64,000 bases of DNA from Vreelandella sulfidaeris. Lineage in GTDB: Bacteria > Pseudomonadota > Gammaproteobacteria > Pseudomonadales > Halomonadaceae. The DNA lies in NCBI GenBank assembly GCA_007182875.1, contig AP019514.1, positions 868,001 to 932,000 of the forward strand, read 5' to 3'. The notes under the pieces are model-generated. The model did no database searches, was not told the DNA's origin, and was given only the letters and a program-made list of their open reading frames with translations. The position numbers and the translations under genes were made by a program. This document shows positions 1 to 64,000 of the stretch, one piece after another. Position 1 is the first letter of the stretch, and each line of letters starts with the position of its first letter.

Positions 1-1263
1 ATGTAAATGACCACCATACTTTGATGATTTCTTTGCGCTTCAGGTATTGCAAGCTGCAAATACTGAGTTAGAAATGCACGATTAGGCAGGCCCGTCAGCG
101 GATCGGTATTGGCTAAGTCTTCTAAGCGATTGATAGTGCTGCGCTGTTCCAGCAAGCGGCTAACCATGTCACGCATAGAGGTCGATAATCGTTTAAGTTC
201 CGGGGAACCACTTTCGAGAGGAATGAAATTGTTATGTTCGCCATCGTGCATTTGATCGGCGGCTCTCGCTAAACGGGTAAGCGGCGCTGCCATTCTTGAT
301 GCCGTCAACCAGCCAATTATTGCAGACAGCAGTGCCAGTACGATACCTATTGCCATAATGGCTGTTTGCAGCTCCTCTACAGGCGCAAAAGCGGAAGTCA
401 CTGGTTTACGGCTAACGGCTATCCAGCCTAATCCAGGAAAGTCTTCAAAACCGCTGCTCCAGGCATAGCCTGTCACGTAGCGCTCGCCATCGGGCCACGT
501 TTCAATGGCCCATTGTGGCGATGTTCGGGTGGGGCCAGCTATATGCTTCAGGCTGTTTAATGATTGGCCAATAAGCGCCTCTGGCCCTAACAGCACAGTG
601 CCATCAGCTGAAAGCAGTAACAGCTCGGTATCTTGCCGCTGCTGGGCAGGAGAAAACATGGATTGCTGAATATATTCGGCCCACTCCCAGCTCAAATGGA
701 CTGCCAGCACGCCTAGAAATTCCCCCTGCGAATCATGCACCGGAGTAGCAATATCGACAAATTTAAGGGCTTCCCCGCTGGGATTGGGCAACAATTGGGC
801 CAGTAGCACGGCCTCATGCACATCGCCTACCCAGAGCGATTGGCGACCTTCAAGAAAAACAGGCCGGGCGGCAATCGATTGCCCTTCAAGGATACCCCGT
901 GGCAGCCTGCACTGTCCCTGTTGGGTCAGTGAAACCGATCCACGAGACAACATTATGGTTACTTTGTAAGAGCTCTAATTGTTCGCGCAGTACGCTTTGT
1001 CAGCACCATTAGTGAGGGCTTGTATGCCAAGCAGCAATTTTACATCTTTGATGCGTGAATCCATGCTGCGGTCCAGCTTATCGACCATCTGGTAGGCTGA
1101 TTCTGCCGCCGCATTACCAATGTTGGCTTCCATCTGCTGGGCCGATTCACGGGACGTCACCCAACCAAGTAGCAGCGCAGTAACAAAAGACTAATATGGC
1201 AATCAAGGCGATAAAGCGCGAGCGCAGTGAGAAGCGTGAGATAAGCGAAGAAAGAACAAACAT
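1..1263 (-). CDS. Membrane diguanylate cyclase (Cache-HAMP-GGDEF), 3' end outside window
   Basis: Sensor protein likely to make cyclic di-GMP. Read from the ATG at 1263, it has an N-terminal membrane segment (FIALIAILVF), a periplasmic Cache-like sensor region (about 1150-420, with LWVGDVHEA and HDSQGEFLGVLAVHL), a second membrane segment (about 370-300, AIMAIGIVLALLSAIIGWL), a HAMP linker (TASRMAAPLTRLARAADQM) and the beginning of a GGDEF domain at 130-80 (NTDPLTGLPNR). The catalytic GGDEF motif lies beyond base 1, so activity cannot be judged. Two frame breaks near 1165 and 985 interrupt an otherwise continuous protein; they look like missing bases rather than decay. The family is clear, the ligand is unknown. 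Confidence 0.8.
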
Positions 1264-1452
1264 TACCAGATGCTTTCCCGTGTAAGTCGTGTGTCCAAAT
1301 GGCGGCTGCGGCCTGTGGGTAATAAACAGCCAGCTATTTTAACCTACGTTAAATAATAAACCTTACCGGAAAAGCTGTGGAGTTGCTCAACGTTTATATA
1401 ACGCTAAAACTCCTAAGTAGTCGGTATTCAAACGAGAGGGAGGGTAATGTGA

Positions 1453-1956
1453 CTAGCCTTCATTAAGCGCCTTGTACATGACATGGGCATCGACAAGGCC
1501 AAGGCGAGCGTGGCGGTAAGCGTTAGGAACGGTGCCTACAATGCTAAATCCCAGCTTTAGCCATAGCGCAACCGCAATTTCATTCGCCGCCACCACGGCG
1601 TTGTACTGCATGGCCATAAACCCTAATTCTCTAGCTTGCTGTTGTGAATGCTCGCACATAGCGCGTGCGACTCCTCTTCCGCGCGCGGCGGGAGATACCA
1701 TATAACCACAATTGCATATATGGTCGCCGGGGCCTGCTGCATTGGCTTTTAAGTAATAAGCCCCAGCAATTGGCCACTTTCATCCTTGGCCGTGAAGCTT
1801 GCATGCGGCGTTACACACCATAGCTTCCGGGCGGCTTCGAAGCTGATAGCCGGATCAATCGCATAGGTTTCTTGCGCCGCGACAACAGCTTGGAACGTTG
1901 GCCAAAAAACTGGCGAAGTCATCGTCGGACATCGGAGTAAAGGTTAATGAGGTCAT
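1453..1956 (-). CDS. GNAT family N-acetyltransferase
   Basis: Probable acetyl-CoA dependent N-acetyltransferase of about 167 residues. The C-terminal half carries the acetyl-CoA loop (MVSPAARGRGVARAMCEHSQ, a V-x-x-x-x-RGxG-A pattern) followed by the typical ending NEIAVALWLKLGFSIVGTVPNA. The N-terminal half begins MTSLTFTPMSDDDFASF at 1956. Two breaks are visible: an A run at 1904-1909 that seems one base too long, and a G run near 1755 that seems one base short; with both corrected the frame is continuous. The substrate cannot be inferred, as neighbours are unrelated. Confidence 0.75.
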
Positions 1957-2015
1957 AAATTCCCAGCGATACTTGTGAACAACTTCAAAGCGACCCTTGA
2001 GCGTCTCATTACGTC

Positions 2016-3006
2016 CTAGCGAGCGGCTTCAGCCACAATCTCGTAGCTGCGCAGCCGATCAGCATGATTATAAAAATCACTGTTTATCATTAGCTCATCG
2101 GCGCCGGTTTGTGCTTGGAACTCCTCGAGTCCTGCTTTAACGGTATCCGGTCCGCCGATAATCGCAGCGCCCAAAAACTGACTGACTTGAGCCTGCTCTA
2201 CCGGCGACCAGTCCAGTTGTTCAACCGGTGGTTGAGACTGAGTCGGCTTACCTCGAATAAGATTTAGAAACTTCTGTTGTGCGGTGGTGGCCAAGTAATG
2301 CGCCATCGCATCGCTTTCAGCAGCCATCACTGGCAGGCCCACCATGGCATAGGGCTTATCCAGATGTTCTGAGGGACGGAAATTATCGCGGTATAAACGC
2401 AGAGCCTCAAATAAATACCCGGCGCAAACTGAGCAGCGAACGCAAAGGGCAAGCCTAACTTGGCTGCCAACTGCGCGCTGTAGCCACTGGAGCCCAGCAG
2501 CCAAATAGGCACATGGGTACCTTGTCCAGGCACTGCTTTCACACGCTGATGAGGGGTTTCATCGGCTAAGTAGCTGCGCAACTCATTAAGTAGCTGTGGA
2601 AATCGTCTACCCCGGCATGAGCGTTGCGACGCATCGCCTGCATGGTGGCGCCGTCTGAGCCGGGCGCACGACCCAAGCCCAAATCGATACGGCCGGGGTA
2701 GAGCGTTTCCAGGGTGCCGAACTGCTCGGCGATCACCAGTGGCGGATGGTTAGGCAGCATAATGCCGCCACTGCCAACGCGGAGTGTGGTTGTTTGGCCG
2801 GCAATATGGCCGATGAGTACGGCGGTCGCGGCGCTGGCAATACCCGCAATATTATGGTGCTCGGCTAGCCAGTAACGGGTATAACCGAGCCGCTCGGTTA
2901 ACTGCGCCAGTGAAACGCTGTCGCGAAAAGTGTCAGCGGCGCTGCCACCCTGGCGGATAGGGGCCAGATCAAGGACGGAAAGCGCCGTGGAAGCGAGTTG
3001 GCTCAT
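2016..3006 (-). CDS. LLM-class (luciferase-like) flavin monooxygenase
   Basis: Bacterial luciferase-like FMN-dependent oxidoreductase of the YhbW subgroup, about 330 residues, the usual length. It starts with [18 protein letters not shown] and shows the conserved YWLAEHHN motif, the [22 protein letters not shown] stretch in the flavin barrel (split here for brevity: [19 protein letters not shown]), and [10 protein letters not shown]. The C-terminal part contains [20 protein letters not shown]. Frame breaks occur near 2585 and 2415. Physiological substrate unknown; it is a single gene with an SDR gene just upstream in the same direction, which is suggestive of oxidative metabolism but not proof of a shared pathway. 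Confidence 0.8.
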
Positions 3007-3160
3007 GGTTCACCTGCAAGTTAATTCGTGGGCGCGTAGCATCATTAATTACTTAGCGCGCTTGGTAATATCACGTTATGCGGCCAGCGCAGATGAATTA
3101 CAAGGTGTAGGTTACACAGGTGGGAACGTGGCAAGTGCTGGTCCGCATGGCGCTTGCCGC

Positions 3161-3845
3161 TTACTCAAGCGGTGGGGTTGGGCGAATAAGGATTTCATTG
3201 ATGTCCACGTGGGCAGGCTGTGAAAGCGCATACACCACTGCATTAGCGATATCGCGATCTTCTAACGCATGCTCCGGCGGTTCATCAAAAAGGGAGTGTC
3301 GACCATCCCCGGTTCGATAAGTGTCACGCGCATGCCCGTGCCGCGTAGCTCTTCACGAAGATTATAGCCAATGCCAGTCACCGCCCACTTGGTAGCGCTA
3401 TACATCGAGCCTGGGATGGTCGTGCGGCCTGCTGCTGAGCCCGTTAATAGGACATGGCCTTTGCTGCGTTTAAGGGCGGGCAAACAGGCCTGAATAGTAA
3501 GGCCGACACCGTAAATATTAGTAAGGATCATCTCACGCCATGCGTCGTGGTCGGCGCTACTAAAACCGCCGGGGAGCCGCCGCGTCCAGCGTTGGCAAAG
3601 ATAGCATCCAGGCGACCAAAGGTCTCAAGCGCATGTTCTACCATGGCCTGCTGCTGCTCAAAATTGGCGACATCCAGCTCACAAACCAGCACGTTTTCCG
3701 GTCCGAGTTCTTGAGCTAACGCGTTGAGTTTATCTTTAGAACGGGCGGCCAAAACCAATTTATAACCTTCCCGTGAGGCAGCTCGGGCGGTAGCTGCGCC
3801 GATGCCGCTGGATGCGCCGGTAATTAATAGCACGCCATGATGCAT
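3161..3845 (-). CDS. Short-chain dehydrogenase/reductase (SDR)
   Basis: NAD(P)-dependent classical SDR of about 228 residues. The N-terminus has the dinucleotide-binding TGASSGIG motif, then FANAG, and the catalytic YSATK (Tyr and Lys four apart), followed by EPGMVDTPF. It resembles the YdfG/serine-dehydrogenase-like SDRs. The ATG at 3845 is preferred over upstream codons because GGAGT lies 8 bases before it. Frame breaks fall near 3540 and 3285; the true C-terminus reads on to HVDINEILIRPT and stops at 3161. The substrate is not predictable. Confidence 0.82.
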
Positions 3846-3954
3846 AGATAGCACTCCTTGCTCGTTTAGTGAGGGTAGGCCTTTAGCATGGCTAAGGTGT
3901 CGACATCCTGCAAACATACGCCTAACCAGCTTAGTAACGCTTTGCTGATTTCCG

Positions 3955-5233
3955 CTAGCGGGAATGTGTCTCCTCTTTGCGTTTTAACATTGAAGAGAGA
4001 TCGAGAATCGCTTGGGCCATATCCGCCATGCTTTTGCTTTGATCCATTGAGGTTTTACGCAAGAAACGATAGGCCTCTTCTTCGCTCATGTCTTGGTGGG
4101 CCATGATAAGCCCCTTGGCGCGCTCAATCAGTTTACGTTCACGCAGCGCCTTGCGGGTGTTTTCCAGCTCATCGCTAAGCCCTTGTAAACGGCTGGCCTG
4201 GGCCTGGGTGAGTTCAATAAGTGAGCGACCTAACGGCGAGGTGAGTGCGCTGGCGGTCAGATCGCCGAGTGGCGCAACGTTCAGCGCCAGTAGTTGCTCG
4301 CAAGGGAGCGGGCGTGGGGCGGCAGGGCTCCGCCTGGGCTTTTTTAAGGCGTCCTCTGCCTGGTTGATTTTGTGGTGGCAAAGCGCACTCAACTGTGTGA
4401 TGAGCGCCTCCTCAACCGTTTTTATCGAGTCGATACGCAGCGTCGTCAGTTCGTACCAAGTTTCACCCAGCGTATCAGGCGTTTCTCTGGGCGGCGATTG
4501 CGCTGCAGTAGAGCGCTGGCAGGCGATGTCGCGCAGGTGGCAAATGCCTGCGAGTGTGCGCGGTGAAAGTTCTTTTGCCATGACAGTTGCGCCTCAGGGT
4601 AGCAAACTCCACAAAAGTGTCAAAGCAGCGCTGCTGATCCGTCATCAGTTGATTGAGCAGGGCGCGGTGGGGTTCATCGAAGTGGCCGTGGGTAAAGCCA
4701 AATGCGCCACAGGCGCGCTCCTGGCCAGCCAGTTCTTTGCCCTGCATTAAATGGAAAATGGCGACTAAGGTACGGGTAATGTCGGGGTCGATAGAGGTGT
4801 CAGCGGCCTCAAATACAATCGCCAGCAATCCACTGGTCAGTTGGTTAAAAGCCTGAGTGGCGGCATCAGGGGTGATCGCAAAGGTATCGATGGCTTGGCG
4901 AAGCGCGCCAAGTTCGTCGAGGGCATACCAAACGGCGGCAATACGACGTAGTAAGCGAGCGGCTGCCTGGGGCCGGGCCTCTTGGCTGAGTGCTTCCAGC
5001 CTTTGGCGCATTAACGTTTCGGCCTGTTGGCTATGCTGCCGGTAGGTGTCTCGGCGGGTTTTGAAGCGTTGTCCGTGAGACACCAGATAGATCGTCGATG
5101 CGCCCCGTTCACGCTGGAGCATATGAATAAAGTGGCTGATATCACCGACAATATCGGCGGCAGTGGCAAGATGCGTAAGATTGTCGATATCGCAACGGAT
5201 GGCGGTTAAGAGCAGTTGCTGCGCTGAAGACAT
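3955..5233 (-). CDS. nasR: NIT-ANTAR nitrate-responsive antiterminator (NasR-like)
   Basis: Probable RNA-binding transcription antiterminator that senses nitrate/nitrite. Residues 1 to about 250 form a helical NIT sensor domain (MLQRERGASTIYLVSHG is the conserved nitrate-binding helix pattern with Arg pairs), and the C-terminal 60 residues form an ANTAR domain (ALRERKLIERAKGLIMAHQDMSEEEAYRFLRKTSM). Length about 426 residues matches NasR. One break near 4600 splits the two halves. It lies 82 bp downstream of, and co-oriented with, a nitrate transporter gene whose leader starts at a sigma54-like promoter. A 29-nt hairpin (5271-5299) sits between the two genes. Known NasR proteins act by binding nascent leader RNA; that this one acts on the transporter leader is inference. 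Confidence 0.85.
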
Positions 5234-5270
5234 AAATATTTCCTCAATGACTCGCCGCCCAAAGTAAGCA

Positions 5271-5299
5271 CTCCCTGTGGCTAATCAGCTACATGGGAG
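5271..5299 (-). other. Intercistronic hairpin between nitrate transporter and nasR
   Basis: CTCCC pairs with GGGAG, and the inner GTGGCT pairs with AGCTAC with one wobble and a 4-base loop. No T run follows on the minus strand, so it is unlikely to be a strong terminator; it may be a processing or attenuation hairpin. Confidence 0.4.
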
Positions 5300-5314
5300 C
5301 GCCTAGTCGTAAGC

Positions 5315-6686
5315 TTAACGTAATGAAAGTGCGCCCGCCCCAACGTCGTCACCAACCGCATCGCGGTAGGCTTTAACCTCCTCGGCTTCGGTGGCATCGC
5401 TAAAGCGTACCAGCAGAACACAGGATGCCAACACAAGCACCGTTAGCCCTAGATAGAACAAGCCCTGCTGGTAGCTGAGGCTTTCGCTACGGAATAGAAA
5501 TGCCGCGCCGACGGCGCCCACATTACCTCCAGCGCCTACAATACCAGCGACGGCGCCCAGCGCTTTTTTATTGATGAACGGAACGACCCCATAAGTGGCG
5601 CCTTCGGCCATCTGCACAAACAGGCTGAACACCAACATGATGCCAATCGCGAGGCTGAGCACATGCATTTGCGAAAACGCTACCAAGGCGATGCCCTCGC
5701 AAATCAAGGCAATGAAAAGCCAGCGCACACGTCCTTTTAAGCCGCCCTGCTTAGCGAAAAGATCCGAGAAGACGCCGCCCAGGGTGCGCGCAAAAATATT
5801 CATTAGGCCAAATAAGCCCGCGATGAGGCCTGCCGTGGCCAGGGTAAGATCAAACTTATCAAAAAGTAGATGGCTGCAATATTGTTGATCGTCAGCTCCA
5901 CCCCAAAGCAGAGACCATATACAACGAACAATGCCCAAACGCGAATATCCTTAGCGGCGGCTAGAAAGCTCTGCTTGGCACCATTTTCACCGTTTGCTTC
6001 AGGCAACTCACCCCGGGCGCGCAGCTCGCTGAAATTCCCGTTAGGCGCGTCTTGGGTGAAAAGCCAGTAACCAATACCGGTAAAGAACATAACCACGCCA
6101 GGTACCATCATTGCCAGCCGCCAGCCAAAGGCTTCGTTAACACCTAGCATCAGCATGCCTGAGAAAATCAGTGGCATTAGGATTTGTGTCGTACCCCGCC
6201 CAGGTTACCCCACCCGGCGCTGGTAGCGTTGGCGGTGCCGACTACATTGGGGGCAAACATCATAGAGGTATGGTACTGAGTAATCACGAAGGAGGCGCCA
6301 ATAGCACCAATGGCTAAACGCGCCAGTAGAAAGGTTTCAAAGCTATCTGCTAAGCCAATGCCCATTACGGGGAGGGCGCCTAGTAACAGTAAGCCGGTAT
6401 AGGTTTTACGCGGACCAATGCGGTCGCATAGCACGCCAATCGCAAGGCGCACAATCACCGTGATAGCCACCGACGCGATAATCGTATTGCCGATTTGTGT
6501 TTGGGTAAGCGAAAGGTCTTCACGAACGATCGCCATTAGAGGGGCGATGCCAAACCAGCCGAAGAAGCAGATATGAAACGCAAACCACGAAAAATGGAAA
6601 GCGCGCATTTGAGGGGGTGGAAAAGTTAAATAGCCGAATGCGGTTTGCTTTATTGCGTATGTCCATGGGATGGCCTCACGGGGCAT
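5315..6686 (-). CDS. Nitrate/nitrite transporter, MFS (NarK/NasA type)
   Basis: Inner-membrane major facilitator for nitrate uptake or nitrate/nitrite exchange, about 457 residues with 12 predicted helices. Family signatures are visible: MRAFHFSWFAFHICFFGWFGIAPLM in helix 1 (quoted in parts: SWFAFHICFFGWFGIAPLM), GLADSFETFLLARLAIG, the first nitrate signature GWGNLGG in TM5 and the second GAGGNVGAVGAAF in TM11. Breaks near 6180 and 5880 divide it into three pieces. It is followed by the NIT-ANTAR gene and preceded by a sigma54-like promoter at 6835-6850, which together suggest an assimilatory role (NasA-like) rather than respiratory export; no nitrate reductase genes are in the window. The N-terminal ATG at 6686 lacks a clear ribosome site, so the start may be further in. 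Confidence 0.87.
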
Positions 6687-7025
6687 AAAACGAGTTGATC
6701 GCTACGCAAAACGCAGGAAATTAGCGTGTCGCGCCAGCAATTGACGAGAACATGCCTTCATCGTTGAAGGTCAGGCTCGACGCACTCGTACCCCATTGGG
6801 CCTGGTCCACGCCTACCACCACTGGTAAGCGTCATGCAGGTAGTTTGCCAGTTTATTATTTGTTTTTAAAAAATCAAAATGTTAATTTGTTATTGAGTTT
6901 TCTGAAGTCAACGGAAGTCGTGAATATGCTGCATAATTGGGCATGCAGAGCATGTTCTGCGGCATCTTGGTGCTAGTCAGGAAGGCCCGGTGAAAACATT
7001 GAACCATGACGCCACGCTTAGCGCG
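6687..7025. other. Intergenic leader region upstream of nitrate transporter
   Basis: About 340 bases without a convincing gene. It contains an AT-rich block (6852-6902), the sigma54-like promoter and a roughly 140-nt leader containing a CCTTCA-ACGA-TGAAGG hairpin (minus strand, 6755-6772). A short conserved-looking peptide frame on the minus strand (ending in GMFSSIAGATR) overlaps the leader but has no start or ribosome site. Confidence 0.5.
6835..6850 (-). promoter_or_regulatory. Sigma54 (-24/-12) promoter-like site
   Basis: On the minus strand the sequence is TGGCAAACTACCTGCA. It keeps the required GG-N10-GC spacing and matches the TGGCAC-N5-TTGCA consensus at nearly all key positions. An AT-rich tract lies just upstream, as expected for activator/IHF binding. 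The predicted start (about 6824) gives a leader of about 140 nt before the nitrate transporter. Confidence 0.6.
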
Positions 7026-8057
7026 TTATTCATGTAGGTAAACGGTATCTATATCGAGCGTAGAGTGGTGGCCTATGGCATCGAAGTGTTCACTTAACCA
7101 GCGTTCAGCAGCGGCCTGACCCTGCTCAAATAGGTGGCATAGAAAAGGCCACTCGGAATTGGATTTACTGGAGACGGAAAGTCCTTCAAGGGGCTAGTTC
7201 ACCGCTAATACGGTGAAACAATGCCTGTTGATAGCAGTTGACAATGCCCTGCTCATCGAGCGCGTGCTTAAGCAGCGCAATCATGCGGATCTCTTTAATG
7301 AGCGCCGAGTTAAAGGTGATCTCGTTGAGGCGGTTCATGATAGCCGAAGCTGATGTGGGCACCTCTTTACGGCTGATGGGGTTAATTTGTATGAGTAGAA
7401 TGTCCCGTGCGCTGCACTCTTCCATCAGAGGGAATAATGCCGGGTTACCCATATAGCCGCCGTCCCAATACGCTTCGCCGTCGATTTCTACAGCCTGGAA
7501 CAGAAAGGGCAAGCAGGCAGAGGCCATGACAGCATCAACACTCATTTCCTCGCGCCGGAAAACGCGCTGTTTACCTGTTCGCACATTTGTCGCCGCTACA
7601 AACAGCTTAAGTTGTTCACATTGGCGCACGCGCTCGAAATCGATATGGCTGGCGACGATATCGCGAAGCGGATTAATGTTGAGCGGATTGAGTTGATAGG
7701 GGAGGCCACACGGCTTAACAGGTCCATGGCAATAAAGCCGGGTGAGTGATCCAGGCTCCAGTTGCCCGTCAATATATCCATGGGCGTACGGCGGATCGGG
7801 CTTGCCATACCCGCTCGGCTAACGGCTTGCCAAAAATCATGCAGCGCTTGTCGAGCCGTTTCTTTATCTCCCCTTGTTAGCGCATCGGCCATCACTACGC
7901 CGTTCATTGCCCCGGCGCTGGTGCCGCTGATACCCTCAATTTCAATTCGCTCATCCGCCAGAAGGCGATCAATGACGCCCCAGGTATAGGCCCCGTGGGC
8001 ACCGCCGCCTTGCAATGCGAGGTCCAGCTTTTGACCTGTGTCATGTACTTTTCCCAT
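7026..8057 (-). CDS. Patatin-like phospholipase/serine hydrolase
   Basis: Patatin-family lipid acyl hydrolase, about 343 residues. Motifs: the oxyanion loop LDLALQGGGAHGAYTWG, the nucleophile elbow GTSAGAMN (GxSxG) and the DGGYMGN motif carrying the catalytic Asp of the Ser-Asp dyad. The C-terminus SNSEWPFLCHLFEQGQ-AAAERWLSEHFD is typical of this bacterial subfamily. Breaks near 7690 and 7195 split the gene; after the last one the frame continues to a stop at 7026 (ending DTVYLHE). The start at 8057 is chosen because homologues begin shortly before the glycine-rich loop; longer starts up to 8111 are possible. Confidence 0.82.
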
Positions 8058-8130
8058 TACCACTGGTGAGAAGACTGATTGCAATGAAACCAGCATGGCA
8101 TAGGCGGTCAAAGAAAACGAAAAACTAGTT

Positions 8131-8177
8131 AGCTGGCTCCTCTGCGATAGGCATGCAAAAGCCAGCTCCCGGGGAGC
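8131..8177. terminator. Hairpins between CZB gene and patatin
   Basis: AGCTGGCT (8131-8138) pairs with AGCCAGCT (8160-8167), overlapped by the palindrome AGCTCCCGGGGAGCT. On the minus strand a TTTTTCGTTTTC tract follows, so it could terminate transcription of the CZB gene. Confidence 0.5.
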
Positions 8178-8216
8178 TGTGCTTAAGCCAAGGGGCGTTT
8201 AAATATTGTTGTCTTC

Positions 8217-9395
8217 TTAAGGTGCCCCCGCGAGAGGTGAGTGGTGACTGGACGAGTAAGGTACCTCGTAGATAGCGTGTTCCATCAGATTATCCAATTG
8301 AAGAGCAAGCTGTTGGCTGGCTTCTTCCATCACGCCTAAGGCAGCTAACTGACCGTTGTGATCTCCCAGGCGGGCAAACTTAAGTGCCTCTGCGCCGCTT
8401 TCATGCATTCGACGATGCGGCGCCGCCAACGCTCGATAAGCTTCGGAACGTGCGTAGCGTTGGTAGCCTTCACCATGCTGGTGCCAGCGGCCTAAACGAC
8501 ATTGATGATAGTCTTCCAGTGGAATGTCCGTACTTGCAGACAACAGCTGCTTATAAAGCCGATATTTCCACACCGCATGGTCTAGCTTTGCAGAGTGTAA
8601 AAAATGCAGCGGTGGCGCTGTTATGAATCACTTTGTGCATATGCTGTGTTTGATCAGCAAGCTGATGCAACGCCTGCTTGGCTGCATGCGCTGAGTGGGC
8701 AATCTCATCGTCAGCCTGACGCTTTTAGCTATGGCATGCGAGTGTTCTTTAACTTGAGAATTCACTTGCTCCATCAGCACGCTGAGCTGGTGGCTCAATT
8801 GGTGCGTATCAAGTGCTAAGCGGTGTGCATCATCCGCAATGGTTGCTAGCCCTGGTGGCTGCTGGCTCGCTGAGCCAGCCGGCTCAAGAAGACCTTGGCT
8901 ATGAGCCGTTTCTAGCGCCGTACTAACGGCTAACGCTTGGGCGCTGTCCGCATTACGAGCGAGCGCAACCTGCAGCTGTTTCAGTGCTTGAAGGGTGCTC
9001 GTCGTTACTAACGGCGAGGCGGATAACGCTTCGGTATGTTCAGTGTCATGGCATCGCTGAAGAAGGGTATTGACCGCTTGCTCGGCATTAACAATCAGGT
9101 TAAGCGTCTCCGTTAAGGTGGAGCGTTCACCGGCAAGCTGGTCGGCGTATTCTTGAACGCCGTTATTTAAAGAGGCCAGCATATCGGCCCCTCTCGCTTG
9201 TAATATGCTGATTGATTGCGCCGGTTTCATTAGGCTTAACAGACGGCGGCTGGGGGAAGGGGTAGCGGCTTCAAGCTGAGCGCGTAAGTCAGCAACCTCC
9301 TGTTCCAGGCGGCGAATTTTTGGTAAGGGGTGCATAAAGGTGAACATGTCAGAGACACCTACGGCAGTAAGCAATAATTTGTGTTGATTTGTCAC
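8217..9395 (-). CDS. Soluble chemosensory-type protein with degenerate MCP tip and zinc-binding CZB domain
   Basis: About 392 residues, no membrane segment. An N-terminal coiled coil (IRRLEQEVADLRAQLEA) leads into a helical region that resembles a methyl-accepting signalling hairpin but is degenerate: ALETAHSQGLLEP and GLATIADDAHRLALDTHQL occupy the place of the usual AIEAARAGE...GFAVVADEVR. The C-terminal ~120 residues form a CZB domain with the signature elements LDHAVWKYRLYK, CRLGRWHQHGEGY, and HRRMHESG, giving the His-Cys-His-His zinc set. Breaks occur near 8700 and 8590. CZB domains are known to sense oxidants and zinc; whether this protein still contacts CheA/CheW is unclear. Confidence 0.72.
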
Positions 9396-9516
9396 AAAGT
9401 ATTGCAGAGGGTTCCCTGAACGCCTGTTTTAGCGGCTGAAGATGAAAAAATTCAACTATTGATCGCCTTTGAGGCTGAGTTTGTTAATGTTCCTCCTTGC
9501 AGGAGACTAGAGAGCG

Positions 9517-10262
9517 TTAGCGCCGGGCTAGCTGTGCGGGAGCTGCCGTGCAGCCTAGAAACGTAGAGCTGGTAAGCCACTCTGCATCAGGATAATAAGC
9601 GAAGACATATTGATCCTCTTTTAAGCTGTCAATCAGCGGGTAAGTTACCTCTACACGTACCGCCGGGCAGCCATGACTGCGCCCCAATCTCCCTGTTTGG
9701 GTAATGAACGCGTCGCTTACATAATCGGCACCGTGGATCACGATAGCGCGCTCAAACGCCATGTCGTTGACATTGGGTTCAAGGCCCTCCAAGCGCAATG
9801 AGTAACCATTGCGCCCGTAATAACTGTTCATGGTACGAAACAGCCCGATGCTTGATTGGTGGCTATCGGGGGTATTGGAAAACGTTTCGGCTTGGGCGTC
9901 GCCAGACCCTTGACCGTGAGAAACCAGCTCTTCGAAAAGCAGCTTATGCTGGCGTAAATCGAATACCCACAGGCGTGGTTCGGTAGACGGCAGTGAGTAA
10001 TCGATCACTGCAAGGCGCTCGGCATTGGGCTCCGCGCAGTTAAGTGCCTGTGCGGCTAGCCGCAGTGCGTCAGGGCTCGCCTGGGGGCCAGCTGAAGTAA
10101 CTGATGATGTAAAGGCAGCACACCGGAAGGTGGTGCAGAATTAACCTGAGAAAAGAAGCTGTCTGCGTGTAACGGTAACGTAAGCAACGTGGAGAAAATA
10201 ATAACGTGGCAACGTTTAAACGAAGAGCCATAAAAGTCGATCCTACAAGCATTATCAGTCAT
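9517..10262 (-). CDS. Secreted murein L,D-transpeptidase catalytic-domain protein (YkuD_2 type)
   Basis: About 247 residues. The N-terminus (start 10262) has a hydrophobic signal (CHVIIFSTLLTLPLHADS) with a cleavage-like HADS site. The catalytic region has the conserved IVIHGADYVSD and the active-site RLGRSHGCPAVR (His, Cys, Arg). LEGLEPNVNDMAFERA is typical of the family. One break near 10080 separates the signal region from the domain. It probably acts in the periplasm on peptidoglycan or lipoprotein links. It is divergent from the second L,D-transpeptidase gene at 10339, with under 80 bp between the starts, so the two share a regulatory interval. Confidence 0.8.
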
Positions 10263-10338
10263 GATGAAAAGTAGCCGGCTAATATAAAAAAACAGGGTCG
10301 GCCGAAGTGGAAGGCTATAGTAACGCAAGGAGAGGGCG

Positions 10339-11970
10339 ATGAACGAGATACAGCCACTAAGACGATGGGCGATAGGGGTCGCTCTGTGTTTAACGCTTAG
10401 CCATAGCCCTTTAGGCATCAACAGTGCGTATGCGGAATCAGTACCGCTGGAGCAGGCGCTAGCTCAGCAATTAAGCACGGTGGAACCGCACCGTTTACCT
10501 ATTGCTGAGTTCTATCAACTGCATAAGGGTCAGCTTGTCTGGCCGACAGCGGAAGCGGTTGAATCATTGGTGGCGGCGCTCAACAGCCTTGAAAACGATG
10601 GCTTGGTGCCAGAGGATTATCACGCTGATTCGCTGCTCGGTGAATTTCAGCGTAGCCAGGTAAGCGGCAATGATGCCCAGGTATCGTTTGATATTAAAGC
10701 CACTCAATCTCTGCTGCTGGCACTGGATCATTTAGAGCGCGGTAAGGTGAACCCGCGGGATGTCGAGCCCAATTGGGAAGCGCCGCGCCCTGAGCGTGGC
10801 TACTCGCTGCGACGTGTTGTGCATGCTATTGAAGATCGTTCGATTGATAACGCTATTGCGCTGGCCCGGCCCTCATCAGCCGAATACCAACAGCTGCGCG
10901 ATGCCTTGAAGCAGCATTATCAGCTGGCTAACCTGGGTAGTCCACCTTACTTGGCTGCACGTGAAGAATCACTTCGGCCAGGGGATGAAGCCGATGATGT
11001 TAGCGTGCTGCGCCAACGCTTGGCACTGTGGGGGGATGCCGATGTATCGGTAGCCGACAGCAGCGCTTATCCGCTTATCGGTGTGCAGTCGGCACCTAAC
11101 CGGCGGACCTTTGATGCCTCGCTAGAAGCGGCTGTCAAGCGCTTCCAACGACGCCATTTGTTACAAGAAGATGGTGTAGTGGGCGAACAGACCCGTCTGG
11201 CCCTCAATACCTCGGTGTCGACACGCATTGACCAGCTGCGGGTGAATTTGGAACGTGCACGTTGGATCGGTCCGATGCAGTCTGCTGAACCACAAGTGTG
11301 GGTCGATATTGCTGGCTATCGAATGCATTACGTGCGCCCGAACGGCCAACATTGGGATGCTCGGGTGGTGGTAGGGTCGCCACGTCGTGAAACGCCCATT
11401 ATCCACTCTACCATCAGCCATTTAACGATTAATCCGTCCTGGACAATACCACCAACAATTATGCGCGAAGATGTGTTGCCTCGTGTGCGGGCGGATATCG
11501 ATTACTTGGCGCAACAAAACATCCAGGTCATTAGCCTCTCCGGTGAACCGCTTGTGGCAGAAGAGATCGATTGGCAACGCCCTGGTGGCGTTATGCTGCG
11601 CCAAGTGGCGGGTGCGGGTAACCCGCTGGGTCGCGTTGTCGTCCGGTTTCCTAATGATGACATGATCTATTTGCACGATACCCCGCACGCGGCTTATTTC
11701 AGCGTGACCGGCGGGCACTCAGTTCAGGCTGTGTTCGCGTTGAAGGCGTGGCTGAACTAGCGCAAATGCTGCTGCAAGACACTGGCAGTCGTTACCAAAT
11801 GAGCACTTTATTGAGTGGGGAGCGATCTCAACGTACGCCTAACTCAGCGTATTCCTGTGGCACTTCACTATTTAACCGCGTGGCCAAATGCACAAGGTGA
11901 AGTGGAGTTCAGGCCCGACATCTACCGCCGTGATGCAACGCTGTTGGCAGCGTTACAGCGTTCTGTCTAA
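10339..11970 (+). CDS. ycbB: Murein L,D-transpeptidase, YcbB/LdtD-like
   Basis: Periplasmic enzyme forming 3-3 cross-links in peptidoglycan; about 543 residues. Signal peptide at residues 1-32 (cleavage after AYA). Then a scaffold region, a peptidoglycan-binding (PG_binding_1) repeat around [22 protein letters not shown], and the YkuD domain with [30 protein letters not shown], and [11 protein letters not shown]. The catalytic motif SSGCVRVEG is intact once a missing base near 11704 is restored; a second break near 11830 precedes the C-terminus, which ends at 11970 ([17 protein letters not shown]). As read, the sequence would stop before the catalytic Cys, so a truncated product would be inactive. 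Followed by a bidirectional terminator. Confidence 0.88.
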
Positions 11971-12042
11971 TGGTTGAAAGCCAATCTTGAAGACCACTGT
12001 TGAAGAACATGCTGGAAGCATAGAAACAAAGCAACCTAACGA

Positions 12043-12069
12043 AAAACACCGCCAACTTGGCGGTGTTTT
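12043..12069. terminator. Bidirectional Rho-independent terminator
   Basis: AAACACCGCCAA pairs with TTGGCGGTGTTT, flanked by A and T runs on opposite sides. It separates the convergent ycbB-like and mepM-like genes. Confidence 0.85.
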
Positions 12070-12100
12070 GCGGTTTAAAACGTTTACTTAATAAGAGCCG

Positions 12101-13840
12101 TTAGTCGTCGCTTTCCTGCTGATAATTAGCCACGTTAGTCGGGCCTGTCTCACCGCTTTCCAATGTGGCCAGAATAGGCGCCGCTTGGTTCTGGAACGCA
12201 ATAAGCGTATCGCCGCTTAAACTGGTATTTTCGGGTAGGGATACAGTCATCGCATTCACCGGTGAGTTGTTAACGATGACTTCGTAATGCAAGTGAGGGC
12301 CAGTGCTGCGGCCTGTGTTGCCTGACAACGCAATGCGCTCGCCCATTGTCACACGTTCACCTTGCTTAACTAGCGGGCGTGAAAGGTGTAAATAGCGCGT
12401 GCGGTAACCGTTGTCGTGACGGACGATGATGTAACGCCCTGCCGCATGGTGGTTGCTTACACGCTCGACGACCCCATTGGCGGGGGGCCGTGACGGGCGT
12501 GCCGATGGGCATGGCAAAGTCGGTGCCATTATGCGGACTGATACGACCAGTGACCGGGTGTTTACGCCGTGGGTTAAAGTTGGAGCTCAAACGGTAGCTG
12601 CCTTCGAATGGATGACGTGCAAAGGCCGGGTCAAGGCTGCCACCCTCAGGGGTATAAAAATTATCATCAGTGGCATTGCGCACCACGGTTAAATCCATGC
12701 GCTCGCCGTCGTATTGAACCGCTAATACGCGCGAATCAAGAGTTTCCCCATCAATCATGTCCGACTCGACCAGTACCTGGAAGCGGTCACCGCGGCGGCT
12801 ACCACGACGAAAATCGAGCTTTTTTCTCAAGTAGCTTCGTCAGTTCCGTTACCGCACCACTGTTTAAACCTGTCGCCTGGGCCGAGCGTGCGAAACTACC
12901 GCTGACGCTACCTGCATAAAGGCGTTGAACGGGTTCACCCTGTCGTTCAATAGTGGTAATGGCAAACTGGTCTGCATCCCTTTCCAGTAATATGCCATCA
13001 CGCGTATTTTTCATCATGCGCAGTGACAGTAAACGTCCATCTTCACCCAGTTGGTAATCAAAGCTGTGCCCGGCGCGCCAGTGTGTGAGCATGCGTTGAT
13101 CGGGTAAATCTTCAAGCAGGGTCATTACTTCGCTGTAGCCGAGGCCTAATTCGTTTTGTGCTAACACGGCGAAGGTTTCACCGGATTCCACAATGTGCGT
13201 TTCCCATTCAGGTACAAACGGCTCTTCTGCTGCCAGCTCTAAGTCCAAAAATGAGATATCACCAAATAGTTCAGCGCCGTAATCCTCATAAGAAGTAGCA
13301 TCGGCAATTTCAACCGAAGAAGCACTATCTGCATCCAGCATGCCGCTGGTCAGTGTGCCCAGCACAATCGCCATATGCAGTGCGCCATCATCAAGCTCGG
13401 TGATGCCCAGCGCTGCCGTATTAAGTGCAGGCGTAGCTTCAAGCGCAGGGGCATCAAGTGAGGCGGCATTAAGCACTGTTACATCATCATCCAGGGCAGC
13501 TTGGGACGCTATATCGGCGTCAGCGGTGGCGATGACATCAAGATCAATGATCTCGGACGCTGTTAGTTCACTGAGAGGGATATTGTCGCGGGTGGCGTCG
13601 ATGGCGCGAGAGGCGCGGTCGATCGCTTCAGCCACCGGGGTGCGCTCTTGACGCAAAGAAGGTACGCCCGGTGTTGAATCACTTGGAAGCGGTACCAGCA
13701 CGCTTTCAAGTGGTGTGTGGTTGGTTTAAATCTTGGTATGTTGTCAGCAACTTTTGTGCGCCCAGCACAGTAACCATAGTGGCCACAGGTAACAGTAATA
13801 ATTTGTGCGTGCGGGGCAGCGAATGGAGGATTCGCAACAT
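12101..13840 (-). CDS. mepM: M23 peptidoglycan DD-endopeptidase, MepM-like, with acidic insert
   Basis: Membrane-anchored zinc endopeptidase, about 579 residues. Start at 13840 gives a signal anchor (LHSLPRTHKLLLLPVATMVTVLGAQKL). Residues about 45-170 form an unusual Ala/Asp/Glu-rich stretch, followed by a LysM-like/OapA-like segment (HIVESGETFAVLAQNELGLGYSEV) and the M23 domain. Zinc and catalytic residues are seen in PHNGTDFAMPIGTPV (His, Asp) and STGPHLHYEV (HxH). Three breaks (near 13725, 12825 and 12490) split the gene. At ~579 residues it is longer than the ~440 of E. coli MepM, mainly through the acidic insert. It cleaves cross-links to permit cell-wall growth; a convergent neighbour makes cross-links. 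Confidence 0.85.
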
Positions 13841-14274
13841 GGGTAAATAGACCGCCGAGTTCGTGATTAAAAGTAACTATTAAGCGCATAAACCCGGAAA
13901 CCTTACCCCATGAGGACAAGGGTGCATAGACTGTACATCTATACATAAAGCATAATTAAAGAAAAATAAGGCAAATAAAAGCCGATATTACTATTTATAA
14001 ACACCGTTTGCTAACAAATGTAACGAACAAGGCCGGATAATTAAATAACCTGAATTAACATAGACGAAAATTAAGTTTATTAAAGTTAAAATATAACTAA
14101 GGTTCAGAATTTAGTTTCTTTTCAGTCGCTAGCTACATTTTTAACCAACGCCAATTGGCTACTCGCAAGCATTTTAAAAGCATTGGCAGAACTGATGCTC
14201 ATTTCCTGGCATTCTAGTCATGTTTTTCGAACATTAAGCGCATTATTTCGCTGTATTGCGTTGAGGAAATCGAA
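13841..14274. other. AT-rich divergent intergenic region
   Basis: About 430 bases between the divergent mepM-like and lysR-type genes. It is markedly AT-rich (13930-14110 especially) and must hold both promoters. I see no gene, no strong hairpin, and no repeat; the AT-richness could bind nucleoid proteins. Confidence 0.5.
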
Positions 14275-15197
14275 ATGTCACGGGTAACACTTTCACAATG
14301 GCAAATGCTAGCCGCCGTGGTTGACCATGGTGGGTTTGCGCGTGCGGCTGAAGCCGTACATAAAAGTCCCTCTACGTTGAACCACGCTGTGCATAAATTG
14401 GAAGAGCAGCTAGGGGTCCAAGTGCTGGAGCCCGTTGGCCGCCAAGTACGTTTGACCGAAGCGGGTGAGTTGCTGCTTCGGCGTGCACGCCAGTTAATTG
14501 AGAGCGCAGCCTCGCTTGAGGATGTGGCTACTCGCCTTGCCGCTGGATTAGAAGCAGAAGTGGTGGTGGCAATCGACCAGGTTTTTCCTGCAGCTGCGCA
14601 AGCCAAAGCGCTGGAGCGCTTCTCTGAAACGTACCCTCAAGTACGCGTTCAGTTGCACGAAAGTGTTCTCAATGGAGGCATTGAGATGCTTTACGATGGC
14701 CGCGCAGACCTAGTGGTCTCTGGCATTGAGGCGCAGGGTTTCTTAGGTGAGCCGCTGGTAACGGTACGTTTTGTGGCGGTAGCGCATCCTCGGCATGCCC
14801 TGCATCAGTTGGGTCGTTCATTGGATTTACGCGACTTGGCTCAGCACCGGCAGTTGGTTGTGCGTGACTCAGCCCTGCGGCAATCGACAAACGCAGGCTG
14901 GTTAAAAGCCGAACAACGCTGGACCGTTACTCATCTAAATACGTCACTTGATATGCTGCGACGTGGTTTGGGCTTTGCTTGGATGCCCGAAACGCGTATT
15001 GGCGAAGAGTTAAAAACGGCCAATTAAAGGCATTGCCGCTGCCTGCAGGCGGTATCCGTGAAGTGCCTATTCAAATGATCTTTCGTGATCGAGACCGCGC
15101 AGGGCCTGCGGCCCATGCGATGGCTGAAGCGCTAAAAAAAGCCGTCGTTAGCGAGTGTGCACTGCATGATTCGATTCACTCGAATGAAAGGGCGTAA
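14275..15197 (+). CDS. LysR-family transcriptional regulator
   Basis: About 307 residues. The N-terminal winged helix-turn-helix is clear (MSRVTLSQWQMLAAVVDHGG, then FARAAEAVHKSPSTLNHAVHK), followed by the LysR linker (LEPVGRQVRLTEAGELLLRRA) and a type 2 periplasmic-binding-like effector domain (QLHESVLNGGIEMLYDGRADLVVSG). One frame break near 15020 displaces the last 60 residues (NGQLKALPLPAGGIREVPIQ). It lies 90 bp upstream of, and co-oriented with, the glutathionyl-hydroquinone reductase gene; LysR regulators more often act on divergent genes, so control of the neighbour is only a possibility. Confidence 0.87.
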
Positions 15198-15286
15198 AAC
15201 ATCCGCTTGAGCCTCCACACTGCGGGCGTATGCTGGAAATATTAAGCAATAACCAGCACACCATAAGACTTTTCAGGAGACGCCCC

Positions 15287-16279
15287 ATGGGACTGCTTGT
15301 AAATGGCCAATGGCAAGACCAGTGGTATGACACCAAAAGCACGGCGGCGAGTTCGTGCGGGAATCAGCCCAGTTACGCGACTGGGTCGGCACTCAGCCGG
15401 AGACAAACGGTGATTGCTACCCCGCAGAGAAAGACCGCTACCATTTATATGTCTCGCTAGCCTGCCCTTGGGCGCACCGCACATTGATAATGCGTAAGCT
15501 CAAAGGGCTGGAGCCGCTGGTGGGCACGTCTCATGTCAGCCCGTTGATGCTCGACCAAGGCTGGACCTATCGTGAGGATGAAGGTTCCAGCGGTGACCCG
15601 ATTAACGGCGCGGAATTTCACCATCAGCTTTATACCAAGACCGACCCACACTATACCGGTCGAGTCACAGTACCTGTGCTATGGGATAAGCAACGCAGTG
15701 CCATTGTTAATAATGAGTCTGCTGATCTACTGCGTATGCTTAATCATGCGTTCGACGAGCTCACCGGCAACGATTTGGACTTTTACCCCGATGATCTTCG
15801 CAGCGTGATTGATGAAATCAACGCCGATGTGTACGACCATATCAATAACGGGGTTTATAAAACCGGCTTTGCCACAGAGCAAGCCGTCTATGAGAAGCAT
15901 ATGAAAGCGCTGTTTGATGCGCTGGATCGGGTGGAAGCGCGCTTAAGCGAGCAGCGATATTTATGTGGGGGAGTGGCTGACTGAGGCAGATATTCGTCTG
16001 TTTACAACGCTGATTCGGTTTGACGCAGTTTATTATGGTCATTTCAAGTGCAATTTTAAGCGTATTGAAGATTATCCCAATCTGTCTAATTACGTCAGAG
16101 AGCTCTACCAGTGGCCCGGCATTGCTGAAACGGTCAATATGGATCACATCAAACGCCACTATTATTATAGCCACGATACGATTAACCCAACCCGTATTGT
16201 CCCTGCTGGCCCGCTGCTCGACTTTCAGCGCCCTCACGATCGGGAGCGTTTGCCAGGTAAAGGCGTACGGCGTAAATAG
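15287..16279 (+). CDS. yqjG: Glutathionyl-hydroquinone reductase (Xi-class GST, YqjG)
   Basis: Cytosolic enzyme reducing glutathionyl-hydroquinones, about 330 residues, as in the family. It has the Xi-class catalytic CPWA motif in SLACPWAHRTLIM, INGAEFHHQLYTKTDPHYTGRVTVPVLWDK split as the family substrate loop (key residues YTKTDPHYTGR), the thioredoxin-fold IVNNESADLLRML, and the C-terminal helical domain with WLTEADIRLFTTLIRFD. AGGAG lies 7 bases before the ATG at 15287. Breaks near 15343 and 15965. Ends just before a bidirectional terminator. Confidence 0.88.
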
Positions 16280-16322
16280 ACAGCACATGGTTAGATAGCC
16301 ATTCGCTATAGTGTCACCATCA

Positions 16323-16350
16323 AAAGGGCCGTCTCTGTGAGCGGCCCTTT
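16323..16350. terminator. Bidirectional terminator
   Basis: AAAGGGCCG pairs with CGGCCCTTT with a 10-base loop, between convergent yqjG and the PRC-barrel gene; T tracts occur on both strands. Confidence 0.8.
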
Positions 16351-16437
16351 CCATACCTAAGATATCGGTACGTTAGATTTATCTATTAGCACAGCCAAAA
16401 TAAGACTGCGAAAAACGTTTGCCCTAGTTAAGCGTTA

Positions 16438-16926
16438 TTAGCTGTTATCGTCGACATCGATAGCTTCACGAGTGCGTTGCCAAGCGCTTTCCGCACCTTC
16501 TTGGGTCGTTTGCCAAGCATCACGAGCATTGGCCTTGGTCTGTTCCCACCAATCATTATTATAGGCAGGCAAAGCTTCTATTTCTTCCTGGCTGGCTTCG
16601 ACCATAATGCGATGTTCAGTATCGCCATCGTCTTCGGTATCCGTTTCGAGAGTGAAGTAATCGGTATCCACTACGATCTCACGCCCACCTAAGCCAAGCA
16701 CGTCACCGCTTTCGATGACAATCGCGCTAATACGCATCTCTTCGTCAAACAAGATGTCATCGACTTCACCGATCTCATCACCGGAGCCGCCAGCAAAGTA
16801 GACTTCAGCGTCAAGAATGTCATCAGCAGAGTACATGCCTTGCGGTTCATTAGACGCATGGGCACCCATTGCAAAGCTACCTAGTAGGGTGGCACTAATC
16901 GCGGTTGTCAGAATTGTCTTACGCAT
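16438..16926 (-). CDS. Secreted acidic PRC-barrel domain protein
   Basis: Intact 162-residue protein. Residues 1-25 form a signal peptide (LLGSFAMGAHASNEP, cleavage after HAS or nearby). A PRC-barrel fold follows (MYSADDILDAEVYFAGGSGDEIGEVDDILFDEE in parts: GDEIGEVDDILFDEEMRISA), then a Trp-rich helical tail (WWEQTKANARDAWQ). It is very acidic, which fits a halophile periplasm. Family members are structural or stress-related; no enzymatic function is implied. Close to and co-oriented with a CsbD-like gene upstream (49 bp), so likely one stress-responsive unit. Confidence 0.85.
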   Translation of the reverse strand: MRKTILTTAISATLLGSFAMGAHASNEPQGMYSADDILDAEVYFAGGSGDEIGEVDDILFDEEMRISAIVIESGDVLGLGGREIVVDTDYFTLETDTEDDGDTEHRIMVEASQEEIEALPAYNNDWWEQTKANARDAWQTTQEGAESAWQRTREAIDVDDNS

Positions 16927-16974
16927 AGCATCTCCATGTGGCTACGATAAATAGTAAAAATGGCTTGATAGCTA

Positions 16975-17173
16975 TTACTGACGATCAGCCCAATCATCGG
17001 CTTGACGTTCGGCTTCCTCGCGTTCAAAACCATACTTCTGCTGCAGCTTACCCACTAACTGATCTTTTTTTACCACCGATCTGATCCAGTTCATCGTCGG
17101 AAAGCTCACCCCAGCTAGCGCGGGCTTTGCCTTTCATTTCTGTCCATTTACCTTCGATTTGATCCCAGTTCAT
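16975..17173 (-). CDS. CsbD-like stress protein (YjbJ family)
   Basis: Small hydrophilic protein of about 65 residues: starts MNWDQIEGKWTEMKGKARAS and continues GELSDDELDQIGG, then DQLVGKLQQKYGFEREEAE. These are the CsbD repeats. A 7-base T run (plus strand, around 17065-17073) appears one base too long and shifts the frame at GGKK; corrected, the protein runs to 16975. The family accumulates under general stress; molecular role unknown. Confidence 0.85.
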
Positions 17174-17359
17174 TGCATCACTCCTTGAGATTCGTGAACT
17201 TGATTAGGCACCTCTTAGGTTAGACCATATGTGTATGAGTGCAAGTCCCTGATTCAGTATGGTGCAAGTTAAAAGGCTGGTCAGGAGCAAAATACGATGT
17301 TAGGATGCGCGCTCCTCGCATGTGTTGACCCCTCCATCACGACGATAAGCGTTTATCTG

Positions 17360-17401
17360 TAATAGTTATTAATAAGCACTACTACATATTAATAGTTATT
17401 A
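17360..17401 (+). repeat. Two copies of TAATAGTTATTA, 30 bp apart
   Basis: Identical 12-mers at 17360-17371 and 17390-17401, each near-palindromic (TAATA-GT-TATTA). They sit in the AT-rich promoter zone just before the structured helicase leader and may be operator or promoter elements. Confidence 0.6.
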
Positions 17402-17709
17402 GCAGTGTCGCTTGCGGGAACATCTCGCCAATTGCTAGATGTTCATTGCTGTGAAGATGGCGCGCCTCCAGTATTTCACCACACGGGTGAAATCGGCGCA
17501 GAAGGTCGCCACAACGGTTGGCCCGCTAAGGCGGTGCTTGCCAACCGGATGCTAGGTGCGACCGGCGTCTCCGACTCCATTGATGGCTTTGACCGCTTCG
17601 GCGGTGCCTGTTTTCGATAACGACCACATTCATGTCGTTTGGCGATAACAGAGTCAGAGACGCTCACGATGTTTTTGCCGGTACTTACCGGCCTACCAAG
17701 GTGTGATTA
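17401..17709 (+). promoter_or_regulatory. Long, highly structured 5' leader of the DEAD-box helicase gene
   Basis: About 310 bases filled with helices: GAACATC/GATGTTC (17418-17424/17438-17444); GCGCC/GGCGC (17462-17466/17495-17499) enclosing ATTTCACC/GGTGAAAT (17473-17480/17486-17493); GGTCGC/GCGACC (17504-17509/17558-17563) enclosing CGGTTGGC/GCCAACCG (17515-17522/17540-17547) and CCGC/GCGG; ACCGC-TTCG-GCGGT with a UUCG tetraloop (17592-17605); ACGAC/GTCGT (17620-17638); and GCCGGT/ACCGGC (17677-17692) ending 17 bases before the start codon. No reading frame explains it. It resembles a regulatory RNA leader; the ligand or regulator may be the helicase itself or temperature. Confidence 0.7.
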
Positions 17710-19424
17710 ATGACCTCGACTTCTGTCGCCTCGCCGAGCTTCGGCGATCTGGCCCTTTGCCTGCCGTTCTGTCTGCTGTTGAATCCCAGGGCTACCTCGT
17801 TCCCTCGCCGATTCAAGCACAAACCATCCCCGCGCTGCTTGAAGGCCGCGATATGCTGGGCCAGGCCCAGACGGGTACCGGCAAAACCGCAGCGTTTGCA
17901 TTACCGTTACTGTCACGTTTAGAACTGACTCGCCGCGAACCGCAAGTGCTAGTAATGGCGCCGACCCGCGAGCTAGCTCAGCAAGTAGCTGCCTCGTTTA
18001 GCAAGTATGGCCAAAACCTCAAAGGTCTCGAAGTAGCGACCCTTTGTGGCGGCCAAGAGTACCGTGAACAGCTTGGCGCCCTTAAGCGTGGCGCACAAGT
18101 GGTTGTGGGTACCCCGGTCGTATTATCGACCACCTGGATCGCGGTAGCCTCAAGCTTGATGGCCTCTCTGCGCTAGTGCTGGACGAAGCCGACGAAATGC
18201 TGCGCATGGGCTTTATCGACGACGTAAAACGCGTGGTTGCCGATACCCCGAAAGATGCTCAGCGCGTGTTCTTCTCGGCCACGTTGCCGGCTGAAATTGA
18301 ACGCATTGTTAACCGCTACTTGGTTAACCCTGTGAAAGTCGCCATTGAATCTAGTACCACGACCGGCGAAAACATTGAGCAGCGCATTGTTCGTGTTGAT
18401 GGCGGTGCTAAGCTCGAAGCCCTATCCCGTATTCTTGAAGTTGAACCGGTCGATGGTGCCATCGTCTTTGTACGTACACGTGCGGCCTGTACCACGCTAG
18501 TTGAGCAGTTGACTGCCCGTGGTGTTAACGCTGCTGGCCTGTCGGGTGATCTCGACCAAAGCTTGCGTGAGCGTACCATTACGCGCTTGAAGCGTGGCAA
18601 AGTCGACGTGCTGATCGCCACGGATGTGGCAGCTCGTGGTCTTGACGTGTCGCGTATCACCCACGTCATTAATTACGACCTGCCCCAAGATGCGGAAGCC
18701 TACACGCACCGTATCGGCCGTACTGGTCGTGCTGGTCGCAGTGGTATTGCCATCACCTTTGCTGGCTTCCGTGAAGGCCGCAAAGTCGGCTGGATGGAGC
18801 AGGCAACCGGTCAGAAGATGACCGAAATGGCGCTGCCTGACGAAGCCGCTATTCGTGCCCATCGTGATGAAGTCTTTCATCAGCGTGTCACTGCCTCCTT
18901 AACCAAGGGGTGCAGAAGAGCAACGCGCGCTGATTGAACGTCTGATCGAAGAAGGCCACGACCCGATCGAGCTAACCTGTGCGTTTGCTGCGATGGCGCG
19001 CGCTGATGAAGCACCGATTGGTCGCTTACAGGCACCGCGTAAAGAGAAGCCCTCGCGTGATGGCGCTCCTGCCGGTAAGCCGGGTGCACGCCGTGAACGC
19101 ACTAGCGGTCCGACTGAAGGTATGACGCGCTACCGCGTTTCCGTCGGTCATAAAGATGGCGTCAAGCCGGGCCAGTTAGTCGGTGCTCTCGCCAATGAAG
19201 GTGGCATCGAAGGCGCACGTATCGGCCGTATCGATATCCGCAACGCTTTCTCTGTCGTGGAACTGCCGAGCGGCTTGCCCTCGACGATTCTGACCAAGAT
19301 GGCCCGTGCCCGTGTGGCCGGTCGTCCGCTGGAAATCAGCGAAGACAGCGCACCGGCTGAACGCGCACCGCGCCGTCGTCGTGATGAAGGCGATGCGCCG
19401 GTTCGTCGTCGCGAACGCGCCTAA
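17710..19424 (+). CDS. deaD: ATP-dependent RNA helicase, DeaD/CsdA-like
   Basis: DEAD-box helicase of about 571 residues acting on structured RNA (ribosome assembly, cold adaptation, mRNA decay). Motifs in order: Q motif (PSPIQAQTIPALLEGRDML), Walker A AQTGTGKT, PTRELA, the DEAD box in VLDEADEML, SAT (FFSATLP), VFVRTRAACTTLVE, ATDVAARGLDV and HRIGRTGRAGRSG. The C-terminus has a DbpA/CsdA-type RNA-binding fold (MTRYRVSVGHKDGVKPGQLVG) and a basic Arg tail. Start ATG at 17710 follows AAGGTG by six bases and gives the usual MTST...FGDLAL opening; three breaks (about 17755, 18115, 18905). Preceded by a long folded leader and followed by a strong terminator, so it is monocistronic. Confidence 0.92.
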
Positions 19425-19481
19425 GCTTTCATCAACGTAAGGATTAATCAGCTACCGCTTAGCGGCAACTGAGCATCTGAT

Positions 19482-19515
19482 CGCCCCCGCACCTTCACTG
19501 GTGCGGGGGCGTTTT
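19482..19515 (+). terminator. Rho-independent terminator of deaD
   Basis: CGCCCCCGCACC pairs perfectly with GGTGCGGGGGCG around a TTCACT loop, followed by TTTTA. Confidence 0.92.
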
Positions 19516-19576
19516 ATACCTTATGCACCAATCATTAGAGTGATTGTTCTTCAGAAAGGTCTTCAGGGAGGATGAT

Positions 19577-20262
19577 ATGTCAGCATCGCTACATGAATGG
19601 AACCTTGCGCCTAGAGGCGATGGCGCTGCAATCGCAGTTAGCGACGCAGCTAGAAATGTCCGACCGCCTGGCCCCGGTAACGCATATTGCCGGGGTGGAT
19701 ATCGGTTTTGAAGATGGCGGCGAAACGACCCGGGCGGCCGTGGTGGTGCTGAAATGGGACCCTGCCACTGCACCAGAGTTAAGCGTGGTTGAGCAAGTGG
19801 TTAACCGTGAGCCCACCCGTATGCCCTATATTCCCGGCTTGCTATCGTTTCGTGAAATCCCCGCGGCGCTGGGCGCGTTCGAAAAAACTCAGCGTTTTGC
19901 CCGAACTGGTGATGGTTGATGGCCAAGGGATTGCGCACCCGCGTCGGCTAGGGGTGGCGGCTCACTTGGGGCTATGGCTGGATTTGCCCACTATTGGCAT
20001 TGCTAAATCACGTCTGTATGGCAAACACGCTGAGGTAGGTGAGCAGCGCGGCGATTGGACGCCACTTTATGCGGGAAAAGAGACGATTGGGGCCGTGTTG
20101 CGCTCGCGTGCGAAGGTCAAGCCGGTGTTCGTATCACCCGGTCACCGTATCACGCTGGAGACGTCACTTACGTGGGTGATGCAGTGTTTAGGACGTACCA
20201 AGCTGCCGGAACCAACAAGGCTTGCCGATCGCTTAGCGTCGCGGCGAGACCAGCGCAAGTGA
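19577..20262 (+). CDS. nfi: Endonuclease V (deoxyinosine 3'-endonuclease)
   Basis: DNA repair enzyme that nicks near deoxyinosine; about 228 residues. Family motifs: [13 protein letters not shown] (first catalytic Asp), [35 protein letters not shown] (second Asp), [12 protein letters not shown] and [15 protein letters not shown]. The start at 19577 ([12 protein letters not shown]) has GGGAGG six bases upstream and matches the usual opening. Breaks near 19610 and 19890 (an A run one base too long). Convergent with the glutamine amidotransferase gene, ends 27 bp apart. Confidence 0.9.
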
Positions 20263-20289
20263 TGGCGTAAAAAAGTGTGATGGAAACGG

Positions 20290-21004
20290 TTATACAAAGG
20301 CTAAAAAACGCCGCAGTAGGCTTGAGGCTTCACTGCAGTCAATAACGTTCGCCAGCAGAGTGTCGGGCTCTTCGCCCTGGTCGAGCAGTGCCGCCTGTTG
20401 ACGTTTCAGGTAGGCGCACATCACGTGGGCGGTGAACTCAGGATGAAACTGCACGCTCCACTGGCGGGGGCCATAGCGCAGCGCTTGATGGGCGTCATGG
20501 CTGTTATGCGCCAGCACGGTGTTTCCCTGAGGCGCCTGCATGACTGATTGCGCATGAGTGAGATGAGCTGCAAATCGTTCGGGGAGTTGGCTAAACAGCG
20601 GATCTTGCTGGCCCGCTTGCGTCAACCGCACTGTATGAGTGCCGGACTCGCGGCCCGCAGGGTGGTAGTCGCTAACACCGCCAAACGAGTCGGCCATTAG
20701 CTGGTGGCCATAGCAAACGCCTAACATAGGCGTATTGTTGGCTAGTGCTGCTTTTAGCCACGGCTTAAGCGCTTCGCTCCAGGGTTCGGCATCACTGACC
20801 ATGCTGTGCGAGCCAGTGATGAGAATACCTGCCAAGCCATCAAGCGCCGGTGCAGTGGTTTCGTTGAGCATCCCACACCTGCAGGTCTAAGTGTGCTGGC
20901 AGGGCAGTGCTAAGCTGCTTTTCAAATAACGTTTCAAAATCACCATATTGGTCAACAACTTCTGGATACGCATCGCCAGTTTTAACGATCAATACACAGG
21001 CCAT
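20290..21004 (-). CDS. Class I glutamine amidotransferase (GMP synthase-like GATase domain)
   Basis: Stand-alone glutaminase domain, about 238 residues. Catalytic elements: GILITGSHSMVSD (oxyanion region), nucleophile in MLGVCYGHQLMADSFGG, and the His-Glu pair in WSVQFHPEFTAHVM. The start at 21004 (MACVLIVKTGDAYPEV) follows GGGAG by five bases. One break near 20880. Such proteins deliver ammonia or hydrolyse gamma-glutamyl amides; the substrate is unknown. No synthetase domain is attached or adjacent. Confidence 0.85.
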
Positions 21005-21169
21005 ATCACTCCCTCGGTGAAATGAAACACAAACGTTGAGCTGAGACTTTCGCGTCGAGTCCGCAATGTGATGTCTCCAAAACAATGTCTTCAAAACGAT
21101 GAAGATAGCCTACCATGGCTTCTCAGGCGTTAAGAACGCATTAATGATTAATGTAATAAGGAGTAGGCA

Positions 21170-21669
21170 ATGCAACAGATTACCCGTGCAGGCGAACCAC
21201 TGGATGTTGCTGGCACACTGCCCAGTGCCGGGCAAGCAGCGCCCGCGATGACGCTAACTAATACCGAACTGCAGGATGTCACGCTCGATACGTATGCAGG
21301 CAAGCGTAAAGTATTCAATATTATTCCCAGTGTGGATACGCCCACCTGCGCCATGTCGACTCGGCGATTCAATGAATTGGCGTCAAAACTGGCGGACACA
21401 GTGGTCTTAGTTGTCTCTGCGGACTTACCTTTCGCCGCTAAACGCTTTTGTGGCGCAGAAGGGCTGGATAATGTTGAAACACTGTCTACTTTCCGTCATC
21501 CAGAGTTTCGTGAAACCTGGGGCGTGGCATTGTGCAATAACCCGATGGAGGGCTGTGTGCCCGTGCGGTAGTGGTGTTGGATGCCGATAATCGCGTGCTG
21601 CACAGTGAGCTAGTGAGCGAGTTGAAAAACGAGCCCGACTACGATGCTGCCTTGGCGGCATTAAACTAG
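21170..21669 (+). CDS. tpx: Thiol peroxidase (2-Cys peroxiredoxin)
   Basis: Periplasm-targeting signal absent; about 166 residues. Peroxidatic Cys in [16 protein letters not shown], resolving Cys in [13 protein letters not shown], conserved VVSADLPFA and FRHPEF. Reduces H2O2 and alkyl hydroperoxides using thioredoxin. A break near 21560 displaces the last 35 residues ([20 protein letters not shown]). A ribosome site AAGGAG precedes the ATG by eight bases. Confidence 0.92.
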
Positions 21670-21695
21670 CGCCTCTCGTTAAACAGAGCGTAAGG

Positions 21696-22375
21696 TTAAG
21701 CACGCCGCCTAGCGTGGCGTTTTGATGCCGTCACCAGGGCGCGAATTAAGCGCTGCTGGGGGCGGTTGAAAACCAGCCACTCGGGGTGCCACTGCACGCC
21801 AATCAGAAAATCGTGTTCGCGTGATTCTATGCCTTGCACCAAACCATCCCGGTCGCGAGCGACAATCTCAATTCCTTTACCCGCTTCATGCACGGCTTGG
21901 TGGTGAAGGCTGTTAACGCAGCACCACGTTACGCCTAGCAAGCGGTGCAGCTTACTTGCTCCGACGATATCGACGGTTTTGCGCGGCAGTACCGTGCGTC
22001 GCCGTTTTAAACCTTCATGGGTGGTATAAATATCGGGATCCAGGGTGCCGCCTAGATGAACGTTGATGAGTTGCGCTCCCCGACAAATGCCCAGCACTGG
22101 CGTATGCAGCGGAATAAAGCGTTCGAGCAGCGCGAGCTCCAGCTCATCGCGGGCGGGGTCAAGGCGTACATCCAACTGAACCTCCCCACCGTATAGGTGG
22201 GCCTGAATATCGTCACCGCCGCCAATGATCAATCCATCCAGGTGTTCAGGACGCGGACGAGAAGGCGATAAACGCAGCGGCTTGCCACCATGTCGCCAGA
22301 CGGCAAACCAATCAAACCACCACGCTAAGTGGCTTTTTGGTCAGAGGTAGTAATTCCGATTAGTGGCCGAGTCAT
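21696..22375 (-). CDS. Gamma-glutamyl-gamma-aminobutyrate hydrolase-like (peptidase C26, PuuD family)
   Basis: Class I glutamine-amidotransferase-fold hydrolase, about 226 residues. Start at 22375 (MTRPLIGITTSDQK) matches the PuuD opening. Motifs: LIIGGGDDIQAHLYGGE, nucleophile in VLGICRGAQLINVHLGG, and FLIGVQWHPEW (His-Glu). HHQAVHEAGKG is also typical. One break near 22325. It lies 45 bp downstream of, and co-oriented with, an amidoligase gene, so the two probably form an operon in which a gamma-glutamyl-type amide is made and cleaved. The usual puu polyamine genes are absent. Confidence 0.85.
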
Positions 22376-22420
22376 GCGGGTGGTTGCTCACTGTTGCAAA
22401 AAAAAATGAAATGGGAAAAA

Positions 22421-23428
22421 TTAGTGCTTACGCCTCAGCCAGCGCCCCAGCTTGTCTTTAACCCGAGTTAGCAGGGGGCGGTTATGATCAGCGATATATT
22501 CAGCACAGCGAGCGAGTAAGACGTCAGTGTTAGCGGCAAGTTTCTCGACTTCCACCCAGCGATTCCACTCGATCGTCGAGCCCCAACCAGGCTGAGAAAG
22601 CTGGGCATTGGGTAAGCGATAGTGAAAAGTGGGCCGGGGCTTAGTGAGCTGGGTATGCAACAATTCATGACGATGGTCGGGACGCAGATAGGCAAAAGCG
22701 GCAGCATGTCGAGCTCGCGATTGCGTGTGGGGTTGTAGTGCAGATAGTCGTCAATCAAGGTGTCAAGATCAGGCGCGTAGCGGCTATCGAGTACTTTTAA
22801 CGCGTAGGCTTTGTGAAATGGGTTGGCGTGGGGCAGCATCTCGCGGGTAATATCGACTTTAATTTCATCGCGCAGCCAGCCCGCAAGCAGTAAGTAGGCA
22901 CGCAGCATGGCGAGCAAATAGTCAGCGTCAAAACTCTCTACTTCAGGGTTTAGATGCAACCCAAAGCCATACATCAAGCTGGCATCGGTCCCCTTGGCGC
23001 CGTGCTCACGTAGGGCTTCAAACAGTGCATCCAAATCTTCCAGTTCATTCCAGGGCACCGGTGGGCAAACGATTTCGGTAGGCACTAAGCCGATGACCAT
23101 ATCGCCAATTAATTCACGAGTTTTTGGTGGAATTCGATGCGCCGCTGATGCTGATGGCGTGCCCACTCGCTGTCTTCTGCATGAGGATCGTCGAGCAGGG
23201 ATTTATCGGGATGGGCATACTGAGTGTCAAGTTCAATGCCAAATTCGCCCCAGCGGGTATTTTCTACTAGTAGCCGATGAGGGCTTACCACGTTAAGCTC
23301 CCCGCCAAACAGTTCGCGTACCAGCATTGCCGTGTCGCGGGAGGTAGGCCAGCAAATTCAATTTCGACGCCTACTTGCCGGATTTTTCCGTGACTGTTTA
23401 AGCGGTTAGGTGGAGCTTGCAGCGTCAT
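22421..23428 (-). CDS. Amidoligase family protein
   Basis: Member of the glutamine-synthetase-like amidoligase family (Amidoligase_2), about 335 residues. Recognisable features are the opening GKIRQVGVEIEFAGLP (the conserved GxExE strand), TRWGEFGIELDTQYAH, GFGLHLNPEV (H-N metal/ATP site), DADYLLAMLRAYLLLAGWLRDE in parts, and the C-terminal RNRELDMLPLL with RPTFHYRLPN. Breaks near 23345, 23160 and 22650. Family proteins form amide bonds between a carboxylate and an amine at ATP cost; the pairing with a peptidase C26 gene suggests a small-peptide or gamma-glutamyl-amine pathway. Product unknown. Confidence 0.78.
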
Positions 23429-23572
23429 CTCGGCATCCTTGAGGTGAACGTTTAAGTATCCAGCCTATCATAGTCACGCAATGAGACTGAGCGTATTACC
23501 CTGTTCAGTAAACCATAAGGCCGGCAGACGATAAGCAGGGCGCCATCTAAGCTAATTTTCAGGGAGTAAGGC

Positions 23573-26162
23573 GTGCGACAGCACTGGTTGATTAACTCGC
23601 TAATAGGCGTTGCCTTGTTTGTATTGGCAAGCCTAGTAATGACAAGCATGACGATAACGCAGGCCCAGGCGCAAACCGTATCGCTACCCAGTTTGGGCGG
23701 CGGTTCTGAGGAGGAAACTGCCGAAGTCAGCGGAGAAGAGTTTCAGGCGTCGTTGAATGATGTCATTACCATGCTTGAAAACGAGGAGGCGGCGCACCGA
23801 GCTGCTTAAATCGCTGCGTGAATTGCAAGTGACAGCCGACGCTGCCAGTGAGGGATGAGGGCGTAGTGCGGCAGGGGGCTATTGGGGGCACTCGCCGATA
23901 CGTTAAGCGACCTTGGCGACCAGGCTCAAGCAGGCGATTCGCCGGTTGATCAGTGGGCGCGCCAACTCGTACAGGGGGCTGAGGATTTACGGGCGCTAAA
24001 CGATGATGCCGACCAGGGCGAGGCGATACGAGCGGTTGTCGAGGGAGCCATATTGGCCTTGATTTGGGGCGTGCTGTTGGTGGTAATGATTGCCATTGGG
24101 CGGATGGTGGCTACACGCCGAGAATGGCCGCTGGATTTGCCTCGGGATCCCAAAGCCTGGCTAATGGCGGTGCATTTTTTACGCCGAATGCTGCCTTGGG
24201 CGTTGTCGTTTGCTATTACGCTTGGGATTGGCCAAGTACTACCTGATAGCCCTGGGCGTACCTTAGTGCTGGTAGTTGCCTATATCTGCCTGTGTGGTCG
24301 GGCGCTTTCGGTGGTATTTGAAACGGTCATCGCCTTCTTTAGCCGCGGCCATCGGTTTACGGCAGTTCAATTGCTTCAACAGCGTGCCCTGCGTGGCATG
24401 TTTGTGATTGGTGCTTTGATTGCGCTTGGCGATGCGGTCAACTCCACTCGCTTGGTTGAACTGCTTGGTAGCGAACTTTCAAGCTTGGTCTCGGTTCTCT
24501 CAATATGCTGGCAGCGCTGCTGGCAGCGCGGTTTATTATTAAATTCAAACGCCCCGTGCGTCATTTGATTTGTAACCGACCCTTCAAGCAGCGCCGTGAT
24601 GCCAGTACTGCCGTCGAAATGATTCGCTCGCTGGGTGGGTTATGGCACATACCCGCGCTGCTTCTGGTCAGTGGTTCACTGCTGGCCATTTTATCACGGT
24701 GGGCGATGTGGGCACCGCACTGGCGCGCTCGATTATATCCGCCAGCCTGCTGGTGCTTACGCTGGTGGTGACTGGGCTACTGCGCCGTCAGGCGGAACGG
24801 ATTGGCAAGCGCCGTCACCGTCATCGCCAGAGTCAATATCGCAAACGCTTAGAGCGCTTCGGCTTTGTCCTCGCGCATATTTTCGCATGGATGGTGTTTG
24901 CTGAGCTCTCGATGCAGGTGTGGGGCAGTTCGTTCTTTGGCCTTGGTCAGCAAGCCGTGGCCAGTGCCCGCATTGGGCAAGCGCTGTTCAGCCTGGGCGC
25001 CACCGTGCTATTGGCCTGGCTGGTGTGGATCTTTGCTGACACGGCTATCCAGCGTGCATTGATGTCATCAGCGCGTTCACGGGGGCGGCGGGTCAATCAA
25101 GCCCGGGCACAAACCATCACCCCATGATTCGCAATGTCATCTTCGTGACTATTTTAATTATTGCCGTCATCGCCGGGTTGGCTAATTTGGGTGTCAACGT
25201 GACGCCGCTGCTAGCCGGTGCCGGTGTGATCGGTTTGGCGATTGGTTTTGGTGCCCAAACGTTAGTGCAGGATTTAATTACCGGCATCTTTATTTTGATC
25301 GAGGACTCGCTGGCGGTCGATGACTTTGTGCAGATCAATAACCATATGGGGACTGTCGAAGGGCTGACGCTGCGCACCGTACGTCTTCGCGACTTGGATG
25401 GGATCGTGCACATCATCACGTTTAGCCGCATTGAATCGATTCACAACATGTCGCGTCAGTTCGGTATTGCACTGATGCGTATCCGTATTCCATTTGATAT
25501 GAAAATCGACGACGCGATTACGCTGATGCAGGAGACCGCGCAGGAGTTGCGTCGCGACCCGATGATGCGCCACTACATCTGGTCGCCGTTGGAAATGCAG
25601 GGGGTTCAGGGGGTTTGAAGATGGCTGTCCTATCCTGCGTATGCGTTTTCGCACGGCACCAGAGATGCAGTGGGATGTATCCAGGGCGTTTAATCTGCTA
25701 CTCAAGCAGCGTATGGAAGCACAAGAGATTGACCTGGGCGTACCGCGCCTCAGCATCAGTATGGAGTCGCGCTCGGAAGATCGCATGGAGGCCACCGCAG
25801 GCACTTCATTCTCGCTTGACGATGACGCGCCAGCCAGCGATCAGAGGGCTTCAGATGCGGAGCAAGAATCGGACACAGACGACCACAAAAGACCCACACC
25901 GCCAAAGCCTGCACCGCGCCCGACAAAAGCAGAAATTCGTCGCGACGAGCAAGAGCGAAAGTATGATAAGACGGCTGATCGAGCGGCGTCACACCGGCAA
26001 AAGCCCCAGCACAAGGCAAGCCCCAGGCAGGCACCTATGCCAGCACCGGCGGTGAACACGGCGATGAATAGCCACGGCCCGCGTAAGCGACGCCAACGGT
26101 TATACAGCGAGACTGCGTGGCTAACGCGATCTACCAGTTCATCATGGCGCGAAATGGCATGA
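23573..26162 (+). CDS. MscS-family mechanosensitive channel (large, multi-TM)
   Basis: Inner-membrane osmotic-release channel of about 860 residues with an unusual GTG start, a signal peptide (FVLASLVMTSMTITQAQAQ) and several N-terminal helices. The MscS pore helix and cytoplasmic gate are clear: TPLLAGAGVIGLAIGFGAQ, then LVQDLITGIFILIEDSLAV and DDFVQINNHMGTVEGLTLR. The C-terminal ~120 residues are low-complexity and charged. At least six frame breaks are present (three in 23790-23880, then near 24500, 24690, 25120, 25615). The tail past 25840 overlaps a convergent minus-strand gene, so its true end may lie earlier. In a halophile such channels matter for hypo-osmotic shock. Confidence 0.85.
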
Positions 26163-26420
26163 TCGGGCGGTAGTGAAAAGTCGTTTGCCACGTCACCCTG
26201 CCAGTGTGCGCTGTGGCTGAGCCCTAGCCGCGCTCGTAGCCTGCCAATATCGCTCACGGTATCGTGAAGCGTATCGTAGGCTTCGCGGCGTTCGGCAACG
26301 GAAAAAACCGTCTCGGCATCTTGGCGCAGCGCGCTATGCTGGCAGTTAGCGACGGCTCGTTTGATCTCTTGGTCGTTGGCCTCAGGGGGAAACCGCGAGG
26401 CGCTGGTACAAATCGCGCAT
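25841..26420 (-). CDS. Membrane-anchored J-like domain protein (no HPD visible)
   Basis: About 192 residues. The start at 26420 (MRDLYQRLAVSPEANDQEIK) and following segment (LRQDAETVFSVAERREAYDT) has the layout of a J-domain's helices I, II and IV, but the HPD tripeptide is not present. A single membrane helix follows (GPWLFIAVFTAGAGIGACLG). A break near 26350 was repaired by eye. The 3' end overlaps the end of the MscS gene on the other strand and its C-terminus is uncertain. It is downstream of the TerB/J-domain gene in the same direction, with about 70 bp between. Could be an atypical J-domain partner lacking Hsp70-stimulating activity. Confidence 0.55.
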
Positions 26421-26489
26421 AGGGGGCTATCGTTTCTCTTATAGCTTTATTCTCAAGGACCAGCACAAAACGCCTAGCATTGCATGGCC

Positions 26490-27539
26490 TTAGTAAGTTT
26501 GCATTAAGTAATCGTAGGCGTTTTTGATACGCTGGAAACGCGCGGAAGCCAGAGCGACCTGATGTTCGCTTTCGGAGTAGAAGCGGTCTGGATGGTGGAG
26601 CTGCGCCATTCGCCGATAGGCATGACGAACCTCAATACGGCTAGCGCCGGGGGTAAGCCCCAGTACCGAAAGCGCCCGGGTAGTGCGGTCGGGTGGTGGT
26701 GGCGCGGTACGCTGCTGGTGGGAATGGTTATTGCGTTGCTCTTGTTGACGATACTCTTGTTGGCGATAGTCTTGCTGGTGGGAGCCTTGTCGGTGCGAGT
26801 CTTGCTGACGAGAGCGCTGTTGTTCCCGTTCGGTTCGCTCGCGCTGTCGCTGGCGTTCCTGCTGGCGAGCTTGCTCTTGCTGGCGCTGCTGTTCTTGTTC
26901 CTGCGCTTGGCGGGCCTCCTCTTGGCGGCGTTGCTTTTCCTGCTGTTTTTGCTGCTTCTGTTGGTGGCGTTGCTCTTTCTGCCGTTGCTGCTGTTCTGCC
27001 CGAGCGTTGGTCTGTTGTTGTTTCTGCTCAGCCGCCTCGGCCTCACGTACTTTGCGGGCATGATAATCGGGGTCGTGAACTTGCCAATAGGCATCACGGC
27101 TGGGATCTTCGGGAGTCACCAATGGAATGCCCGTCAGCTCCTTAAACAGAATATTTAAGGTCATCGGGGCGACGCTTAGCAAGTCCGCTAAAAAGCGCAA
27201 AATATAATGGTTGGCCAATGACAGCTCGCCGTCATCGGTAGCGACAGTAATGGCTTGATGAATAATGCTCTGGCTGCGCTCTGTGCCACACTCTTTGCGG
27301 ACTACCTCTGCGGCTAACTGGATGGCTTGGAGGTCTTGGCTATGGGCAATACTCATGACCGGGCCTAGCTCATGCCCGTGGCGAAACTGCGCAGTTACCT
27401 GGGCCAAGCGACGTCGTCGCTGGCCTTCCGAGACGTGTTGGCGGTGCACCAGCACCCAGCCCAGCAGCAGCAGAGTTGCCGTATCCACTTGGCTGCGGCT
27501 CTTTAATAGCAGCAGCTCAAAGGGGTGAAAAACGGGCAA
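26490..27539 (-). CDS. DjlA-like TerB/J-domain protein with long Gln/Arg-rich linker
   Basis: Intact 349-residue protein. The N-terminal ~150 residues are TerB-like helical (LLLLGWVLVHRQHVSEGQRRRR, split: HVSEGQRRRRLAQVTAQF). Residues about 165-290 form a Gln/Arg/Glu repeat-rich linker (QKEQRHQQKQQKQQEKQ and similar). The C-terminal J domain has VLGLTPGASRIEVRHAYRRM and the essential HPD in LHHPDRFY. Family DjlA proteins stimulate DnaK; here the usual N-terminal membrane anchor is not obvious. Its strongly repetitive linker produces long open frames on the other strand, which are artefacts. Confidence 0.85.
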   Translation of the reverse strand: MPVFHPFELLLLKSRSQVDTATLLLLGWVLVHRQHVSEGQRRRRLAQVTAQFRHGHELGPVMSIAHSQDLQAIQLAAEVVRKECGTERSQSIIHQAITVATDDGELSLANHYILRFLADLLSVAPMTLNILFKELTGIPLVTPEDPSRDAYWQVHDPDYHARKVREAEAAEQKQQQTNARAEQQQRQKEQRHQQKQQKQQEKQRRQEEARQAQEQEQQRQQEQARQQERQRQRERTEREQQRSRQQDSHRQGSHQQDYRQQEYRQQEQRNNHSHQQRTAPPPPDRTTRALSVLGLTPGASRIEVRHAYRRMAQLHHPDRFYSESEHQVALASARFQRIKNAYDYLMQTY

Positions 27540-27663
27540 TGGACATTTCCTAGCTCCACAGATAAAGAGGTGAACAGTGGGCGTGATCTGGCAACAGTTT
27601 TCCGGGCAGCGCCATGAACATTTCAGCCATGGTATATCATCATGTTAGTGAAGGGAGTAGGAG

Positions 27664-29103
27664 ATTGGTGAGTTGATCAACGTTGATCGTAAAAACAGCT
27701 TTCAGTTGCGCCTTACCCGACGGCTCAAGGAAGAAACATCGCATAACCTCGACGTCTACCTTTTGTGCCTGGTGAGCTGGGATTAAGCACCCAACTGATC
27801 TCAGAAGAGGCTTTTTTATCATGCCGCCATCCATGTCTCACGCACCTACTACAGTGACGAATATCTTCTACCATTGGTACATAGTCGTCTTGCCAGCCGT
27901 AACCGACTCGGTAGCGATTCGTATCGTTTGAGTTTGAGCCTATACGCTTACCAATACGTGGAGGCGATGGAGCGCACCACTCAAACGATGCTAGTTAGTG
28001 CCAATAAATTACGCCATGCCCGTCAAGAACTGCGGGAAGAAAACAGTGAGATACAAGAAAGTGCCGTTGCCTTATGCGATCAACTGCATGAAATGATTGA
28101 TCTGAGTGACGGAATCCTCAAACGGCTGCGACGTAACCAACCTGATGATGAAAGCTTCAAAAGTACTTTGCCAATATTGATAACTACCTTTCCTGGTTTA
28201 CCGAACAGCAACTGCTAGCGCTGGTTGCCCATATGCCCCGTGGCGGTGAATTTACCGATATTCGCAGACGTTTTATCAGCGTGTGCCACCGGGAAGATGA
28301 GCACCGCAGCGAACAGAAGTATAACGCCGAAAGGGTAAGGGCCGACCCCACGCGAATGTCGAACAAAATGCGCCTGCTGCGTCGCTTGATCGAGTACCCC
28401 ATCACTTTGAAGCAGCAGTCTCTTGAGCTTGGCAGTGGCGAACAGAGAGCGGTTAAAGCATTAGCCACCGCGGTGGTAATGGGGTTTGTGACATTGGGTG
28501 TGTTGCAATTGCGTAGTGCGCTAGGGGACCTTTCTGCCTTGTTTGTATTGGCCATGGCGTTACTCTATGCCATGCGTGAAGTGTTTAAGGATGATTTGCG
28601 CAATACGCTTTGGCGCTGGCTACGTAAAGGCCGCCCCAAATGGCGCCGCCAGTACTTGGACCCCACGCAAAATGCCGTGGTAGGTCGCCAACTGGAGTGG
28701 TTTGATTACAAACGATTTGCCTCGCTGGATAACGCTATTAAGCAGATGCGTCGGCGTAAGGTGGCCCAACGTGAAGAGGTGGTGTTGCATTACCGTTCAA
28801 GTTCCCGCATGTCGCCCACACGCTTTTTTAAGCGGCTACGAGCATACCCGCGAAACGCTAAATCTGGATATCTCCATGCTGGCGCGGCTAATGAGCAAAG
28901 GCAAACATCACATCTATCGCCTTAAAGATGGACAGGCGGTGCGCGAGGGCGTCGAGCGTCGCCACCTGTTCAATCTTGTCATACGTGAAACAGGCAGTGA
29001 AGACACACCCTATCTCGCACGCTGGAAAGTCGTGGTGAGTCGATCAGGCATTGTGGACGTTGAGAAAGTTGAAGATAACAGTGTCGCTAAAGAGAACACT
29101 TAA
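27664..29103 (+). CDS. Conserved membrane protein of unknown function
   Basis: I do not recognise this family. About 479 residues: an N-terminal globular region (SFQLRLTRRLKEETSHNLDV and EEAFFYHAAIHVSRTYYSDE), a coiled region (NKLRHARQELREENSEIQES), and near residue 260 a membrane hairpin (AVKALATAVVMGFVTLGVLQL and LGDLSALFVLAMALLYAM). The remainder is soluble and positively charged (WRWLRKGRPKWRRQY) and ends LVIRETGSEDTPYLARWKVVVSRSG. Breaks near 27785, 28160 and 28830. The start is not settled: an ATT/TTG region at 27664-27673 follows GGAGTAGGAG. It is preceded by divergently oriented J-domain genes and followed by a CBS protein. Confidence 0.6.
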
Positions 29104-29332
29104 GCAAGCGGACCAATAAACTGCGCTAGATCAAAGCAGTCTCAATGCGTTCTTCAAGATAGCTCGGCAACGTAGGCAAGTTGTAGGCAGCGAACTAAAC
29201 TCAAAGTACGCAGGGCAACCTGCCTATGCGTTTCAGTCTTTAGGCCAGTCTTTAGGGGAGATACCTTAACGATCAGTTTTCAGGATTTGTCTTAAGTGCT
29301 TGTCTCAAAGGCTGGGCACCAGGAGAAGAACC

Positions 29333-30021
29333 ATGCAAGCTATCGATATCATGACACCCAAAGTGGTAAGTGTTGGGCCCGATGCTGAAGTACGTGACAT
29401 TGCGCAGCTGCTGCTCAAGCACCGAATTAGCGCCGTCCCCGTGGTGGATGGCGAGCAACGGGTGATCGGGATCGTCAGTGAAGGCGATTTAATGCGCCGG
29501 GTAAAGATGACAGTGACCATGGTCACTCATGGTGGTTATCGTTGTTTGCTGGTGGTAAAGATGCAGGCGACTATGTCAAGACGCATGGTCGTAAAGCCCA
29601 TGAAGTGATGACGCCAGACCCACTGACCGTAGAAGAGAACGCACCGCTGCATAGCATTGCTCGAATGCTGGAAAAGCACCATATCAAACGTGTGCCCGTC
29701 GTGCGTGAAGGCAAGTTGGTAGGGATCGTCAGCCGCGCTAACTTGCTGCAAGGGATTGCCAATGCGGCGGTGGCGCCGACGCAATCTCCAACCGATGATC
29801 GACAAATTCGTGAAGCCATTCTAAACGAAGTCGAGCACAACACCGGTGCAAACACTGAAAACATTAGTTTAATTGTGGACGGTGGAGTTGTGGAAATTTG
29901 GGGACTGGTCGAATCGCTTGAGCAGAAGCAGGCGGTGACAGTGGCCGCTGAAAACGTGGCAGGGGTTACCCGCGTGGAAAATCATCTAGGTATGATGCCG
30001 CGGGGCGTAGGCTATATGTAA
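29333..30021 (+). CDS. Tandem CBS-domain protein with C-terminal BON domain
   Basis: About 229 residues, cytoplasmic. First CBS (MTPKVVSVGPDAEVRDIAQL, with VIGIVSEGDLMRR), second CBS (VMTPDPLTVEENAPLHSIAR, with KLVGIVSRANLLQG), and a C-terminal BON fold (REAILNEVEHNTGANTENIS, VEIWGLVESLEQKQ, VAGVTRVENHL). CBS pairs bind adenine nucleotides; CBS-BON proteins are mostly of unknown role. AGGAG nine bases before the ATG. One break near 29510. It ends before a bidirectional terminator. Confidence 0.87.
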
Positions 30022-30036
30022 CCGTAATGAAAATTT

Positions 30037-30067
30037 AAAATGCCCGCTATTAAATAGCGGGCATTTT
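30037..30067. terminator. Bidirectional terminator
   Basis: AAAATGCCCGCTAT pairs with ATAGCGGGCATTTT with a 3-base loop, between the CBS-BON gene and the convergent aminotransferase gene. Confidence 0.9.
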
Positions 30068-30102
30068 GCTTTGGATGACTGCCTTATTACACCGCTGCCT
30101 TC

Positions 30103-31226
30103 CTATACGACTGCCTGAATCGCCTGCTCTAGGTTATCCACGCTGCGCTCTGTGTGATGTAGCTTATCTAAACCAAACAGGCCGACCCGGAAGGTTTGGA
30201 AGTTATCGCCTTCATCGCACATCAGCGGTACGCCGCCAGCTACCTGTACACCCGCCTGGGCAAGTTTGCCTACTAAGCCGCTATCGTCGCTGTAGCAGAC
30301 CACCACACCTGGGGCCTCAAAGCCTTCCGCCGCCACGCTGACAAAACCGTGGCGCTTGAGCATGGCACGGACTTCACGGCCAATCGCTTGCTGCTCTTCT
30401 TTTACCCTGGCAAAGCCGTAGGCGCGGGTTTCCTGCATGATATCCCGTAGCTGCCGTAAAGCGTCCGTGGGCATGGTGGCGTGATAAGCGTGCCCGCCGT
30501 TTTCATAAGCCTGCATAATGCTGTGCCACTTGCCCAGGTCGCAGGCAAAGCTATTGCTCTGGGTCTCGCTCAAACGCTGCGTGGCGCGCTCTGAAAGCAT
30601 GACCATGGCGCAGCAGGGCGAGCCGCTCCAGCCTTTTGCGGCGCACTCACGACTACATCAATGCCCAGCGCCTGCATATCCACCCAAAGGGTGCCTGCCG
30701 CAATGGCGTCTAACACGAACAGGCCGCCTACCTCGTGAGTGGCCTCGGCGAGTGCTTGAATATACGCGTCCGGAAGCAACAGTCCAGCCGAGGTTTCTAC
30801 CTGCGGGGCGAATACCACCGCTGGTTTTTCGCGACGAATCTGCGCGACGGCTTCATCGATGGGCACTGGCTGAAATGGCGAGCGCGAGTCATCGGCGTTA
30901 AGACGCCGCGCTTTAAGCACCGTGTGCTGATCGGTTAAACGGCCCATCTCAATAATTTGCGTCCAGCGGTAGCTGAACCAGCCGTTGCGAATCACCAGGG
31001 TTTTCTGATCAACGGCAAACTGACGCGCCACTGCTTCCATGCCAAAGGTACCACTGCCTGGCACGATGACCGCTGCGTGGGCGTTATACACCTCTTTCAG
31101 CGTGGCCGATATATCGCGCATCACACCTTGAAACTGCTGTGACATATGGTTCAGCGAGCGGTCGGTGTAGACCACTGAGTATTCAAGCAAGCCGTCGGGG
31201 TCGACGTTGGGCAGTAAACCAGCCAT
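30103..31226 (-). CDS. Class V aminotransferase (serine/alanine-glyoxylate type), PLP-dependent
   Basis: About 374 residues. Opening MAGLLPNVDPDGLLEYSVVY with GGAG six bases upstream of the ATG at 31226. Fold type I class V motifs: VIVPGSGTFGMEAVARQF, LVIRNGWFSYRW, VETSAGLLLP, GGLFVLDAIAAGTLWVDM and the PLP lysine in SAPQKGWSG. C-terminus GVPLMCDEGDNFQTFRVGLFG. One break near 30650. It could act on serine, alanine or 2-aminoethylphosphonate; the exact substrate is not certain. No phosphonate or glyoxylate genes adjoin it. Confidence 0.82.
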
Positions 31227-31313
31227 GGCGTTCTCCAAATTAAGTGCTGTGCTCTCATCGGCACACTTCATCAAAGGCATACGGTGGCTATTAAGAGTAC
31301 GAGCAAAATGCAC

Positions 31314-31340
31314 AAAACCAGCCCGCGTGGGGCTGGTTTT
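31314..31340. terminator. Terminator at end of the deo/cdd operon
   Basis: AAAACCAGCCC pairs with GGGCTGGTTTT around GCGTG, just after cdd on the minus strand, with T runs on both sides. Confidence 0.88.
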
Positions 31341-31359
31341 AATTGCCAAGCAGGCTGGA

Positions 31360-31770
31360 TTAACGTGGCGGTAACTGCTCGGGCCCAAAGGCGTCGGGCA
31401 GCAGTGTTTGCATGGTGTAGGTTTTCATCAATTCGCCACTACCTGAAAGCACCTGGATTTGGGTTTCTGGCGTCGCAAACTCACGAATTCGCTGGCGGCA
31501 GTCGCCGCAGGGTGTGCAGAGGTGATCGCCAGGGCCCATCACGTAGACCGTCGCCAGTTGGCGCTGCCCGGCAGTGATCATGGCGGAAATGGCTGAGGCC
31601 TCGGCGCAGAGGCCTTTGTAGTGCGCCACCTCCACGTTGGTGCCCGCAAACTGCTGACCATCGGGGGTCACCATCACTGACGCCACCGGGTGTGCTGAGT
31701 AGGGCACATAGGCGTTAGCTCGCGCGCTGAATAACTTCTGAACGATCTCTTCAGATACTTGATCCATCAT
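31360..31770 (-). CDS. cdd: Cytidine deaminase
   Basis: Zinc-dependent deamination of cytidine and deoxycytidine; intact, 136 residues, a typical tetrameric short form. Zinc and catalytic motif: CAEASAI (Cys with Glu) and TPCGDCRQRI (two Cys). Two consecutive ATGs; the second has better spacing from AAAGGA. Last gene of the nucleoside operon, ending before the terminator at 31314-31340, and 53 bp downstream of deoD. Confidence 0.93.
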   Translation of the reverse strand: MMDQVSEEIVQKLFSARANAYVPYSAHPVASVMVTPDGQQFAGTNVEVAHYKGLCAEASAISAMITAGQRQLATVYVMGPGDHLCTPCGDCRQRIREFATPETQIQVLSGSGELMKTYTMQTLLPDAFGPEQLPPR

Positions 31771-31822
31771 TTTTCCTTTGGCTACTTCAACGTGCTCTTT
31801 TCAACGTTCTCGCTTTAACGTT

Positions 31823-32551
31823 CTAGGCGCGGGCAGCGTCGTCGCGCAATACGGTGTCGAGTGCAATCAGCATCATGTCGTCGAAGGTGGTTTGGCGATC
31901 GGCGCTGGAAAGCGAGTCGCCTTTCAGGATGTGATCCGACACGGTGCAGATGGTCATGGCGCGGGCGCCAAATTCGGCGGCGACGCCGTAAAGGCCAGCA
32001 GCTTCCATCTCGACGCCGACAATGCCGTAACGCTTGAGCATTTCAGCCATCTCGGTTTGCGGGTTGTAGAACAAATCCGCTGAGAAGATGTTGCCCACTT
32101 TGACCGGCACGTTTTTGGCCTTGGCGGCGGCAACGGCGTGCTGGGTAAGCTCAAAATCTGCAATGGCGGCGAAGTCGTGGTCGTTAAAGCGCATGCGATT
32201 GACTTTGGAGTCAGTGCTGGCGCCCATGCCAATCACCACATCGCGCACGTTGACGTCGTCGCGTACCGCGCCGCACGAACCCACACGAATCAGCGATTTA
32301 ACGCCGTAGTCGGTGATCAGCTCTTTGGCGTAGATGGAAACCGACGGAATCCCCATGCCGTGGCCCATGACGGAAATCTCGCGGCCTTGATAGGTGCCGG
32401 TATAACCGAACATATTGCGCACATCGTTGACCTGACGAACGTTCTCCAGATAAGTGTCGGCGATGTATTTGGCGCGCAGCGGATCGCCGGGCATCAGTAC
32501 GGTATCAGCGAAATCGCCCATCTCGGCATTAATATGCGGTGTAGCCATCAA
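31823..32551 (-). CDS. deoD: Purine nucleoside phosphorylase, DeoD type
   Basis: Hexameric phosphorylase that splits purine (deoxy)nucleosides into base plus (deoxy)ribose-1-phosphate. Intact, 242 residues. Motifs: [70 protein letters not shown] and [12 protein letters not shown]. It is 27 bp downstream of deoB and co-directional. A perfect AGGAG-type site (AAAGGAGACC) precedes the ATG. Confidence 0.95.
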
Positions 32552-32577
32552 AGGTCTCCTTTAAGCGGCGCTAGCCT

Positions 32578-33821
32578 TTAAGCAGCGACGGGTAGAAAGC
32601 TTTTGCCATCGGCCATGGCCGAGAGCAGGAAAAAAGTCGGCCAGGGTTTGGCCAATATCGGCAAAGGTGCCGCGCTCGCCCAGCGGGCCGGGGGTAAAGC
32701 CGGGGCCGTGAACCAGAATCGGGATGTACTCGCGGGTGTGCTCGGTGCCGTGCCAGCTGGGGTCGCAGCCGTGGTCAGCCGTCAGAATCAGCAGGTCATC
32801 TTCGCTGAGTGCCGCCAGCAGCTTAGGCAACTTGGCATCGAAATCTTCCAGTGCCGCGGCGTAGCCCGGTATGTCTCGACGGTGACCGTAAACCGAGTCG
32901 AAATCGACAAAGTTGGTCATGATCATGGCGCGCTCGCCGGTGTCGCGGTCGCGGGTTCTTTCAATCTCGTTAAGTGTGGCTTCCATCAGCGCGTCGTGGC
33001 CGCTGGCCTTTACCTTGTGGGTAATGCCGCAGTGGGCGTAGATGTCGGCAATTTTACCAATCGAAACCACTTCGCCACCGGCATCGGCGAGCTTTTGCAG
33101 CACGGTGGATGAGGGCGGCTCGACGCTGTAATCGCGGCGGTTGCCGGTGCGGGCGAAGGTGCTGCTGTCTTCACCGATAAACGGGCGCGCAATGACTCGG
33201 CCGATGTTGTAAGGCGCCAGCAGCTCACGGACGGTTTCGCACAGCGTATAAAGCCGTTCCAGGCCGAAATACTCTTCATGGGCGGCAATCTGGAAAACCG
33301 AGTCCGCCGAGGTATAAACGATCGGCTTGCCCGTGGCTATGTGCTCTTCACCCAGGCGGGCGATGATCTCGGTGCCGGAAGCGTGGCAGTTGCCAATCAC
33401 GCCTGTTAAATCGGCTTCCTGCACAATGGCGTCGAGCAGCTCCAGCGGGAAACTATCGGTTTTATCCAGAAAGTAACCCCAGTCAAAGCGTACCGGGACA
33501 CCAGCGATTTCCCAGTGGCCGGAGGGTGTCTTTGCCGCTGGAAATTTCCTTGGCGTGGGCGTAAGCGCCTTCCAGATCGTCCGGCAGTGCGACGCCTTCG
33601 GCTACGCTGCCCGTGGCATCGCGGTGGGCATGAAACAGCCCCAGCTTGGCCATGTTGGGCAGCTTGAGCGGGCCTGAGCGGTTGGCGTTATCGGCTTCGC
33701 CGCGTGCGCAGGCGGCGGCGATATGGCCCAGGGTATCCGCACCCTCATCGCCGAATGTCGCGGCATCTGGGGCGGCGCCAATCCCAAACGAATCGAGTAC
33801 CAATAAAATCGCGCGGCTCAT
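32578..33821 (-). CDS. deoB: Phosphopentomutase
   Basis: Interconverts (deoxy)ribose 1- and 5-phosphate; about 413 residues (usual 407). Metal-binding alkaline-phosphatase-fold motifs: [46 protein letters not shown] in parts, [14 protein letters not shown] and [21 protein letters not shown] (key residues TADHGCDP and GTEHTRE). Start overlaps deoA stop as ATGA. Breaks near 33520 and, at the 3' end, in a T6 run (32630), after which the expected ending [13 protein letters not shown] stops at 32578. Confidence 0.93.
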
Positions 33822-35171
33822 AAGGCTTCTCCACGGAAAGTGTCTTGTAGCAAGGTGTCAGCGCTAGCAGCACCTTCACCAAGCGTGAATGCTGCACGTA
33901 GCTGTTCGGCGGCGCGCTCGGCAGCGGCTTCACTGCGGGCGTGAACCATGGCGATGGGGCGCTGGCTATCCACGCTTTCGCCAATTTCGACGATGTCGGT
34001 AAAGCCGACGCTGTGATCGACGCTGGCGTCGTTACGCAGGCGGCCACCGCCCAGTTCTACCACGCTCATACCTACGGCGCGGGTATCGATGCGTTGTACG
34101 ATCCCCGATTGCTCGGCATAAACCGGTTTGATTACCTCAGCCTTGGCCAGGTAGTGCTCTGAGCGCTCCATAAAGTCGCTGGGGCCACCCAGTTCGCGCA
34201 CCATACGGGCGAACACTTCGGCCGCTGCGCCGGAGGTTAACGCTTTTCAAGCTGCGTCAGCGCGTCTTCACGCGAGCCTGCGAGTTTGCCCGCCATTAGC
34301 ATTTCCACCGCCAGCTCGCGGGTGACTTGCATCACGCGGCTGTTGGGCCGGTCGCCGCGCAGCAGCGCCAGCGTCTCGACGATTTCCACGGCATTACCGG
34401 CGCAGGGCGCTAGCGGCTGGCTCATGTCGGTTAGCAAGGCAGTCGTGGGCGTGCCCGCTTGGGTGGCCACATTGGCGACACTTTTGGCAAGCTCCTGGGA
34501 TTTTTCCGGCGTCGGCATAAAGGCGCCGCTGCCGACTTTAACGTCCATCACCAGCGCATCCAGGCCAGAGGCTAGCTTCTTACCCAGGATGGAGGCGGTA
34601 ATCAGCGGAATCGATTCCACGGTGGCGGTCACATCACGCACGCCGTAGATGCGCTTGTCGGCAGGTGCCAAATCACCGGTTTGGCCGATAATCGCAACGC
34701 CGGTGGATTTGACCACGTCACGAAAGCGCTCAGGGGCGGGGTAGGGGTCGTAGCCGGGGATCGATTCGAGTTTATCCAGGGTACCACCGGTATGACCTAA
34801 GCCGCGCCCGGAGATCATGGGTACAAAGGCGCCGCAAGCGGCGACCCATGGGCCGAGTACCAGCGAAACCAAGTCACCGACGCCGCCGGTAGAGTGCTTA
34901 TCGACAATCGGGCCGGGCAGGTTGAGATCGCTCCACTGCATTACGTGGCCAGAGTCGCGGGTAGCGGTGGTCAGCGCGACCACTTCTTCACGGCTCATGC
35001 CGTTAAGAAATACCGCCATGGTGAAGGCGCCAATCTGGGCATCGCTGATGCGGTCATCGGCAATGCCTTGCACAAAACCTTTGATTTCATCGAAAGGCAA
35101 TGGCTGACCGTCACGCTTTAGGCGAATCAGCTCCTGGGGAGCAGCGCGTGTTGGGTTGTATTGGCAGACAT
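33818..35171 (-). CDS. deoA: Thymidine phosphorylase
   Basis: Phosphorolysis of thymidine and deoxyuridine; about 450 residues. Motifs: [40 protein letters not shown] in parts (KHSTGGVGD phosphate loop), [39 protein letters not shown] and a C-terminal domain with [17 protein letters not shown]. The start overlaps the deoC stop as TAATG (start 35171). Breaks near 35150 and 34245. Because the upstream deoC is split by an IS, this gene may be transcribed only from the IS or weak internal promoters. Confidence 0.94.
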
Positions 35172-35653
35172 TAGTAACCTCCTTGGCCTTGGGGTGCCGC
35201 GTTGGTGTTGCCGCTCAGCGTCGCTAGTAGGTTGCCCAGCAGGCTGGAAGCGCCAAAGCGGAAGTGCGCAGGCGTCACCCAGCCTGGGCCCATAATATTG
35301 TTGGCCAGGGCCAGATATTCCGCTGCGTCTTCAGCGGTTTTAACGCCACCTGCCGCTTTAAAGCCAACGTCTTTGCCACTGGCCTTGATCGCTTTGAGCA
35401 TAATCTCAGCGGCTTCCAGCGTTGCGTTAACGGCTACTTTACCGGTCGACGTTTTAATAAAATCAGCGCCACCTTCAATGGCAAGTTCGCTGGCGCGTTT
35501 GATCAGCGCAGGCTCTTTGAGTTCGCCGGATTCAATAATCACTTTGAGCAGTGCCTGACCAGCGCAAGCCGCTTTGCACATCTCAACCAGTTCCAGGCCG
35601 GTTTCTTCGTCGCCCGCCATCAGGGGCGCGGTAGGGGAAAACGACATCGACTT

Positions 35654-35662
35654 CATGGGCGC
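35654..35662. repeat. Target-site duplication (left copy)
   Basis: CATGGGCGC, identical to 37043-37051, brackets the IS element and lies inside deoC. Confidence 0.9.
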
Positions 35663-37042
35663 GAGTTATAGTCAAATCTGGTGGATGGCGGTCAGGCGGC
35701 AGTCCTGTCTGACTGATCGGTTACTTGCTCTCCATCCTGGAACCGGACGTTGTTCACGACCAGTTCCAGCTTGCTGAACCCCTTGATGCGCTTCCAGCGC
35801 TTCTCGGCGCTCTGGAGCAGCTTGAAGACCATCGCCAGGGTCGTCGCTCTGGAGCCGCAGTTCCGGCTGCGCTTGCTCCGCAGGCGGACCGTGGCGAAGG
35901 TCGACTCAATCGGGTTGGTGGTGCGGATATGCACCCAGTGCTCTGCCGGGTAGTCGTAGAACGCCAGCAGTTCCTCCCGATCCTTGGCCAGGCACGCCAT
36001 CGCCTTGGGGTACTTGGCCTCGAAGCGTTTCAGCGTGCGATCGAAGGCCTTGTGCGCCTCGTCGCGGGTCTCGGCCATCCAGATGTCATGCAGGTCGGCC
36101 TTGACCTTGGGCTGTACTGACTTTGGCAGCTTGTTCAGCACGTTAGCCGTCTTGTGAACCCAGCAGCGCTGATGGTCGGTCTCCGGGTAAATCTTGCTCA
36201 GGGCCGCCCAGAACCCCATGGCGCCGTCGCCCACCGCCAGCTTGGGAGCCTGGGTCAGGCCGCGTTCTCGCAGGCCTGTCAGCAGGGTCTTCCAGCTGTC
36301 CGCCGACTCGCGGAAGCCGTCCTCGACGGCCACCAACTCCTGCGGCCCTGCTCGGTGACCCCGATGATCACCAGCAGGCACAGGCGGTCATCCATGCGCA
36401 CGTTGCTGTACACCCCGTCGGCCCACCAGTAGACGTAGCGACGGTCTGACAGGTCCCGCTTTCGCCACTCGGTATGCTCGTCCTCCCACTGCTTCTTGAG
36501 CCGTGACACAGTGTTGGCCGACAGACCCTTGGCCTGGTCGCCCAGCAGTGCCGCCAGCGCCTCCTGGTAGTCGCCAGTGGAGATCCCCCTTCAGGTAGAG
36601 CCAAGGGATCAACTCCTCGATGCTGCGGGCTCGCTTCAGATAGGGCGGCAGCAGGCTGCTGTTGAAGCGAGCGCCACCGCCACTGCGGTCACGCACCTTG
36701 GGCACCTGCACGCTGACATCCCCGATCCCGGTCTGGACCGTGCGCTCGGGCAGGTAGCCGTTGCGGACCACGGCCTGGCGTCCATCGTCGAGCCGCTGAT
36801 CGGCATACTGCGCCAGAAAGGTGGCCAACTCGGCCTCGACGGCCTTGGCGATCAGGTCACGGGCACCTTGGCGCAGCAGCTCGTGCAGCGGGTCAGCGAC
36901 CTGGGGTTCTGGTTGTGAAAGAGTCCGGAGGGTAGAATCGGCCATGGCGTATCCACTCGTGTTGGTTGAGATCTTGGTCGTGATCAATCAACAGGATACG
37001 CCACCCTTCCTACCTCCCATACACCAGACTTGAGCTTAACTC
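35663..37042 (-). mobile_element. IS256-family insertion sequence, 1380 bp
   Basis: Terminal inverted repeats start GAGTTATAGTCAAATCTGG at 35663 and GAGTTAAGCTCAAGTCTGG (minus strand) at 37042, about 22 of 26 positions matching. A 9-bp duplication CATGGGCGC flanks it. It carries one transposase gene in the same direction as the deo operon. Length and structure fit the IS256 family (1.3-1.5 kb, 8-9 bp duplication). Confidence 0.92.
35692..36945 (-). CDS. IS256-family transposase (mutator-type DDE)
   Basis: About 415 residues. N-terminus (start 36945 or 36987): [22 protein letters not shown], then [28 protein letters not shown] in parts. DDE-core pieces: [21 protein letters not shown] (first Asp), [21 protein letters not shown] (second Asp, Asp), [17 protein letters not shown] and the Glu in [16 protein letters not shown]. 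Breaks near 36575 and 36340 interrupt the frame; if real, the copy is dead, but indels this common in the window suggest error. Confidence 0.9.
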
Positions 37043-37051
37043 CATGGGCGC
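37043..37051. repeat. Target-site duplication (right copy)
   Basis: CATGGGCGC, identical to 35654-35662. Confidence 0.9.
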
Positions 37052-37458
37052 CGGAGGCAACCGCATCACGCGTTTCACGGGCGGCGGCCATAATGTCGTC
37101 GCCACCGTTGGGGAAATTGGTGACCGTGGCAATCTTCACTTGGTCATTGAGGGTATGAGCGGTCAGTGCACGCTGGGCAGTGACAATAAACTGTGGGTAA
37201 ACACACACCGCGGCAGGCGTGCCAAAGGGGCGTTTTTACCTGCTGACAGAGCGCTTCAATGCTGCTGTCAGTATCGCTATCGTTCAGACTCGTCAGGTCC
37301 ATGAGGGTGAGTGCTTGGCGGGCGGCTTGGACGGTATGGGGGAGGCAGTCGCAGTCATGGAGTTCTCACAAATCAGTAAAAGATAAAAACGGGCACTGCG
37401 GATAAAACCGCAGCGCCCGATGCGCTAAATCGTCATTATTACGCTAAGCATATAAGCG

Positions 37459-38735
37459 CTATGCAGACGCGCCACTCAGCGCAATAAAGAAGCCAGCAAT
37501 AGAGGCCGACATCAAGTTGGAGAGTGTACCGGCCAATACGGCTTTGACACCAAAGCGGGCAATCTCTTTACGGCGAGTCGGTGCAATGCTACCCAAACCG
37601 CCCAACAGAATCGCAATGGAGGAGAGGTTAGCAAAGCCACACAGCGCGAAAGACAGTATCGCCATGGTGTGCGGTGTCATCATCTGACCCGTCGCAGCCA
37701 CCACCTGTTCCCCCATCGATGTAGGGGTGCCAGGTTGATATAGGCGACAAATTCGTTGACCACCAATTTTTGGCCAATGAACGAGCCTGCCAGCGTGGCT
37801 TCTTCCCAGGGTACACCCAACAGGAACGCCAGCGGGGCAAACAGCCAGCCCAAGATCAATTCCAGGCTCAGTGAGTCAAAGCCCACCCAGCCGCCGACGC
37901 CGCCTAAAATGCCGTTGATCAACGCAATCAAGGCGATAAAGGCGAGTAGCATCGCGCCCACATTGGCCGCCAGCATCAAACCTGAGGTGGCGCCAGATGC
38001 CGCAGCGTCCAGCACGTTGGCGGGCTTGTCTTCCTGGGCCTCAATCTCTTCTTCCACCTTGGAAACGCTGTCGCTGTCGGTTACGTCTTGGGTTTCCGGC
38101 ATAATCAGCTTGGCGAACAGTAAGCCCCGGGCGCCGCCATAAAGGAGGCGGCGACTAAATACTCCATAGGAATACCCAGCGCGGCGTAGCCCGCCAATAC
38201 AGAACCCGCCACCGACGCCAAGCCGCCGCACATAACGGCGAATAGCTGTGAAGGCGTCATACGGGCGATAAAGGGGCGCACCACCAATGGCGCTTCGGTT
38301 TGGCCGACGAAGATATTCGCGGTCGCGGAGAGCGATTCAGTCCGTGAGGTACCCAGCGCTTTTGCAGAGCACCACCTAAAATGCGAATCACCCACTGCAT
38401 AATGCCGATGTAGTAGAGCACGGCGATTAACGAGGAGAAGAAGATAATGACCGGCAGCACTTTAATCGCAAAGATAAAGCCGCTGTTCTCCACATCCGCT
38501 AAGCCGCCGAACAGAAAGCCGATACCGTCGTCGGCATATACCAATATTTGGCTAACGCCCGCGGATATGGCTTGTAGCACCGCCTGGCCAAACGGCACAT
38601 AGAGTACAAAGGCACCAATTCCCGCTTGAATAGCAAAGGCGCCTAACACGGTGCGTAGCCGTATAGACTTACGGTCGTAAGAGAAGATCAGGGCGATGGC
38701 CTGACCATACCCACCAAGCTCATAAGGAGTGTCAT
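37459..38735 (-). CDS. nupC: Concentrative nucleoside transporter (NupC/CNT)
   Basis: Inner-membrane nucleoside:cation symporter, about 425 residues. CNT family patterns: [61 protein letters not shown] (in parts), a hydrophilic loop, then [21 protein letters not shown]. Five or more frame breaks (about 38690, 38360, 38140, 37720). The start 38735 has AAGGA seven bases upstream. It lies 36 bp downstream of tsx and 100 bp upstream of deoC, placing uptake and catabolism in one operon. Confidence 0.9.
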
Positions 38736-38771
38736 GTGGGGATCCTTCGAGTCTGCGGGGGTTAACCGCTT

Positions 38772-39617
38772 TTATAGTAAGTTGAGCTTGACGGAGTAGA
38801 TCATCGCATTCTGATAATCGTTGGGGGTGCCCAACTTGTTTTCAGAATAGCGGTACTGAATGCCGGTGGTGATCAAATCGCTTGGGTGCCACCATAGGCT
38901 TAGCGCACCATTGGTGCCCACACTGCCAGCTTTGTCGCCCACGTAGTTCTGTTCCAGATACTCGTCATCGCGACCAAAGGTCTGCTCATGCCAGTTAGTC
39001 ACGCTGAAGTTCTGGTCGAGCGCGGCAAAATCATAACCCGCTACCCAGCCAGCCATAAAGCCATTCATTCCGGTATAGCTGTCACTTTGCACCCGCGCGG
39101 CGCCAATGAACGGCTTGAACCATAAACCGTTATCAAAGGTAGTGCGGTAACCCAGGCCTAAAATTTGATCCTGTTCGCGGCTTTCAAAACCGTAATCCCG
39201 GAAGTCATAAAGGTGCGCATAGATCGACAGCGGGCTGTCACCCAGATAGATGTGCGAGGTTACTTTACCCGCAGTACGGAAGTTGTCTTGACCGCCGCTC
39301 GATTCATCGAATTGATCGTTGGTTGGGTTCTCGAAATCAAAGAAGCCGTAAAACTCACCCCAGCTAAAGCCCGCGCCGCCTTCAATTTCGAGAAACATAA
39401 AGTCGCTTTTCGCCGCGTTGGTAGCAGTGCGTGCTTCGGTGCCGTTCGACCAATCAAGATAGTTGACCGAGACATTGGCAAACGACCATAACCGGTCAAG
39501 AGGGTGAGGCTGAGCGTCATCTGCAAATGCTGGAGTGACGAGGGCGGTACTTGCCAGTAAAGCGCCAGCACTAAGGGTGGCAAGCGATGAAGAGCGAGTG
39601 TGTTTTCGAGCAGTCAT
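38772..39617 (-). CDS. tsx: Nucleoside-specific outer-membrane channel (Tsx family)
   Basis: Intact 281-residue outer-membrane beta-barrel for nucleoside diffusion. Signal peptide (LSAGALLASTALVTPAFA). Barrel strands with alternating aromatics: WSFANVSVNYLDWSNG (N-terminal Tsx hallmark), FMFLEIEGGAGFSWGEFYGFF in parts, GLGYRTTFDNGLWFKPFIGA, and the C-terminal strand IYSVKLNLL (family usually ends in Phe; here Leu). First gene of the deo operon, next to the DeoR operators. Confidence 0.9.
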   Translation of the reverse strand: MTARKHTRSSSLATLSAGALLASTALVTPAFADDAQPHPLDRLWSFANVSVNYLDWSNGTEARTATNAAKSDFMFLEIEGGAGFSWGEFYGFFDFENPTNDQFDESSGGQDNFRTAGKVTSHIYLGDSPLSIYAHLYDFRDYGFESREQDQILGLGYRTTFDNGLWFKPFIGAARVQSDSYTGMNGFMAGWVAGYDFAALDQNFSVTNWHEQTFGRDDEYLEQNYVGDKAGSVGTNGALSLWWHPSDLITTGIQYRYSENKLGTPNDYQNAMIYSVKLNLL

Positions 39618-39693
39618 GTGAGCCTCAACAGGGTTATCGCGTAGCCATTTGCGAGTGGCTATCCGAGGTTAGAGTCGTGCGGGCTGGCGTTAA

Positions 39694-39709
39694 TGTTAAA
39701 ATTATAACA
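39694..39709. promoter_or_regulatory. DeoR operator-like palindrome 1
   Basis: TGTTAAAATTATAACA, a perfect dyad of the same design as the E. coli deoO site TGTTAGAATTCTAACA (14 of 16 identical). It lies upstream of tsx and close to deoR. Confidence 0.75.
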
Positions 39710-39714
39710 TTTAG

Positions 39715-39730
39715 TGTTATTTTTCTAACG
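39715..39730. promoter_or_regulatory. DeoR operator-like palindrome 2
   Basis: TGTTATTTTTCTAACG, 12 of 16 identical to the E. coli deoO site, 21 bp from the centre of the first; two helical turns apart, so the sites lie on one DNA face. Confidence 0.6.
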
Positions 39731-39925
39731 TTGATTTGCAAGCATTGTCACATCAACGCTATTTAAATGTCATATGTCTATCGTAAGCATCAATATTTGC
39801 GCTAGTAGGCGTCGCCACAGTGGAAATCTCGACGCTGCTCGCTCAGCATAGAAATAAAAATTGAAGCAACTGAATGGTCATATTGCGCTCATCACAACAC
39901 GAGGTATTACAAGAGGATGCCCACC

Positions 39926-40676
39926 ATGAATGGCCGTAGCGCGCTGCGCCTTGCCAAACTTCAGGAAGCGCTTGCCAGTGGCGGCACTCTTCATCTGCGT
40001 GATGCCGCAGAGCTATGCGATGTCTCAGAAATGACCATTCGCCGCGACCTCACCACCCAGGCGACAGCCATTAGCCTGTTGGGTGGTCGCTTAGTCATGG
40101 CGAGCTATCCGGGTGTAACGCCGATTTACGATTTAACCGAACAGCAGGCCAGCCACTATCAGGCGAAGTATCGGTTATGCCAGCGTGCACTCGCGTTTAT
40201 CGAAGAGGGCGATACGCTGTTTATTGACTGTGGTTCGACGCTCATTCCCTTGTTGAGTCAGCTCAGTCATTTCCAAGAACTCACGGTGGTCACCTATGCG
40301 CTCAACGTTGCTAATGCTGTCGCAGTACTGCCTAACGTACGCTTAGTGCTATTGGGCTTTTTATGCTGCCTCACAGTCGTTTGGCAGCGATAACATGACC
40401 GCCGCTATCGAACGGTTAGGTATCAATAAAGCGCTGATTTCAGCGGCGGGAGTGGACCTTGAGCGCGGAGTAAGCTGCTTCCACTTCCACGAAGTAGCAC
40501 CTAAACAAGCTGCGATTGCCACGGCGATGCAGCGCTTGTTGGTAGTCGATGCCAGCAAATTTGGTGTGATCCGGCCGGCCTATTTCGCTTCGCTGGACGA
40601 TTTTGATGTGGTAGTCACCGATGATCAGGGCGCACCGCAGCTGTTGGAGGGCACGGTCGAAGTGTGCCTGCGGTGA
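39926..40676 (+). CDS. deoR: DeoR transcriptional repressor of nucleoside genes
   Basis: DeoR-family repressor, about 249 residues (E. coli DeoR 252), which in E. coli responds to deoxyribose 5-phosphate. N-terminal HTH: KLQEALASGGTLHLRDAAEL and SEMTIRRDL. Effector domain: FIEEGDTLFIDCGSTLIPLL, VTYALNVANAVAVLPNVRLVL, ALISAAGVDLERGVSCFHFHE and VVDASKFGVIRPAYF, close to DeoR. Start chosen at 39926 because the alternative at 39917 overlaps the AGAGG ribosome site. One break near 40355, correctable to a continuous YAASQSFGSDNM. Confidence 0.93.
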
Positions 40677-41005
40677 CAGTGGCGTAAGCGTTTTGCCGGT
40701 TGTCTACCCCTGTCAATACCTAGGGTGCGGCAATGCGCCACTTCTTAGATGATCTCGATCAAGAGAAAATACTTTAGTCTTAGCTGATCTAGCAAGCGAG
40801 ACCCGACGCCAATTCCCACTTGGCGGCGCATATTTTTCTCCGGAGCAATGGCGCTCAGTGCACTACGCATGTTCCTGAGCGTATGCTCTATGAGCATGTT
40901 TTGGGAAGAGTATGGGGTGATAGTTAGCTTGCTATTTAGCTGGCTAGTGTTTTATTGAACCCGTTGGTTTTGAAACCGGTTTTAAACCTTAGACGAGATC
41001 ACACC
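40677..41005. other. Intergenic region, deoR to cyoA
   Basis: About 330 bp with no gene. It holds an FNR-like box (40749-40762), a hairpin CGCCAA/TTGGCG (40809-40827), and an ATGCTC-TAT-GAGCAT hairpin near 40885. A promoter for the cyo operon must be here; exact -10/-35 boxes are not clear. Confidence 0.5.
40749..40762. promoter_or_regulatory. FNR/Anr-like box upstream of cyoABCDE
   Basis: ATGATCTCGATCAA matches TTGAT-N4-ATCAA at nine of ten fixed positions. FNR-type repression of cyo is known in related bacteria, so position and partner make sense. Confidence 0.5.
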
Positions 41006-42049
41006 ATGCAACGACGCTCACTATGGCGCAGGCGAGGCACGCTAGTGCTCCTTGCGTTGTGTCTGTTACTAGCAGGCTGTAGTTCAGCTCTGTTAGACCC
41101 CAAAGGCCAAGTTGGCGCTGAGCAGCGCACGCTGATTCTGACCTCCTTTGGCCTGATGTTGATTGTGGTTATTCCTGTTATTGCCATGACGCTGCTGTTT
41201 GGCTGGCGCTATCGGCGTAGTAACAGCGGGGCTAAGTACCTTCCCGATTGGGCGCACTCCAATGCGATTGAAGCCGTGATCTGGATCGTGCCTTGCGCAA
41301 TTATCGCTGTGCTTGCGCTGTTGACCTGGAAAACCTCGCATAGCCTTGATCCGCACAAGCCGCTGGAAAGCGACGTAGCGCCGATCGAAATTCAGGCAGT
41401 CGCGCTGGATTGGAAATGGCTGTTTATCTACCCCGAACAAGGCATCGCCAGCGTGAACGAAGTGGCTTTCCCGGTGGATACCCCGGTGCGTTTTCGGGTC
41501 AGCTCCGGCTCGGTGATGAATGCCTTTTTCATTCCGCACTTAGGTAGCCAGATCTACGCCATGGCAGGCATGGATAACGACCTGCATCTCCTTGCCGATG
41601 AAATCGGCAACTACCCTGGACGCTCCACCAACTACAGTGGTGCGGGTTTCTCCGGCATGACCTTTGAAGCCAAGGTGACCACCCCTGGCGAGTTTGATGA
41701 CTGGGTTGAAAACGTACGCGGTGCCTCTGAAGCGCTGACCTACCCCGAGGGCTATGAAGCGTTGGCTGAGCCCACTGAGTCGCACCCGGTTGAGTACTAC
41801 TCGGCGATTTCGCCATCGCTATACGAAAGCATCCTGAAAAGCTTCCATACCGGCGGTGAGCACACGATGGACGGCGATCACCCAATGGACGGCGACCATC
41901 AAATGAGCAGCGACCATGCTGATTCTGCCGATGGCGATAACACCCATGCCACTCCAGAAGCGGCCGCATCCGGTCACCACACCAACAACCATGCTAGTCA
42001 GGATCATGCCATGCGCAGCCATCCCACTAGCGTTGAAGCAGGGGGTTAA
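41006..42049 (+). CDS. cyoA: Cytochrome o ubiquinol oxidase subunit II
   Basis: Membrane-anchored quinol-oxidase subunit II, intact, 347 residues. Lipobox LLLAGCSS at residues 18-25 (lipoprotein signal), two TM helices ([20 protein letters not shown] and [20 protein letters not shown]), and a cupredoxin-like domain with [17 protein letters not shown] and [20 protein letters not shown] lacking the CuA ligands, as expected for quinol oxidase. The last ~60 residues are a His/Asp/Met-rich tail ([36 protein letters not shown]) absent from E. coli CyoA. Confidence 0.94.
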
Positions 42050-42052
42050 GCT

Positions 42053-44091
42053 GTGTTTGGAAAACTCACTTTAGAGGCAATTCCCTATCACGAACCGATC
42101 ATCATGGTCGTCGCGGCCTTTATGGCCATTGGGGGATCGCGCTGTTAGGCGCGTTAACCTACTACCGCAAGTGGGGCTGGCTGTGGAACGAGTGGTTTAC
42201 CTCCGTTGACCACAAAAAGCTCGGCATCATGTACTTTATCGTTGCGCTGGTGATGCTGCTACGCGGCTTCTCCGATGCGATTATGATGCGTACCCAACAG
42301 GCCATGGCCGCTGGGGGCGCCGCGGGTTATTTACCGCCCGAACACTACGATCAGATCTTCACCGCCCACGGCGTGATCATGATCTTCTTTGTCGCCATGC
42401 CCATGGTCATCGGCCTAATGAACCTGGTGGTGCCGCTGCAAATTGGCGCCCGCGACGTCGCTTTTCCCTTCCTGAATAACTTGAGTTTCTGGCTGTTTGC
42501 CGTCGCCGCGATATTGGTCAATATCTCGCTGGTGGTGGGGAGTTCGCCAAAACCGGCTGGCTGGCTTACGCGCCCTTATCGGGGATCGAGTTCAGTCCCG
42601 GGGTGGGGGTCGATTACTGGATATGGGCATTACAGATATCCGGGATAGGGACGACGCTCACCGGTATCAACTTCTTCGTGACGATTCTGAAGATGCGCAC
42701 CAAAGGCATGACCATGTTCCGCATGCCGATCTTCACCTGGACCTCGCTGTGCGCCAACGTGTTGATCATCGCCTCGTTCCCGATTCTGACGGCAACGATT
42801 GCGCTGCTAACGCTGGACCGCTATTTCGGTATGCACTTCTTCACCAATGATTTTGGCGGCAACATGATGATGTACGTCAATCTCATCTGGGCATGGGGCC
42901 ATCCGGAAGTTTATATCCTGATTCTGCCCGCCTTCGGCGTGTTCTCGGAAGTCATTTCGACCTTTGCCCGTAAGCGGCTGTTTGGTTACATGACCATGGT
43001 ATGGGCGACGATTGCGATTACGCTGCTGTCGTTTATCGTCTGGCTGCACCACTTCTTCACCATGGGCGCAGGCGCCAACGTTAATGCCTTCTTCGGCATT
43101 ATGACGATGATCATCGCCATTCCCACCGGGGTGAAAGTCTTCAACTGGCTGTTCACGATGTTCCGCGGCAGTTTGGAACTAACGTCGCCGGTACTCTGGA
43201 CACTGGGCTTTATTATCACCTTTACGCTGGGCGGTATGACCGGTGTCATGTTGGCCGTGCCAGCCGCTAACTTTGTGTTGCATAACAGCCTGTTTGTTAT
43301 CGCTCACTTCCACAACGTCATTATCGGCGGTGTAGTGTTCGGCATGATGGCAGGCCTGACTTTCTGGTTCCCCAAAGCGTTTGGCTTCACGTTGAGCGAG
43401 AAATGGGGCAAGCGTTCATTCTGGTGCTGGTTTATCGGCTTCTATGTCGCCTTTATGCCGCTTTACGTGCTGGCCTTCTTTGGTGCCGTGCGCCGCATGC
43501 AGTCCTACGCTAACCCTGAATGGCAGCCATGGATGATTCTGGCCTGGGTAGGCGCGGTGATCATCATGATGGGTATCGCCTGCACCGTCATCCAGTTCTG
43601 GGTTAGCATCCGCGACCGCAAGCTGAACGCTGATGTGACCGGTGACCCGTGGGATGGCCGTACCTTGAGTGGTCAACGTCTTCACCCGCGCCGTTCTACA
43701 ACTTCGCACGCTTGCCGGAAGTGGGGGATATCGACAGCTTCTGGTCGCAGAAGGAGCGCAGTAACGAAGAGTTGGAAGAAGCGCCTTACACCGATATTCA
43801 TATGCCGCGTAACACCGTGGCTGGCCCTGTCATCAGCTTTTTTGCGCTGATCATCGGTTTTGCCTTGGTATGGCACATCTGGTGGCTGGCAGGGTGGGCG
43901 CCATCGGTGTCTTTGTCAGCTTTATGGCGCGGGTGTTTAACGACGATATCGACTACTACGTTTCCGCTGAAGAAGTAGAGCGTATCGAGCGCGCGCACCA
44001 GCAACGCGTTAAAAACTCCGATCCCTACAAGCCGTCTGCCGAGGTTGAAGGACGCGAAGGTAAGCAACGCTACGTGGAGGTGAAAGCTTAA
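42053..44091 (+). CDS. cyoB: Cytochrome o ubiquinol oxidase subunit I
   Basis: Catalytic heme-copper oxidase subunit (heme b, heme o3/CuB) of the inner membrane, about 679 residues. GTG start at 42053 (reading [18 protein letters not shown]). Motifs: [35 protein letters not shown] (heme His), [17 protein letters not shown] (CuB ligand and the cross-linked Tyr), [12 protein letters not shown] and [11 protein letters not shown] (His ligands). C-terminal HIWWLA then WNARP-type charged tail. Breaks near 42140, 42545, 43665 and 43895 split it. Immediately after cyoA and overlapping cyoC. Confidence 0.95.
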
Positions 44092-44702
44092 TGGCAACGG
44101 ATACGTTACATCACGAAGGGTCGGTCGTGCATCATGAGCATCACGATGCAACGGGCACCAAGCTGTTTGGTTTTTGGGTCTACTTAATGAGCGATTTGGT
44201 GATCTTCGGATCACTCTTCGCCACCTACGCCGTGTTGATGAAAGGCACGGCAGGTGGACCCACCGCGGCTGAGATTTTTGAGTTACCGTTTGTACTGGTC
44301 GAAACCTTTCTACTACTGTTTAGTAGCTTTACCTTTGGCATGGGCGTACTGGCGATGAATGCCGAACGTCTGGGTCAGGTGAAGGCGTGGCTGGGCATTA
44401 CGTTCTTGCTGGGCGCGGCGTTCGTGGGCATGGAAATCTACGAATTCCAGCACCTGATTCATGAAGGCTATGGCCCCGACAAGAGCGCCTTTCTGTCGTC
44501 GTTCTTTACCCTGGTGGGTACCCACGGCCTGCACGTTACCTTTGGTTTGATCTGGATTTTGGTCATGCTGATTCAGCTCTCAACCAAAGGCTTGAACGAC
44601 ATGACCCGGTCAAGGATTTTGTGTCTAAGTCTGTTCTGGCACTTCCTTGATATCGTCTGGATCTGTGTCTTCTCATTCGTCTATCTGATGGGAGTGCTGT
44701 GA
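44091..44702 (+). CDS. cyoC: Cytochrome o ubiquinol oxidase subunit III
   Basis: Intact 203-residue, five-TM subunit of the bo3 oxidase. Opening [20 protein letters not shown], central [11 protein letters not shown]-type helix ([20 protein letters not shown]), [17 protein letters not shown] and the family ending [20 protein letters not shown]. Its start codon overlaps the cyoB stop (TAATG). Confidence 0.95.
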
Positions 44703-44703
44703 G

Positions 44704-45033
44704 ATGAGTCATTCTCCGACTAACCCCACTAATCACCATGGCAGCGTAAAGTCGTATGTGACAGGACTGGTATTGTCGCTGATACTGACCATTATCCCCT
44801 TTGGGGTGGTGATGAGTGGCACCTTAAGCACACTTGCTACAGTAATAGTGGTGGCCGTGACCGCGGTATTGCAGATATTGGTGCAACTGGTCATGTTCAT
44901 GCATATGAATACCAAAGCTGACGAAGGCTGGAACGTAATGTCCTTCGTCTTCACACTGACGATTCTCGTCTTAGTGGTAGGAGGCTCGCTGTGGATCATG
45001 CAGCATCTGCATCTCAACATGATGATCGGCTGA
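44704..45033 (+). CDS. cyoD: Cytochrome o ubiquinol oxidase subunit IV
   Basis: Intact 109-residue, three-TM accessory subunit. GSVKSYVTGLVLSLILTIIP, QILVQLVMFMHMNTKADEGW and LTILVLVVGGSLWIMQHLH are diagnostic of CyoD. It begins one base after the cyoC stop. Confidence 0.94.
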   Translation: MSHSPTNPTNHHGSVKSYVTGLVLSLILTIIPFGVVMSGTLSTLATVIVVAVTAVLQILVQLVMFMHMNTKADEGWNVMSFVFTLTILVLVVGGSLWIMQHLHLNMMIG

Positions 45034-45912
45034 TCACGGCGCCTAGTCGTTGGCGGGATCTGCTTGAACTGACCAAACCCGGCATTATCGGGGTAACCTG
45101 ATTGCCACGCTGGGCGGCTACTTTCTTGCCGCGCAGGGGCAGTTTGAGTGGCTCAGCTTTGTCTCGGTCATGGTGGGGATTGCATTAATCATCGCGTCGG
45201 GTTGTGCGTGTAACAACGTCATCGACCGCGATATTGATGCATTGATGGCGCGTACGCGCCATCGCCCACTGGTAAGAGGCAGCATCTCCATCACCCAGGC
45301 GCTGGGCGTTTCGGCGCTGCTGGGTGTGTCGGGGTGGTGTGCCTGGCGCTGGGCACCAACGGATTAACCGTTGCTTTAGCGGTAATTGGCTGGGGCGTGT
45401 ATGTAGGGCTTTATAGCCTGTATATGAAGCGCCGCTCGGAGTACGGCACGTTGGTAGGCAGTCTTTCGGGTGCCATGCCGCCGGTCGTGGGTTACTGCGC
45501 AGTGGCAGGGCAGTTCGACAGCGGCGCGATCATGCTGCTGGTGATCTTCTGCCTGTGGCAGATGCCGCACTCCTATGCCATCGCGATCTTCCGCTACGCC
45601 GATTATCGCCGCGCATCGATCCCGGTGCTGCCGGTAGTGCGCGGGGTGAAAATGGCCAAGCACCATATCCTGGGCTATATAGTGGCGTTTATTCCCGCCT
45701 CGCTGGCGCTGGGGTTGGCCAGCCAAGCGGGCGCAGGATACCTGTGCGTAGCGCTGACCATGGTGGCTACTGAGCTTTACCTGGCACTGCGCGGCTATCG
45801 GTTAGATGACGATGTCCGCTGGGCCAAGAAAGTGTTCGGTGTTTCTATCCTGACCATCACGGCGATGAGTTTGGTGATGGTATTAGAGGCAATGGTGCCG
45901 ATGCTGGCCTGA
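44991..45912 (+). CDS. cyoE: Protoheme IX farnesyltransferase (heme O synthase)
   Basis: UbiA-type membrane prenyltransferase making heme O, about 306 residues. GTG start at 44991 with GGAGG seven bases upstream, inside the end of cyoD (43-base overlap). Motifs: RDLLELTKPGIIGGNLIATL, NNVIDRDIDALMARTRHRPL (the DxxxD motif), YSLYMKRRSEYGTLVGSLSG in parts, and LWQMPHSYAIAIFRYADYRRA. Breaks near 45095 and 45340. Confidence 0.93.
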
Positions 45913-45937
45913 CCCTCTCCAGTATAAATACGCCATA

Positions 45938-45971
45938 AAACACCCCGAACAGGTAACTGCTCGGGGTGTTT
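45938..45971. terminator. Bidirectional terminator after cyoE / pta
   Basis: AAACACCCCGA pairs with TCGGGGTGTTT around a 12-base loop, with A/T tracts on both sides, between the convergent cyo and ackA-pta operons. Confidence 0.88.
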
Positions 45972-45999
45972 GTATTTGGGGAAAAGGGTTAATGACTGC

Positions 46000-48181
46000 T
46001 TAAGCTTCGCGCTGGCTGGCTTGAATCGCGGTCAGCGCAATGGTGTAAACGATATCGTCTACTAACGCGCCACGGGAAAGATCATTCACCGGCTTATTCA
46101 AGCCTTGCAGCATAGGGCCCACGCTGACGACGCGGGCGCTACGCTGCACGGCCTTGTAAGTCGTGTTACCCGTATTGAGGTCGGGGAAGATAAACACAGT
46201 CGCTTTACCGGCCACGGGGGAGTCGGGTGCTTTCTGCTTGCCGACACTCTCGATGGCCGCTGCATCGTACTGAAGGGGGGCCATCTATCGCTAAGTGGGG
46301 CGCTCGCTGTTTGGCGATGCGCGTGGCTTCGCGTACTTTTTCTACATCCACGCCAGTGCCCGAGTCGCCGGTGGAATAGCTGATCATGGCAACCCTAGGC
46401 TCAATGCCAAAGGCTTCAGCGGAGCGGGCGCTCTGCAGCGCAATTTCAGCGAGCGTCTCGGCGTCTGGGTCAGGATTCACGGCACAGTCGCCGTAAACCA
46501 CCACCTGTTCGGGCAGCAGCATAAAGAAGATCGATGACACCTGGTTGTATTGCGGCGCTGTTTTGATCAATTGAAACGCGGGACGCACGGTATTAGCCGT
46601 CGTGTGCACGGCGCCCGAGACGAGTCCGTCTACCTCGTCCAACTGCAGCATCATGGTGCCCAGCACCACGTTGTCGTAGCTGCCCTTCGGCGGTGAGCTC
46701 GTTAAGTTTACCGCGGCGTCGCTCCACCATAGGGTCAATATAGCGAGCACGGGTACTTTCGGGGTCGATAATGGTCAGCCCGTCAGGGAGTGTCAGCCCG
46801 CGGTTGCGCGCCACGTTCTCGATATCGTCGCGCTTCCCGAGCAGCACACAATCGGCAATGCCTCGGCGCTGACAAATAATCGCGGCCTCGACGGTGCGCG
46901 GCTCGTCCCCTTCGGGCAGTACCACACGCTTTTTTAACCTGTTGGGCGAGTTTAACCAATTGATAACGAAACGCGGAAGGCGATAACCGACGTGTATAGC
47001 CGTGGCTGAGCTTGCTTTTCAGCCAATCTAAATCCATGTGAGCGGCCACATAACGGGCGACTTGCTCTGCACGCTCAAAGTCGTCCATTGGGATTTCGCT
47101 GCTTAACTGGCTTAAGTTTTGAGCGGTGGTCAGGCTATCGGTTTCCACAACCAGTACCGGTAGACCTGTCTTTAGCGCAGGGCGGCACATTTCGATCATA
47201 TTCTCGTTGGGTATAAAACCGTTTGTTAACAGCACACCGGCAAGCTGTGTGCCATTCATGGTGGCCAAGGCAGAGGCCAGCACCACATCGTCACGGTCAC
47301 CCGAGGCAACCACTAAGCTGCCCGGTTTGAAAATATGCAGCGCGTTGGTGGCGCTACGGGCGCATAGGCTAGTGGAAAGCACCCGGCGGCTTGACGCCTC
47401 CCCCTTCGTTAAGCAATTTGGCGTTTAGCGCACGCGCCACATCCAGCGTGCGGGGCGCGCTCAAGGTGTTGCTATAAGGCACGACACCTATCAAATGGAA
47501 ACTGTCGGTAGCCAGCGCAGGGGAGTATTGCCGCAACTCGGCGAGCACCGATTCTTCCAATTGCGGTTTAACCGTACCTGGGGCGGCGGAAAGATCATCT
47601 TCCTGACCGTAAGGGAGATTCTTCATGCGCATCAAAATGCCGCCCAGGGTGCGGCTGGAACTGAGCCCTCCAAAGCTGCGTGCATGCATATCAAGCTGGT
47701 CAGCCAAGGCCTGCGGCTCATTTAAGTCGCCGGTTCCGACGAGAATAATCCTTGCATTAAGCGCATGGGCTAACTGTGCATTGGTTTGTGTTGCGTAGGT
47801 GGTGTGTTGGGTAGGCACCACGCCCTCAACCACAATAAGGTCTAGGGAGGCGCCACCATGGCTCTCCTGCTGATTAACTTGCTCGTAAAGCTCGACCACA
47901 TTTTCCATCAGCTCATCGGTATGATCATCACGCAGCAGACGTTCCAACCGGGCTTGGGAAATTGGCGACGGAGGGCGCTGATTGAGTGTTCGCGATACTA
48001 ACGCAGTCGAGCGATCAAGCCCTGGGCCATTCAGTTCGTTCTGCATAAAAGGCTTCAGGAAGCCAGCTTTCAGCCCAATGGTGTCGAGGGCTTGGATTAA
48101 ACCCAAGCAGGCCGACGTTAGGCCAGCGCCGACACTGGTGGGGACAAGAAGGATGGCTTGAGGCTGGGTTGGGCTATTCAT
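46000..48181 (-). CDS. pta: Phosphate acetyltransferase
   Basis: Converts acetyl-CoA to acetyl phosphate; about 726 residues. N-terminal BioD-like/P-loop-type domain ([20 protein letters not shown]), middle DRTGG domain ([20 protein letters not shown]), C-terminal PTA/PTB domain ([47 protein letters not shown]-type and [17 protein letters not shown]). Start at 48181 has GGAGG seven bases upstream and overlaps the ackA stop as ATGA. Breaks near 47390, 46935, 46690 and 46285. Confidence 0.95.
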
Positions 48182-49360
48182 GTAAGCGCCTCCACGCAGT
48201 GGCGGGTTTCCATAGCGATACGTCCTTCTTCGTCGGTGGGAATCACCCATACCTCGGGGCCGGTATGGTTGGCGCTATCTAGCTTGCCCTCTTTGCCGCG
48301 AGTGGTGGCTTCGTTAGCCTCCCCATCCAATGCAAAGCCGAAGTGCGGCAACAAGTTAAGAACGCGGTGGCGTACCGTGGGCGAGTTCTCGCCGATCCCA
48401 CCGGTAAAAATAATCCCATCGAGTTGGGGGAGCGCGCAGGACAGCGCCGCCAGTGATTTAGCAATGCGATAGCAGAACACTTCAAGGGCAAGATTGGCGC
48501 CTGCATGCCCGGCTAGAGCCTGAGTTTCAATTTCGCGCATGTCGTTAGTCAACCCAGACAGGCCCAACAAGCCGCTCTCCTTGTTGAGCACGGTGTCGAT
48601 TTGGCCTAACGACCAGCCCAATTGCCGGTGTAGGTGGGCATGTAACCCCGGTCGACATCGCCGCTGCGCGTTCCCATTACCAAACCTTCCAGGGGCGTTA
48701 AGCCCATGCTGGTATCCTGGCTTTGGTTGTTCCATACGGCGCTGGTAGAACAGCCGTTGCCCAGGTGAGCCGTTAACCAACCACCTGCGCCACGACTACT
48801 GATTTCGCCCGCCCGCTGGCTAACGTAGGCGTGGCTGGTGCCATGAAACCCATAGCGCCGGATACGATGCTTGGTATACAGGGTTTCAGGCAGTGCGTAC
48901 CGGTAGGCCCGGGGCGGGAGCGTTTGATGGAAAGCGGTATCGAATACGGCTACCTGCGGCAGGGTAGGGAAGACTTTTGGGTTGCCGCAATGCCCGCTAA
49001 ATTCGCTGGGTTGTGCAGTGGTGCGAGCGCAGCGGTAGTTTCGATGGCTTCGATTACGCTATCGCCAATCAAGGCGGCTTGGGTGAAATGTTCGCCGCCG
49101 TGCACGATCCGGTGGCCAACAGCAACCGGTAGCCGGCCTTCCAAACGCTCTAAAATGGCGTTAAGGGCCTGCGTATGATCCGCATTGGGTAACGGTTGTG
49201 TGAAGCTTTCACCGTCACTGTTTTTGCCTTTCAAAAGCGCATCGTTGCCACCTAAGCGTTCCGCCAAACCTGCTAAGCGGGGTGCCTGGGGGTCTGAATC
49301 AATCAATGCGTATTTAATAGACGAAGAACCACAATTGATAACCAGCACCGGTGCGTTCAT
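48178..49360 (-). CDS. ackA: Acetate kinase
   Basis: Acetyl phosphate + ADP to acetate + ATP; about 393 residues. ASKHA motifs: [95 protein letters not shown] and [11 protein letters not shown]. Start 49360 has AGGTGG before it. Breaks near 48985 and 48640. First gene of the acetate operon with pta. Confidence 0.95.
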
Positions 49361-49545
49361 AACCACCTTTTAATAACTCATGGGGAAAAGAGCTAGACTT
49401 TAGTTTAACATGCTGCAATGCAGAAGATCAGCGAACTCATTTCGTTAGCCTTCTACGTAAAAGCTAGGCATGCTGGGTTATTGATACCCTACCCAGCGAT
49501 GATCAATTTCGCATTTTCACTACCATTACGAGCCGTTCCGTTCTT

Positions 49546-50466
49546 ATGTCAGCGTCCTCTTTGCCCAATTTATTGCCGCGCCATTTAGCTATTTTGTTAA
49601 TGATGACCGTGGCCACCATGTTTGCCGCCAACCACGTATCTGCACGGCTGGCGTTTGATAATGGTACGGGCCTGCTGCTAGCCGTGTTAACTCGCTCTGG
49701 GGTCGCTTGCTTAATATTAGCAGTTCTTGTAATCGTGCAACGAAAACGGCTATGGCTTCCCGCTGGCTCATGGCCGTGGCAACTCACCGTAGGGCTGTTG
49801 ATTGCGATCCAAAGCGTCAGCCTTTACTCGGCGGTAGCCAGACTGCCCGTAGTGATTGCGCTGTTATTGGTGAATACCTTCCCGATTCAGTTAGCGCTAT
49901 TGAGTTGGGCGTTAGGCGGTCCGCGCCCAACCCTGCGCAGCTGTCTGATCATGGGTACCATTTTAATCGGCCTGTTGGTGGTGCTGGATATTCCTTCGTG
50001 GATTGCCAGTGCTGATGGCATGGGTCCCGGCTGGATAGCGGGGATTGGTTTTGGCCTAATGGCAGCCTTTGTCTTCGCCTGTGCGCTGTGGATAACGGAG
50101 CACCGCTTGGCCGGAGTGGGCAGTACGCTGCGTAGCCTGCTGACCATGCAAACGGTATTTATCGTGATGATCATCGGCGGCATTGCGGGTGTCGTGCCAG
50201 GAGGCATGAGCCTGCCAGATAATAGTGAAGGGTGGCTTGGGCTTACGCTATTAGGGCTTCTTTATGGCTCGGCGTTTTCCACGTTATTTATTTTTGTTCC
50301 GCGACTCGACATGGCGCGCAACGCACCGGTTATGAATATTGAGCCGGTGGCCTCCCTGGTGCTGGGCTATTTCGTGCTAGGCCAAATGCTTAGCCCCGGC
50401 CAGCTAGTGGGTGGCGCTGTGGTAGTCGGTGGCATTATGGTGCTTAGTTTGTCCAAGGGGCGCTAA
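49546..50466 (+). CDS. DMT-superfamily (EamA) permease
   Basis: Intact 306-residue protein with ten predicted helices in two EamA repeats. Characteristic are MMTVATMFAANHVSARLAFD, LPVVIALLLVNTFPIQLALL and NIEPVASLVLGYFVLGQML. Substrate unknown; it may be an amino-acid or metabolite exporter. It is divergent from ackA and followed by a terminator. Confidence 0.87.
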   Translation: MSASSLPNLLPRHLAILLMMTVATMFAANHVSARLAFDNGTGLLLAVLTRSGVACLILAVLVIVQRKRLWLPAGSWPWQLTVGLLIAIQSVSLYSAVARLPVVIALLLVNTFPIQLALLSWALGGPRPTLRSCLIMGTILIGLLVVLDIPSWIASADGMGPGWIAGIGFGLMAAFVFACALWITEHRLAGVGSTLRSLLTMQTVFIVMIIGGIAGVVPGGMSLPDNSEGWLGLTLLGLLYGSAFSTLFIFVPRLDMARNAPVMNIEPVASLVLGYFVLGQMLSPGQLVGGAVVVGGIMVLSLSKGR

Positions 50467-50509
50467 GTATAGAAATTCTTCCTAAAGCGTAGTAAAGAAA
50501 AATCTTAAT

Positions 50510-50541
50510 AACCCCGTGGCCGTTTGGTGACGGGGTTTTTT
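50510..50541 (+). terminator. Rho-independent terminator
   Basis: AACCCCGT pairs with ACGGGGTT followed by TTTT, after the permease gene. Confidence 0.83.
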
Positions 50542-50694
50542 CATGAGTATTGCCTGAGAATCGGCATACTAGTTCGTAGTTTGAGCTAAATGCTGCAAAT
50601 GCGAAGGTGATAATGTCGAAGTGACTCGTTGGCGAGAAAAGAACATATAAAGCCCAACGCTCGACTTTTAAGCTCCATTCAAGAGGAAACTACC

Positions 50695-51754
50695 ATGTTT
50701 AAAATAAACAAAATCGCCGTAGCAGTGGGTTTGTGCGCAGGGTTAGCAGCAACATCCGCGACGGCGGAAGCTGCCGAGAAAAATTGGCGCATGGCGACAC
50801 CCTGGAGTGGTGGCCCTTGGCTTGAGCGCGATGCACAAATGTTTGCAGATCGTGTCAATGAGCTTTCTGGTGGTGAGATTGCCATTGAAGTATATCCCGG
50901 TGGCACATTAGGCAGTGCCCTGAAAGTGACGAATACCGTCAAGTCAGGCGTCGCTGAGGTAAGCCATAACTATATTAACTATGACTATGGCACCGACCCG
51001 ACGACGGCACTTCTGGCTGGTCACTCAAGCGGTTTAACCCCTGAAGAGTTCATGATGTGGATGTACGAAGGGGTGGCGTTGAGTTATACGAAGAGTACCG
51101 CCGGGATGTCTTTGATGTCGTTGCCTTCCCTTGCGCGATCTTGGGCACCGAAATTTTCCTGCACTCCAATAAGCGTGTCGAAACCTTGGAAGATTTCCAG
51201 GGCTTACGCTTGCGTACTTCCGGTGCATGGTCTGAGTTAGCCTCTCGTCTTGGCGCATCCACGGTAGTCATGGCGGGTGGCGATATCTACAGCGCCCTGG
51301 AACGTGGCGTCATTGATGCGGCAGAGTGGGGAAGCCCTGAAATGAATCAGCCCACTGGTTTTCAGGAAGTCGCGCAGTACGTCATCCTGCCTGGGGTTCA
51401 TCAGTCAGGTGGTTTCCTAGAGTGCCAGGTAAATGAAGATACCTGGAATGAGCTGAGCGAAGATGACCAGGACATGTTGCGCTTAGCCGGTAAGCTCAGT
51501 GTTTTTGAAACCTGGCTGGCGAGCTCTTTGCTGACTTGGATGCTTATCAGGCATTGCTTGATGGCCCTAACGAGATCGTCCATTTAGACCAATCCTTCAT
51601 CGACACTATTTATGAAGAGACCGTGAAATGGGAAGACGAGTACGCCGCTGAAAATGAGTGGTTTGCTCGCGTTGTCGAATCTCAGCGCGGCTTTAAAGAC
51701 AACATGAGCGTATGGCCTGAGTATCGCCTGCCGATTGGTACTATGGGCCGCTAA
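50695..51754 (+). CDS. dctP: TRAP transporter solute-binding protein (DctP type)
   Basis: Periplasmic binding protein, about 352 residues. Signal peptide MFKINKIAVAVGLCAGLAAT...AEA. DctP features: WRMATPWSGGPWLERDAQMF, GGEIAIEVYPGGTLG, TEIFLHSNKRVETLEDFQGL and IDAAEWGSPEMN, the latter near the substrate-anchor Arg/Glu positions of alpha-keto-acid-binding TRAP proteins (TakP-like). Breaks near 51070 and 51525. Substrate likely a small carboxylate, not determined. Confidence 0.86.
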
Positions 51755-51774
51755 GTGAGTTAGCGATAAAAATG

Positions 51775-51800
51775 AAAGAGAGGTCTTTGACCTCTCTTTT
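51775..51800 (+). terminator. Attenuator-like hairpin between dctP and dctQ
   Basis: AAAGAGAGGTC pairs with GACCTCTCTTT around TTT and ends in a T run. It sits inside the presumed dctPQM operon and could lower permease transcript relative to the binding protein. Confidence 0.8.
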
Positions 51801-51845
51801 GTGCGTTAAAGCCTCTCTTTTACGATGTGTTGATGAGTAGCCGTC

Positions 51846-52358
51846 ATGAAACTAATTCAAGCGATTGAGTCGCTGACCCGATGGGCTGGTTGGGTGGGCG
51901 CGATATTGATTTTTCCGCTAGTTGGCGCGCTAGTAGTGGAAGTATTCAGCCGCTATGTTATTGGACGCCCCACATTATGGGCGTTTGAAATTAGCTATAT
52001 GGTCATGGGCGCAATGTTCATGCTGGGTATGGCAAATGCATTGCGAATTGGTCACCACGTCAGTGTAGATTTGGTCTCAATGCAACTGAATGACAAGACT
52101 AACGCGCTATTACGTATGATCGGCTATGTGCTGTTTTTGCCTATTTTAGCGTGGCTGGTGTGGGAGCTTTTTCACTACGCGTTGCAAGCGTTTAACTCAA
52201 ATGAGCGTTCGGGCCGTTCCGCATGGAACCCAATCGTCTGGCCAATCTTAACGGTGTGGTTTATCGGGTTTACCTTACTAGCGCTGCAGGTAATCGCAGA
52301 GCTCTTAAAGGCGGTAGCGATACTGCGTGGTCAGCCGCTACCTGAGGAGCCTGCCCTC
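51846..52358 (+). CDS. dctQ: TRAP transporter small permease (DctQ)
   Basis: Four-helix inner-membrane subunit, about 171 residues. WAGWVGAILIFPLVGALVVE, VFSRYVIGRPTLWAFEISYM, ANALRIGHHVSVDLV and the SNERSGRSAWNPIVWPIL signature are typical. Its frame runs into the dctM start without a stop codon, so the 3' limit given is the ribosome-site-preceded ATG of dctM; either a stop was lost to an indel or the two are translationally fused. Confidence 0.85.
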
Positions 52359-53680
52359 ATGAGCAGCTATTTATCTTTATTAATGTTTCCGGTATTGATG
52401 CTGTTTATCTTTCCGGTTTTCCGATCGCCTTTTCGATGATCCTGGTGGCAACAGGGTTTGGGATAATTCAATTTGGTGATGTGGCGGCTTACCAGCTGCT
52501 GACCAAAATTGAAGACACCGCGTCTAATTCTATCCTTGCCGCCGTACCGCTCTTTATATTCATGGGGGCAATGCTTGAACGCTCGGGTATAGCCGAGAGG
52601 CTGTTTGAAGCAATTCATATGTGGACGCGTCGCTTACCCGGTGGATTAGGGGTCGGCGCGATTATTATGGGTACGCTATTTGCTGCCTCCAGTGGCGTAG
52701 TGGGAGCTACCGAAGCGGTTATCGGCATGCTCGCGATCCCGGTAATGCTTAAGCATCATTACAATAACAGCCTGATTTCAGGAACGATTTGTGCCAGTGG
52801 ATCGCTGGGTACCGCTATTCCACCCTCTATTACGGTGGTGGTTCTAGGTCCTGTGGCTGGCGTCTCTGTCGGTTCTCTATTTAGCGGTTTGCTAATTCCT
52901 GGGTTTTTAATGGCGGCGATGTTTTTGATCTACATCATCGGCGTGGCGTATCTAAAGCCAGCAATGGCGCCGCGGGTAGAAGAGAGCGAGCCCGAGGTAA
53001 GCTTTCAAGAAAAATGCGCGTCACAATGATCGCCTTACTGCCGACAATGCTACTGATCTTTACCGTACTGGGCACCATTTTAATGGGCTTAGCTACACCA
53101 ACAGAAGCAGCCGCCTGTGGCGCGCTGGGTTCAGTATTATTGGCGCTGGCATACCGCAACTTAACGCGTGATGTGTTGTGGCACGCGGCGATCAAAACGA
53201 TGAATATTTCGGCAATGATCCTGCTGATCGTCATGGGCGGCAGTATGTTTGCAGGGTGTTCTTTGCCTCTGGCGGTATGGCAACGGTGCAATCAATGCTG
53301 ATGGATACCGGATTAAGCCCCTGGATGATTCTCGGTTTGATCTTGTTCATCGCTTTTGTCGCAGGCTTCGTACTTGACTTGATCTCTGTAGTACTGATCA
53401 TCATACCTGTGGCGATGCCAATTGTGCGTATGCTGGGGTTTGATGAAATATGGTTCTGTGTAGCCTTTCTGGTAGTGCTGCAAACGAGCTATTTAACGCC
53501 TCCGCTTGCCCCGGCAATTTTCTACTTAAGAGCCATCACGCCGCCAGAAATTACGCTTAAACATATGTATTGGGGGGTCGTGCCCTTTATCATTGCGCAG
53601 TTAGTGGTACTAGCACTCGTGCTGGCATTCCCCCTCTGGCACTGTGGCTGCCTGATGTGATGAGCGGCCCATCCTGGTAA
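52359..53680 (+). CDS. dctM: TRAP transporter large permease (DctM)
   Basis: Multi-helix symporter subunit, about 440 residues. Start at 52359 with GAGGAG eight bases upstream. MSSYLSLLMFPVLMLFIF, GGLGVGAIIMGTLFAASSGV, GATEAVIGMLAIPVMLKHHY, SGTICASGSLGTAIPPSI, ATPTEAAACGALGSVLLAL and LLTPPLAPAIFYLRA-like signatures. Breaks near 52415, 53015, 53260 and 53630; repaired end LPDVMSGPSW at 53680. Confidence 0.9.
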
Positions 53681-53712
53681 TAACGGATAATAAGTTAAGC
53701 GTGTTCTGTATT

Positions 53713-53734
53713 GATGCCGCCTACGGGCGGCATC
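53713..53734 (+). terminator. Terminator after the TRAP operon
   Basis: GATGCCGCC pairs with GGCGGCATC around TACG, followed by GTGCGTTTTG; the T run is weak. Confidence 0.65.
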
Positions 53735-53877
53735 GTGCGTTTTGATAAAGGGCCTGTATATTGTTAGCAAGCTAATTAGTTGTTAGACTAAAGTCTCTTA
53801 CGCATTCCCCTAACAATGCGCGCCCGATAAGAGGCGTTGGCCAGGCGGTTGCCTGGTGGCTAACAAGTGAGCTCTGC

Positions 53878-54939
53878 ATGACCCCCGACCAAACATTTGC
53901 CCGCTGGGTGAAAGTAGCAATTACTGCTTTTGTGCTGCTATTTATCTATTTCCTGATTGCCGATAGCTTTATGCCCATGACGCCAGAGGCGAGGGTAATG
54001 CACCCGGTAACACGGATTGCACCTGAGCTTAGCGGTCCGGTAAGTGACGTATTGGTGAATGATCATCAGCACGTTGCCAAAGGCGATGTGCTATTTCAGA
54101 TAGACCCGACGCCGTTTCGATTAGCGGTGGAGCAGGCGCAGCTTAATCGCGAGCAGGCCGAGCAAGAGAATGCTCGCTTGGAAGCGGAATTAACCTCTGC
54201 ACAAGCAGAATTGGCCTCCGCTGAAGCGACGGCCGCCGAGCGGCGGGGCGAGCTTGAACGTGCGGAAGCATTGATGGCAAGGCAGAGCGTATCGCGCCAA
54301 CAGTACGAACAGCAGGTCGCCGCTGAGCGCACTGCGCAGGCCAGTGTGGCGGCGGCTAAAGCCAAAATCGTTAGTTTAGAAGTACAGCTGGGCGATTCAG
54401 GCGAGAGCAACCTGCGTTTGCGCCAAGCGAATAACGCACTCGCCCAGGCCCAGCTGGCACTTGCTCATACCCAGGTGCGCGCCGCCCAGGCGGGAAACGT
54501 GACAAACCTGCAGTTGGACATAGGCGACTACGTGCAAGCAGGCCAGCCCGCCGTTGCGGTGGTGGCGGATGAAGTCGATATCATCGCCGACTTTCGCGAG
54601 AAGAGCCTGCGTCATGTAACGCCGGGCGATGCAGCCCAGGTGGTGTTTGATGCATGGCCGGGCCAAGTATTCGATGCAACAGTGCTTGCCATGGATGCTG
54701 GCGTGCGCGAAGGGCAACTGGCTGCAGATGGCCAACTGGCGGATATTCCCACCACCGACCGTTGGGTGCGCGATGCCCAGCGTATGCGCGTGCATATAGC
54801 GCTAACAGAACCATTAGCCAACTCCCTCGCCAGTGGTGCTCGGGCAACGGTGCAGCTCCAGCCTGGCGATGCTGCCTTGGCTAAACCTTTTGTGTGGCTG
54901 CAGGCGCACCTGATCAGCTGGCTGCACTATGTATATTAA
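53878..54939 (+). CDS. HlyD-family membrane fusion protein (EmrA/AaeA-like)
   Basis: Intact 353-residue periplasmic adaptor. One N-terminal helix (AITAFVLLFIYFLIADSFMP), barrel-sandwich lipoyl halves (SGPVSDVLVNDHQHVAKGDVL in parts), long coiled-coil hairpin (QLNREQAEQENARLEAELTS onwards), and the RAAQAGNVTNLQLDIGDYVQAGQ C-terminal half. It is followed directly by a DUF2955 membrane protein, so the pair forms an efflux unit. Substrates probably aromatic acids or drugs, by family analogy only. Confidence 0.88.
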   Translation: MTPDQTFARWVKVAITAFVLLFIYFLIADSFMPMTPEARVMHPVTRIAPELSGPVSDVLVNDHQHVAKGDVLFQIDPTPFRLAVEQAQLNREQAEQENARLEAELTSAQAELASAEATAAERRGELERAEALMARQSVSRQQYEQQVAAERTAQASVAAAKAKIVSLEVQLGDSGESNLRLRQANNALAQAQLALAHTQVRAAQAGNVTNLQLDIGDYVQAGQPAVAVVADEVDIIADFREKSLRHVTPGDAAQVVFDAWPGQVFDATVLAMDAGVREGQLAADGQLADIPTTDRWVRDAQRMRVHIALTEPLANSLASGARATVQLQPGDAALAKPFVWLQAHLISWLHYVY

Positions 54940-56018
54940 AAACAGGTTTACTAAAATCGTGTTTGCTAAAAGCGGGCTTATTAAGCCGCTGCTAGGTGGT
55001 GGGGTAAGCGCAGTGCATCTGGCGCTCATGGTGCATCTCGCCCGGCATTAACCCAAAATGGTTTGCGTCAATGTTTACGCGTGGCGGGCGGCGGCAGCTT
55101 AGGGTTTATCGTCAGTCAACTGATGGGCTGGAACTACGGGGTGTTTTTTACCGTTTTTCCCATGTTTTTACTGGGCATGGTGCCGATCCTAAATGGCAAC
55201 ATCATTCGCCAGTTTTTAGCCAACGTCTCGCTCAACGTGCTTGAGGTTAGCCTGGTGGTGGGGCTGCTTAAGCATATGCCGGTGGTGATGACGCTGGTCG
55301 TGCTGGCCATTTTCCTGTTTCGCTTTAATCTGATGGCGAAAGGGGCGCTTTTTTGTTTGGCGCCAACGGCGTGCTGACATTAAGTATTTTGCTCCACTTC
55401 GCCAGCTACCCCAACGTCGACTTGAGCGATCTATTGGCCTGCAACCTGGTGGCCAGCGGGTTGGCCGTGTTTATTGCCATGCTGATGCATAGCCTTTTCC
55501 CGATGTTGAAGCGCGTAAGCCGCCTCCGCGGGCTGCCAAGCCACCCTCACAAATCCGCCATGAAACTCTAATCGGTGGTGTAACCGCTACGCTCTCTTTG
55601 TGGTGTTTCAGGTGTTCGATTTACAGGGGTCGCTTTCCGCTCAGATGGCGACCATTCTGGTTTTATTTACCTTGGGGTATGCCGGGGCACGCGTATCAGC
55701 AGCCAAGCGAGCCGTAGGAACGTTGTTAGGGTGTAATTTAGCGCTACTGATGCAACTGCTGCTCTATACCCAAAGCCACCACTTCCTACTCGTGGTACTG
55801 CTCTACTGGCTGGGATTAATGCTCTTTAGCCGGGAGCATATCCATGAAGGCGGTGGATCGGGGTCGGTTTTGGTGGGTTAACCACCTTGGGGATTCTATT
55901 TGGTCAATCGCTCGGGCCGCAGCAAGACCTGGTTTACAGCGCGCTCTACCGGTTTTCCTCAATGAGTGTGGCCCTGACGCTCACATTATTGGTCATGGCT
56001 TGCCTGCATTTTTATTAA
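54928..56018 (+). CDS. DUF2955/FUSC-type inner-membrane protein
   Basis: Multi-pass membrane protein of about 360 residues paired with the HlyD gene. GGGSLGFIVSQLMGWNYGVFF, MFLLGMVPILNGNIIRQFLA and NVSLNVLEVSLVVGLLKHMP are diagnostic. A second half contains MATILVLFTLGYAGARVSAAKRAVG in parts, HHFLLVVLLYWLGLMLFSR and LYRFSSMSVALTLTLLVMAC. Five or more frame breaks (55040, 55355, 55500, 55600, 55865). The start is uncertain because of the first break; an ATG overlapping the hlyD stop is one choice. A stop at 56018 ends the frame; a shifted one at 56047 is also possible. Confidence 0.75.
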
Positions 56019-56182
56019 ACCGCTGGGCGCCAACACGCTTAATATAAATAAACCTGCCATTAAAAAAATTTGAGCAACTTTTTAATAAAGGCTAATCTGA
56101 GGGTGTGTCCACGTGTGATTGCAGTGCCACAGGCACCTTCACACACGGCATTTTCCCTACTAACGGATTAGAGGTGTTTGTT

Positions 56183-56366
56183 ATGGCAACGGGTACAGAA
56201 GATAAAGCAAAAGGCGCAGGCAACAAAGCAGCCGGTAAAGCCAAAGAAGCGGCTGGCAAAGCGACAGACAATCACAAAACTGAAGCTAAAGGTAAAGCCC
56301 AGCAGGCGAAAGGCGAAGTTCAAAAGGCAAAGGCGATGCCAAGGACAGCCAAAAGAAAAAGCGTTA
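56183..56366 (+). CDS. CsbD-like/histone H1-like stress protein
   Basis: Small Lys/Ala-rich protein of about 60 residues: MATGTEDKAKGAGNKAAGKA and then KGKAQQAKGEVQKAKG. Repeated A-K-G units suit the CsbD stress family. One base missing near 56333 shifts the end; restored, it finishes DAKDSQKKKR and stops at 56366. Followed by a UUCG-loop terminator. Confidence 0.78.
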
Positions 56367-56386
56367 ATGCTCAACAAAATATAGAT

Positions 56387-56412
56387 ACCAACAGGGGCTT
56401 CGGCCCCTGTTG
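56387..56412 (+). terminator. Terminator with UUCG loop
   Basis: CCAACAGGGGC pairs with GCCCCTGTTGG around TTCG, followed by a short T-rich tail. Confidence 0.85.
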
Positions 56413-56503
56413 GCGTTTAATGGCCTTAAACTGCTGTCTACCCAAGCGTGTATTACACATCCCTACTTCAGGTAGGGGTCATTATTGATAGCGCAGCCTG
56501 ATA

Positions 56504-58209
56504 TCACTTCAAGTCCAGCGAGAAATTCATCTCAACGCCGGCATCGTCCACTCTGACCCCATACTCCATGTTCTCGTAGATCTCAGCATACTGCTTGAAC
56601 AACTCAATATCGGACGCTGATACTTCATCGGATGGCACCTGCTCCATGACATCGGCCAGCGAATGATAAAACTCGCCTGTCATGTGGCCATGAAGCAGCA
56701 GGTCACGCTCTGAGGCAGGCGCTTGCAGTTCGTCCTGCAATGCGTCTGAATCGCTGAGGCCCGCGCCCAATACAATGGCTGTATCCGACATGGCGGCATA
56801 GAGCGTTGGCATGTCTGGTGGTAGCAACATGCTTTTGATTTTCTTGGTTTCTCCGCCGGGTTCAAGCCCAAGCGCCCCTAGCTCAGGTGCGAAGGCGCTT
56901 ACGGTAGACAGCAGCCCCAGCGGGTTTTGTGAGGCGATCGTCAGGATGCCAGTACCGGTGGGTTCACCATCGGTCATTGTCAGGCTGTCGATACGGGCTC
57001 TCAAACCGGATAGCGCTGACCCGATCATCATCGTAGCAGGGTTGTTCATCGCCACGTTGATCTCGGTCCAGGCATTATTTAGATCCTGTAGCTCATCACA
57101 GCTGAAGGGATTTTGACGCACTTCCCGAGCATACTTTTGAACGGTCTGAAGCAGTACCGGTAAATTCAGGCCCATTCCCAAGCTGGCCATGCCCTCTGTG
57201 CTACCCAGGCCCGGCACCTGAGTGGTCAGAGCTCGCAGGTCGCTGACAATACCTTCATCGGTTTCCAGGATTAGGTTCATCTCCAGGCCGTCAAGGTTGT
57301 ACTCACGCATGCCCATTACAAGGCCGGGGAAGCGGCTGGTGATGCGGTCAATATCGGCCTGACAGGCGGATAGATCCAGCTGCTCTGCCTCAACGGCGTC
57401 CATCAGTGCCTGAGTGCCTGGATGAGTGGGTGTACTCAGTTCACTAAGCAGGCGTGAAGCGTTAATTTGCCCGGCCCCGTAAGGTAAAGCCATGACGCTG
57501 TTCAAGCTCCGCCAGTGCGCTGGTATCACCGATGTTGCTGTCAGGCGGGGTGCTACCCAAAACCTGCGCTAGCAGCTCGTCGCTGGCATCCTGTGGCACG
57601 AGAGACAACAGCAGTTGCTGATCAATAATGGCTAGGATCGCATTGACCGGCCCCTCAGGCGTCAGCACCCAGTAGTCGGTGCCGTTAGTGGTGGCCGTGC
57701 TCGGGTTGAGGTCTGCCTTGGTCAGGATGCGCTGAAGCGTTTCGCGAAAGGCATCTTCATCGTAGCTCAAAGCGCAAAACAGGCAGGATGCCCAACCCAT
57801 ACAAGGCGGCCTGGGGTCCCATCTTAAGGCCCAGCGCATGGGCATCATCCAATGTTTCAACGCTGTCTAGCTCTTCACCCATAGCGATTAACAACGTCAC
57901 CAGTGAGTGCTGCACGTCATCGCCTATCTCGGGCAGTGTGCGGCGCAACTCATCCAGATTGGATTCGAGGCTGCCCTGGGGCTGCATGCGCCGATAAAAA
58001 TCAAACGCCTCTTGTTCAGGCATTGATTCACGCGTGGCCATAAAGTAGGGGGAGTCTGCCGGGATATATTGCAGCATCGGCGCTACGTTATTTTTCGGCG
58101 TTTCCTGTTGCGTTGCTGCTGCCGTGGGTTCTTTATCATCACTGCAGCCGGTTAGCATGCCAGCGCTAAGCAGGGCAACGGATACCGCCAAGGAAAGTTT
58201 GGTTTTCAT
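56504..58209 (-). CDS. Lipoprotein of unknown function, about 568 residues
   Basis: Signal and lipobox: SVALLSAGMLTGCSDDKE at residues 8-25, so a periplasmic lipoprotein. I do not recognise a known domain; the sequence has repeated acidic helical segments, for example LEQRHGFTLPYGAGQINASR and ILETDEGIVSDLRALTTQVP. Its middle looks like a serine/threonine-poor alpha-rich fold. Breaks near 57785 and 57480. It is a single gene between terminator-bounded neighbours. Possibly a halophile-specific surface protein. Confidence 0.6.
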
Positions 58210-58430
58210 ATGGAATCAGTTCTTTGAAGGTGTAGGCTTTAAGTAAGCCATTTTGAGCAGATCGCTCCCCTAATGCTAACTATACATAATTTATGGAAAA
58301 TGACCTGCTACTTAAATGAGAATTTTTTTTATTTCATATCGCTGATTGGGTAAACCTCTACCGGTATTGAGCCGGGTACTGCAACGATTGCGGAAGCTAA
58401 ACTGCCAGATCTGTCAGCATTATCATCAAA

Positions 58431-58465
58431 AGGGCCCTTGCGTTTACCTAATACGCAAGGGCCCT
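58431..58465 (-). terminator. Terminator of the tenA-thiC operon
   Basis: AGGGCCCTTGCGT pairs perfectly with ACGCAAGGGCCCT around a 9-base loop; on the minus strand TTTTG follows. Confidence 0.9.
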
Positions 58466-58499
58466 ATTCAGTAGTTAAATCGCTCAGTGGCTTCCAGTT

Positions 58500-60425
<1,926 letters not shown>

Positions 60426-60453
60426 GGCTGTTCATCCTTGGTTGTTGTTGGGG

Positions 60454-61136
60454 TTAGCGAGAAAGCTCAGCATCAGTAAGGCTTAGGCCCATCTGCCAGA
60501 AGTCGATTTCCAGGCGGGTGGCATCGCGGAAGATGTTGGCAAGCTCTTTAAAACGGGCAGGGGTGACATCGGTCAAACGGGCGTTGAGCCATTCAAGCTC
60601 CGCCTGCATGGCGGCCTGGAATTGCTCGCTTTCGTACATCGCTATCCAGGCATCAAACGGGTTCTGTTCGCCGCGCAGGGTAGAAGGCTGGTCGTTCAGC
60701 CAGTTGGCGATTTCGCCGTAGCCGACAAGGCAGGGGGCAAGCGCCACGTGCAAATCGAGCAGGTCGCCGCGGCTGCCGGTATCCAATACGTAGCGGGTGT
60801 AGGCCATGGTCGCGCGGGCTTCGGGGAGTTCGGCCAGCTCCTGCTCGGAAATCCCCCACTCTTGGCAAAAGCCCACGTGCAGGCCCAACTCCACATCCAC
60901 AATGGCTTTTAAACCTTCATGGGCTTGGCGTAAATCTGCCAGGGTGGGCTTTTATAGGCCGCCAGCGCATAGGCGCGGGCGAAGTGAATCAAAAACAGGT
61001 AATCCTGCTTTAAGTAATGACGAAACGACGCCTCAGGCAGCGTGGCGTTGCCCAACTGGCACACAAAATCGTGCTCAATATAGGCGCGCCAGTCGTCCTG
61101 GCAAGCGGTGGTGAGATCAGTAAAGCGATAGCCCAT
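60454..61136 (-). CDS. tenA: Thiaminase II / aminopyrimidine aminohydrolase
   Basis: Helical-bundle salvage enzyme that hydrolyses thiamine breakdown pyrimidines; about 227 residues. Features: ATLPEASFRHYLKQDYLFLI in parts, SEQELAELPEARATMAYTRYVLD and the catalytic-Cys region VALAPCLVGYGEIANWL, with a C-terminal ARLTDVTPARFKELANIF. One break near 60950. First gene of the riboswitch-controlled operon with thiC. Confidence 0.93.
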
Positions 61137-61276
61137 GATGCCTCCGGTGGTAATGATCCGGAGGTAAGGCGAGAAAGATCGAGGAAATGGCGCGGAAGGT
61201 GGCGTGCGATCGTAAGAGAGCTAGCCAAGGCCATCGCTTGATCCCTACGCCGGTACCCGCGCCGCAATTCATAAAG

Positions 61277-61371
61277 CAGCGCATTAGCCGGATCAGGTTC
61301 AGCGGGACCAGCGCTCGGTAGCCAAAAGCTCACCCTGCGCCATCTCAGCCGGATTTCACCGGCACCCCGTC
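61277..61371 (-). promoter_or_regulatory. TPP riboswitch (thi box)
   Basis: On the minus strand the conserved elements appear in order: GGGGTGCC near 61370-61361, CTGAGAT near 61347-61341 and GAACCTGATCCGGCTAATGC at 61301-61282, the thi-box signature. It lies about 140 bases upstream of tenA, so thiamine pyrophosphate should repress tenA-thiC. Confidence 0.95.
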
Positions 61372-61605
61372 AAGCTGTTCGTTGATGGAGTGTAGGAGGC
61401 GGTTATGGGAGATGCAAGGGGCTGTTGAGCCTTATGGTTGCGGCGTTGCATCTTGATATTGTGGTGTACGCTAAGAATCGACGTATTTTCCTATCGCTAG
61501 AGGGCATAACTTTAAGGGGCAACGACAGTCATGTATTTGGTACTTTTTATTTCCGGCATCGTGTAAAAATACTTTTAACCAAGAGTGAGGGAGATAGTAG
61601 CCGTA

Positions 61606-62116
61606 ATGCAAATAGCACAAGCCACATCTGAAAATGCGCGTGCAGTCGCTGAGATTCATGTGGCAGCTTGGCGTGCTGCATATAGATCCATTGTTCCAGA
61701 CGATTATCTAGCATCGCTATCAATAGAACGTCGCGAAGCTAAGTGGAGCGAATGCATTGCGGCGGGTGATCCTACGTTACTGGTTGCTAAGAAGGCTGGT
61801 GTTGTCCAAGGCTGGCTTAGCTTTGGAAAATGTCGAGATATCGGTTCGCACAAGAGTGAAGCGGAAGTCTGGGCTATTTATGTATCCCCAACAGCTTGGT
61901 CAACAGGAGTGGGTCACTTGTTCTGGCTGCGGGCAAAAGAGCTTATGCTTGAGAAAGGTTTCAAGTCGTGCAGTTTGTGGGTTTTCCTCAGAATGAACGG
62001 GCAATTAAGTTCTATCGCTCAATCGGGTTTGCCCATGACGGGGCAGCCGCCAAGAACTTCGAACTCGGTGGTGTGCTGCTTCAGGAAGTGCGATTTGTCT
62101 CTCAATTTAGCTGTTA
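61606..62116 (+). CDS. GNAT family N-acetyltransferase
   Basis: About 170 residues. Acetyl-CoA motif region EVWAIYVSPTAWSTGVGHLF, with the family ending NERAIKFYRSIGFAHDG seen after repairing one break near 61985. Opens MQIAQATSENARAVAEIHVA. Location beside an integron-integrase fragment makes cassette capture plausible, but no clear attC was found. Substrate unknown; not recognisable as an antibiotic-modifying class. Confidence 0.78.
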
Positions 62117-62162
62117 ATCATTTTTTAAAGATAACAGCAGAAGGCATTTAGCCCGGCTAAAA

Positions 62163-62423
62163 TTACCAACCCTCACCCAGCGGTTGATCTAAAACGTGTC
62201 GATAGAGATAAACGATGGCATTGGGTGCCTGGTCTTGTGTTGCCGCAGCAACGCGCCTTTCTATCGTGAGATATTCCAAAAGTTGCCGCACTTCATTGTC
62301 TGCCATAGTGGCAGGAGGCAGCATTCTCTTGAAACGAATGAAAAATCGAATCCAGTAACAATAGGTTTTCTCAGTACGAAGGCTATAGCGTATTACACTT
62401 AGAGTAGCTTTTTCCCGCTCCAT
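62163..62423 (-). pseudogene. Integron-integrase-like (tyrosine recombinase) N-terminal fragment
   Basis: About 86 residues with the SAM-like core-binding domain of IntI-type integrases: IRYSLRTEKTYCYWIRFFIR, EVRQLLEYLTIERRVAA and NAIVYLYRHVLDQPLGE. The catalytic domain (Arg...His-x-x-Arg...Tyr) is absent, so it is a remnant. It ends abruptly at GW, and the rest is not found downstream. Confidence 0.8.
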
Positions 62424-62568
62424 TGGTTGCCCCCGCCTGAATACATTAATTGTATTTATATACAGCATTCTTAAGAATGGCAAGTCGCGCAAGCATGCGA
62501 ATTTTGGATATGTAACCAAAATTGGCTTTGCTCTTAAGGGAGTCAATGGGGTAGATTTGATCAGGGTG

Positions 62569-62618
62569 GCTGCATAACCTCAATGAACGCGCCGGCGCGT
62601 TCATTGAGGTTATGCAGC
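62569..62618. repeat. 50-bp perfect palindrome
   Basis: The 25 bases starting GCTGCATAACCTCAATGAAC are followed immediately by their exact reverse complement, with no loop. Symmetry breaks at 62568/62619. It lies between the integrase fragment and the small conserved gene at 62659. Confidence 0.97.
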
Positions 62619-62658
62619 GGGTATATAATCACTGTTATATTTTACGGAGACTCCACAC

Positions 62659-62800
62659 ATGGCTGTAAACCAAGTAGAGCGAGCGTTCCGGGCATGGCCA
62701 GTATTAACTGGTGTCGCGAAACAACGTGGAACAATCACTTACGGCGAATTAGGTGCTGCGATTGGGGTTCACCATCGAGCAATCCGCTACGTGCTTGCGA
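62659..62800 (+). pseudogene. Conserved small protein, N-terminal part, interrupted by IS3-type element
   Basis: Reads MAVNQVERAFRAWPVLTGVA, then KQRGTITYGELGAAIGVHHRAIRYVL. I recall this fragment as part of conserved small proteins that resemble the DNA-binding half of alkyltransferase-like folds; family assignment is tentative. After RYVLA the reading enters the left end of the IS element, so the gene is truncated at about 47 residues. Confidence 0.6.
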
Positions 62801-62814
62801 CGTCCCCCCCTTTC

Positions 62815-63680
62815 TCAGTAGCAGCCGGGTTTAGAGCCAGAAGTAACTTTATCGTGTTTTAACACCAGTTGCTCGGCGTAGGCTGAAGGTGTCAGTCCGC
62901 CAAGACTCTTCTTCGGTCTCTCTTCGTTGTACTCCCGCCGCCATGCTTCGATAACAACCTTGGCGTGATGAAGGCTGGTGAACCAATGCTCATTCAGACA
63001 TTCATCGCGAAAGCGCCCATTGAACGATTCTACGTAGGCGTTTTGATTGGGTTTTCCAGGTTCAATTAAAAACAGGGCAACGCCCCGTAGATGAGCCCAT
63101 GACAGCATGGCGCGCCCGCAGAATTCCCTTTCCATTATCCGTACCGAATGGCGCTAGGTAAGCCACGTTGTAAAGCCAGATGATCCAGAATACGTGTTAA
63201 AAACAGTCCACCAATGGCACGTTCAGGCACGATAGCGACGGCTTCATGGGTAGCGTCATCGACAACGGTGAGGTTCTTTAACACTCGCCCGTCTGCCGTG
63301 CGGTCAAACACAAAATCCATTGACCAGACCTGATTGGCGGCACCAGGGCGGCCAAGGGGCTTTCGCTCAGACGTGGGAACCTTCTTGCGCTTGCGACGCT
63401 TCACCTGCAAGCGAGCTTCGGCATATAGACGCTCAACACGCTTGTGATTGACCGGCTCTCCGGCCTGACGTAGCTTCAGATAGATCATGCCCGCCCCATA
63501 GCGACGGTGCCGATGCGCAAGCGCCAGGATGCGTTCGCGTAAGCCCTGGTTGCGGTCCGGCATTCGCTGATAGCGTAACGCGCTGGCACTCATCCGGATG
63601 ACACGCAGTGCTCGGCGCTCGCTCAGGCCACGTGACACCATAAAGCGCACCACGTCTCGGCGTGCAGGGGCACTCACCAC
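62815..63680 (-). CDS. IS3-family transposase OrfB (DDE integrase core)
   Basis: About 288 residues. HTH-like region [20 protein letters not shown], then [20 protein letters not shown] (catalytic first Asp in WSMDFVF), [20 protein letters not shown] and the C-terminal core [21 protein letters not shown] (catalytic Glu in NAYVESFNG). A break near 63135 (IRTDNGKEFCGRA, carrying the second Asp) splits it. It is probably expressed as an OrfAB fusion by frameshifting at the orfA end. Confidence 0.88.
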
Positions 63681-63943
63681 TTTTTTCTCAGTGCCTCGCG
63701 AGTGACCTCCATCTCCAGTAGCGACTCAGCGAGCAGCTTTTTCAAGCGTCCATTTTCGGCTTCGAGTTCTTTGAGTCGCTTGGCATCGGGAACACTCATG
63801 CCGCCAAACTTGCTGCGCCAAAGGTAATAGCTGGCTTCCGAAAAACCGTGCCGACGGCATAGGTCCTTGATGGGCAGTCCCGCTTCTGCTTCGCCCAGAA
63901 AACCAATGATCTGTTCTTCGCTGAACCGCTTCTTCATGTCCAA
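63674..63943 (-). CDS. IS3-family transposase OrfA
   Basis: Intact, 89 residues: RFSEEQIIGFLGEAEAGLPI with a helix-turn-helix (DLCRRHGFSEASYYLWRSKF) and a leucine-zipper-like helix (LKELEAENGRLKKLLAES). It ends REALRKKW with a run A AAA AAG (63680-63686) that allows a -1 shift into OrfB. Confidence 0.9.
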   Translation of the reverse strand: MDMKKRFSEEQIIGFLGEAEAGLPIKDLCRRHGFSEASYYLWRSKFGGMSVPDAKRLKELEAENGRLKKLLAESLLEMEVTREALRKKW

Positions 63944-64000
63944 TCTCCTTACGCATAGGATCAGACTCTAAAGTGTAGCGCTACTCAATCCGGGGTGACG

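Follow-up and report, generated by a model that had tools for sequence, protein, structure and literature searches.

It is believed that cells meter DEAD-box RNA helicases by way of the helicases' own mRNAs, and to our knowledge few leader RNAs are known for such self-metering. A precedent is the leader of E. coli deaD, where DeaD reportedly regulates its own expression. In cspA-type cold-shock mRNA leaders, structure surrounds the start of a gene that is associated with cold and encodes an RNA-remodelling protein, the cspA leader itself being a physical sensor that refolds. Autogenous ribosomal-protein leaders are a further known kind of regulatory leader, of which the L20 leader is an example.

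The leader described here precedes deaD in the window, that is, the whole 64,000-nucleotide stretch of Vreelandella sulfidaeris DNA that was analysed. Like the E. coli leader it stands before a gene for a DEAD-box helicase, broadly of one type with DeaD of E. coli, and helicase feedback would be the natural hypothesis. Matches of our covariance model near a helicase are confined to Halomonadaceae among the sampled genomes (under strict filters). It resembles cspA-type leaders in being structured around the start of a cold-associated RNA-remodelling gene, and differs from them in having no Rfam match at threshold and no temperature-dependent alternative fold in start-site accessibility predictions. 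With autogenous ribosomal-protein leaders it shares multiple arms, an invariant core and a place before the gene that it would regulate; unlike them, its core has no sequence likeness to 16S or 23S rRNA beyond 9-nt matches, which speaks against rRNA mimicry at the sequence level. BLAST gave two 11-nt matches (E 0.51), both in the 16S flank and outside the 16S gene. The bacteria that carry it are grown in culture and have industrial uses, and the leader is well defined comparatively (covariation, invariant core, frozen codons), so feedback of a helicase on a defined RNA fold is directly testable here.

A conserved multi-arm fold precedes deaD

The first-pass annotation, made from the sequence of the window, had placed a highly structured leader at 17401–17709. 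The 309-nt segment folds at −125.1 kcal/mol against a mean of −104.8 (s.d. 4.84) for dinucleotide shuffles (z −4.19), and none of 100 shuffles was as low. Taken alone this excess is suggestive; the comparative evidence for the fold is stronger. The nested junction at 17504–17563 is exact, with GGUCGC/GCGACC enclosing CGGUUGGC/GCCAACCG and CCGC/GCGG, and the UUCG-capped stem at 17592–17605 is present as well, its loop lying inside a variable stretch of the P4 arm in relatives. The leader thus stands as annotated, except that its interval was too narrow: the conserved element overruns both ends, from about 17313 to about 17753.

Each of 13 helices, named from the window's own sequence, was tested on 121 distinct rows of a MAFFT alignment against 200 simulations keeping the tree and the per-column change counts. 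The features of the leader are listed below; percentages are standard pairs in relatives versus the mean of this null.

17313–17338, plus strand: 26-nt conserved block TCCTCGCATGTGTTGACCCCTCCATC, a candidate either for the leader's 5′ end or for a promoter/operator of deaD
17418–17425 with 17437–17444, plus strand: P1 hairpin; 80.0% versus 58.5 (s.d. 6.8), p ≤ 0.005; 8 double-change events
17452–17460, plus strand: unpaired TGAAGATGG, its GATGG near-universal
17462–17466 with 17495–17499, plus strand: P2a of the P2 arm; 99.3% versus 91.8 (s.d. 5.4), p ≤ 0.005
17473–17480 with 17486–17493, plus strand: P2b of the P2 arm; 92.5% versus 52.1 (s.d. 7.4), p ≤ 0.005; 13 double-change events
17504–17509 with 17558–17563, plus strand: P3a, invariant outer helix of the junction
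17515–17522 with 17540–17547, plus strand: P3b; 86.4% versus 56.4, p ≤ 0.005; 15 double-change events
17523–17526 with 17531–17534, plus strand: P3c; 70.6% versus 45.8, p ≤ 0.005
17549–17563, plus strand: conserved strand ATGCNAGGTGCGACC, part of the P3 junction 17504–17563
17564–17571 with 17657–17664, plus strand: P4a; 99.5% versus 89.1 (s.d. 5.2), p ≤ 0.005; 10 double-change events
17573–17577 with 17651–17655, plus strand: P4b; p ≤ 0.075
17592–17605, plus strand: P5, the UUCG-capped stem in the variable interior of the P4 arm (17564–17664); 77.4% versus 49.9, p ≤ 0.005
17672–17676, plus strand: U tract separating P4 from P7, partly conserved; it appears in the consensus of the 122-row alignment
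17677–17682 with 17687–17692, plus strand: P7 hairpin; 96.8% versus 90.4 (s.d. 4.1), p ≤ 0.025

Seven of the 13 helices (P1, P2a, P2b, P3b, P3c, P4a and P5) exceeded all 200 simulations, which, being a test of named helices, is a weaker kind of claim than an unrestricted scan against the same null. P7 followed at p ≤ 0.025, P10 at 0.065 and P4b at 0.075; P8 and P9, near the start codon, had no covariation support in this tree-based test. P3a is identical in all 121 MAFFT rows and in all 73 rows of a model-fitted alignment, and because it never varies it can show no covariation. The unrestricted scan of all pairs (APC-corrected G statistic, tree-based null) returned no pair significant at E < 0.05 over 81,810 pairs; without gappy columns the best pair reached E 2, and predicted-structure pairs made up 6 of the top 60. 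Two clades dominate the alignment.

From 45 diverse picks, alignments of 36 and 40 rows were kept, the rows left out being mainly those with long insertions (L063 was also left out, without that reason). GATGG is invariant in both. Among the 40 sequences, 87.4% of the helix cells are paired, versus 27.5–40.8% when slid by one to three columns, and double changes occur at 24 of 31 pairs (shuffled mean 14.0, as high in 0 of 500), including 13 of 13 in the P2 arm. Across wider genera, 44 pairs are standard in 91.6% of cells over 73 rows, versus 65.7% (s.d. 2.3; maximum 70.5) in 300 simulations, in an alignment that was fitted to the model and so leans toward structure; the MAFFT alignments were not fitted to structure. 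These 73 rows remained of 93 after removal of minus-strand self-matches, a duplicate genome, and partial and off-position matches. Relatives therefore do conserve the structure, with pairing kept in seven named helices, and the leader is almost certainly a conserved, functional RNA fold.

One further resemblance was noted within the element: the core strand ATGCNAGGTGCGA (17549–17560) is similar to the start-site strand CCAAGGTGTGA (17694–17706), possibly as a decoy or a shared binding site.

The leader is probably neither a small gene nor an intrinsic terminator

The earlier statement that the leader lacks a coding frame holds in substance: of 122 sequences, counting the window, 92 lack a stop-free frame in the region of 17405–17620. 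In the window itself, a 71-aa GTG-started frame does span these positions. Among relatives, the spacings between invariant leader letters change in steps not divisible by three, and together with the stops this makes a small coding gene unlikely. An attenuator built on an intrinsic terminator fared no better, with one terminator-like match versus 1.1 expected, in the variable arm. The U tract begins 7 nt behind P4a, so the GC stem does not lead directly into a T run; 84 of the 122 near leaders and 22 of the 40 far ones have at least four T in the last 60 nt, and 115 and 28 of them, respectively, have a CGG..CCG-like hairpin (P7).

A conserved block marks the upstream end

The 26-nt block at 17313–17338 exceeds most of the leader in conservation. 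It occurs at 153 of 162 loci, 312–480 nt before the start codon (≤6 mismatches), and 23 of its 26 positions are at least 94% identical. With ≤3 mismatches allowed, five of six genomes have one match each and the controls have none; the sixth genome, G047, has no match at this setting, its block being found only at the looser one. The block is kept despite a different upstream neighbour (L335 and L337 versus L338 and L339), and since it persists beside a different gene it probably belongs to deaD. A plain −35 box is an unlikely identity for it, as TT is replaced by AA in L152, L155 and L210.

Its CCATC is complementary to the GATGG of the leader core (17456–17460); both are nearly invariant, so covariation is uninformative about their pairing. 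The genes upstream of deaD vary by genus. In the window they are a 162-aa minus-strand frame and a small frame that we take to be CsbD-like (16438–17175), and at L335, L337, L159 and L208 there is an upstream frame with DADACPR, presumably UPF0178-like.

The element is found across Halomonadaceae

DNA searches with the leader matched 24 of 38 genomes (its own included), each of the same genus, and 218 of 250 genomes of the family, in 18 of 24 genera, some of the weaker family matches possibly resting on the coding end of the query. The near set comprises 121 loci plus the window (122 sequences). Its conserved blocks lie at about 17296–17340, 17437–17535, 17548–17578, 17646–17668 and 17671–17760, and between them both length and sequence vary.

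A covariance model, R1, recovered the element before deaD in further genera, short forms included. Of 28 family loci, 21 matched it clearly before deaD, 4 matched weakly or in part (L193, L202, L210 and L211) and 3 did not match (L196, L204 and L208). It also matched L148, L149 and L152, and stayed below its firm threshold at L155–L158 and L160/L161. Adding 40 far loci to the 122 near ones made a set of 162, in which one genome is counted twice (L152 and L212). GATGG, a mere 5-mer, is present in all 162 leaders and in 8 of 21 regions upstream of deaD that lack the element; GGTCGCC is present in 160 of the 162 and is followed by GCGACC in 156. Both GGTCGCC and the start signature are absent from all 21 of those other deaD loci (L164–L184, from family genera g16, g18 and g37 plus 12 loci of other families), which stand outside the family counts.

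A scan of GTDB contigs with an exact pattern found at least 118 stretches. Among the 80 matches listed, 79 belong to Halomonas (which we take to be Halomonadaceae), Vreelandella, Billgrantia, Salinicola, Litchfieldella or Carnimonas, the last five being Halomonadaceae by taxonomy look-up (Vreelandella per NCBI). The deaD start signature follows within 260 nt, by pattern, in 76 of the 80 listed; two of these run off the record, and at L240 the frame breaks before the helicase letters can be checked. The signature is recognizable by eye, with variant letters, at L252 and L276, and L291 is cut by the record end. The one other listed match, in a Xanthobacteraceae MAG, is due to chance; it overlaps open frames and has no helicase start behind it.

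In 244 genomes of the order and 369 of the class (family members included), the covariance model with strict filters found no match near a helicase outside the family. Four weak matches outside it (19–21 bits) and two secondary matches in one family genome are at loci without helicase motifs or start signature, and were rejected. Strict filters can miss diverged copies: family genomes G051 and G071 were missed in the order search, their leaders being found weakly otherwise. As far as these searches reach, the element is present in most sampled Halomonadaceae genera and so far only in Halomonadaceae.

Known RNA families did not account for it. In Rfam 15 no family reaches its gathering score on the leader, and 17000–17900 has only two sub-threshold eukaryotic matches; the window's sole match at or above a gathering score is a TPP riboswitch elsewhere (RF00059, minus strand, 61225–61379, 66 bits). 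No such motif was found in the main text of four surveys of structured bacterial RNAs (PMC8632094, PMC11109978, PMC2864571 and PMC6429828), two of which mention helicase in other contexts, and literature searches for a motif of this kind turned up none among the papers listed. The earlier suggestion of a real structured RNA element, possibly of a new family, gains from the helix-wise covariation, the position before deaD and the absence of an Rfam match at threshold.

Constraint continues into the first codons

The start site and the coding start behind it hold the following features.

17698–17712, plus strand: Shine-Dalgarno sequence AAGGTGTGA and start codon ATG 17710
17699–17702 (AGGU) with 17713–17716 (ACCU), plus strand: possible P8, pairing part of the Shine-Dalgarno sequence with codons 2–3 in local prediction; covariation p 0.22
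17710–17753, plus strand: deaD coding start with P9 and P10, under probable RNA-level constraint
17717–17720 with 17725–17728, plus strand: P9, predicted
17731–17737 with 17741–17747, plus strand: P10 (UCGCCGA/UCGGCGA), with a possible 3-bp extension (17728–17730 with 17751–17753)
17710–19424, plus strand: deaD, DEAD-box RNA helicase gene (NCBIfam models), its frame broken in the assembly

The gene starts at ATG 17710 behind AAGGTGTGATTA. The near loci had been picked for their likeness to these very positions, and far loci were required to contain GGTGTGA; with that selection, 121 of the 122 near leaders and 36 of the 40 far ones contain AAGGTGTGA, and 121 and 40 of them, respectively, contain ATGAC. 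In folds predicted for ten sequences (full leader, 37 °C), the mean unpaired probability of the Shine-Dalgarno sequence is 0.24–0.38. The leader barely alters its accessibility in eight of the ten, so no clear switch is visible; in L140 and L085 the site is more open with the leader. No long-range pairing of the leader to the Shine-Dalgarno sequence was apparent in these folds.

Synonymous sites of codons 2–13 are nearly frozen, the commonest codon making up 79–100% of its amino acid. Relative to codons 21–80 of the same gene, the mean Neff ratio is 0.47 for codons 2–16 (that is, fewer synonyms) and 0.63, 0.74 and 0.86 for codons 17–30, 31–50 and 51–80 (codons 2–16 versus 17–80, Mann–Whitney p 2.4e-5), in 115 of the 121 distinct sequences after indel rows, duplicates and the window (frame break) were left out. 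Constraint near the start of a gene can have general causes, and the reference here is deaD itself. P10 is kept with other letters in three genera, and in L204 and L208 a C–G to U–A change alters two amino acids. L159/L161 and L163 carry different hairpins at the site, and L152, L210 and L211 (two genera) none. P10 is nearly invariant, and its formal pair test was not significant (0.978 versus 0.891, s.d. 0.077; maximum 0.985 in 500). Of 25 coding starts folded against synonymous randomization, 4 were at or below 5%. These observations suggest a regulatory RNA that extends past the start codon, into a coding part that surveys restricted to leaders would cut off.

Proposed role of the leader

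Two marks of a cis-regulatory leader were found: conserved helices with compensatory changes (in the named helices), and the same gene at a fixed position behind the element across species. Selection at the RNA level argues that the leader is transcribed. A multi-arm fold (P1–P5 and P7) lies directly before deaD, and constraint runs through the ribosome-binding site into codons 2–13; the order of arms, U tract, hairpin, Shine-Dalgarno sequence and constrained codons points to control at translation start or decay, not to an intrinsic terminator. The leader probably controls the amount of helicase made; we propose that it does so at the start region, by governing either the access of ribosomes or the decay of the mRNA. 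The signal would be DeaD itself: free helicase would bind or unwind the leader and lower its own expression, and deaD expression would rise when helicase is scarce or when a condition such as cold stabilises the structure. The feedback step is proposed because of the gene's identity and the E. coli precedent, which autoregulation would fit and which makes it plausible. We put a cis-regulatory deaD leader acting on translation or decay, with DeaD feedback as its likeliest input, at slightly better than an even chance. More tentatively, and with more doubt than confidence, the multi-arm leader, the 5′ block and the first-codon hairpins might together form a new RNA family, one helicase-gated switch around the start codon. 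If so, an RNA helicase would meter its own activity by how well its own message is opened.

The invariant core could also mean a ligand other than DeaD. The near-invariant GAUGG, GGUCGCC and AUGCNAGGUG look like a binding site, and two helices flank a U tract that is conserved in part. The leader might then bind a small molecule or another protein (RNase E, Hfq, CsrA or a ribosomal protein), with deaD merely the regulated gene; yet the model matches a single place in the window's genome, at deaD, and neither a ligand pathway nor an Rfam match at threshold points elsewhere, so we regard this reading as unlikely. A sensor of cold or ionic strength, in which the leader refolds and changes deaD translation without DeaD, is in our view distinctly unlikely. 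deaD is listed as a cold-shock gene in E. coli, a short local helix is predicted to pair most of the Shine-Dalgarno sequence, and predicted pairing of the AUG goes up from 37 to 10 °C in all ten sequences with the full leader, as it would for almost any structure. No conserved alternative fold was found when sought through start-site accessibility, however, and the invariant core letters exceed what a melting helix needs. That the constraint acts only on DNA or on coding sequence (a promoter, an operator, an overlooked small gene), with incidental helices, is very improbable: the upstream block is highly conserved and may act as DNA, and the unrestricted scan was negative, but compensatory changes across seven helices, the slid controls, and the stops and frame-breaking spacings all weigh against it. 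A cis-regulatory leader that answers to DeaD remains the reading that we favour.

The deaD gene and its surroundings

NCBIfam DEAD-box helicase models match the pieces of deaD below their whole-protein cut-offs, as expected since the pieces are fragments. Compared with relative L035 over 17701–19255, the frame is broken by three single-base indels (17753–17757, 18115 and 18907). The genome assembly is of 4.48 Mb and 74.6% complete. Assembly error is the likeliest cause of the indels; it is odd that two assemblies share a break, the first indel (a short run of T lacking one T) being common to L240 (Halomonas olivaria TYRC17), which is only 90% identical. Just behind deaD, at 19483–19516, a long GC-rich inverted repeat followed by TTTTAT has the appearance of a strong intrinsic terminator.
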